Source of the DNA: Fictibacillus sp. FJAT-27399
GTDB taxonomy: Bacteria > Bacillota > Bacilli > Bacillales > Fictibacillaceae
DNA: 50,987 nucleotides
NCBI RefSeq assembly: GCF_001510655.1
Contig: NZ_LMVC01000002.1
Coordinates: forward strand, 1,367,003-1,417,989
Direction of reading: 5' to 3'
In this document: positions 1-50,987 of the stretch, one piece after another
Numbering within the stretch: the stretch's first letter is position 1
Layout of the letters: each line of letters begins with the position of its first letter
Notes under the pieces: model-generated
What the model was told of the DNA's origin: nothing
What the model saw: only the letters and a program-made list of their open reading frames with translations
Database searches by the model: none
Made by a program: the position numbers and the translations under genes

Positions 1-109
1 CTTGCACCAAAAAGTAGGCGTTCACGCCGGTAAGGCTCACCGCACGCCCCGCGGAAAGCGAGCAGCCTGGAACGGAAATCAACAGCTTACAGACTTCTTG
101 GACAGCCCC
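1..109 (-). repeat. GGGGCTGTCC element, copy 1 (cut by window edge)
   Basis: Read on the minus strand this begins GGGGCTGTCCAAGAAGTCTG and follows the complete copies at 16598 and 29861 through the GC-rich CTTTCCGCGGGGCGTGCGG segment up to the window edge. The remainder lies outside the window. No open reading frame. It resembles a non-autonomous, MITE-like intergenic element. Confidence 0.85.
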
Positions 110-152
110 ACTGAATAGTTAATAACATAAGAAGGGATTGGTGATTTTACCT

Positions 153-229
153 ACTGTTCTTCGATTAGCTTAATTTCAAAAAAAGGGCAGACTTCTCCCG
201 TATCAAGCTAAATCTCTAATAAGAACAGT
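153..229. other. Nested inverted repeat, possible structured RNA
   Basis: Two nested perfect arm pairs are visible: ACTGTTCTT (153-161) with AAGAACAGT (221-229), and TTAGCTT (165-171) with AAGCTAA (205-211). The central loop holds a purine/pyrimidine stretch with AAAAAAAGGG and CTTCTCCC. It lies downstream of the minus-strand yndM-like gene, so it may be a 3' structure or terminator, but no clean U-tract follows on that strand. I recognise no riboswitch class. The rest of 110-313 shows nothing I can name. Confidence 0.4.
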
Positions 230-323
230 TGATAAAAAAAAACATCCTTTCCACCTCATTCATGGTTTTTCGTTACGCTATTAGTTACGCAAAGACACTC
301 TATTTTGTCAATCTTATCCAAAA

Positions 324-761
324 TTACTTTTTGCCAGATGGATCGTCATCTTCTGCAAATTCTGTGACAAATCGTAATTTAGGAGTGGCTCCCTGATGCC
401 TGATCTCTCTTTTTCTTTCCGGCATGTGTTTGAGCAGATAGCGGTGAACATAGATCTCTGCTGCCGAAATGATAATGGCAGAGATAGCGCTCCCCCAGGC
501 GATCTGCAGGTAACCGTGAAGCAATATCGCCCCAAAGATCCAAACGATCGTGTACATTAAAATGAACTCTGCCATCAATGTATTGATGTTTCCAATCCGC
601 GGCAGGAGAATGCGGTCAGCCAGGATATAAGATACAGCAGTTGCCGTAACACTAAAAGAAATGATATCAGCCAGTGTCGCATCGAAAAACAAATCCAGTC
701 CGATTGAAAAAGCAATCAAGCTTACAATAAACTTTAGTAAGATTACCTTTGCCTGTTCCAA
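324..761 (-). CDS. yndM: YndM-type DUF2512 integral membrane protein
   Basis: A 145-residue protein with four strongly hydrophobic segments (about residues 7-25, 31-50, 61-85 and 88-107) and a charged C-terminal tail (residues 112-145). Length and helix pattern match the DUF2512/YndM family of Bacillus membrane proteins, whose function is unknown. The start is TTG at 761, chosen because AAAGGGAGG lies eight or so bases upstream; there is no nearby in-frame ATG. It is monocistronic: the next minus-strand gene is the spore protein at 1109, behind its own terminator. The family call rests on remembered sequence resemblance. Confidence 0.75.
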   Translation of the reverse strand: MEQAKVILLKFIVSLIAFSIGLDLFFDATLADIISFSVTATAVSYILADRILLPRIGNINTLMAEFILMYTIVWIFGAILLHGYLQIAWGSAISAIIISAAEIYVHRYLLKHMPERKREIRHQGATPKLRFVTEFAEDDDPSGKK

Positions 762-865
762 AGTTAAAACCTCCCTTTCCTGCTTTTAGTTTGCAACAAA
801 AAAAGGATGTTCATTCTTGTCATGAGAATCAATCATGGGATTGAGTCAGTAGTCTGAAAATTTAG

Positions 866-940
866 TTTGGTTCAATTCTCAGACAGTTCCGTTCAATTAT
901 TCTTAGTTTGGTTCAATTTCACAATATTCGGGTTTACACC
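866..940 (+). repeat. Phased TTYGG array 1 (4 units, 20-21 bp period)
   Basis: Four degenerate units begin at 866 (TTTGGTTCAATT), 887 (TTCCGTTCAATT), 907 (TTTGGTTCAATT) and 927 (TTCGGGTTTACA). Spacings are 21, 20 and 20 bp, about two helical turns. The array sits in the intergenic stretch 762-1065, with no gene over it. The same head motif and spacing recur at 19126. Confidence 0.6.
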
Positions 941-951
941 GTTACAGAAAT

Positions 952-1053
952 CCCCCGATTTACAAACAAGAACTGGAAATTCACGATAGACGGCATATGG
1001 GCTACTGGCAAGTGAGAGGATATGACACCAATGCATGGGTGAAGAAGATTTAG
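952..1053 (+). pseudogene. Unrecognised C-terminal coding relic
   Basis: A short open frame without a start codon ends in TAG at 1051-1053. It encodes 33 residues rich in aromatic and basic residues, ending YDTNAWVKKI, which looks like the C-terminus of a real protein. A second frame through the same bases is also open for part of the way, so this may be chance. I do not recognise the family. Confidence 0.2.
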
Positions 1054-1065
1054 ATCAGAAATAAG

Positions 1066-1100
1066 AAAAAGCTGGTCCGCAGCACTGCGGCCAGCTTTTT
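1066..1100 (-). terminator. Intrinsic terminator of the first ssp gene
   Basis: AAAAAGCTGG and CCAGCTTTTT pair, with an inner CCGCA/TGCGG stem extending the hairpin. A T-tract follows on the minus strand. It lies nine bases beyond the stop codon of the gene at 1109 and looks usable in both directions. Confidence 0.85.
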
Positions 1101-1108
1101 CATTGAAA

Positions 1109-1312
1109 TTAACGAGCGTAACCAGAAAGCTGCTGTTGAGCAGTAGCCACTAGACGTTTGGTGATTTCTCCTCCTACTGATCCATTTGCACGAGAAGTAG
1201 TGTCAGCCCCGAGTTGAACTCCAAATTCAGAAGCGATTTCCCACTTCATTTGATCAAGTGCCTGTTGAGCCCCTTGAACTAAAACCTCATTGTTGTTTCC
1301 GCGATTTGCCAT
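1109..1312 (-). CDS. Alpha/beta-type small acid-soluble spore protein
   Basis: A 67-residue protein of the alpha/beta SASP family. These proteins coat and protect DNA in the dormant spore and are degraded at germination by the Gpr protease. The two conserved blocks are present: [13 protein letters not shown], containing the Glu-Phe-type Gpr cleavage motif, and [16 protein letters not shown] chose ATG at 1312, preceded by AAGGAGGTG; an upstream GTG at 1324 overlaps that ribosome binding site and is unlikely to be used. A plausible sigma-G promoter lies at 1338-1366 and a terminator follows immediately, so the gene is monocistronic. A paralogue is at 2777. Confidence 0.95.
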
Positions 1313-1337
1313 ATGTATGTTCACCTCCTTTTTTTGT

Positions 1338-1366
1338 TAACATCTCTCTAAAAAGGTTTTTTATAC
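1338..1366 (-). promoter_or_regulatory. Candidate sigma-G promoter of the first ssp gene
   Basis: On the minus strand GTATA (-35, matching GHATR) is followed after 17 bp by GATGTTA (-10, matching CATNHTA except the first base). The placement, 26 bp before the start codon, suits a forespore-expressed SASP gene. This is motif matching only. Confidence 0.4.
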
Positions 1367-1447
1367 AAAAATTGCATGAAAATATTTCCTCCGTTAATAA
1401 ATCATCTAATTTATTTGTATGAGGGAAGTAAACCATGACGTTCGGCT

Positions 1448-1831
1448 GCCACTAGCCTTACTCCTCAAGAAGATAATAAAGAGCTGACAGTTGCTTCCCT
1501 GGTAAACGATCTGGAAATCGCAGATGCCTGTGGGGCAGCAGTGGTAGTCGTTCATTTCGGTAACCTCAACACGGTTCTTCAGCAATGGGATGGAAAATGT
1601 AAAATTCTTCTTGAAAATAGAGCAGGAAGAGCCGGTTCACTTGGAGTGACTATGGAGGAACTTGTACAAGTAAGGAATCTTACAGACTTTCCAGAGCACA
1701 TCGATTTTTGTCTTGATACATGTCATGCTTTTGCAAGCGGGCTATGGAACGGGGAAGAAATCGTTGAGCATGGTGAGAAACTGGAATACTTTAAACATTT
1801 AAATGCTATTCATATTAATAATTCGAAATAA
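1448..1831 (+). pseudogene. Truncated endonuclease IV (Nfo-type) relic
   Basis: About 125 codons of an open frame encode the middle of an AP-endonuclease IV-type TIM barrel. Recognisable segments are the metal-ligand strand VVVVHFGNLN (near 1541), LENRAGRAGSLG, the strand DFCLDTCHAFASG and AIHINNSK. These enzymes cut DNA at abasic sites. The frame has no start codon: a stop lies just upstream and the first 65-70 residues of the family are missing. The last 90 or so residues, with the remaining metal ligands, are also missing. The fragment is therefore dead at both ends. No ribosome binding site precedes the internal GTG at 1541. Confidence 0.75.
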
Positions 1832-1860
1832 AAGAACTACAAAACGAGTGTGGAAAATAA

Positions 1861-1895
1861 AAAAAACTCCCTGTTATATACAAAAGGAGTTTTTA
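1861..1895 (-). terminator. Terminator of the yteA-like gene
   Basis: AAAACTCC and GGAGTTTT pair around a 15-base loop, with a T-tract on the minus strand, just past the stop codon at 1901. Confidence 0.8.
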
Positions 1896-1900
1896 TCTTG

Positions 1901-2623
1901 TTAAACATAATCTGAATCTTCGTCCGTTTGTTCCTGATCCACCAGAAACCGTTCATAATCTTTGTGCATTTTATTCGGAATGATGCGAGTATTGCTTCCA
2001 TCCATGTCTGTTGCGATAAAACCTTCAATATCCTCAACGTACCCCACATTTTCTTCGGATTCAATAAACATTTCATTATAATTCATCATTCCATTTTCCG
2101 AGAAATCAGACGGGGACTCACTTGTCCCGTAAACAGCTACGTCCTGCCAGGAATCTTCTGAATCGTAAAAGGTTGCATCTTTTTGATCATTATTATATTG
2201 GCCATATGGAGGCTTCAATACTTCTTCTTCAATTGGCCGGTTATTGGAACTGCTTTGTTCAAGGCTGTGCTCTTTGCAGTAAGCCGTTGTTGGCAAGGCC
2301 TCTAGTCTTGCCATACTGATTGGCTGTCCGCACGTTTTGCAATATCCATATTCCCCTGCATCAATTCTTTCAAGTGCCTGATGAATGGATTTTAATTCCG
2401 ATTCATTTAATTCATTCAATGCGATATCTTTTTGCCTTTCGAACAATTCTGTACCCAGATCCCCCGGATGGTTATCATAACTCGAAAGCTCGCTGACCGA
2501 TTCTTTAATAAGCTCTAACTCATTTCCATAATGACGGTTATACGCCAACCGCTCGTTCAATTCATTTTGCATCTGCTGGAGACGGTCTTTAAACTGATTG
2601 ATGCTCTGCTGTGACCATACCAT
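1901..2623 (-). CDS. yteA: YteA-type DksA/TraR zinc-finger sporulation protein
   Basis: A 240-residue protein. The N-terminal 50 residues are predicted coiled coil. Next comes the family-typical block DNHPGDLGTELFERQKD (about 50-66), then a zinc-finger with Cys95, Cys98, Cys116 and His119 (CKTC and CKEH). The C-terminal half (120-240) is acidic and probably disordered except for a short conserved tail. This matches YteA of the TraR/DksA superfamily, linked in B. subtilis to mother-cell sporulation expression; biochemical function is not established. The fourth ligand is His rather than the Cys of classical DksA. It lies between two ssp genes, all on the same strand but each with its own terminator. 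Confidence 0.88.
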   Translation of the reverse strand: MVWSQQSINQFKDRLQQMQNELNERLAYNRHYGNELELIKESVSELSSYDNHPGDLGTELFERQKDIALNELNESELKSIHQALERIDAGEYGYCKTCGQPISMARLEALPTTAYCKEHSLEQSSSNNRPIEEEVLKPPYGQYNNDQKDATFYDSEDSWQDVAVYGTSESPSDFSENGMMNYNEMFIESEENVGYVEDIEGFIATDMDGSNTRIIPNKMHKDYERFLVDQEQTDEDSDYV

Positions 2624-2702
2624 TTCATGACCTCCGAAAGTAGAATCTCGTACACAACTTTATTATTTGACATAATGTTGACGCTCATACTTTTTAATGA
2701 TT

Positions 2703-2743
2703 GGAAAAAAATAAGGACTGCCTATTTAAAATAGGCAGCCTTG
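2703..2743 (-). terminator. Terminator of the second ssp gene
   Basis: GCCTATTT and AAATAGGC form a near-perfect hairpin extended by AAGG/CCTT, followed on the minus strand by a T-rich tract (2703-2713). Confidence 0.85.
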
Positions 2744-2776
2744 TCCATTGAGTATTCTGTTATGTCTTCGCTAGAA

Positions 2777-2989
2777 TTAGCGTTTTCCACCAAATCCAGA
2801 AAGTTGAGATTGAGCTTGAGCTACTAGACGTTTAGTGATTTCTCCACCAACAGATCCGTTAGCACGAGCTGTTTGGTCAGCACCAAGTTGTACACCAAAT
2901 TCAGAAGCGATTTCGTACTTCATTTGGTCGATAGCTTGTTGAGCACCTTGAACCAATAGTTCGTTGTTGTTTCCACCTTGTTGAGCCAT
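2777..2989 (-). CDS. Alpha/beta-type small acid-soluble spore protein
   Basis: A 70-residue SASP closely related to the one at 1109, with identical [13 protein letters not shown] and [15 protein letters not shown] blocks. It binds spore DNA, giving UV and heat resistance, and is later an amino acid reserve after Gpr cleavage. The ATG at 2989 is preceded by GAGGAGGTG. An upstream minus-strand GTATG could be a sigma-G -35 element, but I see no good -10, so I do not annotate a promoter. Terminated by the hairpin at 2703. The differences from the first copy lie mostly at the termini, where the C-terminus is GFGGKR. Confidence 0.95.
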
Positions 2990-3080
2990 GTGTTTTCACC
3001 TCCTCGATTGGTATACTTAAATTTTCTCTCTAATGATTGCAAACCATACTATGTAATATTTGTAAAAAACCGAAACATTG

Positions 3081-3110
3081 TTGACATGAAACCAAATGGT
3101 TGTATATAAT
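3081..3110 (+). promoter_or_regulatory. Sigma-A promoter of the SRPBCC-arsR operon
   Basis: Consensus TTGACA (3081-3086) and TATAAT (3105-3110) are separated by 18 bp. The spacer holds the first dyad of the operator pair. A consensus promoter overlapped by dyads implies tight repression rather than weak expression. Confidence 0.85.
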
Positions 3111-3135
3111 TCAGAAAGCGAAACCATATAGTTTC
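3089..3135 (+). promoter_or_regulatory. Paired ArsR-type operator dyads
   Basis: AACCAAATGGTT (3090-3101) is a dyad with perfect AACCA/TGGTT arms inside the promoter spacer. GAAACCATATAGTTTC (3120-3135) is a second, near-perfect dyad downstream of -10. Their centres are 32 bp apart, three helical turns. The natural candidate repressor is the ArsR-type product of the second gene of the operon. Confidence 0.6.
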
Positions 3136-3162
3136 ACATAATTTTAAAAAGTGAGGGAAACC

Positions 3163-3600
3163 ATGATGTCCGATTTTACGGAAGAACGAGTAAAAGATAT
3201 TCAATATACTGATGTTTTCAATGCCCCTATTGAAAAAGTGTGGAAGACCGTTGCAACTGCAGATGGGATCTCCGCTTGGTTTATGCCCAATGACTTTGAG
3301 CCGCATGTTGGCCATGATTTCCATATTCAATCTCCGTTTGGCCCGTCACCATGCAAAGTGTTATTGGTTGAGAAGCCGCATAAGCTTTCTTTTGCGTGGG
3401 ATCAATTTGGCTGGATCGTAACGTTTGAACTTAAGGAAGAAGAAGGTAAGACCCGTTTTACCCTTACTCATTCAGGCTGGGGCCATCCGGATGCTATCCT
3501 GCCTAAAGCACAGCAAAAAGTATCCGCTGTACGGGACAATATGAACGGCGGCTGGGCGAAAATCATGCAAAGTCTAAAGGAACTTGCAGAAAAAGAATGA
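3163..3600 (+). CDS. SRPBCC (AHSA1-type) ligand-binding protein
   Basis: About 145 residues with the helix-grip fold signature of the SRPBCC/AHSA1 family: a first strand with DVFNAPIEKVWK, then ADGISAWFMPNDFEP, a Trp-rich central sheet (FAWDQFGWIVTFEL) and the long C-terminal helix with NMNGGWAKIMQSLKEL. Such proteins enclose a hydrophobic pocket; the ligand here cannot be read from sequence. I start at ATG 3163; the adjacent ATG 3166 is equally likely given GAGGG at 3153. An upstream GTG at 3151 overlaps that site. The gene overlaps the arsR-type gene by ATGA, a frequent pairing in Bacilli in which the regulator controls the operon. Confidence 0.85.
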   Translation: MMSDFTEERVKDIQYTDVFNAPIEKVWKTVATADGISAWFMPNDFEPHVGHDFHIQSPFGPSPCKVLLVEKPHKLSFAWDQFGWIVTFELKEEEGKTRFTLTHSGWGHPDAILPKAQQKVSAVRDNMNGGWAKIMQSLKELAEKE

Positions 3601-3926
3601 ACGCTTCAGCTAAAAAGCACGATGTTTTCCAGGCCATCGCAGACCCTACACGCCGTGAAATTTTAAAATTGCTGGCAGGAAAGGAATTTGCCATCACTGA
3701 ACTTTCGGAACGGTTTCCTATGAGCAGGACCGCGGTGTCCAAGCATCTGCTGATCCTTTCTGAAGCAGGCTTAGTTAAAAAACGAAAGTCCGGCAGGGAG
3801 AAACTTTACACGCTTCAAGCTGAGCCTTTGTCTGAATTGGAAAAATGGCTCTCCTACTTCGAACAGTTCTGGCAGAACAAGATGTCGATGCTAAAAACTT
3901 TAGTGGAAAAAGACTCTCAGACATAA
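3597..3926 (+). CDS. ArsR-family winged-helix regulator
   Basis: A 109-residue protein with the ArsR fold: DPTRREILKLL (residues 17-27), then the recognition region ITELSERFPMSRTAVSKHLLILSEAGLV and the wing KKRKSGREKLYTL. No cysteine cluster or other metal-binding motif is visible, so it is probably not a metal sensor. Its ATG overlaps the preceding stop codon (ATGA) and no ribosome binding site of its own is seen, so translation is likely coupled. It presumably represses the operon through the dyads at 3090 and 3120; that is inference from position. A bidirectional terminator follows. Confidence 0.9.
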   Translation: MNASAKKHDVFQAIADPTRREILKLLAGKEFAITELSERFPMSRTAVSKHLLILSEAGLVKKRKSGREKLYTLQAEPLSELEKWLSYFEQFWQNKMSMLKTLVEKDSQT

Positions 3927-3927
3927 C

Positions 3928-3960
3928 AAAAACCTGCCTTCTTGAGCAGGTTTTTGTTTT
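3928..3960. terminator. Shared bidirectional terminator
   Basis: AAACCTGC and GCAGGTTT hairpin with T-tracts on both sides, between the convergent arsR-type and yitT-type genes. It runs up to the stop codon of the minus-strand gene. Confidence 0.85.
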
Positions 3961-4801
3961 ACCACACATTTTTAAAGTTTCCGACAATCTTATGAGCAGG
4001 AATTGCTGAAATAAAGGCTGTTTCATCAATACCTTTCACAATATCAACCAAATCAGCCCATTGAATATTCACAATGACACAAAAAACTACCTGTTTGCTT
4101 TCATGAGAATACGCTCCTTCACCTTCCCAGAATGTTACCCCCCGGTTAAAGGCTTCGTTTAATGCACCTGACACCTCGTTTCCTTTATCGGTCACAATCA
4201 TGACGGAACTTCTTTCTGCCACAGTCAGGATGGTATCGTATGTTTTCGCGCCGACATACATCGAAAGAATCGTGAACATGGCCGACTGTACATTGAAGAT
4301 AACAGCGGAAACGGAAATAATGATAAAATTCATGATCAGGCCGAAGCGGGCGATCGAAAGATTTTTATACTTGGCGATCACTCGCCCAAGAACATCGAGT
4401 CCCCCATTTGAACCTCCGGCACGAAGCATAATGGCTCCGCCAGCAAAAGAAACCACACCCCCGAAGATCGAGGCAAGAATAATATTGTGCGTCCACATCA
4501 TCTTAATCGGTATAAGATGCAGAAACAGTGAATCGAAACCAACCGCCAGCAGTGTATAAATAATAAATTTCTTGCCCAGATGAATATAGGCCAGGACTAG
4601 GAGCGGAATATTATAGAGAAAATATTGCGTTCCGACCGACCAGCCTAACGTATTGTAGATGATCATGCAAATACCCATCAGGCCGCCAGAAAGTAAATGT
4701 GCCGGCAGAAGCAGCGTATTCGATCCTACCCCAATGAGCAAACTCCCAAAAATAATGCAAAGCACTTCAAAAGCAATTCTGACCACTCTTTTTTCCAGCA
4801 T
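3959..4801 (-). CDS. YitT-family membrane protein (DUF161/DUF2179)
   Basis: A 280-residue protein with five to six membrane helices in residues 8-180 (including LLIGVGSNTLLLPAHLLSGG and the glycine-rich SFAGGAIMLRAGGSNGGLDV) and a soluble C-terminal DUF2179 domain of about 80 residues (from ERSSVMIVTD). This is the two-domain arrangement of the YitT/YxkD/YqfU paralogues, which lack a settled function. The ATG at 4801 is chosen because AGAAGGG lies seven bases before it; a TTG two codons upstream has worse spacing. It is monocistronic. Confidence 0.88.
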   Translation of the reverse strand: MLEKRVVRIAFEVLCIIFGSLLIGVGSNTLLLPAHLLSGGLMGICMIIYNTLGWSVGTQYFLYNIPLLVLAYIHLGKKFIIYTLLAVGFDSLFLHLIPIKMMWTHNIILASIFGGVVSFAGGAIMLRAGGSNGGLDVLGRVIAKYKNLSIARFGLIMNFIIISVSAVIFNVQSAMFTILSMYVGAKTYDTILTVAERSSVMIVTDKGNEVSGALNEAFNRGVTFWEGEGAYSHESKQVVFCVIVNIQWADLVDIVKGIDETAFISAIPAHKIVGNFKNVW

Positions 4802-4941
4802 GGGCAACCCTTCTTTTCAAGCAATTATGTTCCAACATATGTATCCTACTATAATGAACTTTTTTATGTAACAAAAGAAATAACATCTCGTTTAATATTA
4901 TCCTTATTGCCCTGGAGTAAACCTTCCGGTGAAAAATGAAA

Positions 4942-4991
4942 GGTGCCAGGCACCGCGATTACACAAGTATGTAAAAGCGGTGCCTGGCACC
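4942..4991. repeat. GGTGCCAGGCACC hairpin, copy 1
   Basis: GGTGCCAGGCACCGC (4942-4956) and GCGGTGCCTGGCACC (4977-4991) are perfect 15-bp inverted repeats around a 20-base AT-rich loop. It lies between divergent genes. The same arm sequence recurs at 5672, 6940 and 41401. Confidence 0.85.
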
Positions 4992-5089
4992 ATTTCCAGC
5001 TACTAGAGCATTCAATCCCTCTCAAAACGTTACAAAAAACGGAAAAACGACGAAAACTTTAACAACTGTTTTTTATTCTTTATTAAAGG

Positions 5090-5656
5090 ATGGGTCTGAA
5101 AGTGTCGAAAGTACTGAGCAAAGAAACAAGCCCCTATTTCAAAACAATGAGCGGACTTATTTTAAATCAAAAGGAAACCTTAGCGAAAAGAATATTAGAT
5201 GAAGAGCGATTCGATTACAGCCACTTAGGAAACAATCGGAGTCGGTTAGAACATCTTCGTATGAAGCTGATTATTTGTATAGAGAGACCGTATCGCTTCC
5301 ACCAGCTGTCTCTGTTGAAAGGCTGAAGGAATGGGGAGCTGAATATGCTGATATCTTTGTTTCGCTTATTATCCCATTGGATCGTGCCATCGAAGAAGTA
5401 CATTTTTACCGTACTAAAATCGGCATCATCATAAAAGAAGAAGCCAAATTGCAAAAATTGGATCTCGATACGTTTTACGAACTGATTTCTGAATTTGATT
5501 CCGTAGTTGATACTGCTGTTCTTATGGTAAGTACTTCTTATATGGAAAAACACGCTTCCAACCTGGAGACCGCCGGGCATGAAATCGATGAAGGTCACCA
5601 CATTTTCCAGCCTGCATCTTGCCCTTCAATATTTGGGGTTTAAGCGGGAAATGTAA
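5090..5656 (+). pseudogene. Decayed RsbR-type stressosome protein
   Basis: The first frame (5090 to about 5235) gives an N-terminal segment ending HLGNNRSRLE. After a one-base shift the second frame continues with ESVRTSSYEADYLYRETVS and an all-helical region (FVSLIIPLDRAIEEVHFYR, then FYELISEFDSVVDTAVLMVS) resembling the N-terminal globin-like domain of RsbR paralogues. The linker HEIDE that should lead into the STAS domain is followed, after another shift, by VTTFSSLHLALQYLGFKREM, which looks like the extreme C-terminus of a STAS domain. The gene therefore carries a frameshift and an internal deletion of nearly the whole STAS core. An intact paralogue is at 34085. The family call is from pattern, not search. 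Confidence 0.6.
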
Positions 5657-5671
5657 GTGCATTTCTTTTAG

Positions 5672-5705
5672 GGTGTCAGGCACCGGGATTTCGGTGCCTG
5701 ACACC
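5672..5705. repeat. GGTGTCAGGCACC hairpin, copy 2 (terminator-like)
   Basis: GGTGTCAGGCACCG and CGGTGCCTGACACC form a perfect 14-bp stem with a six-base loop, followed on the plus strand by GCTTTTTTATTT. It could end transcription of the decayed gene upstream. Confidence 0.85.
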
Positions 5706-5725
5706 GCTTTTTTATTTGGAATCAA

Positions 5726-5759
5726 AAAAGAAGCACCTATTAAGAAGATGCTTCTTTTC
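5726..5759 (-). terminator. Terminator of the coiled-coil membrane protein gene
   Basis: AAGAAGCA and TGCTTCTT pair, with T-tracts on both sides. It lies just beyond the stop codon at 5777. Confidence 0.8.
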
Positions 5760-5776
5760 TTTGAAATATAAATAGA

Positions 5777-6859
5777 TTAGATCAGTTTGCTTGTGTTGAT
5801 CGCTTCCCTGTAACCGGAACGGGTAAAATGGAACGATTCATCGAGTAACCCTTCACGCTGAAGAGATTCCAGTGTCTCCTCCGGTATATTAATGGTCAGT
5901 TCGTCAAGACGTTCATTGATTTCACTTAATGATGCAGTATTTACAAAATCAGGCTTGAGCAGCCGAACGATTCCTTCAATCCTGGAATCACGCTTTTGAA
6001 ATAGCTGCGGTGTTTTATTGATCGCCTGTGAGATCTTGTTCGTAAACTGAATGAGTTCCTGTTTTAGATTAGAGGCTTGAGTTTCTTTTTCCTGAAGCTG
6101 CTGTTGGAAATATTTCCTCTCTTCTTCATTCAGATCGGCTCTAGTATACAGCTGCTGGTAAATCTGGGTTTTGTCCATCTCAATCTGTTTAAGCTCTTCT
6201 TCTTTAATTCGCTGGGTTTTCATGTCTTCTTCATTCGGCTCATAGACGTAATCTTCATCTGACTTTTTATATTCAATCCTATCCTCTGTTTCCGGCGGTT
6301 CTTCTTCTGTTACCTGAGGAGTGACGGAGGAAGCCTGAGCCTCTTCAAGCCGTTCAGCAGCCTGTTCTTTTGGCTCATCCTTTTCTGAGGCTTCTTCAGC
6401 CTGTTCTTCTTGTACTTCCTCTGCCAGCTTATCATCAACCTGCAGTTCTTCCTCTTTCAGCATTTTTTCCTTTAGAGTCTCCATTTCTCCTTCAAGAAAT
6501 GTTTCTTCTGCTTCTAAATCTTGTTGGTCATTCCTTGAAGCTACCGTTTCCGGAAGTGATTGTATTACCGGGGCATCATCCCTTTGCCCCTTAATGGACC
6601 CCTCCTCTAATCTGCGAACGAGGTCATTAAATTTTTTATAGTACATCACTGAAATCGTCAACGCAAAAAGAGAAGCAAAGAGAGAAATAAAATCAGAGAA
6701 ACGGAAAACAAATGGCGAGGTGGCAATCTTATAAAAAAGTAAAAGAGCAAATGCACCAATTACAATCACCTTAAGCCAGCTTTCACGATTCTGAATCTGT
6801 TCACTTTTTCCTGAAGCTCCACTGTTTCCTCCAAAAAAAGATAATAACTTTTTATTCAT
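5777..6859 (-). CDS. Two-helix membrane protein with long acidic coiled coil
   Basis: A 360-residue protein that I cannot assign to a named family. Residues 28-46 and 52-74 form two close membrane helices. Residues 78-230 are very rich in Glu, Lys and Gln and low in hydrophobics, so probably disordered or coiled coil. Residues 215-285 have heptad-like Leu/Ile spacing, typical of coiled coil (DKTQIYQQLYTRADLNEEER). A compact C-terminal part (290-360) looks like a small winged-helix-like domain. It is probably anchored to the membrane with the large C-terminal part in the cytoplasm. The ATG at 6859 follows GAAAGGA. Monocistronic. Confidence 0.7.
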   Translation of the reverse strand: MNKKLLSFFGGNSGASGKSEQIQNRESWLKVIVIGAFALLLFYKIATSPFVFRFSDFISLFASLFALTISVMYYKKFNDLVRRLEEGSIKGQRDDAPVIQSLPETVASRNDQQDLEAEETFLEGEMETLKEKMLKEEELQVDDKLAEEVQEEQAEEASEKDEPKEQAAERLEEAQASSVTPQVTEEEPPETEDRIEYKKSDEDYVYEPNEEDMKTQRIKEEELKQIEMDKTQIYQQLYTRADLNEEERKYFQQQLQEKETQASNLKQELIQFTNKISQAINKTPQLFQKRDSRIEGIVRLLKPDFVNTASLSEINERLDELTINIPEETLESLQREGLLDESFHFTRSGYREAINTSKLI

Positions 6860-6939
6860 AGTGTGTTCCTTTCTTCAACTTGTGTCTTTTTTACAATTTA
6901 CCCCAATATCTGGGTGTGAGCAAGAAATAGCATTTTACT

Positions 6940-6952
6940 GGTGCCAGGCACC
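6940..6952. repeat. Solo GGTGCCAGGCACC arm
   Basis: One arm of the hairpin family, itself nearly palindromic, without a partner nearby. It suggests a degraded copy. Confidence 0.7.
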
Positions 6953-7004
6953 CCCTACATAAGTTATCGAGAAAGTTGGTTGGTTTCTAGGGGTTTAAGC
7001 GGGT

Positions 7005-7121
7005 CTATTCTACTATAATCGCTTTACCTGTAATGCTTGTTCTTTGTATTACGCCATCCCTGACCTCCACATTTGCTTGAATAATGCTAGTTGATCCCAT
7101 TGAGTAACCCTGCTTTACGAT
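7005..7121 (-). pseudogene. C-terminal relic of a PhzF-type epimerase/isomerase
   Basis: A 38-codon minus-strand frame, bounded upstream by a stop and with no start, reads KQGYSMGSTSIIQANVEV, then VRDGVIQRTSITGKAIIVE. This resembles the C-terminus of PhzF-family proteins (EQGxxMGRPS, then a strand pair and a V-G-G-K-A-x-x-V ending). The rest of a roughly 280-residue gene is gone. The call is from motif memory. Confidence 0.5.
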
Positions 7122-7249
7122 TTAGTGGACTAAAGGGTTTGTTGCAATCATTAAGATCCTATAACAAAAGACATATGTAAGATGGCTAAACCGAACCATC
7201 TAATAATCGCTAGGACGTTTTTACTTCTGGGAGGGTATCCATATGGCAA

Positions 7250-7489
7250 ATGCAAGGCTGCATTGTAGGGATTGAAATCCTAAAAGTACTCGATTTAATG
7301 GCGAGCTCAATCAATCCCAAAGACTTTGATGCCGGATGGAATTTTGCCGTATACACCGCCAAAGGCTTTGTAAATAGCTTTTTGTTCAGTCTGGACCACG
7401 AGAAGTTCAACCATGCCCTTTTTGATATTGCTGTGGCTACAAGGCATGAAGGGGACTTCAACCGTCTGCGGGAGGAAGCCGGAAGCTAA
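7250..7489 (+). CDS. Small hypothetical protein or 5'-truncated gene
   Basis: A 79-residue frame with natural-looking composition (a hydrophobic helix GIEILKVLDLMASSI, then WNFAVYTAKGFVNSFLFSLDHEKFNHALFDIAV). I do not recognise it. The frame stays open upstream to a TAG at 7211. GGGAGGG at 7230 is too far from this ATG to be its ribosome binding site, so the 5' end may be missing. It ends 37 bp before the alkA-type gene. It may be a relic like its neighbours. Confidence 0.35.
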   Translation: MQGCIVGIEILKVLDLMASSINPKDFDAGWNFAVYTAKGFVNSFLFSLDHEKFNHALFDIAVATRHEGDFNRLREEAGS

Positions 7490-7525
7490 TCGACTTCCTA
7501 TATTAAAAAGCTTAGGAGATTGTTT

Positions 7526-8432
7526 ATGTGGAGTGACAAAGGAAAATATATTGAGATCAAACGGCATGATGTTCTTTTTGAAGAGTGTCTTCGTTATTTA
7601 AACCGAAATCAAAATGAACTGCTGCATTCCGTGGATATGGACAACAAATCTGTAAGGAAGGCGGTTAGATGTGAAAAAGAGTGTGTTTTGATTCAGTTGG
7701 AGGCCACAGATCAGCACCTCGTTCTATCATTTCCAATCAAAGTTCCCGATCACAATACAAAAGCAGAGATTGTTCATCACGTCATCGATTGGATGGATTT
7801 GGAACGGGATTTAACCCCTTTCTATCAAATGGCAGAAGAAGACCGTATTTTGCGTAGTTGTCCCAGGGCGGGAAGGGCTGAGAATCATTGGAGTGCCTGA
7901 CCTGTTTGAAGCCTTGGCCTGGTCTATAATGGGGCAGCAAGTCAGCCTTCACGTGGCTTATTTATTGAAGAGGCGGTTAGTTGAACACTTCGGAGAAAAC
8001 ATGGCATTTAACGGAAAAGATTATTGGATGTTTCCTGAGCCTGATAAAGTCGCCAATCTTACTAAAGAAAATTTGCTCTCCCTAAAGTTCACAAACCGAA
8101 AGGCAGAGTACTTGTTAGATGCTGCTGAATTAATCTCTAACGGCAGATTAACCAAAACAGGACTCCAAGAACTGCCCCTTCACGAGATGGAAAAGAAATT
8201 GACTTCGATCCGCGGAATAGGGAGCAGGTCAGCAAACTATGTCATCATGAGGTGCCTGCGCCATCCTGATGCATTTCCTGCTGCAGACGCTGGTTTGCAT
8301 AACGCGTTAAAAAAGGTGCTTGGTTCCTACTCCAAGCCAAGCCTTCCAGAAATCATCGAGTGGTCTCAAAATTGGACAGGCTGGAGGGCCTATGCCACCT
8401 TTTATTTATGGATGGAGCTGGCAGCTGGATAA
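7526..8432 (+). pseudogene. alkA: Frameshifted DNA-3-methyladenine glycosylase (AlkA type)
   Basis: Two overlapping frames together make a full AlkA-type protein of about 300 residues. The first (7526 to about 7870) holds the N-terminal domain and the second (through 8432) the HhH-GPD domain: PDLFEALAWSIMGQQVSLHVA, the helix-hairpin-helix LTSIRGIGSRSANYV and the catalytic loop FPAADAGLHNALKKV, whose Asp is the expected catalytic residue. AlkA removes alkylated purines from DNA. The shift lies at about 7865-7880, where GRAENHW in the first frame should read GLRIIGV. The ATG at 7526 has AGGAG seven bases upstream. One base is gained or lost; sequencing error cannot be excluded. Confidence 0.85.
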
Positions 8433-8443
8433 TCTCTTTTATA

Positions 8444-9370
8444 TTACATATTGCTCACACTCGGCTCTAAAATTGAAAAACGGTTGTTAACGGTATCGAG
8501 GTTCGCCTGTGCACCGATTGGGATGGCTGCCTTATAATACCCATGTGCTGTTGTAACATTTGTCATGAGCGGCTTCCCAAGTGGTACGACAAACGTAGTA
8601 ATGAGCTGATCATACGTTACACCGTACGCCGGTTCACACGCTGTACATTCACCCATCACAATGCCTGCACAATCATCAAATTTACCCGCAATTTTTAAAT
8701 GATTGAGATACCGGTAAACCGCGTTAATCGGTTCATGGGTCTCCTCTATCACTAAAATTTTTCCTGCTGTATCAATCTCAAACGGAGTTCCAAGTGAATG
8801 CACAAGCGAGGTCAAATTGCCGCCAACAACTTCTCCCGTTATATTTCCTTGTACTCTGCTAATTTGAGGAATACCCGGCGGATTAACAATTTGCCGGGGT
8901 GACTGAACAGTGGAAGTTGCCTGGAAAAACTGTTGGTAGCTATAAGCCGGTGTATTTGGATTAAAGTCCAGCAGGAGAAGGCTCTGAAAGGTGATTAAAT
9001 CGGTATATTGATACAGTACATTCAGCAGGATCGTAATATCGCTGTAACCTGATACGATTTTTGGATTCTGCCGGATGACATCAAAATCCAGATACGGCAG
9101 AATTCCCTCTACTCCTACTCCCCCTCTTGTCGGCAAAATCATTTTCACCTTTTTATTCGTAAACATCGCCATTAAATCAGCTGCCCGCTGTTCATCCGTT
9201 CCGGCCAAAAAACCAGTATTCGTGTAAACATTTTTCCCGAGGACAATATTGAATCCAAAATTTCGCAGCGTGTTTAATCCTTCATTAATTATTTGGGCCT
9301 CCAGAGGGCTTCCTAGTGTCACGATCCCGATGGTGTCCCCTCTCTGCAGTATCGGTGGTTTAACAGCCAT
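8444..9370 (-). CDS. S66-family LD-carboxypeptidase (LdcA/MccF type)
   Basis: A 308-residue cytoplasmic serine peptidase of family S66. The nucleophile is Ser110 in GYSDIT. The catalytic Glu is 209 or 210 in VIEETHEP, and the His is His276 in TTAHGYYKAAIPIG, all at family spacing. The N-terminal block RGDTIGIVTLGSP is typical. Members either trim the C-terminal D-Ala from the tetrapeptide of recycled peptidoglycan or hydrolyse microcin C-like peptides; sequence alone does not separate these. There is no signal peptide, so it acts in the cytoplasm. It converges on the alkA-type gene with only 11 bp between stops. The start codon is ATG at 9370, followed by MAVKPPILQRGD. Confidence 0.88.
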   Translation of the reverse strand: MAVKPPILQRGDTIGIVTLGSPLEAQIINEGLNTLRNFGFNIVLGKNVYTNTGFLAGTDEQRAADLMAMFTNKKVKMILPTRGGVGVEGILPYLDFDVIRQNPKIVSGYSDITILLNVLYQYTDLITFQSLLLLDFNPNTPAYSYQQFFQATSTVQSPRQIVNPPGIPQISRVQGNITGEVVGGNLTSLVHSLGTPFEIDTAGKILVIEETHEPINAVYRYLNHLKIAGKFDDCAGIVMGECTACEPAYGVTYDQLITTFVVPLGKPLMTNVTTAHGYYKAAIPIGAQANLDTVNNRFSILEPSVSNM

Positions 9371-9573
9371 ACCTTCATCCCTCCATCAGCACGGTTTCCC
9401 ATCGAGATTCCATCGATTATGTATATTAGAGTGATGATTTTCCTATAACTATATTTTTTCAATTCCTCCAATCAAAATACTAAAAAGGGAACGAACCGGG
9501 TATGTAGAAGTATATAGATATACCATCGTGCCATTTTGGCAATCTCAAATGAAAGGGAGAAAGGGGAATTTCC

Positions 9574-9744
9574 ATGAAAGAATACAAGGTTATTGAATCC
9601 AGCGGGAGGTTTACTTTCAGCCTGGAAACGTTAAGAGACTCAAATACTCCATTGTCCAGAGAGGAAGCCGAACAGATTAAAGAAAGGCTGGAAGAGTGCG
9701 TTCCCTTTCAGCTTGAAGTTGTAAAAATTAATTCAACGGAATGA
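9574..9744 (+). CDS. Small conserved-looking protein of 56 residues
   Basis: ATG at 9574 is preceded by AAAGGGG eight bases upstream, and the stop is followed at once by a terminator. The product begins MKEYKVIESSGRFTF and ends in an amphipathic helix (REEAEQIKERLEECV) and a strand (FQLEVVKI). A beta-alpha-beta mini-fold is plausible. I know no family or function. Confidence 0.65.
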   Translation: MKEYKVIESSGRFTFSLETLRDSNTPLSREEAEQIKERLEECVPFQLEVVKINSTE

Positions 9745-9771
9745 AACCTGCCCTGTGAGGCAGGTTTTCTT
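9744..9771. terminator. Bidirectional terminator
   Basis: AAACCTGCC and GGCAGGTTT hairpin with a T-tract, between the convergent small gene and the DUF2325 gene. Confidence 0.8.
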
Positions 9772-9772
9772 A

Positions 9773-10099
9773 TTACCCATTAACGGCTATCTTCTTCCGT
9801 TTTGTGCGATTGCTTAAAAGCTCCGATTTTTCAAGTACAGCATAGATCGAGCACCAGGACCTCTTGGAAAAATAGATGGGAACACTCTGTTTGTTCGCCT
9901 TTTTCTTAATCGCTGCTGAAAACTCATGGTTTATAAAATCGGTCAGGACCAGAACCAAGTTCACATGACTTGGAATCTCCTTTTGAGACATTCTAGCTTT
10001 TCTTCCGCTCACATGAATGATCTCCCTTATGTCTTGATGCTCCAGTTTCTTCGTAATTTTCCCAAGATGATCTCCACCAACAATTAATAACGACGACAT
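9773..10099 (-). CDS. DUF2325 domain protein downstream of SAM riboswitches
   Basis: A 108-residue protein with the DUF2325 pattern: SLLIVGGDHLGKITKKLE at the N-terminus, a Rossmann-like alternation (NLVLVLTDFINHEF) and a basic C-terminus (FSKRSWCSIYAVLEK). The domain has no established function. ATG at 10099 is preceded by AGGGAG. It is the first gene after the two SAM-I riboswitches and three terminators at 10155-10606 on the same strand, with only about 55 bp between the last hairpin and the start. As the sequence stands its transcription would be controlled by S-adenosylmethionine, unless a private promoter lies in that gap; I see none that is convincing. Confidence 0.85.
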   Translation of the reverse strand: MSSLLIVGGDHLGKITKKLEHQDIREIIHVSGRKARMSQKEIPSHVNLVLVLTDFINHEFSAAIKKKANKQSVPIYFSKRSWCSIYAVLEKSELLSNRTKRKKIAVNG

Positions 10100-10154
10100 A
10101 CCAGCATCTCCCTTCTCTCTCTTATTTCAACTATTTCTTTTTGCTCGAGCTGAG

Positions 10155-10200
10155 TAAAAAAAACAAAGGCATACATCCCAAAAAGAGAGTTGCCTTTGGT
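10155..10200 (-). terminator. Terminator 3 of the SAM-riboswitch leader
   Basis: On the minus strand CAAAGGCA and TGCCTTTG pair around an 18-20-base loop, followed by eight T. The bases before it (GCTGATTGG, then AAACCAAAGGC) repeat those before terminator 1, pointing to duplication of a leader unit. Confidence 0.8.
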
Positions 10201-10264
10201 TTTCCAATCAGCAGCAAAAAAGAATATACAAATATCCCTATGGATTTACTCTGTTTTATACCGT

Positions 10265-10308
10265 AATAAAAACCTCTTCCTACTACGATCACGTAATAAG
10301 AAGAGGTT
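10265..10308 (-). terminator. Terminator 2 (expression platform of SAM riboswitch 2)
   Basis: AACCTCTTC and GAAGAGGTT form a perfect 9-bp stem followed by TTTATT on the minus strand. The upstream arm with its flank (CTTCTTATT, 10295-10303) is exactly complementary to the P1 3' strand AATAAGAAG of aptamer 2 (10327-10335), the expected antiterminator. Confidence 0.85.
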
Positions 10309-10326
10309 AGACATAACCAAATTACA

Positions 10327-10428
10327 CTTCTTATTGTCCAAGCCAAAGCTTGTTGGAATTGGCACAGTTCCCTCTGTGGGACCGCTGCCGAGACTTCAAA
10401 GGGCCAAATCCCTCCACTGAAAAAAAAG
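10327..10428 (-). promoter_or_regulatory. SAM-I (S-box) riboswitch aptamer 2
   Basis: The minus strand shows the S-box core in order: GTGGAGGGA, TTGGCCC, a TGAAGTCTCGGCAGC junction (consensus TGAAACCTCGGCAACC), a P3 hairpin with GGTCCC/GGGAAC, TGTGCCAATTCC, and a P4 hairpin CAAGC-TTTG-GCTTG. The P1 3' strand AATAAGAAG (10327-10335) pairs with CTTTTTTTT (10420-10428), which is also the poly-U tract of terminator 1. SAM binding should stabilise P1 and allow terminator 2; without SAM, AATAAGAAG is free to form the antiterminator. Confidence 0.88.
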
Positions 10429-10475
10429 AAAACCAAAAGGCCATGTCTGCTAATGTTGAGACACGGCCTTTGGTT
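10420..10475 (-). terminator. Terminator 1 (expression platform of SAM riboswitch 1)
   Basis: On the minus strand AACCAAAGGCCGTGTCT pairs with AGACATGGCCTTTTGGTT, and a T-rich tract follows. Its poly-U appears to double as the P1 5' strand of aptamer 2. Confidence 0.88.
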
Positions 10476-10500
10476 TACCAATCAGCTGCACGATATTTTT

Positions 10501-10606
10501 TTACTCAATAAAAAGCTGATGCTTGTTGGATTTGGCACAGTTCTCTCGTTAAAGAGTCCACTGCCGAGGTTTCGCAGGGCCAATTCCCTCCACCTCTCAG
10601 AATAAG
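10501..10606 (-). promoter_or_regulatory. SAM-I (S-box) riboswitch aptamer 1
   Basis: The minus strand reads through the S-box consensus: GAGAGGTGGAGGGA, TTGGCCC, GAAACCTCGGCA, P3 with CAGT/ACTG, GTGCCAAATCC and P4 AAGC-ATCA-GCTT. P1 is TTATTC (10600-10605) with GAGTAA (10501-10506). A short ATCAGCT in P4 can pair with AGCTGAT just before terminator 1, a possible antiterminator. The class is established (RF00162-type); assignment here is by eye. Confidence 0.92.
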
Positions 10607-10782
10607 AAAAAATTTATGGAGTTTTTAATTCATATAATCCTCATCGGATTAATTGTTATTAAAACAGGTATGCAATGGAAAGTCAATAACTTTTTTGAAA
10701 AATCTAAATTTTATTTATGTGAATGCTTACTACATAAATCCAGCCGTCCTTCCTCATACTATCTTTTGGGAGGTTATTCGTT

Positions 10783-11649
10783 ATGTTACTTTCATGGTTA
10801 ACCGGTATGCTGCTGGCCGTACAGCCTGTCTATACGCCTGAGAGTATATCATTGATTCAGCAAGGCCAAACCATCGCAATTATTGATCGAAAAGACTTTA
10901 TGGTCCCGCTGCCTGGTACGCCTATCATAGACGGTGAAAAATTCGAGTCGTTTGCTGCAAAATTGGAAGGTCAGGTTTACCGTCCGCCTCTTAATGCAAG
11001 AATTAATGATTTAGGAGGAATTACTCCTGGAGAAAACGGTTCCATGCTCTACAAAAAAGCGTTTAAAGAGCAATTCTATGCCAGCTTTTTCAGCAAGGGG
11101 CCTCATAAACTTGAAGTCCCTCTAATAACGGTCCACCCCAGGGTTGACAGTGAGCTGCTTGGAAATATCAGGACCAATCACCTTGCTCAGTATGTCACTT
11201 ATTTCAACCGTTCTCATTCATCCAGGACCCATAATATTTCACTTGCCGCAAAAGCGATTGATAATCAAGTCGTGTTTCCTGGAGAGACCTTTTCCTTTAA
11301 CAGGGTCGTAGGAAGACGGACTACGGACAAAGGGTACATGCGTGCACCTGTTATTGTTCGTGGAGAGCTTTCAGAAGGAGTTGGCGGAGGAATCTGCCAG
11401 GTCTCCTCTACTCTTTTTAATGCCGTGGACCGGGCTGGACTTCATATTGTGCAGCGTTTTTCACACAGCCGAAGTGTACCTTATGTTCCAAAAGGCAGGG
11501 ATGCAACCGTAAGCTGGTACGGGCCTGATTTCCGTTTTCAGAACCGTTATAACCAGCCGATCCTGATCCGGGCCAAAACCTATGGAGGGAGCATGATGGT
11601 GATGATTTCATCTTCTGATGTCATACATGTTCCTTCGAAAAAACATTGA
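10783..11649 (+). CDS. VanW-family protein
   Basis: A 288-residue protein with a short hydrophobic N-terminus (about residues 1-17), probably a signal or anchor. Residues 145-265 form the VanW domain: NISLAAKAIDNQVVFPGETFSFN, then GGGICQVSSTLFNAVDRAGL and the ending VSWYGPDFRFQNRYNQPILI. VanW-type proteins are common in Firmicutes and near cell-wall genes; biochemical role is unknown and the name comes from vancomycin clusters, so no resistance is implied. ATG at 10783 follows GGGAGG. It lies divergent from the SAM riboswitch leader at 10606, so the 175-bp gap between must carry two promoters. Confidence 0.9.
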   Translation: MLLSWLTGMLLAVQPVYTPESISLIQQGQTIAIIDRKDFMVPLPGTPIIDGEKFESFAAKLEGQVYRPPLNARINDLGGITPGENGSMLYKKAFKEQFYASFFSKGPHKLEVPLITVHPRVDSELLGNIRTNHLAQYVTYFNRSHSSRTHNISLAAKAIDNQVVFPGETFSFNRVVGRRTTDKGYMRAPVIVRGELSEGVGGGICQVSSTLFNAVDRAGLHIVQRFSHSRSVPYVPKGRDATVSWYGPDFRFQNRYNQPILIRAKTYGGSMMVMISSSDVIHVPSKKH

Positions 11650-11769
11650 TTCTTCCGCTCGGATAAGAAATGTGTCAACATTGTTAACCATTGAGCAAAC
11701 CCATTCCAATTTCATAATTGCGGTGTTAGAATAAACGAGGATTTGATCATCTTGGAGAGAAGTGATGAC

Positions 11770-12045
11770 ATGAAAAGTCTTCCGTTTTTCTATATGCTGT
11801 TCTTAATCAATGGATTGCTGCTTGCCGGTGGATTAGTTAGTCCGACTTACCTTGTTGTAGCCCGCTGGAGCATGATCTTCTTTAATATAACGGCCCTTGC
11901 TGCTCTTATTTATTTCAAAGAACATGGCAAGGGAACAAGATGGAGCAAAGTTTCTTCCCGAGGCCGTCTTGTATGGTGGGGAGCTTTCTTGTTCAATGTT
12001 GTTTCTGCAGCGAATGAAGTTCTGCATTCCGGACTATTTCAATAA
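11770..12045 (+). CDS. Small three-helix membrane protein
   Basis: A 91-residue hydrophobic protein with three membrane segments (about residues 5-24, 28-47 and 66-84) and a basic loop between the second and third (KEHGKGTRWSKVSSRGR). I do not recognise a family. ATG at 11770 is preferred over an ATG nine codons upstream, because the upstream stretch has no hydrophobic start and GGAGAGAAGTGAT lies before 11770. Followed by a terminator. Confidence 0.6.
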   Translation: MKSLPFFYMLFLINGLLLAGGLVSPTYLVVARWSMIFFNITALAALIYFKEHGKGTRWSKVSSRGRLVWWGAFLFNVVSAANEVLHSGLFQ

Positions 12046-12056
12046 TTTAAATTTAC

Positions 12057-12082
12057 AGCTCAGCCTAATGCTGGGCTTTTTT
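12057..12082 (+). terminator. Terminator of the small membrane protein gene
   Basis: AGCTCAGC and GCTGGGCT pair, followed by TTTTTTATTTT. Confidence 0.75.
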
Positions 12083-12124
12083 ATTTTCCCTTAAAAGCAT
12101 GCAAACGGCTGCCCAAGTGATGGA

Positions 12125-12250
12125 TTAGAGTTTAAAAGCCTCTTCCCCATTACTTGCAGCTGTTACTTGATATCCTTCTTTTACTAAAAAACGTTCTACC
12201 GTTTCTTGTATCGAGAGATCATCTTCGACCAGCAGTATTGTATCGCTCAT
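12125..12250 (-). pseudogene. N-terminal stub of a response regulator
   Basis: Forty-one codons encode the start of a receiver domain: MSDTILLVEDDLSIQETVERFLVK is the beta1-alpha1 region with the acidic Glu-Asp-Asp cluster, followed by GYQVTAASNGEEAFKL and a stop. The phospho-acceptor Asp, the conserved Lys and any output domain are absent. The ATG at 12250 has GGTGCGG upstream. Confidence 0.7.
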
Positions 12251-12338
12251 GGACCGCACCTCAACTAAAAGTTTAACGGTACTTATAGAAAAACCTCTTT
12301 GAATCAATGTTCGAATCCACTTTGGGCTAATTCTATTG

Positions 12339-12932
12339 CTAGATTTTCATATTAAAAAGACCCTTGAGCCACTCTGGTTCATCATTTAACAGCCTGGATA
12401 AAAAACGAAGCTGCGGAAAGGGCACCAGATTAAGATTACGGTCCATCTTCTCTCTTTCTACAACAATTCCATTGCGGGCTATATACTCACCAAAAGTCAG
12501 CGTCCTGCTGCAAATTATCACAATATCTGCCGGTTTCAATAATACAATCGCTTTCGCTTCAGAAGATGGTACAGGCTTATCCATGGACTCCCCAAAGTAC
12601 ATGACAGAATATTCACCGTTTACACCTTTAATCAGAACGGGAGCCATTCCTTGTGAATCCTGTGCCCTCACTTTTGTTTCAGGATAATTCCAGCTGGGCG
12701 TATGATAGGTCACTGGGGAATGGATGGTTTTTACATTCATGCCCGATTCTTCATGCAATTCCCTCACCGCTGTCTCGATCGGTGTTTCATTTCCTTCCCG
12801 ATGCCCACCCAGCCTGACGACTCCGAGCTGATCCCCTTTCCTTGTCGGACCGATCTGAAACGGGAAAAGCCCTTTATAGAAGACAAAGATTCCAGCTGTC
12901 ACAAACTGCTTTTCAAACTCTATTGCTCTCAT
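12339..12932 (-). CDS. Nudix hydrolase
   Basis: A 197-residue protein with a perfect Nudix box, G-x5-E-x7-R-E-U-x-E-E-x-G-U, from Gly43 to Met65 (GGHREGNETPIETAVRELHE, then ESGM). The box binds Mg and hydrolyses a nucleoside diphosphate linked to another group; the substrate cannot be told. The C-terminal 100 residues are less usual for small Nudix proteins and carry the basic tail KMDRNLNLVPFPQLRFLSR. Its ATG overlaps the stop of the upstream hydrolase gene (ATGA), so the two form an operon and are probably translationally coupled. Confidence 0.9.
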   Translation of the reverse strand: MRAIEFEKQFVTAGIFVFYKGLFPFQIGPTRKGDQLGVVRLGGHREGNETPIETAVRELHEESGMNVKTIHSPVTYHTPSWNYPETKVRAQDSQGMAPVLIKGVNGEYSVMYFGESMDKPVPSSEAKAIVLLKPADIVIICSRTLTFGEYIARNGIVVEREKMDRNLNLVPFPQLRFLSRLLNDEPEWLKGLFNMKI

Positions 12933-13804
12933 GTTTTATGCCTCATGACAGGATGGAATAGAAATTCTTTGATCACCCTGCTGAATTTTTCAGCTTCTTC
13001 CAAAAAAGGATAATGATTGCTGTCATTAAAAACTTCCAGCTCGGCGTTAGGGATTAGTTCTGCAATTTCCCTAGAGAAAGGAAGAGGGCACTGGACGTCA
13101 TGTGCTCCGCAAATCACCAAAGTTCTGGCAGTAACCTTGTGCAATTGTTTCGTAATATCAAATAGCAGAATTTCCCGTGCAAAAAAGTTCATGCGGGAAG
13201 CAGACATCGATTTGTGGACATCCCCTGTAAAATATTCATCATACCGATCTGGCTCATGCAAGGAGAGTTTCGTCCGCTCCCGGGAGCAGCGGCTGCGTTC
13301 TTCTTCTGATAGGTTCGTTTTCAGGCGTTCGATCAGCATTTGCATCTTTTCAAACTGTGGATGCTCCTGATGATAGATACAATAGGGCGATGAGGAGGCA
13401 TATTCCCTGGCTGCGGAACCGGCAATGATTAAAGAATCAATGGATTGAGGATGCCGCATGCCATAGACAAGCCCAAGCATTCCCCCGGTAGAATGTCCGG
13501 CAACGTTCCAAGACTGAATGCCCAGCTCCAATCTAACTGCTTCCAGATCGAGCACCGTCTCAATCATACTGAGCTGATACGGTTCGTGCGCTTGTTCTGA
13601 CCTTCCCGCTTCTCTCAGATTTACTAGAAATACTTGGTTTGTTTCCGTAAATGTATCAGCAAATCTGTCACCCGTCTCATTAAACTCTGAATAAAGATGG
13701 GTCACACATAACGCAGGTCCCTGTCCTTTACTAAACACTTCAAAGCTTCCGCGTTCCGTTGAAATCATCTTCGTTTCCCAGCGTATCATCTGCCCGACCA
13801 CCAT
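12929..13804 (-). CDS. Alpha/beta hydrolase (prolyl aminopeptidase-like)
   Basis: A 291-residue alpha/beta-hydrolase. The nucleophile elbow is GHSTGG with Ser105. The acid is probably Asp236 in ICGAHDVQCP and the base His264 in DSNHYPF, at usual spacings. The strand LVNLREAGRSE and the helical cap (about 140-210) resemble prolyl iminopeptidases and related esterases. The oxyanion region is CVTHLYSE rather than the common HGGPG, so the proline-peptidase function is doubtful. No signal peptide. ATG at 13804 follows AGGATCTGG; an in-frame ATG five codons later is an alternative. First gene of an operon with the Nudix gene. Confidence 0.88.
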   Translation of the reverse strand: MVVGQMIRWETKMISTERGSFEVFSKGQGPALCVTHLYSEFNETGDRFADTFTETNQVFLVNLREAGRSEQAHEPYQLSMIETVLDLEAVRLELGIQSWNVAGHSTGGMLGLVYGMRHPQSIDSLIIAGSAAREYASSSPYCIYHQEHPQFEKMQMLIERLKTNLSEEERSRCSRERTKLSLHEPDRYDEYFTGDVHKSMSASRMNFFAREILLFDITKQLHKVTARTLVICGAHDVQCPLPFSREIAELIPNAELEVFNDSNHYPFLEEAEKFSRVIKEFLFHPVMRHKT

Positions 13805-13866
13805 CCAGATCCTATAATTTCCTGACCTTCCACTCTACCTATATACTCCATTTGAGTTTCATATCC

Positions 13867-14216
13867 TTATGATTGTTTAGCAGGATCAGGATTCCACTGC
13901 AGCAATTGGCCGGCATGCGTCAGACCGCCTCCGAATCCATAAAGCAAAAGGATGTCTCCGTCGTTCAACTTTCCTTTTTTTATAGCCAGATCCAGCGCCA
14001 GCGGAATGGAAACCGAGGAAGTATTTCCGCAATACTCCATGCTGGTGAGCATTTTTTCTGCGGGAAACCCTACTTTTTCACAAATGGATTCTATCATTCT
14101 CAAGTTTGCGCTGTGCGGTACGTCACTCGTATCGACGAGCTTCTGCAGATCTTCGTTTGTCAGGACTTTCTCCGGTACATACGTGCCGATGCCGTAAGCC
14201 TTGCTTTTGATTTCAT
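13867..14216 (-). pseudogene. Beta-ketoacyl-ACP synthase III (FabH type) with internal deletion
   Basis: The N-terminus AYGIGTYVPEKVLTNEDLQK, then VDTSD, joins directly and in frame to VPHSANLRMIESICEKVGFP and a normal KAS III C-terminus with EYCGNTSSVSIPLALD (the Asn region of the active site) and GFGGGLTHAGQLL. Roughly 200 residues, including the catalytic Cys, are lost. The reading frame matching the N-terminus lacks a start; the ATG at 14216, behind a good AGGAGG, is in a different frame, so there is also an early frameshift. Confidence 0.8.
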
Positions 14217-14265
14217 ACTCAGCCTCCTAATATTATAGGTTGGTAATATTACTAGGTGCTAACTC

Positions 14266-15523
14266 ATGAATAAGTTTACCATGGATTCCCAGAAAATCAA
14301 TTGGATTGATTTTCTCTTACTAAACATTTTGTCGAACGATTAATATTCACTAAAAAGGATTTTACTTTTACAGGGCTGTCGTTCTCTATCTATTTAATTT
14401 CAGAGACCTGGTTTGTTATACGTGCTCTAGAAGCCCCATCAAAGCTTGGAATTATTATGATGCTCACCTCCATTCCACGGGTACTGCTCATGTCAATCGG
14501 CGGTGTTCTTGCTGACCGGATGAAGCGGTCGCATGTGATCTTCATTTCCAATCTTACGAGAGGATTACTTGTACTTGGCTTAGTTCTTTTGATCATGAAC
14601 GACAGTATGAACCTGATTTTCCTCGGTATATTTGCTCTTTGTTTTGGTGTACTTGATGCCTTTTACTGGCCGGCGAACCAATCCATGCTTCCCACCATCG
14701 TTGAAAAGGAGCATATGTACGCTCCAACTCTCTCATGCAGACCACTAATCAGCTATCTTTATTAACTGGCCCGGTCATCGCCGGCTTTATCATTAAATTT
14801 GGCTCCTTCAGCGGCGTTTTCGGCTGCACTTCTATCCTGCTCATCTGCAGCAGCATTCTTATCTCGCAAATCTGCTATCCAGATCAGCAATCAAAAGAAA
14901 CAAAAAAAAGAGAATCCACATTTCAGCAGTTAAAGGAAGGCATTGTCTACGTCAAAAGCGTCCCCTACCTGCTCATAACGATGGCCACTTCAATTTTTGT
15001 CAATCTGTTCTTGGTCGGCCCTCTCAATATCGGATTGCCTCTAATGGTGGATCAGTATTTAAAAGGAGATGTATTGGCGTTAAGCTATCTGGAAAGCTCG
15101 CTTGCTGGCGGTATGGTAGTGGGAGCACTGCTTACTGGGCTATTGAACATAAAAAGAAAACGGCCGGTCATCAGCCTTTCTCTAATCGCTCTTCTCTCGG
15201 TCTTTAATATTTTCTTAAGCCAAATGTCCGCTCTCTGGCATGGTATTTTGCTTCTATCGATGGCAGGTGTATGCTTATCCATCTCAAATATTATCTCTCC
15301 GTCCTTAGTTCAAGAGATGACGGATAAACACATGATGGGCAGAGTGCAAAGCTTAATGGCTACAGCTTCTATGGGATTTGTCCCACTCTCATTCGCTCTT
15401 GTATCCTCTTTACTATCAGGAGGAATTCCGATTGACAAAATTATTTTGGTTTCAAGCGTGGTCCTTACCATGTTTGTGGTTCTCGTGCTTTGGAGAAGCA
15501 AAGTGATCCGAACGATGGACTAA
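14266..15523 (+). pseudogene. Frameshifted MFS transporter
   Basis: Three frames must be joined. The ATG frame from 14266 gives MNKFTMDSQKINWIDFLLLN and stops. A second frame from about 14345 to 14735 carries SETWFVIRALEAPSKLGII and the MFS loop motif GGVLADRMKRS. A third, from 14735 to 15523, carries the C-terminal half with six helices. At about 14725 the missing base turns NSLMQTTNQLSLLTGP out of frame. The combined product would be a 12-helix MFS_3-type exporter of about 415 residues. At least two lesions argue for real decay over sequencing error. Confidence 0.85.
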
Positions 15524-15524
15524 C

Positions 15525-16034
15525 GTGAAAAAGCTTGAAGAAGCGGACCTTCTGGAAGTGGCAGAAACAAAGCAGCTCGGTAATCTTGTGGAGAAGTATT
15601 ATAAAACCGTTAATATGGAAGGTGTGCTTTACAGAGGTGATCTCCAGGCACAGGCCGAACAGCCCGAAGTAGCACTTTCACTAACCTATCAATTAATCGA
15701 ACCTGCGTTAAAGCTGTATGAAAGATCTCTTGCGAAGGTAAGAGAAGAAAAAAAGCAGGGTGTTGAACTGAATGAACTCCCCTATCATGTAACGATCAAT
15801 TCCTCGAGCGACCGCATGACAGCTAAAGAATGGCAGGAGTCCTTTCCTCCCATCATGAAAGCTCTTGGAAAAAAGGATAAAAAAGAGTTCGACTGGCCGG
15901 AACGCCCGGGAAAAAAGATAATGTCCGAAGAAGAAGCCAACAAAGTCGGTACGTATCAATATGTATTGATCAGCTACAGAATTGAAGATGCAGAAGAACT
16001 TGGGATTGTGACAGAAACTGAGGAAGAAAAGTAA
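15525..16034 (+). pseudogene. 5'-truncated ArsR-type winged-helix regulator
   Basis: The GTG start at 15525 lies two bases after the MFS stop and opens on KKLEEADLLEVAETKQLGNLVEKYY, which in whole proteins is the end of the recognition helix and the wing of an ArsR-like DNA-binding domain; the first 40-50 residues are missing and a stop blocks extension upstream. The rest (about residues 45-169) is a helical ligand or dimer domain with LIEPALKLYERSL. No ribosome binding site is visible. Probably non-functional, though a C-terminal fragment could still be made. The 3' end overlaps the opposing acetyltransferase by 61 bp. Confidence 0.6.
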
Positions 16035-16522
16035 AAAAAGCTGCGGTCTGATTGATGGACAGCATTAAGCTCTATCACACTCGATGTATTTTTCGTTTCT
16101 TTTTTCTTTTCAACAGGCATCGCAAACTGAAATTCTTCCATTCTTGTAAAACCAAATTTCGGATAAAACTCAAGAACCTCGCGATTGGCAAATAAGTAGA
16201 ACGCATCTGTATTATGATAATCATTCATCACCCTTTCCATCAGCCTGCGGGCAAGCCCCTGATATCTGTAATTCGGATGGGTCATGACAGTGCCGATTTG
16301 GATTGCTTTGGTGATTTGACCGTTAATAAGTAAATCAACTTTATTTACCGATACATTCGCAACGACTTCTTCCCCTAAGGCATAAGAATAAGGGATATAC
16401 TTATCTGTCCAGTATCCGGCTTGATACCATTGTTCGAAGCTAATGCCGAACGTTTTTTGAGCAAGGTTATTAAAGCTGCATCTAAGTCTATCATGATCTT
16501 TATAATTAGAAATGAGTTTCAT
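15974..16522 (-). CDS. GNAT N-acetyltransferase, 3' end replaced
   Basis: A 182-residue GNAT protein: the acetyl-CoA loop is seen in IGTVMTHPNYRYQGLARRLMERVM (motif Q/R-x-x-G-x-A/G as YQGLAR), followed by the FYPKFGF-type motif (EFYPKFGFTRMEEF). The last 25-30 residues are Ser-rich and are read from the antisense of the truncated ArsR-type gene, so the natural C-terminus was probably removed by a deletion that fused the two genes tail to tail. ATG at 16522 follows GGAG. The catalytic domain may still fold. Substrate unknown. Confidence 0.7.
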   Translation of the reverse strand: MKLISNYKDHDRLRCSFNNLAQKTFGISFEQWYQAGYWTDKYIPYSYALGEEVVANVSVNKVDLLINGQITKAIQIGTVMTHPNYRYQGLARRLMERVMNDYHNTDAFYLFANREVLEFYPKFGFTRMEEFQFAMPVEKKKETKNTSSVIELNAVHQSDRSFFYFSSSVSVTIPSSSASSIL

Positions 16523-16597
16523 GATTCATATTCTCCTTTTTATCTGTACTTTCATTATATCTCCACCAGTAAAATTCCATATATTAGAAGTAAAAAA

Positions 16598-16841
16598 GGG
16601 GCTGTCCAAGAAGTCTGGTAGCTGTTGATCTCCGCTCCAGGCTGCTCGCTTTCCGCGGGGCGTGCGGTGAGCCATACCGGCGTGAACCCCTACTTTTTGG
16701 CGCAAGCGCCTGCGGGAGTCTCACCTGTCACGCTAGTCCCGCAGGAGTCTCGCACCTTGCACTCCAATCAACTTTTCATTGAAGATTTTTCACGTCAAAG
16801 GAGCTGCCTGAAGGTCAATTTTCGACTTTCAGGACAGCCCC
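16598..16841 (+). repeat. GGGGCTGTCC element, copy 2 (complete, 244 bp)
   Basis: Ends GGGGCTGTCC (16598-16607) and GGACAGCCCC (16832-16841). Inside are a GC-rich block (CTTTCCGCGGGGCGTGCGG), a CCTGCGGGA/TCCCGCAGG hairpin and a 3' terminal hairpin formed by GTCAATTTTCGAC and the terminal repeat. Its last base touches the stop codon of yunB, so the 3' hairpin may end yunB transcription. Confidence 0.92.
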
Positions 16842-17570
16842 TTAATCGTTCTTTTTCGCTTTATTGCCAATAACTGCTGGTTTGAATAAGCCTCCGCCGT
16901 CTCCGTAATACTCTGGAACGTCTTGCGGCAAGAAAAGATCACCAAGTTTTACATCGTTCGCTACGGTTACTTTCTCTGAAGAAAATGGTACAACAACCTG
17001 TACGTTTACTTTTAAATGTACATAAACCTCAAGATATGGATTATTAATTCCTACGTTCATTGGCTTGGTTTTCAGCTCTGAATCCACGTTTCCAACCACA
17101 CTCATTTCTACTGGTACGGGAGGCCCTACATCAGATAGCAAGGAGTTGTTAAATGCTGCACCTAACGGGATTTGATAGACAATCGAGTTAAGTCTGTTTC
17201 CGAATCTATCTTTTTTGGTATGCTGCTGACTCTTTATTTCATCATGAATACTTTCCGTCATTTTCCCCAAAACCTTATTAAACATTTGATAATTTAGACT
17301 GTAGGCCGGATGCTGGCCTTTTTGTTCATGGATAACAATCAATTTATTCATATCATATTGATTTGTAGTTTTAAGAATGGCATCATTGATGGCTTCATCC
17401 GCGATGTTATGGACTTCCGAACGGGCGATGTTTTTTAAGATGGGTTCAATTTTATGGTCCACTAACCAAAATGCAAAAATGGTCATACCGAGGAGCATGA
17501 TCAACGAGTATAACAGCACACGTTTAAACGGCAGAGGTCCTTTCCGCAATTTCATTCGATGACCAAACAT
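16842..17570 (-). CDS. yunB: YunB-type sporulation protein
   Basis: A 242-residue protein with a basic N-terminus, one membrane helix (about residues 17-38) and a large extracytoplasmic domain. The pattern after the helix (HKIEPILKNIARSEVHNIADEAI, IVYQIPLGAAFNNSLLSDVGPP, YLEVYVHLKVNVQVVVPFSS) is that of YunB, a sigma-E-dependent protein linked to sporulation in B. subtilis. The second of two adjacent ATGs (17570) is chosen for spacing from AGGAGGTG. The stop codon TTA-complement at 16842-16844 is flush with the repeat element, which has replaced any original 3' region. Confidence 0.9.
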   Translation of the reverse strand: MFGHRMKLRKGPLPFKRVLLYSLIMLLGMTIFAFWLVDHKIEPILKNIARSEVHNIADEAINDAILKTTNQYDMNKLIVIHEQKGQHPAYSLNYQMFNKVLGKMTESIHDEIKSQQHTKKDRFGNRLNSIVYQIPLGAAFNNSLLSDVGPPVPVEMSVVGNVDSELKTKPMNVGINNPYLEVYVHLKVNVQVVVPFSSEKVTVANDVKLGDLFLPQDVPEYYGDGGGLFKPAVIGNKAKKND

Positions 17571-17650
17571 CATACACCTCCTACTTTATAGGTACGTCCG
17601 TCAGAAAGGATTTATTCCTTGCACGCTAAGAGCTTCAGTATTGCAAAACA

Positions 17651-17685
17651 AAGAAAAACGTGCCTGAATAAGGCACGTTCTCTTT
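17651..17685 (-). terminator. Terminator of the peptidoglycan-binding protein gene
   Basis: AACGTGCCT and AGGCACGTT form a perfect 9-bp stem with a five-base loop; T-rich on both strands. Confidence 0.85.
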
Positions 17686-17725
17686 GAAGGAAAGCTTATA
17701 AGGATATTGTTATTCCTAAGTACAT

Positions 17726-18211
17726 TTAATTGGCATATAACCGATACGTATCGGTTAATGTTTCGCCATTTCCATAGATATTTGCTTTGGAGGGCGCGTA
17801 GAAATTAGAGCTATCGTATTTCCAATGGATTCTTACGGCCATGTATCCACCGGCTCCATAAGTGTTCTTTCCTCTCTTTTCAATGAATTGAGAGAAGCTG
17901 TCCCATGTCCTCGGCCCCACTACACCATCAACGACCAGGTTGTGCGTTTTTTGATATTGTTTAACAGCGGCTTCGGTTTTTGGACCAAAGATCCCATCGG
18001 AGTCAATGACTGACGAATCGGTATAAAATCTGAGAACATTGATAATATACTGCATGTTTTTAACTTCCACACCACGCGAATCCTTGCGTAAAATTGAATT
18101 TTTATCCCAGTCCACCGGGTGATGAAATCCTGGCGCTGAAGCTGATGCTGTTGAAAATGAAATCCCCCAGGCCATGATGACAACTGCCAAACTAGCAAGT
18201 ATTTTTTTCAT
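17726..18211 (-). CDS. Secreted peptidoglycan-binding domain protein
   Basis: A 161-residue protein with a signal peptide (residues 1 to about 25, ending ASASA) and one PG_binding_1 domain (about 40-105): RKDSRGVEVKNMQYIINVLR, then DGIFGPKTEAAVKQYQKTHN and VVGPRTWDSF. The last 45 residues (MAVRIHWKYDSSNFYAPSK) are an unassigned beta-rich tail. No catalytic domain is present, so it is probably a wall-attached binding protein. ATG at 18211 lies behind AGGGGGA. Confidence 0.85.
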   Translation of the reverse strand: MKKILASLAVVIMAWGISFSTASASAPGFHHPVDWDKNSILRKDSRGVEVKNMQYIINVLRFYTDSSVIDSDGIFGPKTEAAVKQYQKTHNLVVDGVVGPRTWDSFSQFIEKRGKNTYGAGGYMAVRIHWKYDSSNFYAPSKANIYGNGETLTDTYRLYAN

Positions 18212-18407
18212 TTTGCCATCCCCCTTTTTTGTATGGATTTGATATTCCTTACAAATTTCCCCTCATCCTGAAGATTCCCCCTCTTCGTAAAATTAACCCT
18301 TTCTTTCTTGAGACCAATGCCCTGTTTTTCACCTGGTCTTTAGAATCAGTGTCCAACCACTGTAAGGCAGAATAGGATAGTTTGTATGTAAATAAGGAGG
18401 TTTCTGG

Positions 18408-19100
18408 ATGAACCATTATTGCAAAAGAATGTATCCCCAATTTCCCGGACAAGGGGCTGGCCAGGGATCAGGACAGCAGACACCTGGATTCCATGGATTT
18501 TATGGCCAGGGTCAACCCAGTCAGCAAGGATTAGGCGGGCAGCCTCAGATGCCACAATTTCCCGGGATGTTCCCGGGGATGCCAGGCGGCCAGACCCAGC
18601 AAGGCGGACAGCAAGGTCAGCAGTCTCAGCAGGGACAGGGCGGGCAGCCTCAGATGCCGCAGTTTCCTGGGATGTTCCCCGGGATGCCGGGCGGGCAGGG
18701 ACAGCAAGGCGGACAGCAAGGGCAGCAGCCTCAGCAAGGACAGGGCGGACAGCAGCAGATGCCGCAGTTTCCTGGCTTGTTCCCCGGGATGCCGGGCGGG
18801 CAGCAGCAAGGCGGGCAGACCCAGCAAGGTGGACAGCAAGGGCAGCAGCCTCAGCAAGGACAGGGCGGACAGCAGCAGATGCCGCAGTTTCCTGGCTTGT
18901 TCCCCGGGATGCCGGGCGGGCAGACCCAGCAAGGCGGACAGCAAGGGCAGCAGCCTCAGCAAGGACAGGGCGGACAGCAGCAGATGCCGCAATTTCCTGG
19001 CTCGTTCCCTGGGATGCCGGGCGGGCAGCAGCAAGGCGGGCAGGGACAGCAAAGCCAGCAGGTATTTTACCCATATTACGGCTATCCCGGAATGTTTTAG
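18408..19100 (+). CDS. Repetitive Gly/Gln/Pro/Met-rich protein
   Basis: A 230-residue low-complexity protein of unknown function. It has a short unique head (MNHYCKRMYPQFPGQGAGQG), about five repeats of 35-40 residues built from MPQFPGMFPGMPGG, GGQQGQQ and QQGQGGQ modules, and an aromatic tail (VFYPYYGYPGMF). No signal peptide or membrane segment. Composition and aromatic tail recall spore coat and self-assembling surface proteins; that is inference. ATG at 18408 has an excellent AAGGAGG upstream, the repeats stay in frame and a terminator follows at 19263, all arguing for a real gene although every other frame is also open. Confidence 0.75.
   Translation: MNHYCKRMYPQFPGQGAGQGSGQQTPGFHGFYGQGQPSQQGLGGQPQMPQFPGMFPGMPGGQTQQGGQQGQQSQQGQGGQPQMPQFPGMFPGMPGGQGQQGGQQGQQPQQGQGGQQQMPQFPGLFPGMPGGQQQGGQTQQGGQQGQQPQQGQGGQQQMPQFPGLFPGMPGGQTQQGGQQGQQPQQGQGGQQQMPQFPGSFPGMPGGQQQGGQGQQSQQVFYPYYGYPGMF
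18537..19050 (+). repeat. Tandem in-gene repeats of about 104-120 bp
   Basis: Five units each beginning near GGGCAGCCTCAGATGCCGCA or a variant. The third and fourth units are almost identical at the DNA level, so copy number is likely to vary by slippage or recombination. Confidence 0.85.
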
Positions 19101-19125
19101 TCTAGTTAGTTGACCAAAATGGGCA

Positions 19126-19222
19126 TTTGGCGGGTATTTGCTCCATTTTGGCGGGTAAATTTAAATTTTGGACGGTAAACTGATGAATTCGGCATGTAAA
19201 TCTATTGTTTCGGCTTGCATTT
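19126..19222 (+). repeat. Phased TTYGG array 2 (5 units, 20-21 bp period)
   Basis: Units start at 19126 (TTTGGCGGGTATTT), 19147 (TTTGGCGGGTAAAT), 19167 (TTTGGACGGTAAAC), 19188 (TTCGGCATGTAAAT) and 19209 (TTCGGCTTGCATTT). Spacings are 21, 20, 21 and 21 bp. The array lies between the stop of the repetitive protein gene and the shared terminator at 19263, so it may be part of that transcript's 3' untranslated region. Confidence 0.7.
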
Positions 19223-19262
19223 CCATTTACCTTCCAATTTCTTCTCTTCATCAACATCAAAA

Positions 19263-19307
19263 ACAAAGGATTCCTCCAAAAAGCATGGAGAAATCCTTTG
19301 TTTTTTT
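19263..19307. terminator. Bidirectional terminator
   Basis: ACAAAGGATT and AATCCTTTGT pair, with inner CTCC/GGAG, flanked by T-tracts on both strands; shared by the convergent repetitive-protein and cation transporter genes. Confidence 0.85.
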
Positions 19308-19309
19308 AC

Positions 19310-20293
19310 TCATTTTTCAGTTTTATTCATGTTTTTGCGGTGTTCCTGCCATTGCTGAACACCATCGTCTTCATCAAACTCAATGGTGACATCTGCTACG
19401 CCTTTTTCCAATAAGATCTGCTCTTCAAGACGGTCTTTTATGTCGTCTGCCTGGGCGACGGTCAGCGATGGATCTACTTCGACTTCAAGTTCGACATGAA
19501 GATCTTCGCCTTCTTTAATGACGGTTACTCCGACCACATCTTTTACATCAGGATCACGCAAGACCAAATCACCAATTTTGTCTTCCATTTCCTCATCCGC
19601 TTCTCCAAGAGCCCCTGCAGCATTATCAAGAAATACTTTTCCGACAACAAAGAACATCATAAGGCCGATCAGTATTGACGCGATGCCTTCCGCTTGGTGA
19701 AACGGTGTGTAGTGGGCGATGACAATGGCGATGATAGCGAGCAGTCCGCCTGCCGTGGCTACCATATCTTCCATAAAAACAAGTTTTGTAGCTGGTTTAG
19801 CTTTTGGGAGGTAACCGAAACTTTTAGCGAATACGGCAAAACCGCTCGTGGTGTCTCCTGCATCATGCATGATCTCTTTCATTGCTTTAAAAAGGACGAA
19901 TGCCTCGAGCAGGACCGCCGCTCCCAGCACAGCCAGATTGATGGCAAAGCCAGTCGATTCCGTTGGGTGAAAGATGTGTGTAAATCCTTCTTTAACTGTT
20001 TCAAACGACATGATCCCAACAATTAGAACGGCGCCCAGCAGCACGAGGTTCACAAGTCTTCCAAACCCATTAGGAAAACGGTTTGTTGCCCCTCTTTTGC
20101 TTAATGCAGAACCGATGAATACAAAGAATTGATTGGCTGCATCACCTAGACTGTGCATCGTTTCTGCAAACATGGCCACATTCCCTGTACTGAGATAGGC
20201 GCCGCCTTTAATGATGGCAATGATGGTGTTGACGATTGCCGCTAAAAATGCGGACTTATTTCCGTTTTTCAAGTGTTTAAATAGCTGCCCCAT
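19310..20293 (-). CDS. Cation diffusion facilitator transporter
   Basis: A 327-residue CDF-family divalent cation/proton antiporter. The first helices hold AMFAETMHSLGDAANQFFVF, whose His and Asp form half the metal site. In the fifth helix the other half appears as FMEDMVATAGG, the Glu-Asp variant seen in MMT1/ZitB-like subgroups. The cytoplasmic C-terminal domain (about 235-310) has the ferredoxin-like pattern with VKDVVGVTVIKEGEDLHVELE. The metal (Zn, Fe, Mn or Co) cannot be read from this. The ATG at 20293 is used; an in-frame GTG three codons upstream is as plausible. Confidence 0.9.
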   Translation of the reverse strand: MGQLFKHLKNGNKSAFLAAIVNTIIAIIKGGAYLSTGNVAMFAETMHSLGDAANQFFVFIGSALSKRGATNRFPNGFGRLVNLVLLGAVLIVGIMSFETVKEGFTHIFHPTESTGFAINLAVLGAAVLLEAFVLFKAMKEIMHDAGDTTSGFAVFAKSFGYLPKAKPATKLVFMEDMVATAGGLLAIIAIVIAHYTPFHQAEGIASILIGLMMFFVVGKVFLDNAAGALGEADEEMEDKIGDLVLRDPDVKDVVGVTVIKEGEDLHVELEVEVDPSLTVAQADDIKDRLEEQILLEKGVADVTIEFDEDDGVQQWQEHRKNMNKTEK

Positions 20294-20429
20294 TAGTTCC
20301 ACACTCTCTAATTTTTAATTTTATGTATAGAGTTCAACCTCATTCTTCCCGATTAGGTAGTTTGTCACACCTTATTTAACCTTTGTACTTCAAATGAGAT
20401 TTTCAGTTAAAGGCTATTCGAATATACAT

Positions 20430-20488
20430 AAAAAAATCCCCTCCCTTACCATTTTATAGATTAACAATTGGTAAGGAAAGAGGATTTA
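20430..20488 (-). terminator. Terminator of the ykoNST-type operon
   Basis: On the minus strand ATCCTC and GAGGGGAT enclose TTACCA/TGGTAA, a long interrupted hairpin followed by seven T. Confidence 0.8.
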
Positions 20489-20496
20489 TTATTGTA

Positions 20497-21495
20497 TTAG
20501 CGGACCGTGCTTTCATGGAAAATCTCTCGTTTTCTTGCCGTATCTTCCAGATTAAGATTTGTTTCTATCGAGTATTTTGGACGCCGCTTTACTTCTTTAA
20601 AGATTTTTCCGATGTATTCCCCGATTACCCCTATACCTAAAAGCTGCAGTCCTCCGATAAACCATATGGAAATCATTAAGGATGACCATCCTGATTCTGT
20701 ACGGCCCAAGACCTCCTGAACAATGGTATATCCTCCTAATAGTACGCTGAGGATGATGGACATCAATCCGATGAGGGTCACAAAGCGGATCGGAGCAATA
20801 CTGAACGAAGTAATCCCGTCCACTGCAAAAGCGAGCATTTTCTTTAATGGATATTTTGTAGTGCCCGCCATCCGTTCTTTACGGTCGTAATAAACATTTG
20901 CAGACTTAAACCCAATGAGAGGAATGATCCCCCTCAAAAATAAGTTGTTTTCTTCATATCGGCACAGCTCATCCAAGGCCCTCTTGCTCATTAAACGAAA
21001 ATCTGCGTGATTAGGAATGAGGTCTATTCCAATCTTTTGCATAAAACGATAGAAACCATTCGCTGTCGTTCGTTTTAAAAATGTATCGGTATCTCTTTTT
21101 CTTCGGACACCATACACGATCTCGCAGCCTTCATTGTATTTCAGGATAAATTCCCTGATGACGGTGATGTCATCCTGCAGATCGGCATCAATGGAAATGA
21201 CACAATCCGAGAATTCCTTTGCTTTCATCAAACCAGCTAGCAAAGCGTTCTGATGGCCGGCGTTCCTGGATAATTTCAATCCAGTTACATAACCATTCAC
21301 AAAGCTTTCTTCTTCAATCATGTTCCATGTCCTGTCTTCGCTGCCGTCATCCACAAACATGATTTTACTTTGTGTATGAATCAACTTTTCTGTCTCCAGG
21401 TCTTCCAGAAGATAGGTTAATTGCTTTGTTGTTTCCTGCAGTACTTCTTCTTCGTTGTAGCAGGGAACAACAATCGTTAAGATAGGTTCATTCAT
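20497..21495 (-). CDS. ykoT: Polyprenyl-phosphate glycosyltransferase, GT2 (YkoT type)
   Basis: A 332-residue inverting GT2 enzyme: TIVVPCYNEEEVL, then FVDDGSEDRTW, the metal-binding DADLQDD (Asp-x-Asp) and a basic GTTKYPLKKM region before two C-terminal membrane helices (about 235-260 and 270-292). This is the DPM1/GtrB-like type that loads a sugar onto undecaprenyl phosphate. The YPLxKM pattern is typical. ATG at 21495 follows AAAAGGGAG; a GTG three codons upstream overlaps that site. Third gene of the operon 24381-20497, probably supplying lipid-linked sugar to the YkoS-type protein. Confidence 0.88.
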   Translation of the reverse strand: MNEPILTIVVPCYNEEEVLQETTKQLTYLLEDLETEKLIHTQSKIMFVDDGSEDRTWNMIEEESFVNGYVTGLKLSRNAGHQNALLAGLMKAKEFSDCVISIDADLQDDITVIREFILKYNEGCEIVYGVRRKRDTDTFLKRTTANGFYRFMQKIGIDLIPNHADFRLMSKRALDELCRYEENNLFLRGIIPLIGFKSANVYYDRKERMAGTTKYPLKKMLAFAVDGITSFSIAPIRFVTLIGLMSIILSVLLGGYTIVQEVLGRTESGWSSLMISIWFIGGLQLLGIGVIGEYIGKIFKEVKRRPKYSIETNLNLEDTARKREIFHESTVR

Positions 21496-21515
21496 CAAAT
21501 TCACTCCCTTTTAGC

Positions 21516-23198
21516 TCATCTCACCTGGTAAAGATAGATTTTCCATACCGAATGCGGGTCCGTAAATGTTTTTTCATACGTTAAATGATCTTCCCTGGCA
21601 TTGACGATAGGAACAGATGAAAAGATGTACCGTCCTCCAAGCTTTTTAAACGCCTTTGTGTTTAATTGCAGGTGGTCGATTTTTTTATCCGAATCTTTCT
21701 CAAAACTATAATGCTTGCCGAGTTCTGCTGAGAATAGATAACATCGGCCGCCCCAGTGGTCAAAATAGTTCTTCAGTTTTCGGTTCTTGTCCAGTTCCTT
21801 AGAAATAATGGACCGGAATTGGTGTTTATAGGAGAGCGGATAAAAATTGTTATAGGTATCGAGCGTGTAAAATCCGTTGTATTGAGAGATCGAGGGATGC
21901 AGTCCTATGCTTGCTACCCGATACGTATATTTCGGTTTTCCAATATAGCGGTCAATTTTCTCAAAGAGCTGAGTGGAGTAAAATTCCTTGAACGAAGGGT
22001 ATCCAGCGATTCGATAACGGATTTCCTCATTCAGTGTGAACAGCAATAGCAACTGAAGGATAAGCAAAACCACGGCTGTTTTTTTCCATTTACCCTTCCC
22101 CTGCCCAACAATCTTCAAGCCTACTGCGAACAAAAGATACAAAATTAACGGATGCAGAAAGTGAAACCTCGAAAAGTTAAACGTATTTAAAAGAGAGACT
22201 TGATCTTTCAGCGGCTGCCATCCTTTAAAAAACCAAAAGCCATACCATACTGATAAGACAGCATTCAATGCCATGAGAAAAAGAAAAAGAGTTTCATTTC
22301 TCCATGTCTTTTGTCTAATGACCTTCCACAGGGCCACGAATAAAAGCGGCAAAATGAAGTACGTGTGAATCGTCATCACATGAGTATGGCCCAATAGAAA
22401 ATTTTTCAGCATCAGCCTTATGGAAGATGGAAAATCAAGGACAGATTCCTTGAATTCATTCCTGCTCGTCGGTGCCTGTGGAAGCAGAAGTGAATACACC
22501 AGGCGGTATTCAGTCACCATGTAGATCAAAATCATAAAGCTGATACTAATGAGGAATTTAAAATTCCACTTTCTCTTTCTCCACACATCTGTTATCCACA
22601 ATAAAGCCATAGCAAAGAGAAAAAAGAAAAAACCTAATACAAAGCTGGAGTAAAAGGGCAGCAGGAGAAGGACCAGCCATTCCTTACGACCTGATGCCTG
22701 ATTGCGAATATTTAAAAACGCCCATAATGCGAGCGGCATTCCGAGGGTGCTCAGCATGCCTGAAGGCCAAAAAGGCGTTAAAGCAAAGGCTAAGGCAACA
22801 CCAACACGGATAAACGATAATTCCTGCTCTTTCACAAAATGATCTTTCAGCAGCAGGTACATCCCAATAAAAGCAAACACCCGTGTTATCGCCTGTGATA
22901 TGGCATAGGCTTGCATTGCTGGAAACAACGCATGCAGCCATACGATGCCGCTGAATTCCGTTTCAAAGGCATCCCTCGGCAGGCCGTTGATCACTTGCGG
23001 TATGACAGCGTGAATATTTCCAAACAGCTGTCCGCTGTGAACGAGAACCCGGTACCACGCGATATTGGAATCCATATTATCATGGACTCGGATGTGAACA
23101 TTCTCTCCTAAAATAAAAAGCGGAGAGAGATAGATCAGAAGAATGATCCATGCACCATACAAGTATTTTGATTCTCTTGATATAGGCCTCCTTACCAT
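21516..23198 (-). CDS. ykoS: YkoS-type polytopic membrane protein (DUF6044)
   Basis: A 560-residue protein with a dozen or so membrane helices from residue 13 to about 400 and a C-terminal extracytoplasmic region of about 150 residues. The first loop after helix 1 carries NVHIRVHDNMDSNIAWY, with the acidic HDNMDS placed as the catalytic Asp is in GT-C glycosyltransferases. It resembles YkoS of B. subtilis, adjacent there too to a GT2 gene; the reaction is unknown. ATG at 23198 follows AGGAG. It is 20 bp from the next gene and 46 bp from the previous one, so it lies in one operon. Confidence 0.78.
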   Translation of the reverse strand: MVRRPISRESKYLYGAWIILLIYLSPLFILGENVHIRVHDNMDSNIAWYRVLVHSGQLFGNIHAVIPQVINGLPRDAFETEFSGIVWLHALFPAMQAYAISQAITRVFAFIGMYLLLKDHFVKEQELSFIRVGVALAFALTPFWPSGMLSTLGMPLALWAFLNIRNQASGRKEWLVLLLLPFYSSFVLGFFFFLFAMALLWITDVWRKRKWNFKFLISISFMILIYMVTEYRLVYSLLLPQAPTSRNEFKESVLDFPSSIRLMLKNFLLGHTHVMTIHTYFILPLLFVALWKVIRQKTWRNETLFLFLMALNAVLSVWYGFWFFKGWQPLKDQVSLLNTFNFSRFHFLHPLILYLLFAVGLKIVGQGKGKWKKTAVVLLILQLLLLFTLNEEIRYRIAGYPSFKEFYSTQLFEKIDRYIGKPKYTYRVASIGLHPSISQYNGFYTLDTYNNFYPLSYKHQFRSIISKELDKNRKLKNYFDHWGGRCYLFSAELGKHYSFEKDSDKKIDHLQLNTKAFKKLGGRYIFSSVPIVNAREDHLTYEKTFTDPHSVWKIYLYQVR

Positions 23199-23244
23199 TT
23201 CGTAAAGCTCCTGTCTTGATGTATTGGCAAAACATTTTTAGTGG

Positions 23245-24381
23245 TTAAGCGTGCTGAGTAAAAGACATCGCCGGTTCTAAAATGGACTGGATAAACTTTG
23301 CCATCTGATCTGGCGACAGCATCTCTATGCCTTTTTCATACGCTTTTTTGGCAGCATGCCATTTTTTCAATTCGGGTTTATTGCCTAAGACCCTATGCAG
23401 CTGCTCTTCAATGGATTGAGATCTTTCAAGCCGGAAAACCAGATTCTTTTCTTCCAAATATTCAAGATTGATCTCTTCCTGTCCCGGTAGCACGGAATGA
23501 ACGAAGATGGGCAGGTTTTTCTGCAGCGCTTCACTCACTGTGATTCCCCCCGGCTTCGTCACTACAGCATCGACCCGGTCGTACCATTCGTTCATCTCTT
23601 GCCTTGAAGCAATGTATGGAAGAGGATGAATATGATCCGCATCCAGCTGCCTGATTTTTTCATACAGCTTACGGTTATTTCCGCAAAGCACAAAATAGTC
23701 GAAAGCACCAGACGTTTCAGCAGCTGTTATTAACTCATAAATATCCCCTAAACCGCTGCTCCCTCCTGAGATCAAGATTTTTCTCCGGCTGCTCTCACTG
23801 CTCCGTTTTTCTGTTTTCGTAAATTGCTCATGCACAGGAATTCCTGATACGATGATGTTTTTATGAGAAATGTGATGGTCTGTCACTAATTTTGATTTCA
23901 TATCCTGGTTTGGGACAAAGTGATAGTCAATTTCTTCCCTGCCCCATACGTCGTTGATAAAAAAGTCCGTATATACATTCATGACCGGAACCTGGCACTT
24001 TCCTTTCCGCTTCAATGCACTCAAAAGGTAAGACGGGATGCTGTGTGTACATACAATAACGTCCGGCTGTTCATCCTCCAGAAGCTTTTCCATTTTTTTC
24101 AGAAACAAAATTTCATAACCCTTGAACGAATGGACCTTTCTCATCGTTGAATAGGTAAAATTTTTATAAACGAGATCGTAGGTTCCCGGCATGAGTTTGA
24201 TCCACTTGAGATACGTTCCCGTCACCATCTTTTCTAGCGAAACATTCATATAGCTTAACAAGTCCACTTTCTTTAAGACGATATCCTTTTTTCTGATCTT
24301 CAACATATCAATTAACGCCTCGGCAGCCTGATGATGCCCTGACGGCATTTGCAAAAACGGTAGAAACAATATTTTCTTCAT
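23245..24381 (-). CDS. ykoN: MGDG-synthase/UgtP-like glycosyltransferase (YkoN type)
   Basis: A 378-residue GT-B enzyme of the MGDG synthase/UgtP group. The N-terminal domain has SGHHQAAEAL, the family's glycine/histidine loop, then DVIVCTHSIPSYLLSAL and VMNVYTDFFINDVW. The C-terminal domain has ILISGGSSGLGDI and the nucleotide-sugar site VTKPGGITVSEAL. The expected acceptor is a lipid such as diacylglycerol, but that is by family only. The ATG at 24381 follows GGTGATG. First gene of the operon with the YkoS- and YkoT-type genes. Confidence 0.85.
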   Translation of the reverse strand: MKKILFLPFLQMPSGHHQAAEALIDMLKIRKKDIVLKKVDLLSYMNVSLEKMVTGTYLKWIKLMPGTYDLVYKNFTYSTMRKVHSFKGYEILFLKKMEKLLEDEQPDVIVCTHSIPSYLLSALKRKGKCQVPVMNVYTDFFINDVWGREEIDYHFVPNQDMKSKLVTDHHISHKNIIVSGIPVHEQFTKTEKRSSESSRRKILISGGSSGLGDIYELITAAETSGAFDYFVLCGNNRKLYEKIRQLDADHIHPLPYIASRQEMNEWYDRVDAVVTKPGGITVSEALQKNLPIFVHSVLPGQEEINLEYLEEKNLVFRLERSQSIEEQLHRVLGNKPELKKWHAAKKAYEKGIEMLSPDQMAKFIQSILEPAMSFTQHA

Positions 24382-24473
24382 TCTTCATCACCTATTTTTA
24401 TAAATGGATTTTGCTTAAAAGTCCCTACACTAGTAAAAAGACGAGAAAGATCGCAAAAAGTTCATTTAGAAAT

Positions 24474-24504
24474 AAAAAAAGTCCTTAACAAGTAGTTAAA
24501 GACT
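24474..24504 (-). terminator. Terminator of the ECF sigma operon
   Basis: AAGTCTTTAA and TTAAGGACTT pair, followed by T on the minus strand, just past the stop at 24518. Confidence 0.75.
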
Positions 24505-24517
24505 TCAATGCTTATAT

Positions 24518-25351
24518 TTATTTCCCCCGCCGCAATCTGCTGTACAGCCATTGAATGGACATTCCAAGTGATAGACAATAGAGGATAAAAAAGACGATGC
24601 CTCCGATGACCGGGAAATTAAAAATAGATACGATTAAAAAAGATCCTGTCAAATAGACGATCCAAGCTGGTTTGTTCTCTAATCCGGCGATCCTCTTTGC
24701 CGTTTCTTTACTTAAAACCGCCATTCCAGCTATGAAAGAAATCAAAGGGAACAACAGAAGAATAATGGAGATCGGGATGCCGATAACGGTAATGCCCAGT
24801 AACAGGCTTAAAATCAGGATCGCCAGACTTGTGATAGCTCCTGACAAAATGAAACGAGCCGCTTTTCCTTTGGTGATTTCTGCAAAGCTGCTGAATCTTT
24901 TATTCAACGACAGGCCTGCCAAAATGGTTAACAGAACAAGAACAATGCTTCCAATGAGCCGCATCAGCCAGCCGCCGACCAATACCATTCCCCCAAGAAA
25001 CAGGCTGTTCTGAGATGGACTGTCCAAGTTGATCGATACTATATTCTCTGTAACATTGGAACCGGGCTCCTGTTTGACATGCCCTCCAACAACAAGAACC
25101 AACTCTTTAATTTTGGCTTGTCGCTTAATGTTCACATCTCCATTAAAAACGATTACTGCCGTTTTGACCTTTCCCTTTATGACCGCATCGTGCCCAAACA
25201 CAATCACATTTTCTACACTTTGGTTGAACGGAATAACGACTTCTTTTGATTTCATAATGTTCTTCTCTGCAGCATAAGCCGTAGGGCTAAGCAGCGGCAT
25301 ACTGGCAAATAACATGATGATCAACGAGATAAAAATATGGAATCTTTTCAT
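24518..25351 (-). CDS. Membrane protein with bactofilin-like exported head
   Basis: A 277-residue protein. Residues 1-28 are a signal peptide ending YAAE. Residues 35-105 are short beta-strand repeats (NVIVFGHDAVIKGKVKTAVI, then NGDVNIKRQAKIKELVLVVG), as in polymer-forming bactofilin-like sheets. At least four membrane helices follow (about 120-140, 165-190, 190-215, 232-260). It is third in the operon behind an ECF sigma factor and its anti-sigma factor, so it may be a sensor or effector of that envelope response; that is inference. ATG at 25351 follows AGGAGGG. Confidence 0.75.
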   Translation of the reverse strand: MKRFHIFISLIIMLFASMPLLSPTAYAAEKNIMKSKEVVIPFNQSVENVIVFGHDAVIKGKVKTAVIVFNGDVNIKRQAKIKELVLVVGGHVKQEPGSNVTENIVSINLDSPSQNSLFLGGMVLVGGWLMRLIGSIVLVLLTILAGLSLNKRFSSFAEITKGKAARFILSGAITSLAILILSLLLGITVIGIPISIILLLFPLISFIAGMAVLSKETAKRIAGLENKPAWIVYLTGSFLIVSIFNFPVIGGIVFFILYCLSLGMSIQWLYSRLRRGK

Positions 25352-25361
25352 GGCCGCCCTC

Positions 25362-25865
25362 CTACCCTGTTGTTTTTGTGCCTAATAATCGCCGTACGGA
25401 CCATCCGGAAGCAAATAAAATAATCAATGTAAGAACAAGAATTACTTCGAGCAGGTTAGGAAGTCCGCCTGCAACGGCAAATGCTGAATGCAGCAGACTA
25501 AACGAAATAGAAGTTAAGGTCATTCCAACGTGTATGCTTTTATAGATTACAGGTATCATGATCCATACGATACTGATGATTACCAAAGCACTGAAACCTG
25601 TAGCAAAGATCCATTTCCATGAAAGAAGCCGGTCAGGTGAACTTTCAGCTTGAATTTGATTAAGCACCGCCTGTTCAATCCGCCATTCATCCGGCTCTGC
25701 GCCATGATAAACAGAAGACAGCAGTTCTTTTAACTCATTCAGTTCTTGCAGCTCTTTCCAGCATTCATTGCAGGTCTTGCTATGTTCCTCAATCTTTGTA
25801 CGTTCATCCCTGTTTAATTCTTCATCCACATATGCAGAAAGAAGCTCTTTTACTTCATCATGCAT
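25362..25865 (-). CDS. Zinc-finger anti-sigma factor
   Basis: A 167-residue membrane protein. The N-terminal part has the ZAS signature His-x3-Cys-x2-Cys (HSKTCNEC, about residues 30-37), preceded by LLSAYVDEELNRDERTKIEE. One membrane helix lies near residues 87-110 and a second near 138-160. ZAS proteins hold their ECF sigma factor inactive at the membrane. ATG at 25865 follows GAGGGGTGA and overlaps the end of the sigma gene by 8 bp, a normal sigma/anti-sigma arrangement. Confidence 0.9.
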   Translation of the reverse strand: MHDEVKELLSAYVDEELNRDERTKIEEHSKTCNECWKELQELNELKELLSSVYHGAEPDEWRIEQAVLNQIQAESSPDRLLSWKWIFATGFSALVIISIVWIMIPVIYKSIHVGMTLTSISFSLLHSAFAVAGGLPNLLEVILVLTLIILFASGWSVRRLLGTKTTG

Positions 25866-26403
25866 CCCGATCACCCCTCATGAGTTCTCTCCTTAATTCT
25901 GTTCGAGCCATATTGATTCTGGATTTAACGGTTCCTGCCGGTATTTCTAAAATATCTGCAATCTCCTGGTAAGAGAATCCTTGTACATCCCGTAATACGA
26001 TCACGGTACGATGCTCAGCCGAAAGCTTTTGCATCGCAAACTGAAGATTCATTTTCAACTGTGCGTTTTCAACTTCAGAATGGGTGCTTGGCAGCCGTTC
26101 TGTTTTTTCCGGATCCACATGCAGCACAGGCGACTTTTCAGCTTTCTTTATCCGGTCATAACATAAGTTTGTAACGATTCGTGTTAACCAAGAGGCGAAG
26201 GCATAATCCTGCTTCAAATGATGAAGTGAAAAATAAGCTTTTACGAAAGCTTCCTGAGTAATATCTTCCGCTTCCATTTGATCATGGACCATCGCAAAGG
26301 CATGCCGGTACACTTTCCCTTTATATTTTCGAACGATTTTTGAAAAGGAATCCTGATCTCCTTTTTTGGCGTTTACGATTAATTGCTGGAGTTCGTGGTC
26401 CAC
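25858..26403 (-). CDS. ECF-type sigma-70 factor
   Basis: A 181-residue group 4 sigma factor. Region 2 is at about 20-90 (VYRHAFAMVHDQMEAEDITQ, then EAFVKAYFSLHHL and ASWLTRIVTNLCYDRIKK). Region 4 is at about 125-175 (LSAEHRTVIVLRDVQGFSYQ, then EIADILEIPAGTVKSRINMA). No region 3, as expected for ECF. The start is GTG at 26403, 57 bp below a candidate self-type promoter at 26460-26484. Operon order is sigma, anti-sigma, membrane protein. Confidence 0.93.
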   Translation of the reverse strand: MDHELQQLIVNAKKGDQDSFSKIVRKYKGKVYRHAFAMVHDQMEAEDITQEAFVKAYFSLHHLKQDYAFASWLTRIVTNLCYDRIKKAEKSPVLHVDPEKTERLPSTHSEVENAQLKMNLQFAMQKLSAEHRTVIVLRDVQGFSYQEIADILEIPAGTVKSRINMARTELRRELMRGDRDA

Positions 26404-26459
26404 ACTTTATTCACCCGCTTCTAGACAAACTGCCTCAACGAATTGTCTTCTAATAAAAT

Positions 26460-26484
26460 GACGTCAAAAATAAGAATAAGTTCA
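26460..26484 (-). promoter_or_regulatory. Candidate ECF autoregulatory promoter
   Basis: On the minus strand TGAAC (26480-26484) is followed after 16 bp by CGTC (26460-26463), the AAC/CGTC pattern of ECF promoters. The position before the sigma gene suits autoregulation. Confidence 0.55.
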
Positions 26485-26534
26485 TTTTACTCTTAAAATT
26501 TTTAATACGTTTATTTTACCTATAATTTTCATAA

Positions 26535-26573
26535 ATAAAAAAGCTCTCTCCAAGTTTCCTTGGAAACAGCCTT
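26535..26573 (-). terminator. Terminator of the amino acid permease gene
   Basis: On the minus strand GGCT...TCCAA pairs with TTGGA...AGCT, followed by TTTTTTATTT. Confidence 0.65.
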
Positions 26574-27935
26574 TCAATCGCCTTTAGCTTCAGCCTTTTT
26601 CCAAACTTTCCCCATGAATACGGCCGCTGCACCAATGATTGCCGCAAGAAGAAGGCTCACATAAAAACCTGGACGGATGGTCTTCTCAGCCATCGTGCCG
26701 CTGATGCTCGCTAAAAGAAGAACGATTCCTAACATGGAGAATACTTTACCCCACACCTTTTGTTTCAGAACCTTTAAGGATGAAACAATAATGAACAGCC
26801 AGTTATAAAGAAGCAATATCCCTGCAGCTGTTGTAATGTATTCATAAATCTTTCCCGGCAGAAGTAAAGCCGTAATGATGGAAGCCAGCAGACCGGCAGC
26901 TCCGATCCCCAGTGAGGCCAAGGGGAGGTCCTTCAGCTTTTTCACTTTTTTGCTAAAAACGCCAGGTGCATCTCCATCCTCAGACATCGTACATAAAAGG
27001 TTTGTTACTCCAAACAGTGAAGCGGTCATTGTAGAAAATCCCGCAATGATAATGGCACCGTTAAACACATGGGGAAAAAACGGAAGATGATAATCACTCA
27101 ATGCGGTAACAAAAGGACTTTCTTTATCATCAAAGGCATGCTGAAACACCATTGTAACGGCTAGGCCCATGGAAAGCACATAAATACCTGTAAGCAGAAT
27201 CATCATCGCTTTTCCTGCTTTAGGGCCATCCTCTTTCTTCTTCAGCTGCATGGCCATTAAACCGATGACTTCAATACCTCCAAACGCATAGAACGCATAG
27301 ATGAGTGAGGACCAAAACCCACGAAAGCCATCATGAAAAAGCACCTGTAAACTGTCCGGCAGGCCCGGTTTCTTCCCTTCGCCGTCAATCCAGCCGGCCA
27401 TTGCTGCTGCCGCTATAATAATGAACATTAAGATAGCCGCCACCTTTACAATCGCGAGAATATCCTCAATTTTGTCGAATCCTTTTGTTCCGGTCAAAAC
27501 AACAGCGATCGCCAATACGGCATAACCTGCAGCAAACACCCATAGCGGAACATTGTGAAACCAAAAACGAGACAGGATGGAAAGTGCCGTCAGCTGGCTC
27601 CCCATCACAAGAATATTGGAAATCCAATAGTTCCAGCCACAGCTGAACCCAGCCCAGCGTCCAAACGCTTTTTTAGCATACGCACAAAAAGATCCTTTCT
27701 GCGGATCTTCGGCCGTCATTTGGGCGAGAACATTAAAAACAATATATGTACCGATTGCTGCCAGGATAAAAGAGATAACGATCGAAGGTCCGGTCATCTT
27801 AATGCCTATGGAAGATCCTAAGAAATAACCCGTTCCGATCGTGCAGCCCACTCCCATTAAAGAGAGCTGCCACCATTTTAAGTCCCCGCTCTTGCTGTCT
27901 CGGCCGGCCGAAGAACTGCAGCTTTTTTTACTCAT
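26574..27935 (-). CDS. APC-family amino acid permease
   Basis: A 453-residue, 12-helix transporter. The APC signature is in helix 1 (LSLMGVGCTIGTGYFLGSSI, the unwound GxGxxxGxG substrate loop) and helix 6 (WSSLIYAFYAFGGIEVIGLM). It most resembles the AapA/GABA-permease branch; substrate cannot be assigned. The soluble N-terminus is Ser-rich. ATG at 27935 lies behind AGGGGTGA; a GTG one codon earlier is less likely. Monocistronic: 290 bp separate it from the divergent S53 peptidase gene. That gap holds no evident gene. Confidence 0.9.
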   Translation of the reverse strand: MSKKSCSSSAGRDSKSGDLKWWQLSLMGVGCTIGTGYFLGSSIGIKMTGPSIVISFILAAIGTYIVFNVLAQMTAEDPQKGSFCAYAKKAFGRWAGFSCGWNYWISNILVMGSQLTALSILSRFWFHNVPLWVFAAGYAVLAIAVVLTGTKGFDKIEDILAIVKVAAILMFIIIAAAAMAGWIDGEGKKPGLPDSLQVLFHDGFRGFWSSLIYAFYAFGGIEVIGLMAMQLKKKEDGPKAGKAMMILLTGIYVLSMGLAVTMVFQHAFDDKESPFVTALSDYHLPFFPHVFNGAIIIAGFSTMTASLFGVTNLLCTMSEDGDAPGVFSKKVKKLKDLPLASLGIGAAGLLASIITALLLPGKIYEYITTAAGILLLYNWLFIIVSSLKVLKQKVWGKVFSMLGIVLLLASISGTMAEKTIRPGFYVSLLLAAIIGAAAVFMGKVWKKAEAKGD

Positions 27936-28227
27936 CACATCACCCCTGATCTTTTTCTATTGTTTGTAGGATCGGGGGGATTCTATACTGAAATGCAGCA
28001 AAAAACCGCGTATTCTTGGTTTTGAAATCAAGCACTATCACCTTTTATAAAGTTCGAGTGTAATTTAATAATTTCAGGCTCGTCAATGAATCCCTTCTAT
28101 TATTAATACTAGAATAATATTGAAAGGATAAAATGTGTAAAATTTTTTAAATGTTCAGTTTTTGATAGCGGTTAAAGTGAATGATAAAGTAAAATAATTG
28201 TAAGGCAAGAAAGGAGATGTTTAATAA

Positions 28228-29841
28228 ATGGATAATCATATTCGTATTCAAGGCAGTGAACGTAAACCCCTCCCCAATGCTAGAGAACTTGGCCCAGCAG
28301 ACCCAAATGACACGCTATCTGTGACATTATTTGTACGTCGCTCCGCTATTCAATCTGCTTTAAAGACGATCGTAAAAGAAATGGAAGTTCGTCATCCAAA
28401 TGAACGTAATTACCTTAATCATGAAGAATTTTCAAAAACCCACCGTGCCGTTCCGGAAGACTTAAAGAAAATAGAGGAATTTGCCGATCGTTATGGACTT
28501 GAAGTCAAAGAGGTAAACGCTGCTGCAGGTACAATCGTGTTATCAGGAACGATCGCCACAGTGAATAAAGCCTTTAAAGTTGAACTTGGCACTTATGAAC
28601 ATCCCGAATTTACTTATCGGGGACGCACAGGTTATGTTCACATACCCGAAAACCTCAAAGATATTGTACAAGCCGTTTTGGGCTTAGATAACCGGCCGCA
28701 AACAAAGCCACATTTTCGAATCCGTAGAGAAAATATAGAGACCGCCAAACAGAGGAAAACGGGAAGTTCCTTTACACCGCCACAAGTAGCCAAGCTTTAT
28801 AATTTTCCTGCAGATATCAATTGCAAAGACCAATGTATCGGTATTATTGAATTAGGTGGCGGGTATCGAAATACAGACCTAAAGGAATATTTTACTCGTC
28901 TTGGCGTACCAGTTCCTCACATTACGGACGTTTCCATTAAAGGAGCTAAAAATAAACCAACAGGTAGTCCTGATGGGCCTGATGGTGAAGTTGTGCTAGA
29001 TATTGAGGTAGCAGCTGCGGTTGCTCCTGGCGTAAAAATCGCGATGTATTTCGCTCCGAATACAGATGCAGGATTCTTAAAAGCCATTACAACAGCCATT
29101 CACGATACCAATAATAAACCTTCCGTCATTTCGATTAGTTGGGGAGCTTCCGAAAGTGAATGGACGAATCAGGCCACAGTGGCCATGAATCAAGTCTTCC
29201 ATGATGCAGCGGCACTTGGAGTGACGATATGCTGTGCTTCAGGGGATAATGGTTCTTTTGACGGGGTAAATGATGGACTTGCCCATGTAGACTTTCCAGC
29301 TTCGAGCCCTTATGTCCTGGCTTGCGGGGGCACACGTCTAGAGGGGGCTGGCCAGACCATTCAGAAGGAAGTGGTTTGGAATGAAGGAGAACATGGGGCG
29401 ACCGGAGGAGGAGTCAGTGATGTTTTTAATCTGCCAGATTGGCAGGCAAATGCTCAAGTTCCTGCATCTGTAAACCCAGGAGGAAGAGTAGGACGCGGGG
29501 TTCCTGATGTAGCGGGTAATGCGGATCCTGCTACTGGATATGAAGTTCAAGCAGATGGACAACAATTTGTTGTGGGAGGAACAAGCGCAGTCGCTCCACT
29601 TTGGGCAGGTTTAATTGCGATGATTAACCAAAAATTAGAACATCCTTTGGGCTTTGTGAATCCTTTTCTCTATCAATTACAGGTACAAGATCAACCCCTT
29701 CATGACATTACAGAGGGGAACAATATAGGATATGATTCCCATGCAGGATGGGATGCCTGTACAGGTCTTGGGAGTCCTGATGGAACGAAATTGCTGAATG
29801 TACTGGCCTCCTTATCGAACACGGGAATCTCATCGGAATAA
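28228..29841 (+). CDS. S53 sedolisin (kumamolisin-type pro-peptidase)
   Basis: A 537-residue pepstatin-insensitive acid serine-carboxyl peptidase. A pro-kumamolisin domain (about residues 20-160) is followed by the catalytic domain. Catalytic residues fit kumamolisin spacing: Glu254 and Asp258 in DGEVVLDIE (four apart), Asp340 in SGDNGS (86 after the Glu) and Ser453 in GGTSAVAP (199 after, expected 200). The calcium site is near the end (HDITEGNN, then GWDACTGLGSPDG). No N-terminal signal peptide is visible, as in some Bacillus kumamolisins. ATG at 28228 follows AGAAAGGAGA. Repeat copy 3 begins 20 bp past the stop. Confidence 0.95.
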   Translation: MDNHIRIQGSERKPLPNARELGPADPNDTLSVTLFVRRSAIQSALKTIVKEMEVRHPNERNYLNHEEFSKTHRAVPEDLKKIEEFADRYGLEVKEVNAAAGTIVLSGTIATVNKAFKVELGTYEHPEFTYRGRTGYVHIPENLKDIVQAVLGLDNRPQTKPHFRIRRENIETAKQRKTGSSFTPPQVAKLYNFPADINCKDQCIGIIELGGGYRNTDLKEYFTRLGVPVPHITDVSIKGAKNKPTGSPDGPDGEVVLDIEVAAAVAPGVKIAMYFAPNTDAGFLKAITTAIHDTNNKPSVISISWGASESEWTNQATVAMNQVFHDAAALGVTICCASGDNGSFDGVNDGLAHVDFPASSPYVLACGGTRLEGAGQTIQKEVVWNEGEHGATGGGVSDVFNLPDWQANAQVPASVNPGGRVGRGVPDVAGNADPATGYEVQADGQQFVVGGTSAVAPLWAGLIAMINQKLEHPLGFVNPFLYQLQVQDQPLHDITEGNNIGYDSHAGWDACTGLGSPDGTKLLNVLASLSNTGISSE

Positions 29842-29860
29842 TTACCAAAAGTGATGAAAA

Positions 29861-30083
29861 GGGGCTGTCCAAGAAGTCTGTAAGCTGTTGATTTCCGTAC
29901 CAGGGTGCTCGCTTTCCGCGGGGCGTGCGGTGAGCTTCTTGGCGCAAGCGCCTGCGGGAGTCTCACCTGTCACGCTAGTCCCGCAGGAGTCTCGCACCTT
30001 CCACTTCAATCAACTTTTCATTGAAGATTTTCAAGCCAAAAAGGAGCTGCTGAAGGTCAATTTTCGACTTTCAGGACAGCCCC
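29861..30083 (+). repeat. GGGGCTGTCC element, copy 3 (complete, 223 bp)
   Basis: Terminal GGGGCTGTCC and GGACAGCCCC, and a hairpin-rich interior as in copy 2. It lacks the roughly 20-bp segment CATACCGGCGTGAACCCCTA that copy 2 carries after GTGAGC. Flanks are AAAA before and TTTT after, extending the terminal repeat to 14 bp. Confidence 0.92.
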
Positions 30084-30195
30084 TTTTGTGTTTGATTAGA
30101 ACCGTTACCTAACTCGTGTCTAAACAATATTTATGCCACGAAAGGCAAGCAGAATAAATCATCAGCAAATTCAAAGCTCTGTTATCCTTAATAAT

Positions 30196-30560
30196 TTAAA
30201 GGACGGTATAAAGCTGTAGCTTATCAATTTCATCCCCTGGTATTTCCACACCCCTATTTCTTACGGTAATTTGAATACTTGATTCATCTGAGGACAATCC
30301 AATATAAATTTCCTTTGGTTCAAACGAATACTTCACACGGTGACTTAACTTTTCCACAATGTCAGTCTCATTGACGAGATATTACATTAAGAAGTATCAA
30401 GCAAACCTGCTGATGTCTGTCATTCCAATTTCAATAGCTTCCTCAAAATCCGTGATGCTTAGTTCTTTCAAGATGTCCCAACAGTCAGAGTGTTCATGCG
30501 GTATAGATTTGAAACTTATCAGCTGATTTTTTCATCATCAACAATAAGGACTTTCCCTTT
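30196..30560 (-). pseudogene. Fragments of a degraded two-component system
   Basis: Three short minus-strand frames separated by stops. First KGKVLIVDDEKIS (30519-30560), a receiver-domain start with its Asp-Asp pair, in frame with the stop of the methyltransferase gene. Then CWDILKELSITDFEEAIEIG (to 30397), helical and unplaced. Last SSIQITVRNRGVEIPGDEID (to 30196), with the N-x-G-x-x-IP pattern of a sensor-kinase ATP-binding domain. No start codons with ribosome binding sites. The identity of the middle piece is a guess. Confidence 0.4.
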
Positions 30561-31121
30561 CTATGATTCTTTGCTGCAGCTGAAAACATAGGCCGGCGGT
30601 ACATTCCTTAGCTCTTTCTTTACGTTAATGTCAGAGAAGTACTCTTCAATCATTTTCCTTTTCCATTTTGTATATTGAAACGTAATAAATTTACCGTCTT
30701 GATGGAGCGCGGCTTTTGAACTTATTAAAATTGAATCTGACATTTCCTTTGGCAGACTGGCAAACGGCAGACCTGAAACAATGGCGTCTGCATAAGGAAT
30801 GTTGTACATCTTCATATAAAGATGCAGGTTTTCCGCAGAACCATTAACAACATAGAAATTTTTCTCATCTTTGTATTTATATGCTAATCGTTTATAAAAT
30901 TCTCTATTATACTCTATAATCAAGATTGTAGTTTTCTCATTTCGTTTATCAAGCAATTTATCAGTGAAGACTCCCGTCCCTGGTCCCAGTTCAATAATGT
31001 AGGAGGCAGAGTTAAAATCGATTTCTCCTACCATTTTTGCAGCAAGATATGTGGAACTCGGGAGAATGGCTCCGACCGTTCTTGGCTTAACGATGTATTG
31101 AGAAACAAAAGATAAGGACAC
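30561..31121 (-). CDS. SAM-dependent methyltransferase (phospholipid/rRNA adenine MTase-like)
   Basis: A 186-residue class I methyltransferase. Motif I is YIIELGPGTGVFTDKLL (about 40-56), motif II ends in LIIEYN (acidic residue for the SAM ribose) and motif IV is DAIVSGLPFASLP, where Ser-Gly-Leu-Pro replaces the catalytic Asn-Leu-Pro-Tyr of rRNA dimethylases. This variant and the N-terminal FVSQYIVKPRTVGAILPSS are typical of small phospholipid N-methyltransferase-like proteins, so a lipid substrate is more likely than rRNA. The start is GTG at 31121 with GGAG upstream. Divergent from the next gene. Confidence 0.82.
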   Translation of the reverse strand: MSLSFVSQYIVKPRTVGAILPSSTYLAAKMVGEIDFNSASYIIELGPGTGVFTDKLLDKRNEKTTILIIEYNREFYKRLAYKYKDEKNFYVVNGSAENLHLYMKMYNIPYADAIVSGLPFASLPKEMSDSILISSKAALHQDGKFITFQYTKWKRKMIEEYFSDINVKKELRNVPPAYVFSCSKES

Positions 31122-31227
31122 TGTAACACACTCCGTTGGTTTGAATTTATAGTTCTATCATAAAATTCAAACCTTAAGAATCGTGTGCAGAAATTATTAA
31201 GATTTATTAAGATTAGGAGTTGATGAT

Positions 31228-32049
31228 GTGGAATTATTTATTTGCAGCACATGCGGTGTTCAGTACCAGCAATCTGAGCAGCCTCCTTCAGAGTGCATCA
31301 TTTGCAATGAAGAGAGGCAGTATGTTAATCCGGCTGGCCAAAAATGGACAACACTTAAAGAAATGAGAGCTGACGATTTTTGCAACATCATCAAGGAAGA
31401 TGAGCCAAACCTGTACAGTATACATACCCAGCCAGACTTTGCCATCTCACAGACGGCTTACCTTGTTCAAAGCGAAGGTTTCAATCTTTTATGGGATTGC
31501 ATTACCTACCTTGACAAAGCTACGATTGAAGCGGTTGAACAGCTTGGAGGTATCGATGCGATTGCCCTTTCCCATCCCCATTATTATTCAAGCCAGGTAG
31601 AGTGGGCAGAAACGTTCAACGTACCGATCTACATACATGAAGGCGATAAAGAATGGGTCACCCGCACAAGCAGCCATATTCATTTTTGGTCCGGTGAGAA
31701 GCTTGAACTTAGCAAGGGATTGACGCTGCACCATCTGGGCGGCCACTTTAAGGGAGGAGCAGTCCTTCACTGGGCTGATGGCAGCCAAAGAAAGGGTGTC
31801 CTTTTAACAGGAGACGTCATACAGGTGGTGGCTGACCGCAGCTGGGTCAGTTTTATGTACAGCTATCCTAACCTTATCCCTCTGCCTGCTTCCGTTGTTA
31901 GCCGTATAGCCGATAATGTTAAGGATTTACAATTTAATCGCTTGTACAATGCTTTTCACAGAGTCGTACAAGAAAATGCGTCAAAAGCTGTTCAAAGATC
32001 CGCAGAACGATATATTAAAGCTATTCAAGGAGAGCTCTTTACTACTTAA
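31228..32049 (+). CDS. Zinc-ribbon metallo-beta-lactamase-fold protein
   Basis: A 273-residue protein. Cys6, Cys9, Cys23 and Cys26 (CSTC and CIIC) form a rubredoxin-like zinc ribbon. Then comes a metallo-beta-lactamase fold (about 65-230). The metal motif HxHxDH is degenerate, HPHYYS, so His-x-His is kept but the Asp and third His are lost; later ligands may be GGHFKGG and the Asp of LLTGDVIQ. It may bind one metal or none, and the usual hydrolase activity is doubtful. The start is GTG at 31228 behind AGGAG; ATGs nearby are out of frame. Confidence 0.82.
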   Translation: MELFICSTCGVQYQQSEQPPSECIICNEERQYVNPAGQKWTTLKEMRADDFCNIIKEDEPNLYSIHTQPDFAISQTAYLVQSEGFNLLWDCITYLDKATIEAVEQLGGIDAIALSHPHYYSSQVEWAETFNVPIYIHEGDKEWVTRTSSHIHFWSGEKLELSKGLTLHHLGGHFKGGAVLHWADGSQRKGVLLTGDVIQVVADRSWVSFMYSYPNLIPLPASVVSRIADNVKDLQFNRLYNAFHRVVQENASKAVQRSAERYIKAIQGELFTT

Positions 32050-32218
32050 AAGAAAGCTTGTTAGTCCCATGTTGTTGATTTTTGGTGGGGGTGATTGAAT
32101 CGCCTTGCCAGTTCACCCCTTATTAATGGAGAAAAAGACTTGAGAGTCTCTTTTAAGCATCAGTATGCGAGGCACATTATGAAAGAGAATAAACACTATG
32201 CTTTAACAAAGCCTAAAA

Positions 32219-32262
32219 GAAAAAGGAACGCTATTTACTTGCGTAAAAGGCTTTCCTTTTCG
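32219..32262 (-). terminator. Terminator of the azoreductase gene
   Basis: On the minus strand AAAAGGAA...TTTACGC pairs with GTAAA...TTCCTTTT, followed by more T. Stem is interrupted but long. Confidence 0.7.
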
Positions 32263-32274
32263 TTTTTTATTCAT

Positions 32275-32910
32275 TTAGAATTTCAGGGCTATTTCCTTTG
32301 CTCTCGCAATGGCATTTTGTTTAATTTCTTCCGCCCGGTCAGGAAATTGATTGTGCCCTTCGACAAATAAACCTTCAAAAGAAGGAACACCAAAGAAATT
32401 CATGATTACTCCAATATAACGGTGCCCCATCTCCAATTCCTTGGCCGGGCCTTCCGAATAAATCCCTCCGCGCGCCTGGATATGCAGTGCTTTCTTGTCT
32501 GTGAGCAAACCGACCGGACCTTGCTCTGTATAATTAAATGTCTTTCCTGCTGTACAGATGGAGTCAATATAAGCCTTCATAACCGGTGGAAACAAAAAAT
32601 TCCAAAGCGGCGTCACAAAAACATATTTGTCCGCGGCAACAAATTGCTCGGTCAGTTCGGATAGCCGCCGAACCTTGGATTGCTCATTCTCAGACAGCTG
32701 ATCAAACGTTGAACCGGTTCTTAGCTTTCCCCACCCGCTGAATACATCAGCATCAATCTGAGGAATATTTTCTTTGTATAGATCCAAGTGGATGACTTCA
32801 TCACTTGGATTTGCATCTCTATAGGATTCAATAAATGCCTTTCCTGCAGTCATGCTGTAGGATTGTGTTTCATCATGAGGGTGGGCAGTGATATAAAGTA
32901 TAGTTGCCAT
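32275..32910 (-). CDS. azoR: FMN-dependent NADH-azoreductase (AzoR type)
   Basis: A 211-residue flavodoxin-fold enzyme. [14 protein letters not shown] is the FMN phosphate loop of AzoR, and [20 protein letters not shown] and [13 protein letters not shown] are the other two flavin-contact blocks. AzoR enzymes reduce quinones and azo compounds with two electrons, avoiding semiquinones. The ATG at 32910 has AGGAAGGG upstream, but this lies in one arm of an inverted repeat (32918-32966). The dioxygenase gene upstream is 80 bp away on the same strand, so the two probably form an operon for quinone detoxification. Confidence 0.92.
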
Positions 32911-32917
32911 AGGTTAT

Positions 32918-32966
32918 CCCTTCCTTTGCAGTTTGATTTTCTTAGTTAATATGATGCAAAGGAGGG
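32918..32966 (-). promoter_or_regulatory. Hairpin sequestering the azoR ribosome binding site
   Basis: CCCTTCCTTTGCA (32918-32930) and TGCAAAGGAGGG (32955-32966) pair with one bulge around a 24-base loop. On the azoR strand the later arm contains the Shine-Dalgarno AGGAAGGG, so pairing would hide it. Confidence 0.5.
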
Positions 32967-32990
32967 AATCCCATACCCACAACATGAAGT

Positions 32991-33965
32991 TTAGGACAAT
33001 TTGGTATCCAGCGGTTTCAGTTTGGCTTCAATCTCTTGGCGCTTCGGTTCGAGGAAAGGAGGCAATGCCAATGATTCACCAAGATGTTCAAGGTCCTCAT
33101 CCGTAGCAAAGCCTGGACCATCCGTCGCTAATTCAAATAAAATCCCATTAAGCTCTCTGAAATATAACGACTTAAAATAGTACCGGTCTACAAAATCCGA
33201 ATTTGGAATTCGGGCGCCCTGTATTTTATTGATCCATTGTCTGAGTTCCTCTTCATCATTCACACGGAACGCCACATGATGAACTCCTCCTCTTCCCAGC
33301 CGTTCAGGAGGCAAGTCCTTTCGCTCTTCAATATGAAGTTCTGCACCCGTACCGCCCTCTCCCGTTTCGTACACGAGAATGTCCGGCTGACCAGGTACTT
33401 GAGAGGCATAAGCTCCTTTTTTTCTGAATCCTAAAATTTCAGTGATGACTTCCTCGGTTAATTCTCTTGTACGAACCGTCAGCATGACCGGCCCAAGACC
33501 GATAATTCCGAAGTCCTTTGGAACAGCGCTTTTTTCCCATGGCACACCGCCCGCTACGCCACTATTCGTTTCGTCTGAAACAAGACGCAGGCGCTGTCCT
33601 TCTTCATCTTTAAAAGCTAATGACAGCCGGCGGAACCGTTCCGACAATTCCTCATGTTCGACCTTCTTCTCTTCGAACCGTGTTTTCCAGTATTGCAGCG
33701 CTTCATTGTTCTTTACGCGAAGGGATATTTCTGAAATGCTATTAGCGCCATCATGATTCCTTCCTGCTTTGGGGATTTCGAAAAACGTTAATTCAGTTCC
33801 TGCATTCCCTTTTTCATCGCCATAGAACAGATGATACACAGAGGTGTCATCCTGATTGACGGTTTTCTTGATCAGCCGCATTCCAAGGACTTTCGTATAA
33901 AACTCATAATTTTTCCCCGCTAATGCCGTGATGGCTGAGACGTGGTGTATTCCTTTTAGTTCCAT
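32991..33965 (-). CDS. Ring-cleaving extradiol dioxygenase (VOC, MhqO/MhqA type)
   Basis: A 324-residue protein with two VOC modules: the first starts GIHHVSAITA and the second GRGGVHHVAFRVND. The likely metal ligands are a His in each of these and the Glu in GILFELATDGPGF. It matches the MhqA/MhqE/MhqO proteins of Bacillus, induced by hydroquinone and catechol; the native substrate is not proven. ATG at 33965 has AGGAGG upstream. With azoR downstream this is a plausible quinone-stress operon. I found no MhqR-like palindrome in the 120 bp upstream. Confidence 0.9.
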   Translation of the reverse strand: MELKGIHHVSAITALAGKNYEFYTKVLGMRLIKKTVNQDDTSVYHLFYGDEKGNAGTELTFFEIPKAGRNHDGANSISEISLRVKNNEALQYWKTRFEEKKVEHEELSERFRRLSLAFKDEEGQRLRLVSDETNSGVAGGVPWEKSAVPKDFGIIGLGPVMLTVRTRELTEEVITEILGFRKKGAYASQVPGQPDILVYETGEGGTGAELHIEERKDLPPERLGRGGVHHVAFRVNDEEELRQWINKIQGARIPNSDFVDRYYFKSLYFRELNGILFELATDGPGFATDEDLEHLGESLALPPFLEPKRQEIEAKLKPLDTKLS

Positions 33966-34042
33966 AATGCCTCCTATTAATACATTTTTCGTTACTCTTC
34001 CTTTTATTTAGTATCATACCCTTTTATCCCTCAAACTCAAAT

Positions 34043-34076
34043 AAAAAAGGCAGCATTACAATGAGTAATGCTGCCT
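34043..34076. terminator. Terminator of the RsbR-type gene
   Basis: GGCAGCATTA and TAATGCTGCC, a perfect 10-bp stem with a 7-base loop, then TTTTTT on the minus strand. Confidence 0.9.
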
Positions 34077-34084
34077 GGCAAATA

Positions 34085-34939
34085 TCAGTTGCTATTTCCT
34101 TTTTGCTCGTTATTGAAGTCCATCGCCTGAGCCAGTGTAGAAGAGATGGAAACCCTGTCAAAGGATAAGCCGAGCTGAACTGCAGTTGCAGCGATTTCTG
34201 GACGGATACCTGAAAGGGTAGTCTTCACACCGACGAGATCAAGTGCATCAATAAGCTGGAAGATCTCATGAGCTACCATAGTATCAATCATCACAACACC
34301 CGATAAATCAATAAAGAGATGGCCAATTCCCTTTTGGACACATTGATTTAGTGTATTCTCCAGAATAAACTTCGCACGGGCCGTGTCAATATCGCCAACA
34401 AGCGGCAGTAAAGCGGTATCGTTATTTAATGAGATGACAGGTGAACTCAATTCATTCAGTAATTCTTGCTGTGCTTTCAGCCGATTGATGGAATATTTAT
34501 GGGTCTCCTCAATGAATTGAAGCATGACATTGTCAAAAACCTTGATCATCACCCGATTCCATTCTTCGATCTGCAACTGTTCGATGTCTTCTGGATGAAT
34601 CGATACGAACTCGTTGATATAATCAAGATACTGCTGCCGTACCCTCATGAATTCTTTTATGATGTAATGAATGGGTGTTTTTAAATGTTCATTGTCTTTT
34701 GCAATTTTAATAATCCACTCATCAAAATCTTTAAAAAAGGCGTTTTCATCTTTTACAAGCACTTCACATAAATGAATATGAAATTCATAATTTTGTTCTT
34801 TCAGCGTCTTTATAACTGCGGGATCATTGGAACTGTATACTCCAGCCGTGCCTGACTTATCAAGGGAATCATACCATTCCTCGGTCAAATTTCTGGCTCT
34901 ATTCAGAAGAAATTGATGCAATTCTTGATTTATGTCCAT
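34085..34939 (-). CDS. RsbR-type stressosome co-antagonist (STAS domain)
   Basis: A 284-residue protein with an N-terminal globin-like helical domain (residues 1 to about 150) and a C-terminal STAS domain (about 160-275). The STAS phosphorylation loop is DLSGVVMIDTMVAHEIFQL, with the conserved Thr in DT, and the second site region is TTLSGIRPEIAATAVQLGL. RsbR paralogues build the stressosome with RsbS and release the RsbT kinase under stress, feeding the sigma-B pathway. No rsbS or rsbT gene is near. ATG at 34939 follows GAGGAG. Its decayed relative is at 5090. Confidence 0.9.
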   Translation of the reverse strand: MDINQELHQFLLNRARNLTEEWYDSLDKSGTAGVYSSNDPAVIKTLKEQNYEFHIHLCEVLVKDENAFFKDFDEWIIKIAKDNEHLKTPIHYIIKEFMRVRQQYLDYINEFVSIHPEDIEQLQIEEWNRVMIKVFDNVMLQFIEETHKYSINRLKAQQELLNELSSPVISLNNDTALLPLVGDIDTARAKFILENTLNQCVQKGIGHLFIDLSGVVMIDTMVAHEIFQLIDALDLVGVKTTLSGIRPEIAATAVQLGLSFDRVSISSTLAQAMDFNNEQKGNSN

Positions 34940-34985
34940 CTCTATAAACTCCTCAATTAAGATTAAGTATCATGAAAATGGATGG

Positions 34986-35468
34986 CTATATTTTTTGAAA
35001 GCCTTCTTCAACTAAATAGTCATGTGCTTCTTTATAGGATTCAAAAGCAGCTTCTAAATTTAAGCCCGCATATATATTCCATAGTTCATCTTCATGAACG
35101 AGCAGGAGCTTTTCGTGGTCTACTCCTCCAATCCAATTTTCTTTTTCCGGTTCTGAAGGATTAGGCTCCTCTTCTGAATTACCCTTTTCTTCTAATAAAT
35201 AGTTCATTGATTTCTGTACGAGGTTAATCAGCTCGTCAGCCGAATAATCCCGGATGTTGACCATGCCTTTTTCATTCTTCTTGCCTCTAGGCAGATGTCC
35301 AGCATAAACAAAACCGTTCCCGTTCGGATGCAGATGCTGTATAACAATTTTTTTGTCGCGATTGCTCTCCTCGAGATGGTAATTTATGCGCCCAAGGGAA
35401 ATATCTTTCCTTGTTAATTGAGGGAAGTTTTCTTCAATAATATTTATTTTTTCTGAAAATGTAAGCAT
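34986..35468 (-). CDS. Hypothetical protein, 160 residues
   Basis: I do not recognise it. It is soluble and acidic, without signal peptide or membrane helix. The first 60 residues look like an alpha/beta unit (ENFPQLTRKDISLGRINYHL, HPNGNGFVYAGHLPRG), with an acidic Glu/Pro-rich linker (about 95-115) and a C-terminal helical segment LEAAFESYKEAHDYLVEEGF. ATG at 35468 follows AAAGAGG. It lies 46 bp before the RsbR-type gene on the same strand, with no terminator in between, so the two may be cotranscribed. Confidence 0.7.
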   Translation of the reverse strand: MLTFSEKINIIEENFPQLTRKDISLGRINYHLEESNRDKKIVIQHLHPNGNGFVYAGHLPRGKKNEKGMVNIRDYSADELINLVQKSMNYLLEEKGNSEEEPNPSEPEKENWIGGVDHEKLLLVHEDELWNIYAGLNLEAAFESYKEAHDYLVEEGFQKI

Positions 35469-35570
35469 TGTCAGCCTCTTTCTTTTCTACTAATTTTCCT
35501 GTGATTATATCATATCTGCTAGTACAAAAGTAGATATACCCTTAACAATACGAGTGTCAGGGCAAAAGAA

Positions 35571-35593
35571 AAAACACCGTAATCACGGTGTTT
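35571..35593 (-). terminator. Terminator of the small hypothetical gene
   Basis: AAACACCGT and ACGGTGTTT pair tightly around AATC or GATT; T-rich on both strands. Confidence 0.85.
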
Positions 35594-35596
35594 ATT

Positions 35597-35830
35597 TTAT
35601 TTATGTCTGTTTAACTCTGAGGTGATAGCGTCCATCGCTGCGTCGATATTAGCGTATGACTCAATCTCGGGGTTATCGGAATATTGTATTTTAAAAACAT
35701 GGTCGGATTTACTGTAGCTTATTGAGATTAATGGGATACTATTTTGACTTAGCGTATGGGTTACATCTGATTCGATGTATTGTTTCGTTTTTAGATCGAG
35801 CAGCATGTCCTGAATTTTTGATTGATTCAT
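35597..35830 (-). CDS. Small hypothetical protein, 77 residues
   Basis: A soluble alpha-beta protein: a helix (MNQSKIQDMLLDLKTKQ), strands PLISISYSKSDHVFKIQYSD, and a terminal helix ANIDAAMDAITSELNRH. Not recognised. The start is uncertain: ATG 35830 is ten bases after AAAGGGG, ATG 35836 only four. The terminator follows four bases after the stop. Confidence 0.65.
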   Translation of the reverse strand: MNQSKIQDMLLDLKTKQYIESDVTHTLSQNSIPLISISYSKSDHVFKIQYSDNPEIESYANIDAAMDAITSELNRHK

Positions 35831-36045
35831 GGTCATCAATCCCCTTTCCATTATGGGGGGAGCTCAAAATAGCTATATTGCCCAAATAATTTTTTATTAT
35901 TTCTATATAGAATAACATATGTCAGGTTTAATTCATACCCCGAACGGGAATTGTAATGGTTTTGCAATATCCATCACTATCACTTTTTATTAATAGACAC
36001 AAAAAAGACACAAAATTATACTCCTTTTTCTCATTCTTTACACTT

Positions 36046-36102
36046 GGGAAAACAGGTGTAAACTTTAATCTGAATTTCACAGTAAACCACCCTGTTTTTC
36101 CC
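36046..36102 (+). promoter_or_regulatory. Inverted repeat upstream of the neutral protease gene
   Basis: GGGAAAACAGG (36046-36056) and CCTGTTTTTCCC (36091-36102) pair with one extra base and a 34-base loop containing TGTAAAC and GTAAACC. It ends 75 bp before the start codon. It may be an operator or a leader hairpin. The remaining 35852-36045 has no gene I can support. Confidence 0.5.
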
Positions 36103-36176
36103 AATACCGAAGTACTGCCCCTGTGCTATGATAAATCCAAGGGCGCCCCCTACACAGAATTTTAGGAGGGTATTTT

Positions 36177-37820
36177 ATGAAAAAAGGTTTGATTGCAGTA
36201 CTATCGGCTGGTTTACTATTCAGTTCAGCCTATCAGGCAGCAGCAGCTAATGAGCCTGGAACAAAAGCTCAAAAACTGGTTCTTCATGAGAATGACAAAA
36301 CCGTTACCTCTCAGGTTCAAGTTACTCGATCAAAAGAAAATTCTGTTCCATCCTTTATTTCAGGCAAACTTTCCAAAGGTACATACCTTTCCAAGAAAGA
36401 AATCCTTGCCTTTCTAGACAGCAATAAACAACTCTTTCCGTTTGAAGCATCAAAGCATCTCACTCTAGTAAAACAAGAAAAAGATGATTTAGGTATGACA
36501 CACTATGTGTTTAACCAGTCGATCAACGGTGTTCCAATTGATGGAGCAACGTTCATCGTTCATACGGACAAGCAAGGAAAAATTACTGCAATCAATGGAG
36601 ACGTCCATTCCAACCTTCCTAAAAATTTTAAAGCTACTAAAAAGCTGACAAAGGCGAACGCCATAAAAGCTGCTTGGAAGCATATAGGTGAACAGCCAAA
36701 AAAAGAAAACCTCAAGCCGCTTGCCTTTAAAGGTGCAAAGATAAGTGATACGGTCGAAAAGTCCAAACTTGTCATGTTTAAAGACGGAGATAAATTCAAA
36801 CTTGCCTACCGTGTTGCCCTTCAATTCATCGATCCTTATCCTGCAAACTGGCAAGTCTACGTTGATGCAGCCAATGGAGATGTCCTTAAGAGCTTTAACG
36901 CTGTAAATAACGATGGACCGACCACCGGTTCTGGATACGGTGTCCTCGGTGACAGCAAAACGTTAAACACCTATCTATCTGCTGGCTATTATTACTTATT
37001 TGACACCACGAAACCGATGAATGGTGTCATCGAAACCTACACGGCTCAAAATGGGTCAAGCCTTCCAGGAGCGTATTCTGTGGATTCCAACAACGCTTGG
37101 ACTTCATCTTCACAAGGTGCAGATGTTGATGCGAACTACTATGCCGGCAAAGTTTATGATTATTATTTAAATACTCATGGACGCAACAGCTTTGATAATG
37201 CAGGTGCATCCATTAGTTCTACCGTTCATTACAGCTATAAATACAACAACGCATTCTGGAATGGATCACAGATGGTATACGGTGATGGCGATGGCGTTCA
37301 GTTCCGTCCATTGTCCGGTGCACTTGATGTTGTTGCCCATGAATTAACGCATGCGGTAACAGAACGAACGGCAGGACTCAATTATTCCTATCAATCAGGA
37401 GCATTAAATGAATCCATGTCAGACGTGTTCGGATATTTCCTTGATCCAAACGACTGGCTGATGGGTGAAGATGTATATACTCCTGGAACAGCTGGAGATG
37501 GCCTCCGCAGCCTCTCAAATCCAAAGCTCTATGGTCAGCCTGACAATATGAGCGGATATGTCAACACTTCAAGTGATAATGGCGGAGTGCATACGAACAG
37601 CGGTATCCCTAACAAAGCTGCTTATAACACGATCACTGCGATCGGAAAAGCTAAAGCAGAGAAAATTTACTACAGAGCACTGACTCGCTATATGACGCCG
37701 ACTACTAACTTCAGCGGAGCACGTGCTGCACTATTAAGCGCTGCTGCTGATCTGTATGGCAGCACAAGCGCTGAATACACAGCAGTAAAAACAGCGTGGA
37801 CAAATGTTGGAGTGAACTAA
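36177..37820 (+). CDS. npr: Secreted M4 neutral metalloprotease (bacillolysin)
   Basis: A 547-residue pre-pro-enzyme: signal peptide (residues 1 to about 24, ending AAAA), FTP and PepSY propeptide domains (about 40-240) and the mature thermolysin-like domain. Zinc ligands are His388 and His392 in HELTH and Glu412 in ALNESMSD, 24 residues apart as in thermolysin; Glu389 is catalytic and His472 in GGVHTNSG the second catalytic residue. It digests extracellular protein in late growth. The calcium-site region DGDGVQFRP is present. ATG at 36177 follows AGGAGGG. Terminated by a strong hairpin. Confidence 0.97.
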   Translation: MKKGLIAVLSAGLLFSSAYQAAAANEPGTKAQKLVLHENDKTVTSQVQVTRSKENSVPSFISGKLSKGTYLSKKEILAFLDSNKQLFPFEASKHLTLVKQEKDDLGMTHYVFNQSINGVPIDGATFIVHTDKQGKITAINGDVHSNLPKNFKATKKLTKANAIKAAWKHIGEQPKKENLKPLAFKGAKISDTVEKSKLVMFKDGDKFKLAYRVALQFIDPYPANWQVYVDAANGDVLKSFNAVNNDGPTTGSGYGVLGDSKTLNTYLSAGYYYLFDTTKPMNGVIETYTAQNGSSLPGAYSVDSNNAWTSSSQGADVDANYYAGKVYDYYLNTHGRNSFDNAGASISSTVHYSYKYNNAFWNGSQMVYGDGDGVQFRPLSGALDVVAHELTHAVTERTAGLNYSYQSGALNESMSDVFGYFLDPNDWLMGEDVYTPGTAGDGLRSLSNPKLYGQPDNMSGYVNTSSDNGGVHTNSGIPNKAAYNTITAIGKAKAEKIYYRALTRYMTPTTNFSGARAALLSAAADLYGSTSAEYTAVKTAWTNVGVN

Positions 37821-37832
37821 TAAAACAATAAG

Positions 37833-37876
37833 AGCCCGCCGGTTTCCTAGATCCTGGGAAGCCGGCGGGCTTTTTT
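37833..37876 (+). terminator. Terminator of the neutral protease gene
   Basis: GCCCGCCGG and CCGGCGGGC, extended by TTTCC/GGGAA, followed by TTTTTT. Confidence 0.92.
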
Positions 37877-37946
37877 ATGTTTTCAGTTTGAATAGAAGGG
37901 TACATTGTATCAAAAAGAATCGAACAGAAGGAGAGTAGAATCAATA

Positions 37947-38582
37947 ATGTCCATAAAAGCACTCGTTATTAACTGTACCTTAAACAAGAGCAACCAAACA
38001 TCAAATACAAGAGCGCTCATTGATGAATCGGTTAAAATTTTTGATGAAAAAGAAATTGAAACAGAATTCGTTACTCTTGCAGACTATAACATTGAATACG
38101 GAGTAACAGGAGATGCCATCAGCGACAATGATGAATGGCCGATTATTTTCGAAAAAGTAAAGGAAGCTGATATTTTAATTATTGGTTCTCCGATCTGGCT
38201 AGGACAGCAGAGCAGCCTTACAACAGTATTAATTGAAAGGCTGTATGGGGCAAGCAGCCAAACGAACGATAAAGGGCAATATCTCTTCTATAACAAAGTC
38301 GGCGGTGTCGTTGTAACAGGAAACGAAGACGGCGCCAAGCATGTCAGCCGTTCAGTGCTCTACGCTTTATCTCATATCGGATTTACAGTCCCTCCGAATG
38401 TAGATACGTATTGGGTCGGAGAAGCTGGCCCTGGTCCTTCTTATATCGAGTCCAAAGGCTATGAAAACGAATTTACGATGCAGCATTCCAAGATCATGGC
38501 GCATAACTTGATTCATTTTGCGAAATTGCTCAAGGAGCACCCTATTCCTGCAGAAGGAAACGTCATTGAACAAACCAATTAA
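37947..38582 (+). CDS. Flavodoxin-fold NAD(P)H-dependent oxidoreductase
   Basis: A 211-residue flavoprotein. The FMN phosphate loop is VINCTLNKSNQTSNTRALID, close to S/T-x-T-x-x-N-T of flavodoxin-like reductases, and IIGSPIWLGQQSSLTTVLIERL is the second flavin contact. The later VVVTGNEDGAKHV strand fits the NADPH-dependent FMN reductase family. It probably reduces quinones or flavin. ATG at 37947 is used: GGAGAG lies 11 bases upstream. A TTG 14 codons earlier lacks a binding site. Monocistronic. Confidence 0.85.
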   Translation: MSIKALVINCTLNKSNQTSNTRALIDESVKIFDEKEIETEFVTLADYNIEYGVTGDAISDNDEWPIIFEKVKEADILIIGSPIWLGQQSSLTTVLIERLYGASSQTNDKGQYLFYNKVGGVVVTGNEDGAKHVSRSVLYALSHIGFTVPPNVDTYWVGEAGPGPSYIESKGYENEFTMQHSKIMAHNLIHFAKLLKEHPIPAEGNVIEQTN

Positions 38583-38587
38583 CGTAT

Positions 38588-38636
38588 AAAAAAAAGCAGG
38601 CTGGACGGGTGTTACCCTTTCCCGCCTGCTTTTTTA
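38588..38636. terminator. Bidirectional terminator
   Basis: AAAAAGCAGGC and GCCTGCTTTTT pair around a 20-base loop; T-tracts on both strands, shared by the converging oxidoreductase and merR-type genes. Confidence 0.85.
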
Positions 38637-39065
38637 TTTTTCCTGTTCAAATCGAATCAGCGCAGCTTTTGCCCTGTCACGAAGAGAGACCAAGTCTCCC
38701 TCCACCTTGAGAATATTTTTCTTTTTTTGTTCTAACAGTTTTAATTGCTCTTCTACTGTCAATAATACTTTCTCAAGCTTTACTTTTTGCTGGCTCGTCC
38801 CTTTAAACTGTCTGTAATCATGTTTTTGAAGTTCTAAGGTGTCACTGAGTGTAATGAATTCCTGCAGCTCCGAAAGCGAAAAGCCCATCACTTCTTTTGC
38901 ATTTGTGATCTTCTTTAAGAACTCCACATGCTCCTCTGAATATAGTCTTATTCCCCCCTCACTCCTCGGAGGTGAAGCCAGCAGGCCGATCTGTTCATAA
39001 TAACGGATCGTCCGTTTTGTTAACCCGCTCTGCTTAGCCACATCATCTATTTTTAACCCATTCAT
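38634..39065 (-). CDS. yfmP: MerR-family regulator (YfmP type)
   Basis: A 143-residue MerR protein: DNA-binding head KIDDVAKQSGLTKRTIRYYE and RLYSEEHVEFLKKI, followed by a long dimerising helix (about 80-130) without a large ligand domain or a metal-binding Cys pattern. It is divergent from an MFS exporter gene, exactly as yfmP and yfmO in B. subtilis, so it probably regulates that promoter. ATG at 39065 follows AAAGGAG; an ATG ten codons upstream has none. Confidence 0.85.
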   Translation of the reverse strand: MNGLKIDDVAKQSGLTKRTIRYYEQIGLLASPPRSEGGIRLYSEEHVEFLKKITNAKEVMGFSLSELQEFITLSDTLELQKHDYRQFKGTSQQKVKLEKVLLTVEEQLKLLEQKKKNILKVEGDLVSLRDRAKAALIRFEQEK

Positions 39066-39159
39066 TTTTCTTGCTCCTTTGCCAATAAAGTTCATATATA
39101 CGAAAAATCGCTCTATATAAAAAATACCACAAAAGCATATTAAAAAGGAAATGTTTACG

Positions 39160-39188
39160 TTGACGTCAAGGTTAATATACTTTATAAT
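39160..39188 (+). promoter_or_regulatory. Promoter of the yfmO-type gene with MerR-like dyad
   Basis: TTGACG (39160-39165), 17 bp, TATAAT (39183-39188). A broken dyad TCAAG-N19-CTTGA spans the spacer and -10, the placement expected for MerR-family control, though the spacer is not the usual extended 19-20 bp. Confidence 0.6.
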
Positions 39189-39258
39189 TCTTGAGTAAAC
39201 AATGCTATTACGTGATTTATTTTAACTTATATTAAAATAGAAAAAGGGGTTTTTAGGT

Positions 39259-40449
39259 ATGAAACAAGAAGCTTTGAGTATCCAGGAACAGCCAAGCAAA
39301 CAGCCTCTGGTCATATGGGTTATCTTCTTTGCCACCATTATTTCTTTTATGGGATTGGGTCTCGTGGATCCTATTTTGCCTGCCATCGCTCATCAGCTTA
39401 ACGCTACTCCGAGCCAGGTCTCATTATTATTTTCCAGCTACAATTTGATTACCGGTATCGCTATGCTGATTACAGGCGTGGTTTCCAGCCGGGTTGGTAT
39501 CAAGTGGACGTTATTGTCAGGAATATTATTGATTATCGTTTTTTCTGCTTTAGCCGGCTCCTCTAATGAGATTTCCCAAATCGTTGGTTTTCGCGGCGGT
39601 TGGGGGTTAGGAAACTCGTTATTCATCGCAACTGCTTTATCCGCCATTGTTGGTTTATCCATCGGAGGTACTGCAAAAGCCATTATTTTATATGAAGCAG
39701 CCATCGGATTGGGGATTTCCGTTGGGCCATTACTTGGTGGGGAGCTGGGATCGATTTCTTGGCGCGGACCTTTTTACGGCGTCAGCGTACTGATGGTGAT
39801 CGCATTCTTTGCCTTATTGTTAAAAATGCCGCATGTACCTAAACCAAAAGTTAAAAGTTCTGTACTCGACCCGATTAAAGCATTGAAATATCCAGGACTT
39901 CTTAGACTGGGTCTAACCGCATTTCTTTATAACATTGGATTCTTTACTCTAATGGCCTATTCACCATTTGTTATGAATTTAGACGAACATGGCCTCGGCT
40001 ATGTGTTCCTCGGATGGGGCTTATGCTTAGCCATAACTTCTGTATTCGTTGCACCAAAAATTCAGGCAAGATTCGGTACAGTAAAATCCATGTGTGCGAT
40101 GCTGATCTTATTCGCATTGACACTGCTGGCTATGGGAATCTGGACAGAATCAAGCTTGGTGGTCATCGTAGCCGTTATCGTTGCCGGTCTTTTCCTTGGG
40201 ACAAACAATACATTGATCACAACAGCTGTTATGCAGGTAGCACCGGTTGAGCGGGCAACAGCCTCGGCTGCCTACAGTTTTGTACGTTTCATCGGTGGTG
40301 CGATCGGACCATGGCTTGCCAATAAACTGGCTGAAACCTATTCACCACATGTACCATTTGTAACGGGCGCGATTTTTGTTCTATTCGCCATGCTGGTTGT
40401 TGCGTTTGGCCGTAAACATCTTGCTCATGTGGATTCAATTTCTCATTAA
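39259..40449 (+). CDS. yfmO: MFS drug exporter (YfmO type)
   Basis: A 396-residue, 12-helix MFS transporter. Motif A after helix 2 is GVVSSRVGIKW and motif C in helix 5 is EAAIGLGISVGPLLGGELG, the mark of the drug/proton antiporters. The first helix has FMGLGLVDPILPAIA. Adjacent to and divergent from a MerR regulator, as in yfmP-yfmO, where the pair is linked to copper/multidrug export in B. subtilis. ATG at 39259 follows AAAAAGGGG. The universal stress gene begins 20 bp after its stop and is probably cotranscribed. Confidence 0.9.
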   Translation: MKQEALSIQEQPSKQPLVIWVIFFATIISFMGLGLVDPILPAIAHQLNATPSQVSLLFSSYNLITGIAMLITGVVSSRVGIKWTLLSGILLIIVFSALAGSSNEISQIVGFRGGWGLGNSLFIATALSAIVGLSIGGTAKAIILYEAAIGLGISVGPLLGGELGSISWRGPFYGVSVLMVIAFFALLLKMPHVPKPKVKSSVLDPIKALKYPGLLRLGLTAFLYNIGFFTLMAYSPFVMNLDEHGLGYVFLGWGLCLAITSVFVAPKIQARFGTVKSMCAMLILFALTLLAMGIWTESSLVVIVAVIVAGLFLGTNNTLITTAVMQVAPVERATASAAYSFVRFIGGAIGPWLANKLAETYSPHVPFVTGAIFVLFAMLVVAFGRKHLAHVDSISH

Positions 40450-40469
40450 AGGAAAGGAAGGTCTCTACA

Positions 40470-40889
40470 ATGTACAATAAAATTCTGATTGCCTTTGATG
40501 GTTCAGCTCCTTCTGCCCGCGCTCTTCAGCACGGAGTGGAACTGGCTCATAAGATGAATACTGAAATGGTTACAATTCTGCATGTAAATAAAAACCTTCC
40601 TTTGCAGGAACCGCTTCTTAACTTTGATCTGGATGAGATAATGGAAGAAGAGGACAAAGAACTATTGCAGCCTGCCATTCAGTATCTCTCTGAATCAGGA
40701 ATTCCCTTTGAAACGCATGCCTATAACGGGGAGCCTTCTCAGATCATCACTTCGTATGCAAAAAAACACGAGTACGATGTCATTGTCATGGGGAGCACAG
40801 GTAAGGGGTTTATAAAAGAAGCCTTATTGGGAAGTGTCAGCCATCAGGTAGCTCATGCAGCAGAATGCCCGGTGATTATCGTTAAATAA
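40470..40889 (+). CDS. Universal stress protein (UspA family)
   Basis: A 139-residue Usp domain. ATP-binding residues are visible: Asp9 in ILIAFDGS, the later VMGSTGKGFIKEALLGSVSH (G-x2-G-x9-G-S), and the strand CPVIIVK. Such proteins bind ATP or AMP and dimerise under stress. ATG at 40470 follows GGAAAGGAAGG. It lies 20 bp behind the YfmO-type gene with no terminator between; the operon ends at the hairpin 40892. Confidence 0.93.
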   Translation: MYNKILIAFDGSAPSARALQHGVELAHKMNTEMVTILHVNKNLPLQEPLLNFDLDEIMEEEDKELLQPAIQYLSESGIPFETHAYNGEPSQIITSYAKKHEYDVIVMGSTGKGFIKEALLGSVSHQVAHAAECPVIIVK

Positions 40890-40891
40890 TA

Positions 40892-40929
40892 AAAAAATCG
40901 GTTCCCTTCAGATAGGGTACCGATTTTTT
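40892..40929. terminator. Terminator of the yfmO-usp operon
   Basis: AAAAATCGGT and ACCGATTTTT pair, with inner CCC/GGG. Confidence 0.9.
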
Positions 40930-40958
40930 GTTGGATCCGGAATGCTCCAGATTTCGGT

Positions 40959-41174
40959 TTAAGCTGTCCAGCCAGGCTGATACAAATACTTTACGTTCCC
41001 CCCACCGCCCGGGACTATGAATCCGCGGAATGCTTTCTTATCCTCTTGCTTTACAAGAATCTCACGAAAGACAAAAAACTCTTCTTTAATAACGACGTAT
41101 TCACTAAGATTCCCGCTGCGCAGATCAGAAAGAATTTCATTGGCCATTTGTTCGTTCAATCTGAATTCCTCCAT
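40959..41174 (-). CDS. Small hypothetical protein, 71 residues
   Basis: Starts MEEFRLNEQMANEILSDLRS (an acidic helix), followed by EYVVIKEEFFVFREILVKQE, an amphipathic beta hairpin, and a Gly-rich tail GGGGNVKYLYQPGW. Not recognised. ATG at 41174 has AAAGGA ten bases upstream; an upstream extension to a GTG at 41237 lacks one. Confidence 0.55.
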   Translation of the reverse strand: MEEFRLNEQMANEILSDLRSGNLSEYVVIKEEFFVFREILVKQEDKKAFRGFIVPGGGGNVKYLYQPGWTA

Positions 41175-41273
41175 TAAATAAGATTCCTTTATTAGTACAC
41201 CATAACCTGGCCGGCTGTGTCCAATTCTTTTCAACACCTGATAAGGGGCTTTACATAAACTTACGTTTGAAAC

Positions 41274-41393
41274 AAAGACTATGCAGAACTGCTATCTTCA
41301 TTAAAGGCTGCTAAATACAGCTATTACGTCACCTCCATCAATAAAGCTGGACAAGAGTCCAAGCCATCTAAAATCGCAAGCCCAAAGAATTAG
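41274..41393 (+). pseudogene. Relic of a fibronectin type III domain C-terminus
   Basis: A frame bounded by TGA upstream and TAG at 41391 reads KYSYYVTSINKAGQESKPSK, the last two strands of a type III fibronectin domain (tyr-x-tyr-x-val, then x-asn-x-ala-gly-x-glu-ser). The remainder of the gene is missing. Such domains occur in secreted hydrolases. No start codon or ribosome binding site. Confidence 0.5.
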
Positions 41394-41400
41394 ATAGTAA

Positions 41401-41447
41401 AAGAGGGTGTCAGGCACCATTATGTTAACAGTGCCTGACACCCTCTT
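41401..41447. repeat. GGTGTCAGGCACC hairpin, copy 4
   Basis: AAGAGGGTGTCAGGCAC (41401-41417) and GTGCCTGACACCCTCTT (41431-41447) form a perfect 17-bp stem with a 13-base loop. T-tract on the plus strand at 41451-41458. It lies eight bases past the stop codon of the minus-strand gene at 41456. Confidence 0.9.
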
Positions 41448-41455
41448 CCATTTTT

Positions 41456-42097
41456 TTAATACAGCCGGTTCCTATAACCCTCATTTAAACCTTCTGCAAC
41501 TTGCTCAGCACTCATATTCGGGAGATTCATATGATCTGCCAGCATTTGCGGAGCAGAAGGCAGCAACTCCTTCGATGACCATGATTCCGGATTCCAGAGC
41601 CCAGAGCGAATAAACGCCTTGGCACAATGGATATAGCACTCTTCTGCTTTTACGACAATACCAAACAAGGGTGATCTGCCATTGACCGCATTTTGTTCGA
41701 GAAGCTCACGATCCCGGCAGATAAAGGCTTGACCGTTTACTCTCAGAGTTTCTCCGAGCCCCGGGATCATAAAAAGCACACCTACGCCCGGATTCCCTAA
41801 AATATTTCCGGCGGAGTCTAACCTTTTGTTTCCTAGGCGTTCTGGAATAAATAAATGATGGTCATCAAGAACTGTCACAAACCCAGGTGCATCTCCACGA
41901 GGAGAAACATCACACTTCCCCTTTGAATCAGAAGTGGCCAGCGTTAAAAACGGAGACTTTGAAATAAACTCTCTGCAATGGCGGTCGAGTTGTGAAATTA
42001 CCTTATTGGCCGCGCGAACACTGGGGGTTCCACAAAGAGAACGCAATTCTTCAAATTGTTCACCCGTTTTAATAACTCCCTTCAATTTCAGAACCAT
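41456..42097 (-). CDS. PNPOx-like FMN-binding protein (MSMEG_1061 type)
   Basis: A 213-residue split-barrel flavoprotein of the pyridoxamine-phosphate-oxidase fold. FLTLATSDSKGKCDVSPRGD is the FMN-binding strand pair with the typical SPRGD, and LFIPERLGNKRLDSAGNIL, GVLFMIPGLGETLRVNG and ELLEQNAVNGR complete the core. The active substrate is unknown; the split-barrel group includes F420- or FMN-dependent reductases. ATG at 42097 has AAAGGGTG upstream. The last codon touches the repeat hairpin. Confidence 0.85.
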   Translation of the reverse strand: MVLKLKGVIKTGEQFEELRSLCGTPSVRAANKVISQLDRHCREFISKSPFLTLATSDSKGKCDVSPRGDAPGFVTVLDDHHLFIPERLGNKRLDSAGNILGNPGVGVLFMIPGLGETLRVNGQAFICRDRELLEQNAVNGRSPLFGIVVKAEECYIHCAKAFIRSGLWNPESWSSKELLPSAPQMLADHMNLPNMSAEQVAEGLNEGYRNRLY

Positions 42098-42157
42098 CAC
42101 ACCACACCCTTTTATGTAATATATATCCATCTTATCTTATCTCAGGACAAAATAAAT

Positions 42158-42192
42158 AGCCTGAACTCCATTCATATGAGTCCAGGCTTTTT
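42158..42192. terminator. Terminator of the 49-residue protein gene
   Basis: AGCCTGaACTC and GAGTcCAGGCT pair around a 10-base loop, T-rich on both strands. Confidence 0.8.
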
Positions 42193-42223
42193 AGTTCAAC
42201 ATCAGCACAATCTCCTAGAAAAA

Positions 42224-42373
42224 TCAGTTTGGATTCAAAAACGTTAATTCATACTCTGGTTTTCGATCTTCGTCTGGTTTTTTAGATGTTCCTGCTGCCA
42301 GCAATAGCGGCTGCTTCAGAACGGACTGGGTCATTGGCTTTGAAATAGGCTGTGCAACTTGATTCATATCCAT
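42224..42373 (-). CDS. Small basic 49-residue protein
   Basis: ATG at 42373 has a near-ideal AAGGAGG eight bases upstream. The product, MDMNQVAQPISKPMTQSVLK, continues with QPLLLAAGTSKKPDEDRKPE and ends ELTFLNPN. It has no membrane helix. I do not recognise it. The 42374-42601 gap after it has an AT-rich promoter region for the next gene. Confidence 0.55.
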   Translation of the reverse strand: MDMNQVAQPISKPMTQSVLKQPLLLAAGTSKKPDEDRKPEYELTFLNPN

Positions 42374-42601
42374 TGTCCATCCCTCCTTACCAGTTTTCTA
42401 AATCTATTCCCGGTACTTACAAGCCTGAAACCTATTTATCTAATTTTTTTAATATTTTATTTTATGAATGTTTAACGTATTGGTTCATTGTACTATGATA
42501 TGTTCATATAATATTCAGTTTCATCCTTTGTTTCACAGGGAAACTTCAGTTATAATTAGAAGTCGGAATCAACAACGCAATTTTGAAAGGAAGTTTTACA
42601 T

Positions 42602-43543
42602 ATGAAGAAAAGGTTAGTTTCAGGAGTTGCACTTGCATTAAGTCTGGCTCTTTTTGCCGGCTGTTCCAATGATGATCAAACCCAAAAAGAAAATACGTCT
42701 CATAAAACGGAAAAACATGAACATGAGGCACATAAAAAGAATGAACCGACGAAAAAAAACGATGATAAAAACACACCTTCTAATGAAAACAAAAAGAACG
42801 GCGAAAACAAGAATAATAACGGCAATGTAAGCCAGGATCCTGAACCGAAAAAAGATCAGGATAAGAAAAAAAATGAACCGGGTGAGCCTTCGCAGGGTCA
42901 GAATAAAAAGCCAAAACCGCCAGCTCAAAAGGACGACAGTGTCTCTGTTGTAGCCCATCCAGAAAGTATTCCGGTTCTAGTAAACAAACGTTCTAAACTG
43001 CCTGAAAACTACAAGCCGGCAGACCTTGTTTATCCTGATGTACCGTTTATTTTCAGTGAAAAGACCGAGAAACGCATGATGCGCAAGGCTGCTGCTGATG
43101 CGCTTGAAACCATGTTTGCTGCCGCGGAAAAAGAAGGTATCCACTTGACCGGAGTATCAGCATACCGTTCGCATGCTACACAAACAACGCTGTTCAATAA
43201 TTATGCAAAACGCGATGGCTATGAAAAAGCAAGAACATACAGCGCACTTCCTGGAACAAGTGAACATGAAACAGGATTGGCGATTGATGTAGCTGGAGAC
43301 GGCGGAAAGTGTCCTGCCCAAGATTGTTTTGGCGGCACACAAGAATCAAAATGGCTTGCTAAACATGTTTCAGAGTTCGGCTTTATTATTCGCTATCCCG
43401 AAGGAAAGGACTCCATTACCGGGTATAAGTACGAGCCTTGGCACATCCGTTTTGTAGGAAAATCTGTTGCACAAAAGATCATGGGCAAAGGAGAAACACT
43501 GGAAGAATACTTTAATGCCGTGCCCGTCTCTAATGGAAAATAA
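42602..43543 (+). CDS. M15-family D,D-carboxypeptidase lipoprotein (VanY/LdcB type)
   Basis: A 313-residue lipoprotein: lipobox LFAGC (Cys20), then a Lys/Asn/Glu-rich linker of about 95 residues and a catalytic domain (about 155-300). Zinc-site residues are visible in the conserved blocks SAYRSHATQT, GTSEHETGLAIDVAGD (His and Asp ligands) and EPWHIRFVG (Glu and His). VanY-type enzymes trim the last D-Ala from stem peptides, maturing peptidoglycan. Name aside, no vancomycin resistance is implied. ATG at 42602 follows GAAAGGAAG. Confidence 0.93.
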   Translation: MKKRLVSGVALALSLALFAGCSNDDQTQKENTSHKTEKHEHEAHKKNEPTKKNDDKNTPSNENKKNGENKNNNGNVSQDPEPKKDQDKKKNEPGEPSQGQNKKPKPPAQKDDSVSVVAHPESIPVLVNKRSKLPENYKPADLVYPDVPFIFSEKTEKRMMRKAAADALETMFAAAEKEGIHLTGVSAYRSHATQTTLFNNYAKRDGYEKARTYSALPGTSEHETGLAIDVAGDGGKCPAQDCFGGTQESKWLAKHVSEFGFIIRYPEGKDSITGYKYEPWHIRFVGKSVAQKIMGKGETLEEYFNAVPVSNGK

Positions 43544-43544
43544 A

Positions 43545-43581
43545 CAAAAAAAGTACCTAGCCGCCTGGCTGGTACTTTTTT
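43545..43581 (+). terminator. Terminator of the M15 carboxypeptidase gene
   Basis: AAAAAGTACC and GGTACTTTTT with inner AGCC/GGCT. Confidence 0.88.
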
Positions 43582-43593
43582 GTTTATCGACAC

Positions 43594-43606
43594 TTACTAA
43601 AAGTAA
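43594..43606 (+). promoter_or_regulatory. Palindrome upstream of the yodB/catR-like gene
   Basis: TTACT-AAA-AGTAA is a perfect dyad, about 27 bp upstream of a TATACT (43633-43638) that could be the -10. The -35 is weak. The TACT/AGTA core is like that reported for YodB/CatR-type operators; the regulator may bind it. Confidence 0.45.
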
Positions 43607-43663
43607 TTATATTAATAAAAATCATCTTATGTTATACTAAAATTAGCGAGGTGAAGGTACACA

Positions 43664-43975
43664 ATGAACACGTCCAAACTTTGTCCCAGGTTCGAAAAAG
43701 CAATGAATCTCTTGAGCCAGCGATGGACGGGCATGATTATTTATCTGCTTCTATCCGGCCCTCACCGTTTTTGTGCCATTGAATCAGCCATCGGAGTGAG
43801 CGGCAGGATTCTTTCTGAGAGATTAAAGGACCTTGAACAGCATGGTTTAGTAAAACGGGTGGTTATTCCAGAGACCCCTGTACGCATAGAGTATTCCCTT
43901 ACTGAAAAAGGATTGGCGATCCAGCCGATCATGAGAGAAGTGGAAAATTGGTCTCAAAACTGGCTTGAAGCCTAA
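43664..43975 (+). CDS. HxlR/DUF24 regulator (YodB/CatR-like redox sensor)
   Basis: A 103-residue winged-helix protein. LCPRFEKAMNLLSQRWTGMI is the family start, and Cys7 aligns with the redox-sensing Cys6 of YodB/Cys7 of CatR. The recognition region is AIESAIGVSGRILSERLKDL and the wing RVVIPETPVRIEYSLTEKG. In B. subtilis such proteins repress azoreductase, nitroreductase and dioxygenase genes and release on quinone or diamide oxidation. Here its tail-to-tail neighbour is a YodC-like nitroreductase. No second Cys is near the C-terminus, but Cys36 is in GPHRFCAIE. ATG at 43664. Confidence 0.88.
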   Translation: MNTSKLCPRFEKAMNLLSQRWTGMIIYLLLSGPHRFCAIESAIGVSGRILSERLKDLEQHGLVKRVVIPETPVRIEYSLTEKGLAIQPIMREVENWSQNWLEA

Positions 43976-44010
43976 AAAAAGCAGCTCTCACATGTGAGAG
44001 CTGCTTTTTT
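43974..44010. terminator. Bidirectional terminator
   Basis: GCAGCTCTCA and TGAGAGCTGC, a perfect 10-bp stem with a 4-base CATG loop and T-tracts on both strands. Confidence 0.93.
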
Positions 44011-44022
44011 ACTTTATATAAA

Positions 44023-44646
44023 TTAAAATTTGTTCCATACAATCGCTTCTTGGATCGGGAATCGGGCAGTCTGATGAGCTGTTTTAGCTGCTTTTCCTAC
44101 AGATATCAGCATAACGGGAAGATACCTTTCCGGAATGCCAAACGCTTTTACGAGTTCATCGGCATTGAATCCACCCATTGCACATGTATCAAGTCCTTTT
44201 GCTTTTGCTGTAAGCATAAGCTGCATGGATGCGAGTGAGGCATTGCGGATGGCCTCATCACGAGCCATTTCCGGACGGGTTGCATAAGCATCTTTAATCT
44301 GGCTAACAAGTGCTGTTTTAATTTCCTCTGTCATAAATCCGCCATCAACGGCATCCTGATAAACTCTGTCAGCATTTTGGTCAGCTTCTAAATCACCAAG
44401 AATGGCAACAACAGCTGATGCTTGCACTACTTGTTCCTGATTATAAGCAATCGGAAGAAGCTGCTCTTTTGCTTGCTGATCATGGAACACAAGAAACTTC
44501 CAGTGCTGAAGGTTCCAAGAAGAGGGTGCTTTAGCTGCGTCCTCAAGGAGTTCTGTAATTTCTTCTGCTGACAGTTCTGCAGAAGGATCATATTTTCTTA
44601 CTGAGTGACGTTCATTGATAACATCTGTGAAATCTCTGGTTGACAT
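44023..44646 (-). CDS. Nitroreductase (YodC/MhqN type)
   Basis: A 207-residue FMN enzyme of the nitroreductase family: the head TDVINERHSVRKYDP (RHSVR binds the FMN phosphate), then KAPSSWNLQHWKFLVF, and the C-terminal MGGFNADELVKAFGIPERYL. It reduces nitro-compounds or quinones. The ATG at 44646 has GGAGG upstream; an upstream extension of 35 codons has no such signal and would cover the promoter. The promoter at 44719-44751 overlaps a palindrome on its -10. Confidence 0.9.
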   Translation of the reverse strand: MSTRDFTDVINERHSVRKYDPSAELSAEEITELLEDAAKAPSSWNLQHWKFLVFHDQQAKEQLLPIAYNQEQVVQASAVVAILGDLEADQNADRVYQDAVDGGFMTEEIKTALVSQIKDAYATRPEMARDEAIRNASLASMQLMLTAKAKGLDTCAMGGFNADELVKAFGIPERYLPVMLISVGKAAKTAHQTARFPIQEAIVWNKF

Positions 44647-44718
44647 AAGATAACCTCCATTTAAACTCCATATATTCCATTGCCTGAAATTAAATTTTGC
44701 ACAAAATAGAGAAACAAT

Positions 44719-44751
44719 AAGTAATATACTTCTTTTTCTCAAGAGTGTCAA
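44719..44751 (-). promoter_or_regulatory. Promoter and operator of the nitroreductase gene
   Basis: On the minus strand TTGACA (44746-44751), 17 bp, TATATT (44723-44728). A perfect palindrome AAGTA-TAT-TACTT (44719-44731) covers the -10 element, where repressor binding would block RNA polymerase. The neighbouring YodB/CatR-like regulator is the best candidate. Confidence 0.7.
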
Positions 44752-44770
44752 CTTCCATAACCCATATGAT

Positions 44771-44805
44771 AAAAAGCCTCCCCCGGTTTGGGAGAGACTC
44801 TTTAT
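44771..44805 (-). terminator. Terminator of the second permease gene
   Basis: AGTCTCTCCC pairs with GGGGGAGGCT on the minus strand with two G-T pairs, followed by TTTTTA. Confidence 0.75.
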
Positions 44806-44823
44806 TTATAGTTGATTTGTATA

Positions 44824-46437
44824 TTACGTTGAAACAGGGTTTCCCTTTATGCTTTCTTCTTGTTCTTTAAGATCCTCATCATCATTATCAATGATGGCTT
44901 TTGGCAGCCCGGAATGTTTGGCCCAGAAATAAATCAACAGAGAGCCGATAGCAATGATTATGAGATCCAATGGATTACTCAACACGCCTAGTCCGCCTCC
45001 AAAGGAACCGATATACGAAATGATAAGCATCATCACATAGTAGGCCACTAGCCACCATGATGATTTCAATTGCTGTGCAAGACTGACATCCTTCTTCGGT
45101 ACATACTTCGAAAAGAGCAGGTAGATGACGAACATCAGAAGCTGTGAACCGATTAACCATGAAATCGTCTTCCAGCCGGACCAATATACGATATAGGTCG
45201 CGAAAATAAAGGAGAGAGGAGCAATAATACTCATCCCTTTAAGAGTAAATGGCTTGTGAAGATCCTTAGCGTTTAAGCGGAATGCCGCCGAAGAAATCGG
45301 AGCGATCGCATAGGAAAGGATCAAGGCAACTGAACACACATTTACGAGCGCGTTCCAAGATGGAAACGGCAGTGTCCAGAACACGGACAGCACGAAGGAC
45401 AGCCATAATGACGGCCGAGGGATTCCTGTTTTTTCATGTACTCTTGAGAATACATTAAACAGTGTTCCTGTACGGCTCCATGCGTACACTAAACGGGATG
45501 TTGTGTTCATAAAGATATTTCCATTTCCTCCGGGTGAAATGACGGCATCAAGCACAACGATGGTCGCAAGCCATCCTAGTCCCAGCGCGACTGCTATATC
45601 TTTAAACGGCAGGGCGAATTCTTGCTGTATCTTTTGCCAGCCTCCACCAAGCACATCTGTAGGAATGGCACCGATAAACAGAACTTGCAGAAGAGTATAA
45701 ATCACTGCGGCGAGAACGATACACACAATGAGAGCGATTGGAATATTCCGCTGAGGATTCTTTACTTCACCTGCAACAGATACGATCGGATGCAGCCCTA
45801 GATAGGCAAACATAACACCGCCTGTGGATATTGCGGCCTGGACACCTTGGAAACCAAATGGAGCGAATCCTTCAACCGAAAAGTTTCCGGATTTAAAATG
45901 GAAGGCTAACACGGTGATAATGGTGAGCGGGACAAAATATTTAAAGATCGAAATGATAATGTTCGATTTTGTAAAAGTTTTAACACTCCAGTAGTTCAAC
46001 AGGAAAAACACACAAAGCAAACCGAACTGTACGAGCCAGCCTGTGATCGTCGGTGAGTCAGACCCTGCTTTCGTAAGCCCTGGAAACCAGTAAGCGATAT
46101 ACTGTCTGACAGCTGTTACTTCTATTGAAATCAAACTTGTGTAAGCAACGATAGTAATAAAGGATATGAGATATCCTACCAGCGGTCCATGCGAATACAC
46201 CGGATACCTTAAAATCCCCCCTGTACGCGGAAGGGCTGCACCCAGTTCAGCATAGACAAGCCCGATCAGCAGAACGATGACTCCTCCGATAATCCAGGAA
46301 ATACTCCCGAGTGGTCCTGCTTTGGAAGCAACATTACTTACTGCAAACAGCCAAGCTGATCCAAAGATGGCTCCTAGTCCGATGAGTATAAGATCTAATA
46401 ATGATATCGTTTTTTTAAATGGTCCTTGATCTGACAT
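44824..46437 (-). CDS. APC-superfamily amino acid transporter (YbeC-like)
   Basis: A 537-residue, 12-helix or more transporter. Helix 1 carries LILIGLGAIFGSAWLFAVSN (the unwound G-x-x-x-G-S loop) and helix 6 GGVMFAYLGLHPIVSVAGEV with the following KNPQRNIPIAL. The C-terminal tail is acidic and probably cytosolic. Length and sequence fit the YbeC-type subgroup of the amino acid/polyamine/organocation group; substrate is not known. ATG at 46437 has GAAGGAGGAAG upstream. Monocistronic. Confidence 0.85.
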   Translation of the reverse strand: MSDQGPFKKTISLLDLILIGLGAIFGSAWLFAVSNVASKAGPLGSISWIIGGVIVLLIGLVYAELGAALPRTGGILRYPVYSHGPLVGYLISFITIVAYTSLISIEVTAVRQYIAYWFPGLTKAGSDSPTITGWLVQFGLLCVFFLLNYWSVKTFTKSNIIISIFKYFVPLTIITVLAFHFKSGNFSVEGFAPFGFQGVQAAISTGGVMFAYLGLHPIVSVAGEVKNPQRNIPIALIVCIVLAAVIYTLLQVLFIGAIPTDVLGGGWQKIQQEFALPFKDIAVALGLGWLATIVVLDAVISPGGNGNIFMNTTSRLVYAWSRTGTLFNVFSRVHEKTGIPRPSLWLSFVLSVFWTLPFPSWNALVNVCSVALILSYAIAPISSAAFRLNAKDLHKPFTLKGMSIIAPLSFIFATYIVYWSGWKTISWLIGSQLLMFVIYLLFSKYVPKKDVSLAQQLKSSWWLVAYYVMMLIISYIGSFGGGLGVLSNPLDLIIIAIGSLLIYFWAKHSGLPKAIIDNDDEDLKEQEESIKGNPVST

Positions 46438-46778
46438 GAACTTCCTCCTTCAAAATTTCAAAATTCCTTAGTACTCTGCACTCCTCATTCTAATTATTTT
46501 TCGACGTATTTTGACAAATAATACATATAATTATCCGTATTTGCGGTTTATGAAACATATTTTTAATCTATATGCTTGCTAATCCACCTATCTGCTGCAA
46601 GCTTTTAGCTGTCAGAAGATAGTTCACCCCAATAGCATTGCCAAAATTAAAAACCATCCCTTAAATCGCTGCCCATTAGTTTCTTTCGTGCCTTTTCCTC
46701 ATAAGTTGAACGTCTGACTTTTTTATTTGTAATAAACTTTTATCTATGTTAAGTTGGAAACTTTGTCTAATTACGGAT
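46438..46778. other. 341-bp gap without a recognisable gene
   Basis: AT-rich. It must contain the promoter of the permease gene on the minus strand, but I see no convincing -35/-10 pair. A TTTGACA lies on the plus strand without a well-spaced -10. I see no terminator hairpin for the NAD(P)H-hydrate gene that ends at 46779, and no relic frame. Confidence 0.5.
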
Positions 46779-48215
46779 TTAATGCTCAAATGATTTCATG
46801 ACCAGCGGAAGGTGTTCACTTACATCACTGGCGAGCAATCCTCGTTCAGCATTTGTCTGTTCCCATAAATCAGCACTTGCTCCATGAAAATAAACTGCAT
46901 TGGCTACAGCCGGCTTTACGTCTTTTTCTGAGGAAACGAAAGCCAGAAGCATTCCGGTAAGCGTGTCACCTGTTCCCCCTTTAGCCAGACCGGCGTTGCC
47001 TGTCGGATTGACAATGAGGCTGCCGTCAGGAAAGGCCAGCACCGTATATCTTCCTTTCAAAATAACGATTGCGTTCTGTTCCTGTGCATAGGCAAGAGCA
47101 TACTGAAATCTGTTTTTTTGTATGTCACTGGCTGGTACGCCTGTCATTCTGCTGAATTCACCGGGATGCGGGGTTAGGATCACTAAACCTTTTCGCTTCG
47201 GGTACGTTCGTTTTTTTAGTGCTCCTGCATCGATGACCAGATGCAGATCCGTGTTCATTAAGTGCTGTAATGCCATGTCGGTTTTTTCAGCATCTGCCAG
47301 CCCTGGTCCGATCGCGCAGGCCTTTATCCCTTTTGGTACATCGCCCTCTCCCACAGCCTCTAGTCCGTCATGCTTGTACATCGCTTCTGGCAGCTGCCCC
47401 GCTAGAATCCCTGAGACAAAACGGCTCGTTCCTATCGTCAGTTTTCCAATGCCGCTTTTTAATGCGCCTTTTCCAGCCAGCAGCGCACTTCCTGGCATCT
47501 CATCAGATCCTGCAAGAAGAAGGCCCGTTCCAAACGTTCCTTTATGAGCACCGGCAAACCTCTTATGAAACGTTGACCGAACATTTTCTTCTGTCCAAAC
47601 TTGCCAATTGGATTGCTGAGGCAAACCGATTGATAACACTCTGATGACACCAAAGAAATCTGTACTTCCTTCTAAAAACGCAGAGGGTTTAAAGCCATGC
47701 AGGCAAAAAGTAAATTCTGCTTGAAAGGCTTCATCTGTTTTTCCATGATCTGCAGAAACACCTGTAGGGAGATCCACCGCTATTTTCAGTGCTTGCTGCG
47801 AATTTGCCCATCTGACCTCTTGGGCAATCTTCCCTCTTAAGGGAGGAGAAGTTCCGACACCGAGCAGGGCGTCAATGATCACATCATATTTCCCTTCCCG
47901 TTCGGATACCTTCAGGCCGCAAGCCGTATAATAAGTAAAATGTTTGAACGCTGTTTCCGTGCCTGGTTTTCCATCTGGAAGGGCGAGCTCACAATGGAAT
48001 CCGTTCTGCTGAAGGTATCTTGAGAGCACGATGCCGTCTCCTCCGTTATTGCCTTTACCCGCCATGACGAGGATACGGCTTTCTCTGGTTACCAGATCCG
48101 AGACGGCTTCATACAGAGCTTTTCCGGCATTCTCCATCAAGGTATACACATCCATGCCGCTATTTTGTGCTGTTTGATCGATTTTTTTAATTTCATCTCC
48201 TGTAAAGATATACAT
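46779..48215 (-). CDS. nnr: Bifunctional NAD(P)H-hydrate epimerase and ADP-dependent dehydratase
   Basis: A 478-residue metabolite-repair enzyme with both activities. The N-terminal YjeF_N domain (about 8-205) has MAGKGNNGGDGIVLSR and AVDLPTGVSADHGK, the epimerase site. The C-terminal ribokinase-like domain (about 225-475) has ILTPHPGEFSRM, VILKGRYTV and the nucleotide-binding NAGLAKGGTGDTLTGMLLA. It restores NADH and NADPH from hydrates. The two-domain form is used here although B. subtilis is best known for a single-domain dehydratase (YxkO). ATG at 48215 follows GAGGAGG; MYIFTGDEI is the usual N-terminus. Confidence 0.95.
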   Translation of the reverse strand: MYIFTGDEIKKIDQTAQNSGMDVYTLMENAGKALYEAVSDLVTRESRILVMAGKGNNGGDGIVLSRYLQQNGFHCELALPDGKPGTETAFKHFTYYTACGLKVSEREGKYDVIIDALLGVGTSPPLRGKIAQEVRWANSQQALKIAVDLPTGVSADHGKTDEAFQAEFTFCLHGFKPSAFLEGSTDFFGVIRVLSIGLPQQSNWQVWTEENVRSTFHKRFAGAHKGTFGTGLLLAGSDEMPGSALLAGKGALKSGIGKLTIGTSRFVSGILAGQLPEAMYKHDGLEAVGEGDVPKGIKACAIGPGLADAEKTDMALQHLMNTDLHLVIDAGALKKRTYPKRKGLVILTPHPGEFSRMTGVPASDIQKNRFQYALAYAQEQNAIVILKGRYTVLAFPDGSLIVNPTGNAGLAKGGTGDTLTGMLLAFVSSEKDVKPAVANAVYFHGASADLWEQTNAERGLLASDVSEHLPLVMKSFEH

Positions 48216-48313
48216 AGAATAGAGCCTCCTCAACGCCTAAAAATATTGCTTCCATAGTATCCTACCCTTTTCTGTGAGTTGATGAACAACTGTGTTTATC
48301 TGAAATCAGGCCA

Positions 48314-48380
48314 TAAAGTTATCTGACTTTTCTAAAAGGTTCAATTATTTTGAGTTACGCTTAATTCCGCTCAAACAAGC
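48314..48380 (+). repeat. Possible third phased array (20-21 bp, weak)
   Basis: GGTTCAATT (48338-48346) and CGCTTAATT (48358-48366) are 20 bp apart and resemble units of array 1. TAAAG at 48314 and ACAAG at 48375 keep the period, but with little sequence match. It lies upstream of nnr and downstream of the next gene's terminator. Confidence 0.25.
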
Positions 48381-48409
48381 AAGACTTTTCTCTCAAGATC
48401 ACAACAAAA

Positions 48410-48440
48410 AAGACCTTCTCATCAGAAAAGGCCTTCGTTT
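48410..48440 (-). terminator. Terminator of the Lys/Pro-rich protein gene
   Basis: AAGGCCTTtTCT pairs with AGAaGGTCTT, then TTTTTT on the minus strand. Confidence 0.8.
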
Positions 48441-49099
48441 TATTCTGTTGTACTCTCATTTTGAGGGGTTATGCTCTGTATTTGAGCACTGTTATCCTGC
48501 TGTGATGGCTGAGCATCACTTTGACCGCCATCTGTCCCATCGTCCTTATTTGTATCTTCTTCCTCAGGCGGCATTGGTTTTTCAGGCTTTGGTTCAGGTT
48601 TTGGCTTTGTCTGATCAGCAGGCTTTTCAGAAGGCTTCGGAATTTTAACGGGGTTTTCTTCCTCTTTTGCCGGTTTTTCCGGCTTTACCGGCATGTCTTT
48701 TTTCACTTTTCCTTTTTTCAAGCCTTTGTTATCTTTGGGTTTCTTTGCCTTTTTTTCCTTTGCTGGTTTTTGCTTCACCGGTTTTACTATACTTTCTTTC
48801 ACCGGCTTTTCTTTCGCATTCGCGTAGGTTTTGCCGCTGTGAGCCGATATACTGGCAGGTCGCTGATCGGGAAAGAGCTTGTCTGTAGATATGACCTGCT
48901 CCAGCATGATATCCTTTTCCTGATTCGAAAGACTGTCGGTTGAAACAACCACATTAGATAATGTATTTAAAGGGTGCGATCCTGAATTTATTTTAGTTTT
49001 TGGCATATTTTCTTCCGTTTTCGCTTTGTCACCATGCGCAAAGCCAAGCCATACGCTCAGCAGTACAATTGGTATAGCAAGCGAGATGAGCTTATACAT
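48440..49099 (-). CDS. Exported Lys/Pro/Glu-rich disordered protein
   Basis: A 219-residue protein. Residues 1-22 are a membrane anchor or signal (MYKLISLAIPIVLLSVWLGF). Residues 25-95 are mixed, with TLSNVVVSTDSLSNQEKDIM; residues 96-185 are Lys/Pro/Glu repeats (KPVKQKPAKEKKAKKPKDN, then PKPEPKPEKPMPPEEE) and the tail is Gln/Ser/Asp-rich. It is probably an extended surface or wall-spanning protein; the function is unknown. ATG at 49099 follows AGGAAGGTG. Divergent from the rap-type gene. Confidence 0.75.
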   Translation of the reverse strand: MYKLISLAIPIVLLSVWLGFAHGDKAKTEENMPKTKINSGSHPLNTLSNVVVSTDSLSNQEKDIMLEQVISTDKLFPDQRPASISAHSGKTYANAKEKPVKESIVKPVKQKPAKEKKAKKPKDNKGLKKGKVKKDMPVKPEKPAKEEENPVKIPKPSEKPADQTKPKPEPKPEKPMPPEEEDTNKDDGTDGGQSDAQPSQQDNSAQIQSITPQNESTTE

Positions 49100-49309
49100 A
49101 ATCTTCACCTTCCTCATTGCTAATTACCACAATGGCTACTATTATAAACCCAAAATGAATAAAGATGAAAAATCCGAATTTTAGAATAACTTGGGAAAAT
49201 GAGATAGATTCCTGCTTAATAATCGCTATATTTTTAATACTACTTTCCCAACTTTCCTTTTTCCATTATATGCTACTATTTTCATATAACCTTCTTAAGG
49301 GGAGTTATC

Positions 49310-50404
49310 ATGATATTACAAACAGAAAAGGCGTCTGAAGTCATTGAATTGCTCAGTCGATGGAACGTGAGTATGAGGGATCGAAATCTGGCAGTGGTCG
49401 AAGAATTAAATATTGAGGTGCAGGAACAAATCGATCCTGCCGGACTGGATCAGCAAGAACTGTTATGGCATTCGCTGCTGGAGATCCGGTATACACTCAT
49501 CCAAAAAAACTTTGATGACACTGCAGTTCTATTGCAGCAGCTTGAACTGCTTCAAAGACAGTTATCCCCTGAAATGGCTTTCTACTATCACTTTTTCAAA
49601 GGCGTCTATGCCTACAGTATGAACCAGTACATAGAAGCTGTGGCCTGCTATTATGAAGCGGAAAGATTTATGGGCAGTATTGAAGATAAGATCGAAGTTG
49701 CCGAATTTTTTTATAAAGCGGCCACTGCCTATTATCACAGCAGGAAGTTTCTGCTTTCACTCAGCTATGCAAAACTGGCTAAAACCACGTATGAAGAAGT
49801 TTCAAAAAACGATCTCAGAAGTGCAGACTGCGAAAACATTCTAGGTCTCTGCTGTCTTAGTCTAAAACAGTACGAGCAGGCAGAAGAGCACTTTTTGGAT
49901 TCACTGGATATCGCTGAGAAGTTTAAAGATGAAGAGCTTCTCAACTTTATACGCTATAACCTTGGATTCCTTTATTCTGAACAAAATTTGTCCGATATTG
50001 CCATTCGCCACCTTAGCGAACTGTACAGCAAGGAGTTTATCCCCCATAAACTATCCTTCCTGCTCGCACGGGAATACTTCAAAATGGAAGATAAAGAGAA
50101 TGGTTTTTTTTATCTCCAGCAAGGCATGGACGTTTGCAGCACCATTCAGAATGAAGAGTATATTCACCACCTGCAAATTTTAAATGCCCAGTACTCTAAT
50201 CTTCCCTCTGAGGAAATCGAGCAAGTTGTTACTGAGCATTTGAAATACTTTGAAGAACAGCAGTTATGGGGCTTTGTACAAGATTATACCGAAGCCATTG
50301 CTACGATTCTTCATCATGAAAAAAAGTTTGAGAAAGCCAGTACTTATTTTTATCAGGCGTACCGCGCTAAAACCAAAATTGAAGAAATGGGGTATTTACG
50401 ATGA
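49310..50404 (+). CDS. Rap-family TPR protein (response regulator phosphatase/inhibitor)
   Basis: A 364-residue Rap protein: an N-terminal three-helix bundle (1 to about 70) and six or seven TPR repeats (about 95-360; for example FYKAATAYYHSRKFLLSLSY and NILGLCCLSLKQYEQAEEHF). Raps dephosphorylate Spo0F or block ComA-type regulators until a Phr peptide binds the TPR cup. The sequence DQQELLWHSLLEIRY carries the Asp-Gln pair (Asp47, Gln48) that corresponds to the catalytic Gln47 region of RapH, so Spo0F phosphatase activity is possible. ATG at 49310 follows AAGGGGAG. It overlaps the Phr gene by ATGA. Confidence 0.93.
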   Translation: MILQTEKASEVIELLSRWNVSMRDRNLAVVEELNIEVQEQIDPAGLDQQELLWHSLLEIRYTLIQKNFDDTAVLLQQLELLQRQLSPEMAFYYHFFKGVYAYSMNQYIEAVACYYEAERFMGSIEDKIEVAEFFYKAATAYYHSRKFLLSLSYAKLAKTTYEEVSKNDLRSADCENILGLCCLSLKQYEQAEEHFLDSLDIAEKFKDEELLNFIRYNLGFLYSEQNLSDIAIRHLSELYSKEFIPHKLSFLLAREYFKMEDKENGFFYLQQGMDVCSTIQNEEYIHHLQILNAQYSNLPSEEIEQVVTEHLKYFEEQQLWGFVQDYTEAIATILHHEKKFEKASTYFYQAYRAKTKIEEMGYLR

Positions 50405-50526
50405 AAAAAGCAAAAATTTTACTGGGAACTTTTTTGGTTTTAACAGCCTTGATGGGTGCAGCTGCTGCTAATGGCAGCCTTCAAAGCGAGCACGGAGTAA
50501 TCCGTGACACACCTACACACGTGTAA
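50401..50526 (+). CDS. Phr-type quorum-sensing pre-peptide
   Basis: A 41-residue precursor: MKKAKILLGTFLVLTALMGA is a signal peptide, then AAANGS, LQSEHGVIRDTPTHV. Its ATG overlaps the stop of the rap-type gene, the classical rap-phr layout. The active peptide should come from the last few residues; the Arg-containing IRDTPT or the terminal TPTHV are the candidates. After export, processing and uptake it would inhibit the partner Rap. No separate sigma-H promoter was found inside rap. A terminator follows at 50551. Confidence 0.88.
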   Translation: MKKAKILLGTFLVLTALMGAAAANGSLQSEHGVIRDTPTHV

Positions 50527-50550
50527 GATCAGAATTTGAGCTTGTCATAA

Positions 50551-50577
50551 AAAAGAGCCCGATCGGCTCTTTTTTTA
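50551..50577 (+). terminator. Terminator of the rap-phr cassette
   Basis: AAAGAGCC and GGCTCTTT pair around CGATC, followed by TTTTTTTA. Confidence 0.9.
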
Positions 50578-50607
50578 TGGGTTCAAATCATTATAAAGGA
50601 GATTTCT

Positions 50608-50796
50608 ATGAAACCAGCACTTCCTTACGACGTAATCGAAGTAAATAACATGAAAGCCAGGGTCATTGCAAGCTTTCCAGATACTGTCGTGGCAGATTTC
50701 AAAGAATTTCAGGAGGTAGATCCACAGCACGAAAGGCAAGTCATCAAGCATAGTGCATATAAGATCGTGAAATTGAATCAGAATAAAAATAAATAA
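50608..50796 (+). CDS. Small hypothetical protein, 62 residues
   Basis: MKPALPYDVIEVNNMKARVI, then a strand-helix VADFKEFQEVDPQHERQVIK and a Lys/Asn-rich tail. Soluble, not recognised. ATG at 50608 has AAAGGAG upstream. It is behind the rap-phr terminator and ends five bases before repeat copy 4. Confidence 0.65.
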   Translation: MKPALPYDVIEVNNMKARVIASFPDTVVADFKEFQEVDPQHERQVIKHSAYKIVKLNQNKNK

Positions 50797-50801
50797 TAAA
50801 G

Positions 50802-50987
50802 GGGCTGTCCAGAAAGTCGAAAATTGACCTTCAGGCAGCCCCTTTTTGGCTTGAAAAATCTTCAATGAAAAGTTATTTGAAGTGGAAGATGCGAGACTCC
50901 TCGAAAATGAACTTCACATTTTCTTCGTGCGATAAAAAGCTGCCGGAGCCTTCCTTGTCCTGCGGGACTAGCGTGACAGGTGAGACA
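50802..50987 (-). repeat. GGGGCTGTCC element, copy 4 (cut by window edge)
   Basis: Inverted relative to copies 2 and 3. It opens with the 3'-terminal hairpin GGGGCTGTCC, GTCGAAAATTGACC and GGCAGCCCC, then GAAGTGGAAGATGCGAGACTCC. Between GAGACTCCT and CCTGCGGGACTAGCGTGACA it has a stretch of about 55-60 bp (50902-50960) not present in copies 2 and 3, an insertion or a divergent subtype. Confidence 0.85.

Follow-up and report, generated by a model that had tools for sequence, protein, structure and literature searches.

A probable deletion scar resembling a tandem SAM-I riboswitch before a DUF2325 gene of Fictibacillus, and a small hairpin element found before sulfur genes of Bacillota

Introduction

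The SAM pocket of the SAM-I riboswitch (S-box; RF00162) is formed in part by J1/2 and P2, which also contain the kink turn. The RAT/LicT and ANTAR targets are RNA elements of another kind, small protein-dependent hairpins whose formation, close to the transcript 5' end, excludes that of an intrinsic terminator. For bacilli, an attenuator upstream of a sulfonate ABC operon and of one unknown gene is described in section 14 of PMC2965389.

We analyzed a stretch of 50,987 nucleotides from Fictibacillus sp. FJAT-27399 (hereafter the window), in which two aptamers of one class stand in series before one gene, as in tandem riboswitches. Both window aptamers are like the SAM-I riboswitch in sequence and in most helices, leader 2 shares its terminator/antiterminator layout, and the relatives of the locus lie in a sulfur-uptake context. 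However, both window copies are truncated, and the gene left behind them is DUF2325, which at the other Bacillales loci examined has a Fur-box-like site instead. Likewise, unlike in tandem riboswitches, the series in the window appears to result from loss of genes between separate leaders, and neither copy is complete. The first and third terminators of the locus begin in a 21-nt hairpin element, which resembles the RAT/LicT and ANTAR targets as a small hairpin that excludes a terminator early in the transcript, appears to differ from them in sequence, size, and internal loop, and has a gene set of sulfur metabolism. As a terminator-linked element before sulfonate uptake genes in bacilli, it resembles the attenuator of PMC2965389 and may, judged from the text of that section, be the same element. 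Beyond that paper, we recognized none among the publications listed by literature searches as describing the element; term look-up in PMC8632094, PMC7266159, PMC3766115, PMC2864571, and PMC6429828 returned no passage on such an element, which may be worded otherwise there.

Results and Discussion

Two SAM-I aptamers and three terminators lead to a DUF2325 gene

Two minus-strand segments of the window scored above the RF00162 gathering threshold of 44.4 bits, three U-tailed hairpins occur in series, and the leader points at an intact DUF2325 gene (Table 1), all in agreement with the original prediction. Only the middle hairpin satisfied the rule of the terminator scanner, and the other two were recognized by folding and by the scripted search for U-tailed hairpins starting in the element. 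The absence of another gene between the last terminator and DUF2325 was borne out as well, in that no ORF of at least 60 aa lies wholly within this interval; a mechanical ORF of 116 aa (10481-10131) overlaps the leader and was not counted as a gene. A divergent vanW-like gene lies upstream of the leader, and an LD-carboxypeptidase gene lies downstream of DUF2325. Promoter 1 is conserved in leader 1 of the relatives and was visible by eye only; it fails the -10 rule of the simple promoter scan, which found no promoter-like site on the minus strand from 10800 to 9700. The antiterminator complement of leader 2 is formed by 10335-10327 (AATAAGAAG) and 10303-10295 (CTTCTTATT). Hairpins 1 and 3 start with nearly identical stretches of 21 bases, GCTGATTGG[T/A]AAACCAAAGGC (10486-10466 and 10212-10192).

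The window pair has the two lowest scores among the 21 SAM-I matches of this genome, the next lowest being 70.4 bits. Two further close S-box pairs occur in the same genome, contrary to the expectation that tandem S-boxes would be rare.

Table 1. Features of the DUF2325 leader region in the window (positions of the window; L034 is the corresponding locus of the same-species genome G004)
Feature	Position	Strand	Basis and remarks
Promoter 1, TTGACT-17-TTTAAT	10658..10686	-	Read by eye; in relatives, promoter of the ssu operon leader
SAM-I aptamer 1 remnant (P2, P3, and half of P4 present)	10498..10608	-	RF00162, 57.2 bits; same-species orthologue, 75.8 bits (L034:7682-7786)
Sulfur hairpin element copy 1 (GCTGATTGGTAAACCAAAGGC)	10466..10486	-	Pattern search and folding
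Terminator hairpin starting inside element copy 1 (first terminator)	10420..10474	-	Fold, -23.9 kcal/mol
Junction of 10.85-kb deletion	10418..10424	-	BLAST against L034; left flank ends at L034:7933, and right flank starts at L034:18786
SAM-I aptamer 2 remnant (P3, P4, and P1 3' strand present)	10328..10427	-	RF00162, 49.9 bits, 5-nt gap in P2; same-species orthologue, 83.5 bits (L034:18771-18874)
Terminator of leader 2	10265..10308	-	Folding and simple scanner
Sulfur hairpin element copy 2 (GCTGATTGGAAAACCAAAGGC)	10192..10212	-	Pattern search and folding
Terminator hairpin starting inside element copy 2 (third terminator)	10156..10199	-	Fold, -22.2 kcal/mol
DUF2325 gene, 108 aa, intact	9773..10099	-	PF10087, 51 bits (cut-off 33.6)

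Deletion between two separate leaders as the origin of the tandem

In G004, a genome of the same species, both aptamers are intact, lie 11.1 kb apart, and flank ssu and peptide-type ABC genes. The order in G004 is a divergent vanW gene, aptamer 1, ssuB, ssuC, ssuA, a 112-aa ORF, FMN reductase, ssuD, and the peptide-type ABC set, followed by a promoter (TTGACT-17-TATATT), aptamer 2, and, directly behind it, DUF2325. From promoter 1 to DUF2325, the window shows two gaps of more than 20 bases each relative to L034: L034:7934-18785 (10,852 bases) is absent, as are 65-75 bases of leader 1 from L034:7775 (7775-7838/7851). The U-run of the first terminator hairpin extends to the junction of the large deletion, where 7 bases (TTTTTCA) belong to neither flank and leave the breakpoint ambiguous to within a few bases.

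The order vanW, aptamer 1, ssu, DUF2325, and LD-carboxypeptidase is kept in F. terranigra, F. solisalsi, F. enclensis, and F. fluitans, where aptamer 1 before ssu scores 76.3-80.5 bits. This shared order in four other species implies that the ssu operon is ancestral and was lost in the window strain. With G004 included, ssu genes separate leader 1 from DUF2325 in 5/5 relatives having DUF2325. For ssuD and ssuA, the best matches remaining in the window genome are paralogues with 31% and 22% identity, respectively. The peptide-type ABC set is complete in G004 only among the Fictibacillus loci compared, and another genome of the genus (G003) is without DUF2325 and without close ssu matches. On this comparison with one intact sister genome of the same species and four other species, we conclude that the window tandem is a deletion scar. 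Although the contig that holds the window measures 1.8 Mb, an assembly error is possible, as the junction joins two mutually resembling leaders.

The suggestion that a met gene had been deleted and its leader left behind was correct as to a deletion, since relatives keep ssu, and incorrect as to its content and place. The lost genes are ssu and the peptide-type ABC set, with no met gene among the families found (scan of 10 ORFs, the permease ORF L034:15830-16759 of the peptide-type set being left out), and the deletion site lies between the aptamers. Homologous recombination between the aptamers would give one chimeric aptamer; it was rejected because aptamer 1, hairpin 1, and a 5'-truncated aptamer 2 all remain, in that order. 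Chance similarity of the window aptamers to SAM-I was ruled out by alignment with the same-species orthologues. Elsewhere in the window, at 18537-19051, overlapping matches to one stretch of the sister genome indicate repeats in a low-complexity region.

Neither window aptamer is complete

Compared to relatives, aptamer 1 has lost its native P1 3' strand together with the switch terminator, and the P1 of its Rfam alignment is made up with A- and T-rich sequence. From aptamer 2, J1/2 and the 5' arm of P2 are missing; the Rfam alignment contains a 5-nt gap and four non-standard pairs there, and no P2 appears in the predicted fold. The G004 copy, in contrast, is predicted to form a complete aptamer followed by a terminator. 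The scores lie 18.6 bits (aptamer 1) and 33.6 bits (aptamer 2) below those of the same-species orthologues. Neither window aptamer has the complete P1-P4 fold with J1/2 and a kink-turned P2, and the expression-platform pairing between the P1 3' strand and the terminator 5' arm is kept in leader 2 and deleted in leader 1. Two complete aptamers before one gene are thus lacking in the window, and the G004 leaders precede different genes. Both window aptamers pass the RF00162 threshold despite loss of an essential part in each. What looks like a tandem riboswitch but is, by sequence comparison, a deletion scar can still satisfy family thresholds, which calls for caution in automated regulon annotation.

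That the two aptamers work as a tandem SAM-I switch and provide DUF2325 with a sharper or two-step SAM response, as originally predicted, is extremely unlikely in our view. Each aptamer lacks a part needed for the fold, as just described, the score losses against the same-species orthologues are large in both, and the tandem appears to have been made by deletion, with ssu genes separating leader 1 from DUF2325 in every relative that has the gene; the above-threshold RF00162 scores, the two other close S-box pairs in the genome, and the intact antiterminator complement of leader 2 are what such a switch could draw on. It is also very unlikely that one remnant still binds SAM well enough to keep DUF2325 in the S-box regulon via that leader alone. 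Leader 2 does keep P3, P4, and the P1 3' strand, with a U-run pairing with it in the Rfam alignment, and DUF2325 remains intact, its codons differing from those of the same-species orthologue at 6 synonymous and 2 non-synonymous positions; however, aptamer 2 is missing J1/2 and the 5' arm of P2, its predicted fold lacks P2, and the own promoter of DUF2325, present in G004, is deleted in the window. Aptamer 1, which retains P2 and P3, might bind SAM weakly via an A-U rich substitute P1.

The proposed SAM-linked role of DUF2325 finds partial support in G004, where an intact SAM-I aptamer with its own promoter lies directly before the gene. Among the six Fictibacillus genomes with DUF2325, G004 is the only one with an intact aptamer directly before it. 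The DUF2325 leaders of F. solisalsi, F. enclensis, and F. fluitans keep a promoter and the T2 hairpin without the aptamer, and F. terranigra has a remnant of a peptide-transporter ATPase instead of the aptamer. Judged from these genomes, the DUF2325 leader is unstable across the genus.

DUF2325 genes of other Bacillales carry Fur-box-like sites

DUF2325 relatives occur in 109 of 397 Bacillales genomes. Upstream DNA was checked for 68 of the 107 such genomes outside Fictibacillus, and a Fur-box-like site was scored as at least 11/14 matches within 200 bp to the Fur-box consensus TGATAATNATTATCA. Such sites were found upstream of DUF2325 at 66 of the 68 loci (28/28 best-scoring loci and 38/40 others), compared to 439/6800 shuffles and 3/68 coding controls, and at 0/5 Fictibacillus DUF2325 loci. 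Moreover, RF00162 was found at 0/28 of the best Bacillales loci within about 1.5 kb. We therefore rejected DUF2325 as a general S-box gene, a Fur-box-like site being present in the order instead. Sites of 14/14 and 13/14 matches precede DUF2325 in a genome of the same family (L028) and in Caldalkalibacillus (L033), respectively.

In Campylobacter, the DUF2325 gene cj1384c adjoins katA and is up 352-fold under bactericidal light, according to PMC9426514. Together, the Fur-box-like sites and the behavior of cj1384c imply that DUF2325 looks like an iron or oxidative-stress gene, which Fictibacillus would have put under sulfur control. We found no literature linking DUF2325 with a riboswitch, and no solved relative of DUF2325 by sequence at E<=1. 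A structure model of the protein (mean pLDDT 80) gave no match in PDB at E<=0.001, the top hits being weak and mixed.

A covarying 21-nt hairpin occurs across Bacillota

The element that opens hairpins 1 and 3 has the consensus GYYGA-YYGG-NNAA-CCRR-AGRY and folds into a lower stem of three pairs and an upper stem of four, separated by a GA/A internal loop and capped by an NNAA loop; six variants gave the same predicted structure. The core pattern GAYYGGNNAACCRRAG occurs 19 times, in 6 of the 7 Fictibacillus genomes (control 0), and five of these matches (L135, L139, L146, L150, and L152) fall outside the full pattern and probably arose by chance. The full pattern GYYGAYYGGNNAACCRRAGRY occurs 63 times, in 52 of the 397 Bacillales genomes, compared to 0 times for the reversed-pattern control. 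In the phylum sample, it gave 22 matches in 15 of 398 genomes, and 16 of these matches, in 12 genomes, lie outside Bacillales (control 1).

The element has the covarying secondary structure expected of a conserved cis-regulatory RNA. Across 24 distinct variants, 98.2% of cells are paired compared to 92.6% in shuffles, and neither this value nor the covariation score was reached by any of 500 shuffles (0/500 each). Pair 6-17 is UA in 17 variants, CG in 6, and other in 1, and pair 7-16 is UA in 10, CG in 9, UG in 4, and other in 1. No excess over shuffles was seen for pairs with changes on both sides (value reached by 88/500) or for further pair types (468/500). The search pattern allows only Y and R at the varying pairs and fixes the GA, AA, and A positions, whose invariance is therefore uninformative. 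A structure-based scan of the collected loci found an extra copy with A-U at pair 8-15 in the window genome (L011; control 0), which by eye sits between yezD and a cysH-like gene. In the loci searched, no model of Rfam 15 corresponded to the element: at gathering thresholds (4227 models), only RF00162 was found in the window and in L029-L035, and a search at E<=1 of 20 loci taken from the 30 designated L153-L182 returned no family covering the element.

The element overlaps terminators near promoters

A U-tailed hairpin whose 5' arm starts in the 3' half of the element was found at 60 of 71 distinct sites, compared to 345/1420 shuffles, and the remaining 11/71 sites had no qualifying terminator. 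Because the terminator 5' arm starts inside the element, element and terminator are mutually exclusive. A sigma-A-like promoter (at least 10/12 matches, at most 140 nt upstream) preceded 38 of 70 sites, compared to 68/700 shuffles, and at 33 of these 38 sites, 16-42 nt separate the end of the -10 hexamer from the element.

A conserved terminator shape or a mobile repeat, with no regulator involved, would account for an element that is short and usually tied to a terminator, and for the 11 sites at which the rule used found no terminator. We regard this explanation as unlikely, since the upper stem contains compensatory changes that a terminator alone would not need, the full pattern has at most three strict matches per genome, and copies stand before unrelated genes across a phylum.

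Genes behind the element are rich in sulfur uptake and assimilation

The downstream set consisted of 64 ORFs from the 71 sites, with 2 sites lacking an ORF by the rule used, 3 sharing an ORF, and 2 spurious-looking picks dropped. Within the best 25 of 39 families, these ORFs included ABC ATPases (12), sulfate-type binding proteins (11), TauE (9), DUF2292 (6), FbpA (4), Rrf2 (3), and two each of luciferase-like (SsuD), NMT1 (SsuA-like), YeiH-type, and DUF2325 proteins. By our reading, 38 of the 64 serve the uptake or assimilation of sulfur, namely SsuB-like (10), MetN-like (1), sulfate-binding (11), TauE (9), SsuA-like (2), SsuD (2), SsuE (1), CysH (1), and SfnB/DszC-like (1). The other 26 are not named sulfur genes and include DUF2292 (6), FbpA (4), Rrf2 (3), DUF2325 (2), and YeiH-type (2). 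Representatives reached the NCBIfam cut-offs for sulfate-binding protein, alkanesulfonate monooxygenase (SsuD), SsuE, CysH, SsuA, CysK, and MetK, and the SsuB-like, MetN-like, YeiH-type, SfnB-like, and one of the two SsuA-like representatives tested did not; an NCBIfam tally over the 64 ORFs was dominated by ABC ATPase models and was not used. Outside Bacillales, 14 downstream ORFs were scanned, with one spurious-looking pick dropped. They included MetK (one G560 gene behind two adjacent sites), cysteine synthase (2), and nitrogenase-like proteins (3) that fall below NCBIfam cut-offs, the rest being without evident sulfur link. The leftover terminators of the window pointed the way to this compact RNA element, which in many Bacillota marks genes for sulfate, sulfonate, cysteine, and methionine.

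A downstream set rich in sulfur metabolism, and the location of the element close to where transcripts start, together with a terminator that excludes it, would also be consistent with the core of a small-molecule riboswitch, sensing for example cysteine, O-acetylserine, or sulfide, rather than a protein target. We consider this possible, if doubtful, as only 21 nt are conserved and the short distance from the -10 hexamer to the element leaves little room for a larger aptamer.

DUF2292/YezD co-occurs with the element

DUF2292/YezD (PF10055) is encoded in 51 of 52 element-bearing Bacillales genomes compared to 139 of 345 others (Fisher p 2.6e-17, uncorrected for kinship). Outside Bacillales, it is encoded in 10 of 12 element genomes compared to 13 of 41 genomes of the same families. 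Thus, 139 genomes have DUF2292 without a strict element match, and 2 of the 12 element genomes outside the order are without DUF2292. The one exception within Bacillales, G165, has a doubtful site with the lowest hairpin score of all (7, still among the 60), a promoter-like site 95 nt away at 9/12, and no ORF by the rule used. A DUF2292 ORF lay within 16/71 element loci and 0/28 control loci, Fictibacillus loci being left out. This co-occurrence makes DUF2292/YezD, the one family examined as a partner, the leading candidate for a trans factor; it may instead be a regulon member and not the regulator.

In a single-sequence search of DUF2292 against PDB, an Alba protein was found at E 0.39, which is not significant. 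A profile search gave designed repeat proteins (best E 4e-05) over 9-26 residues only, with no stretch passing alone, and L3 at E 0.7, and was judged uninformative.

Proposed mechanism

We think it very probable that the window locus is a deletion scar in which DUF2325 would be expressed by read-through, and that terminators 1 and 3 contain the sulfur hairpin, likely an antiterminator. In the ancestor, leader 1 would have comprised a promoter, a SAM-I aptamer, a switch terminator, and a sulfur hairpin with its own terminator before the ssu sulfonate-uptake operon, and leader 2 its own promoter, a SAM-I aptamer, a terminator, and a sulfur hairpin with terminator before DUF2325. The comparison shows that a deletion of about 10.85 kb took the operon together with the promoter of DUF2325 and the 5' arm of aptamer 2. 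A second deletion, of 65-75 bases, took the P1 3' strand of aptamer 1 and the switch terminator. Neither window aptamer should still switch with SAM. With both aptamers broken, DUF2325 would depend on read-through from promoter 1 past three terminators, and its expression is probably weak.

The hairpin itself is most likely an antiterminator that would be favored when reduced sulfur is scarce, and a trans factor, perhaps YezD in view of its co-occurrence, would stabilize it. If the hairpin is a sulfur-responsive antiterminator, it would constitute a second RNA layer beside the S-box, provide a testable role for DUF2292/YezD, and predict sulfur functions for the genes behind it, including DUF2325, FbpA, and the nitrogenase-like genes. 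A broader proposal, which we put forward tentatively and hold to be distinctly doubtful, is a Bacillota-wide sulfur regulon under an antiterminator hairpin bound by the YezD/DUF2292 protein of about 50 residues. In Fictibacillus, this hairpin would be stacked behind SAM-I riboswitches, so that one leader would read SAM and a second sulfur signal, and iron-regulon genes (DUF2325 and FbpA) would have been moved under it.

Other arrangements of the element

Several single loci show the element in other settings. In other Fictibacillus genomes, a SAM-I-like leader, recognized by eye, and the element stand before FbpA-like genes in L134 (about 1280-1760) and L137 (about 1280-2240). The FbpA-like gene of L134 belongs to PF13076, and FbpA would be a second iron-regulon family with sulfur control; the element also precedes FbpA in L138, L141, and L186. 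Outside Bacillales, in L217, L219, and L224, the element lies before nitrogenase-component-1-like genes, possibly sulfur-salvage reductases. A second ssu locus in Fictibacillus G005 (L149) has the element directly before the ssuA gene. Lastly, on contig C6 of the window genome, at about 108 kb (L011:1716-1886), a SAM-I aptamer and a DUF2292/YezD gene are followed by a third copy of the element, here with a CUAG stem, its terminator, and a cysH-like gene.
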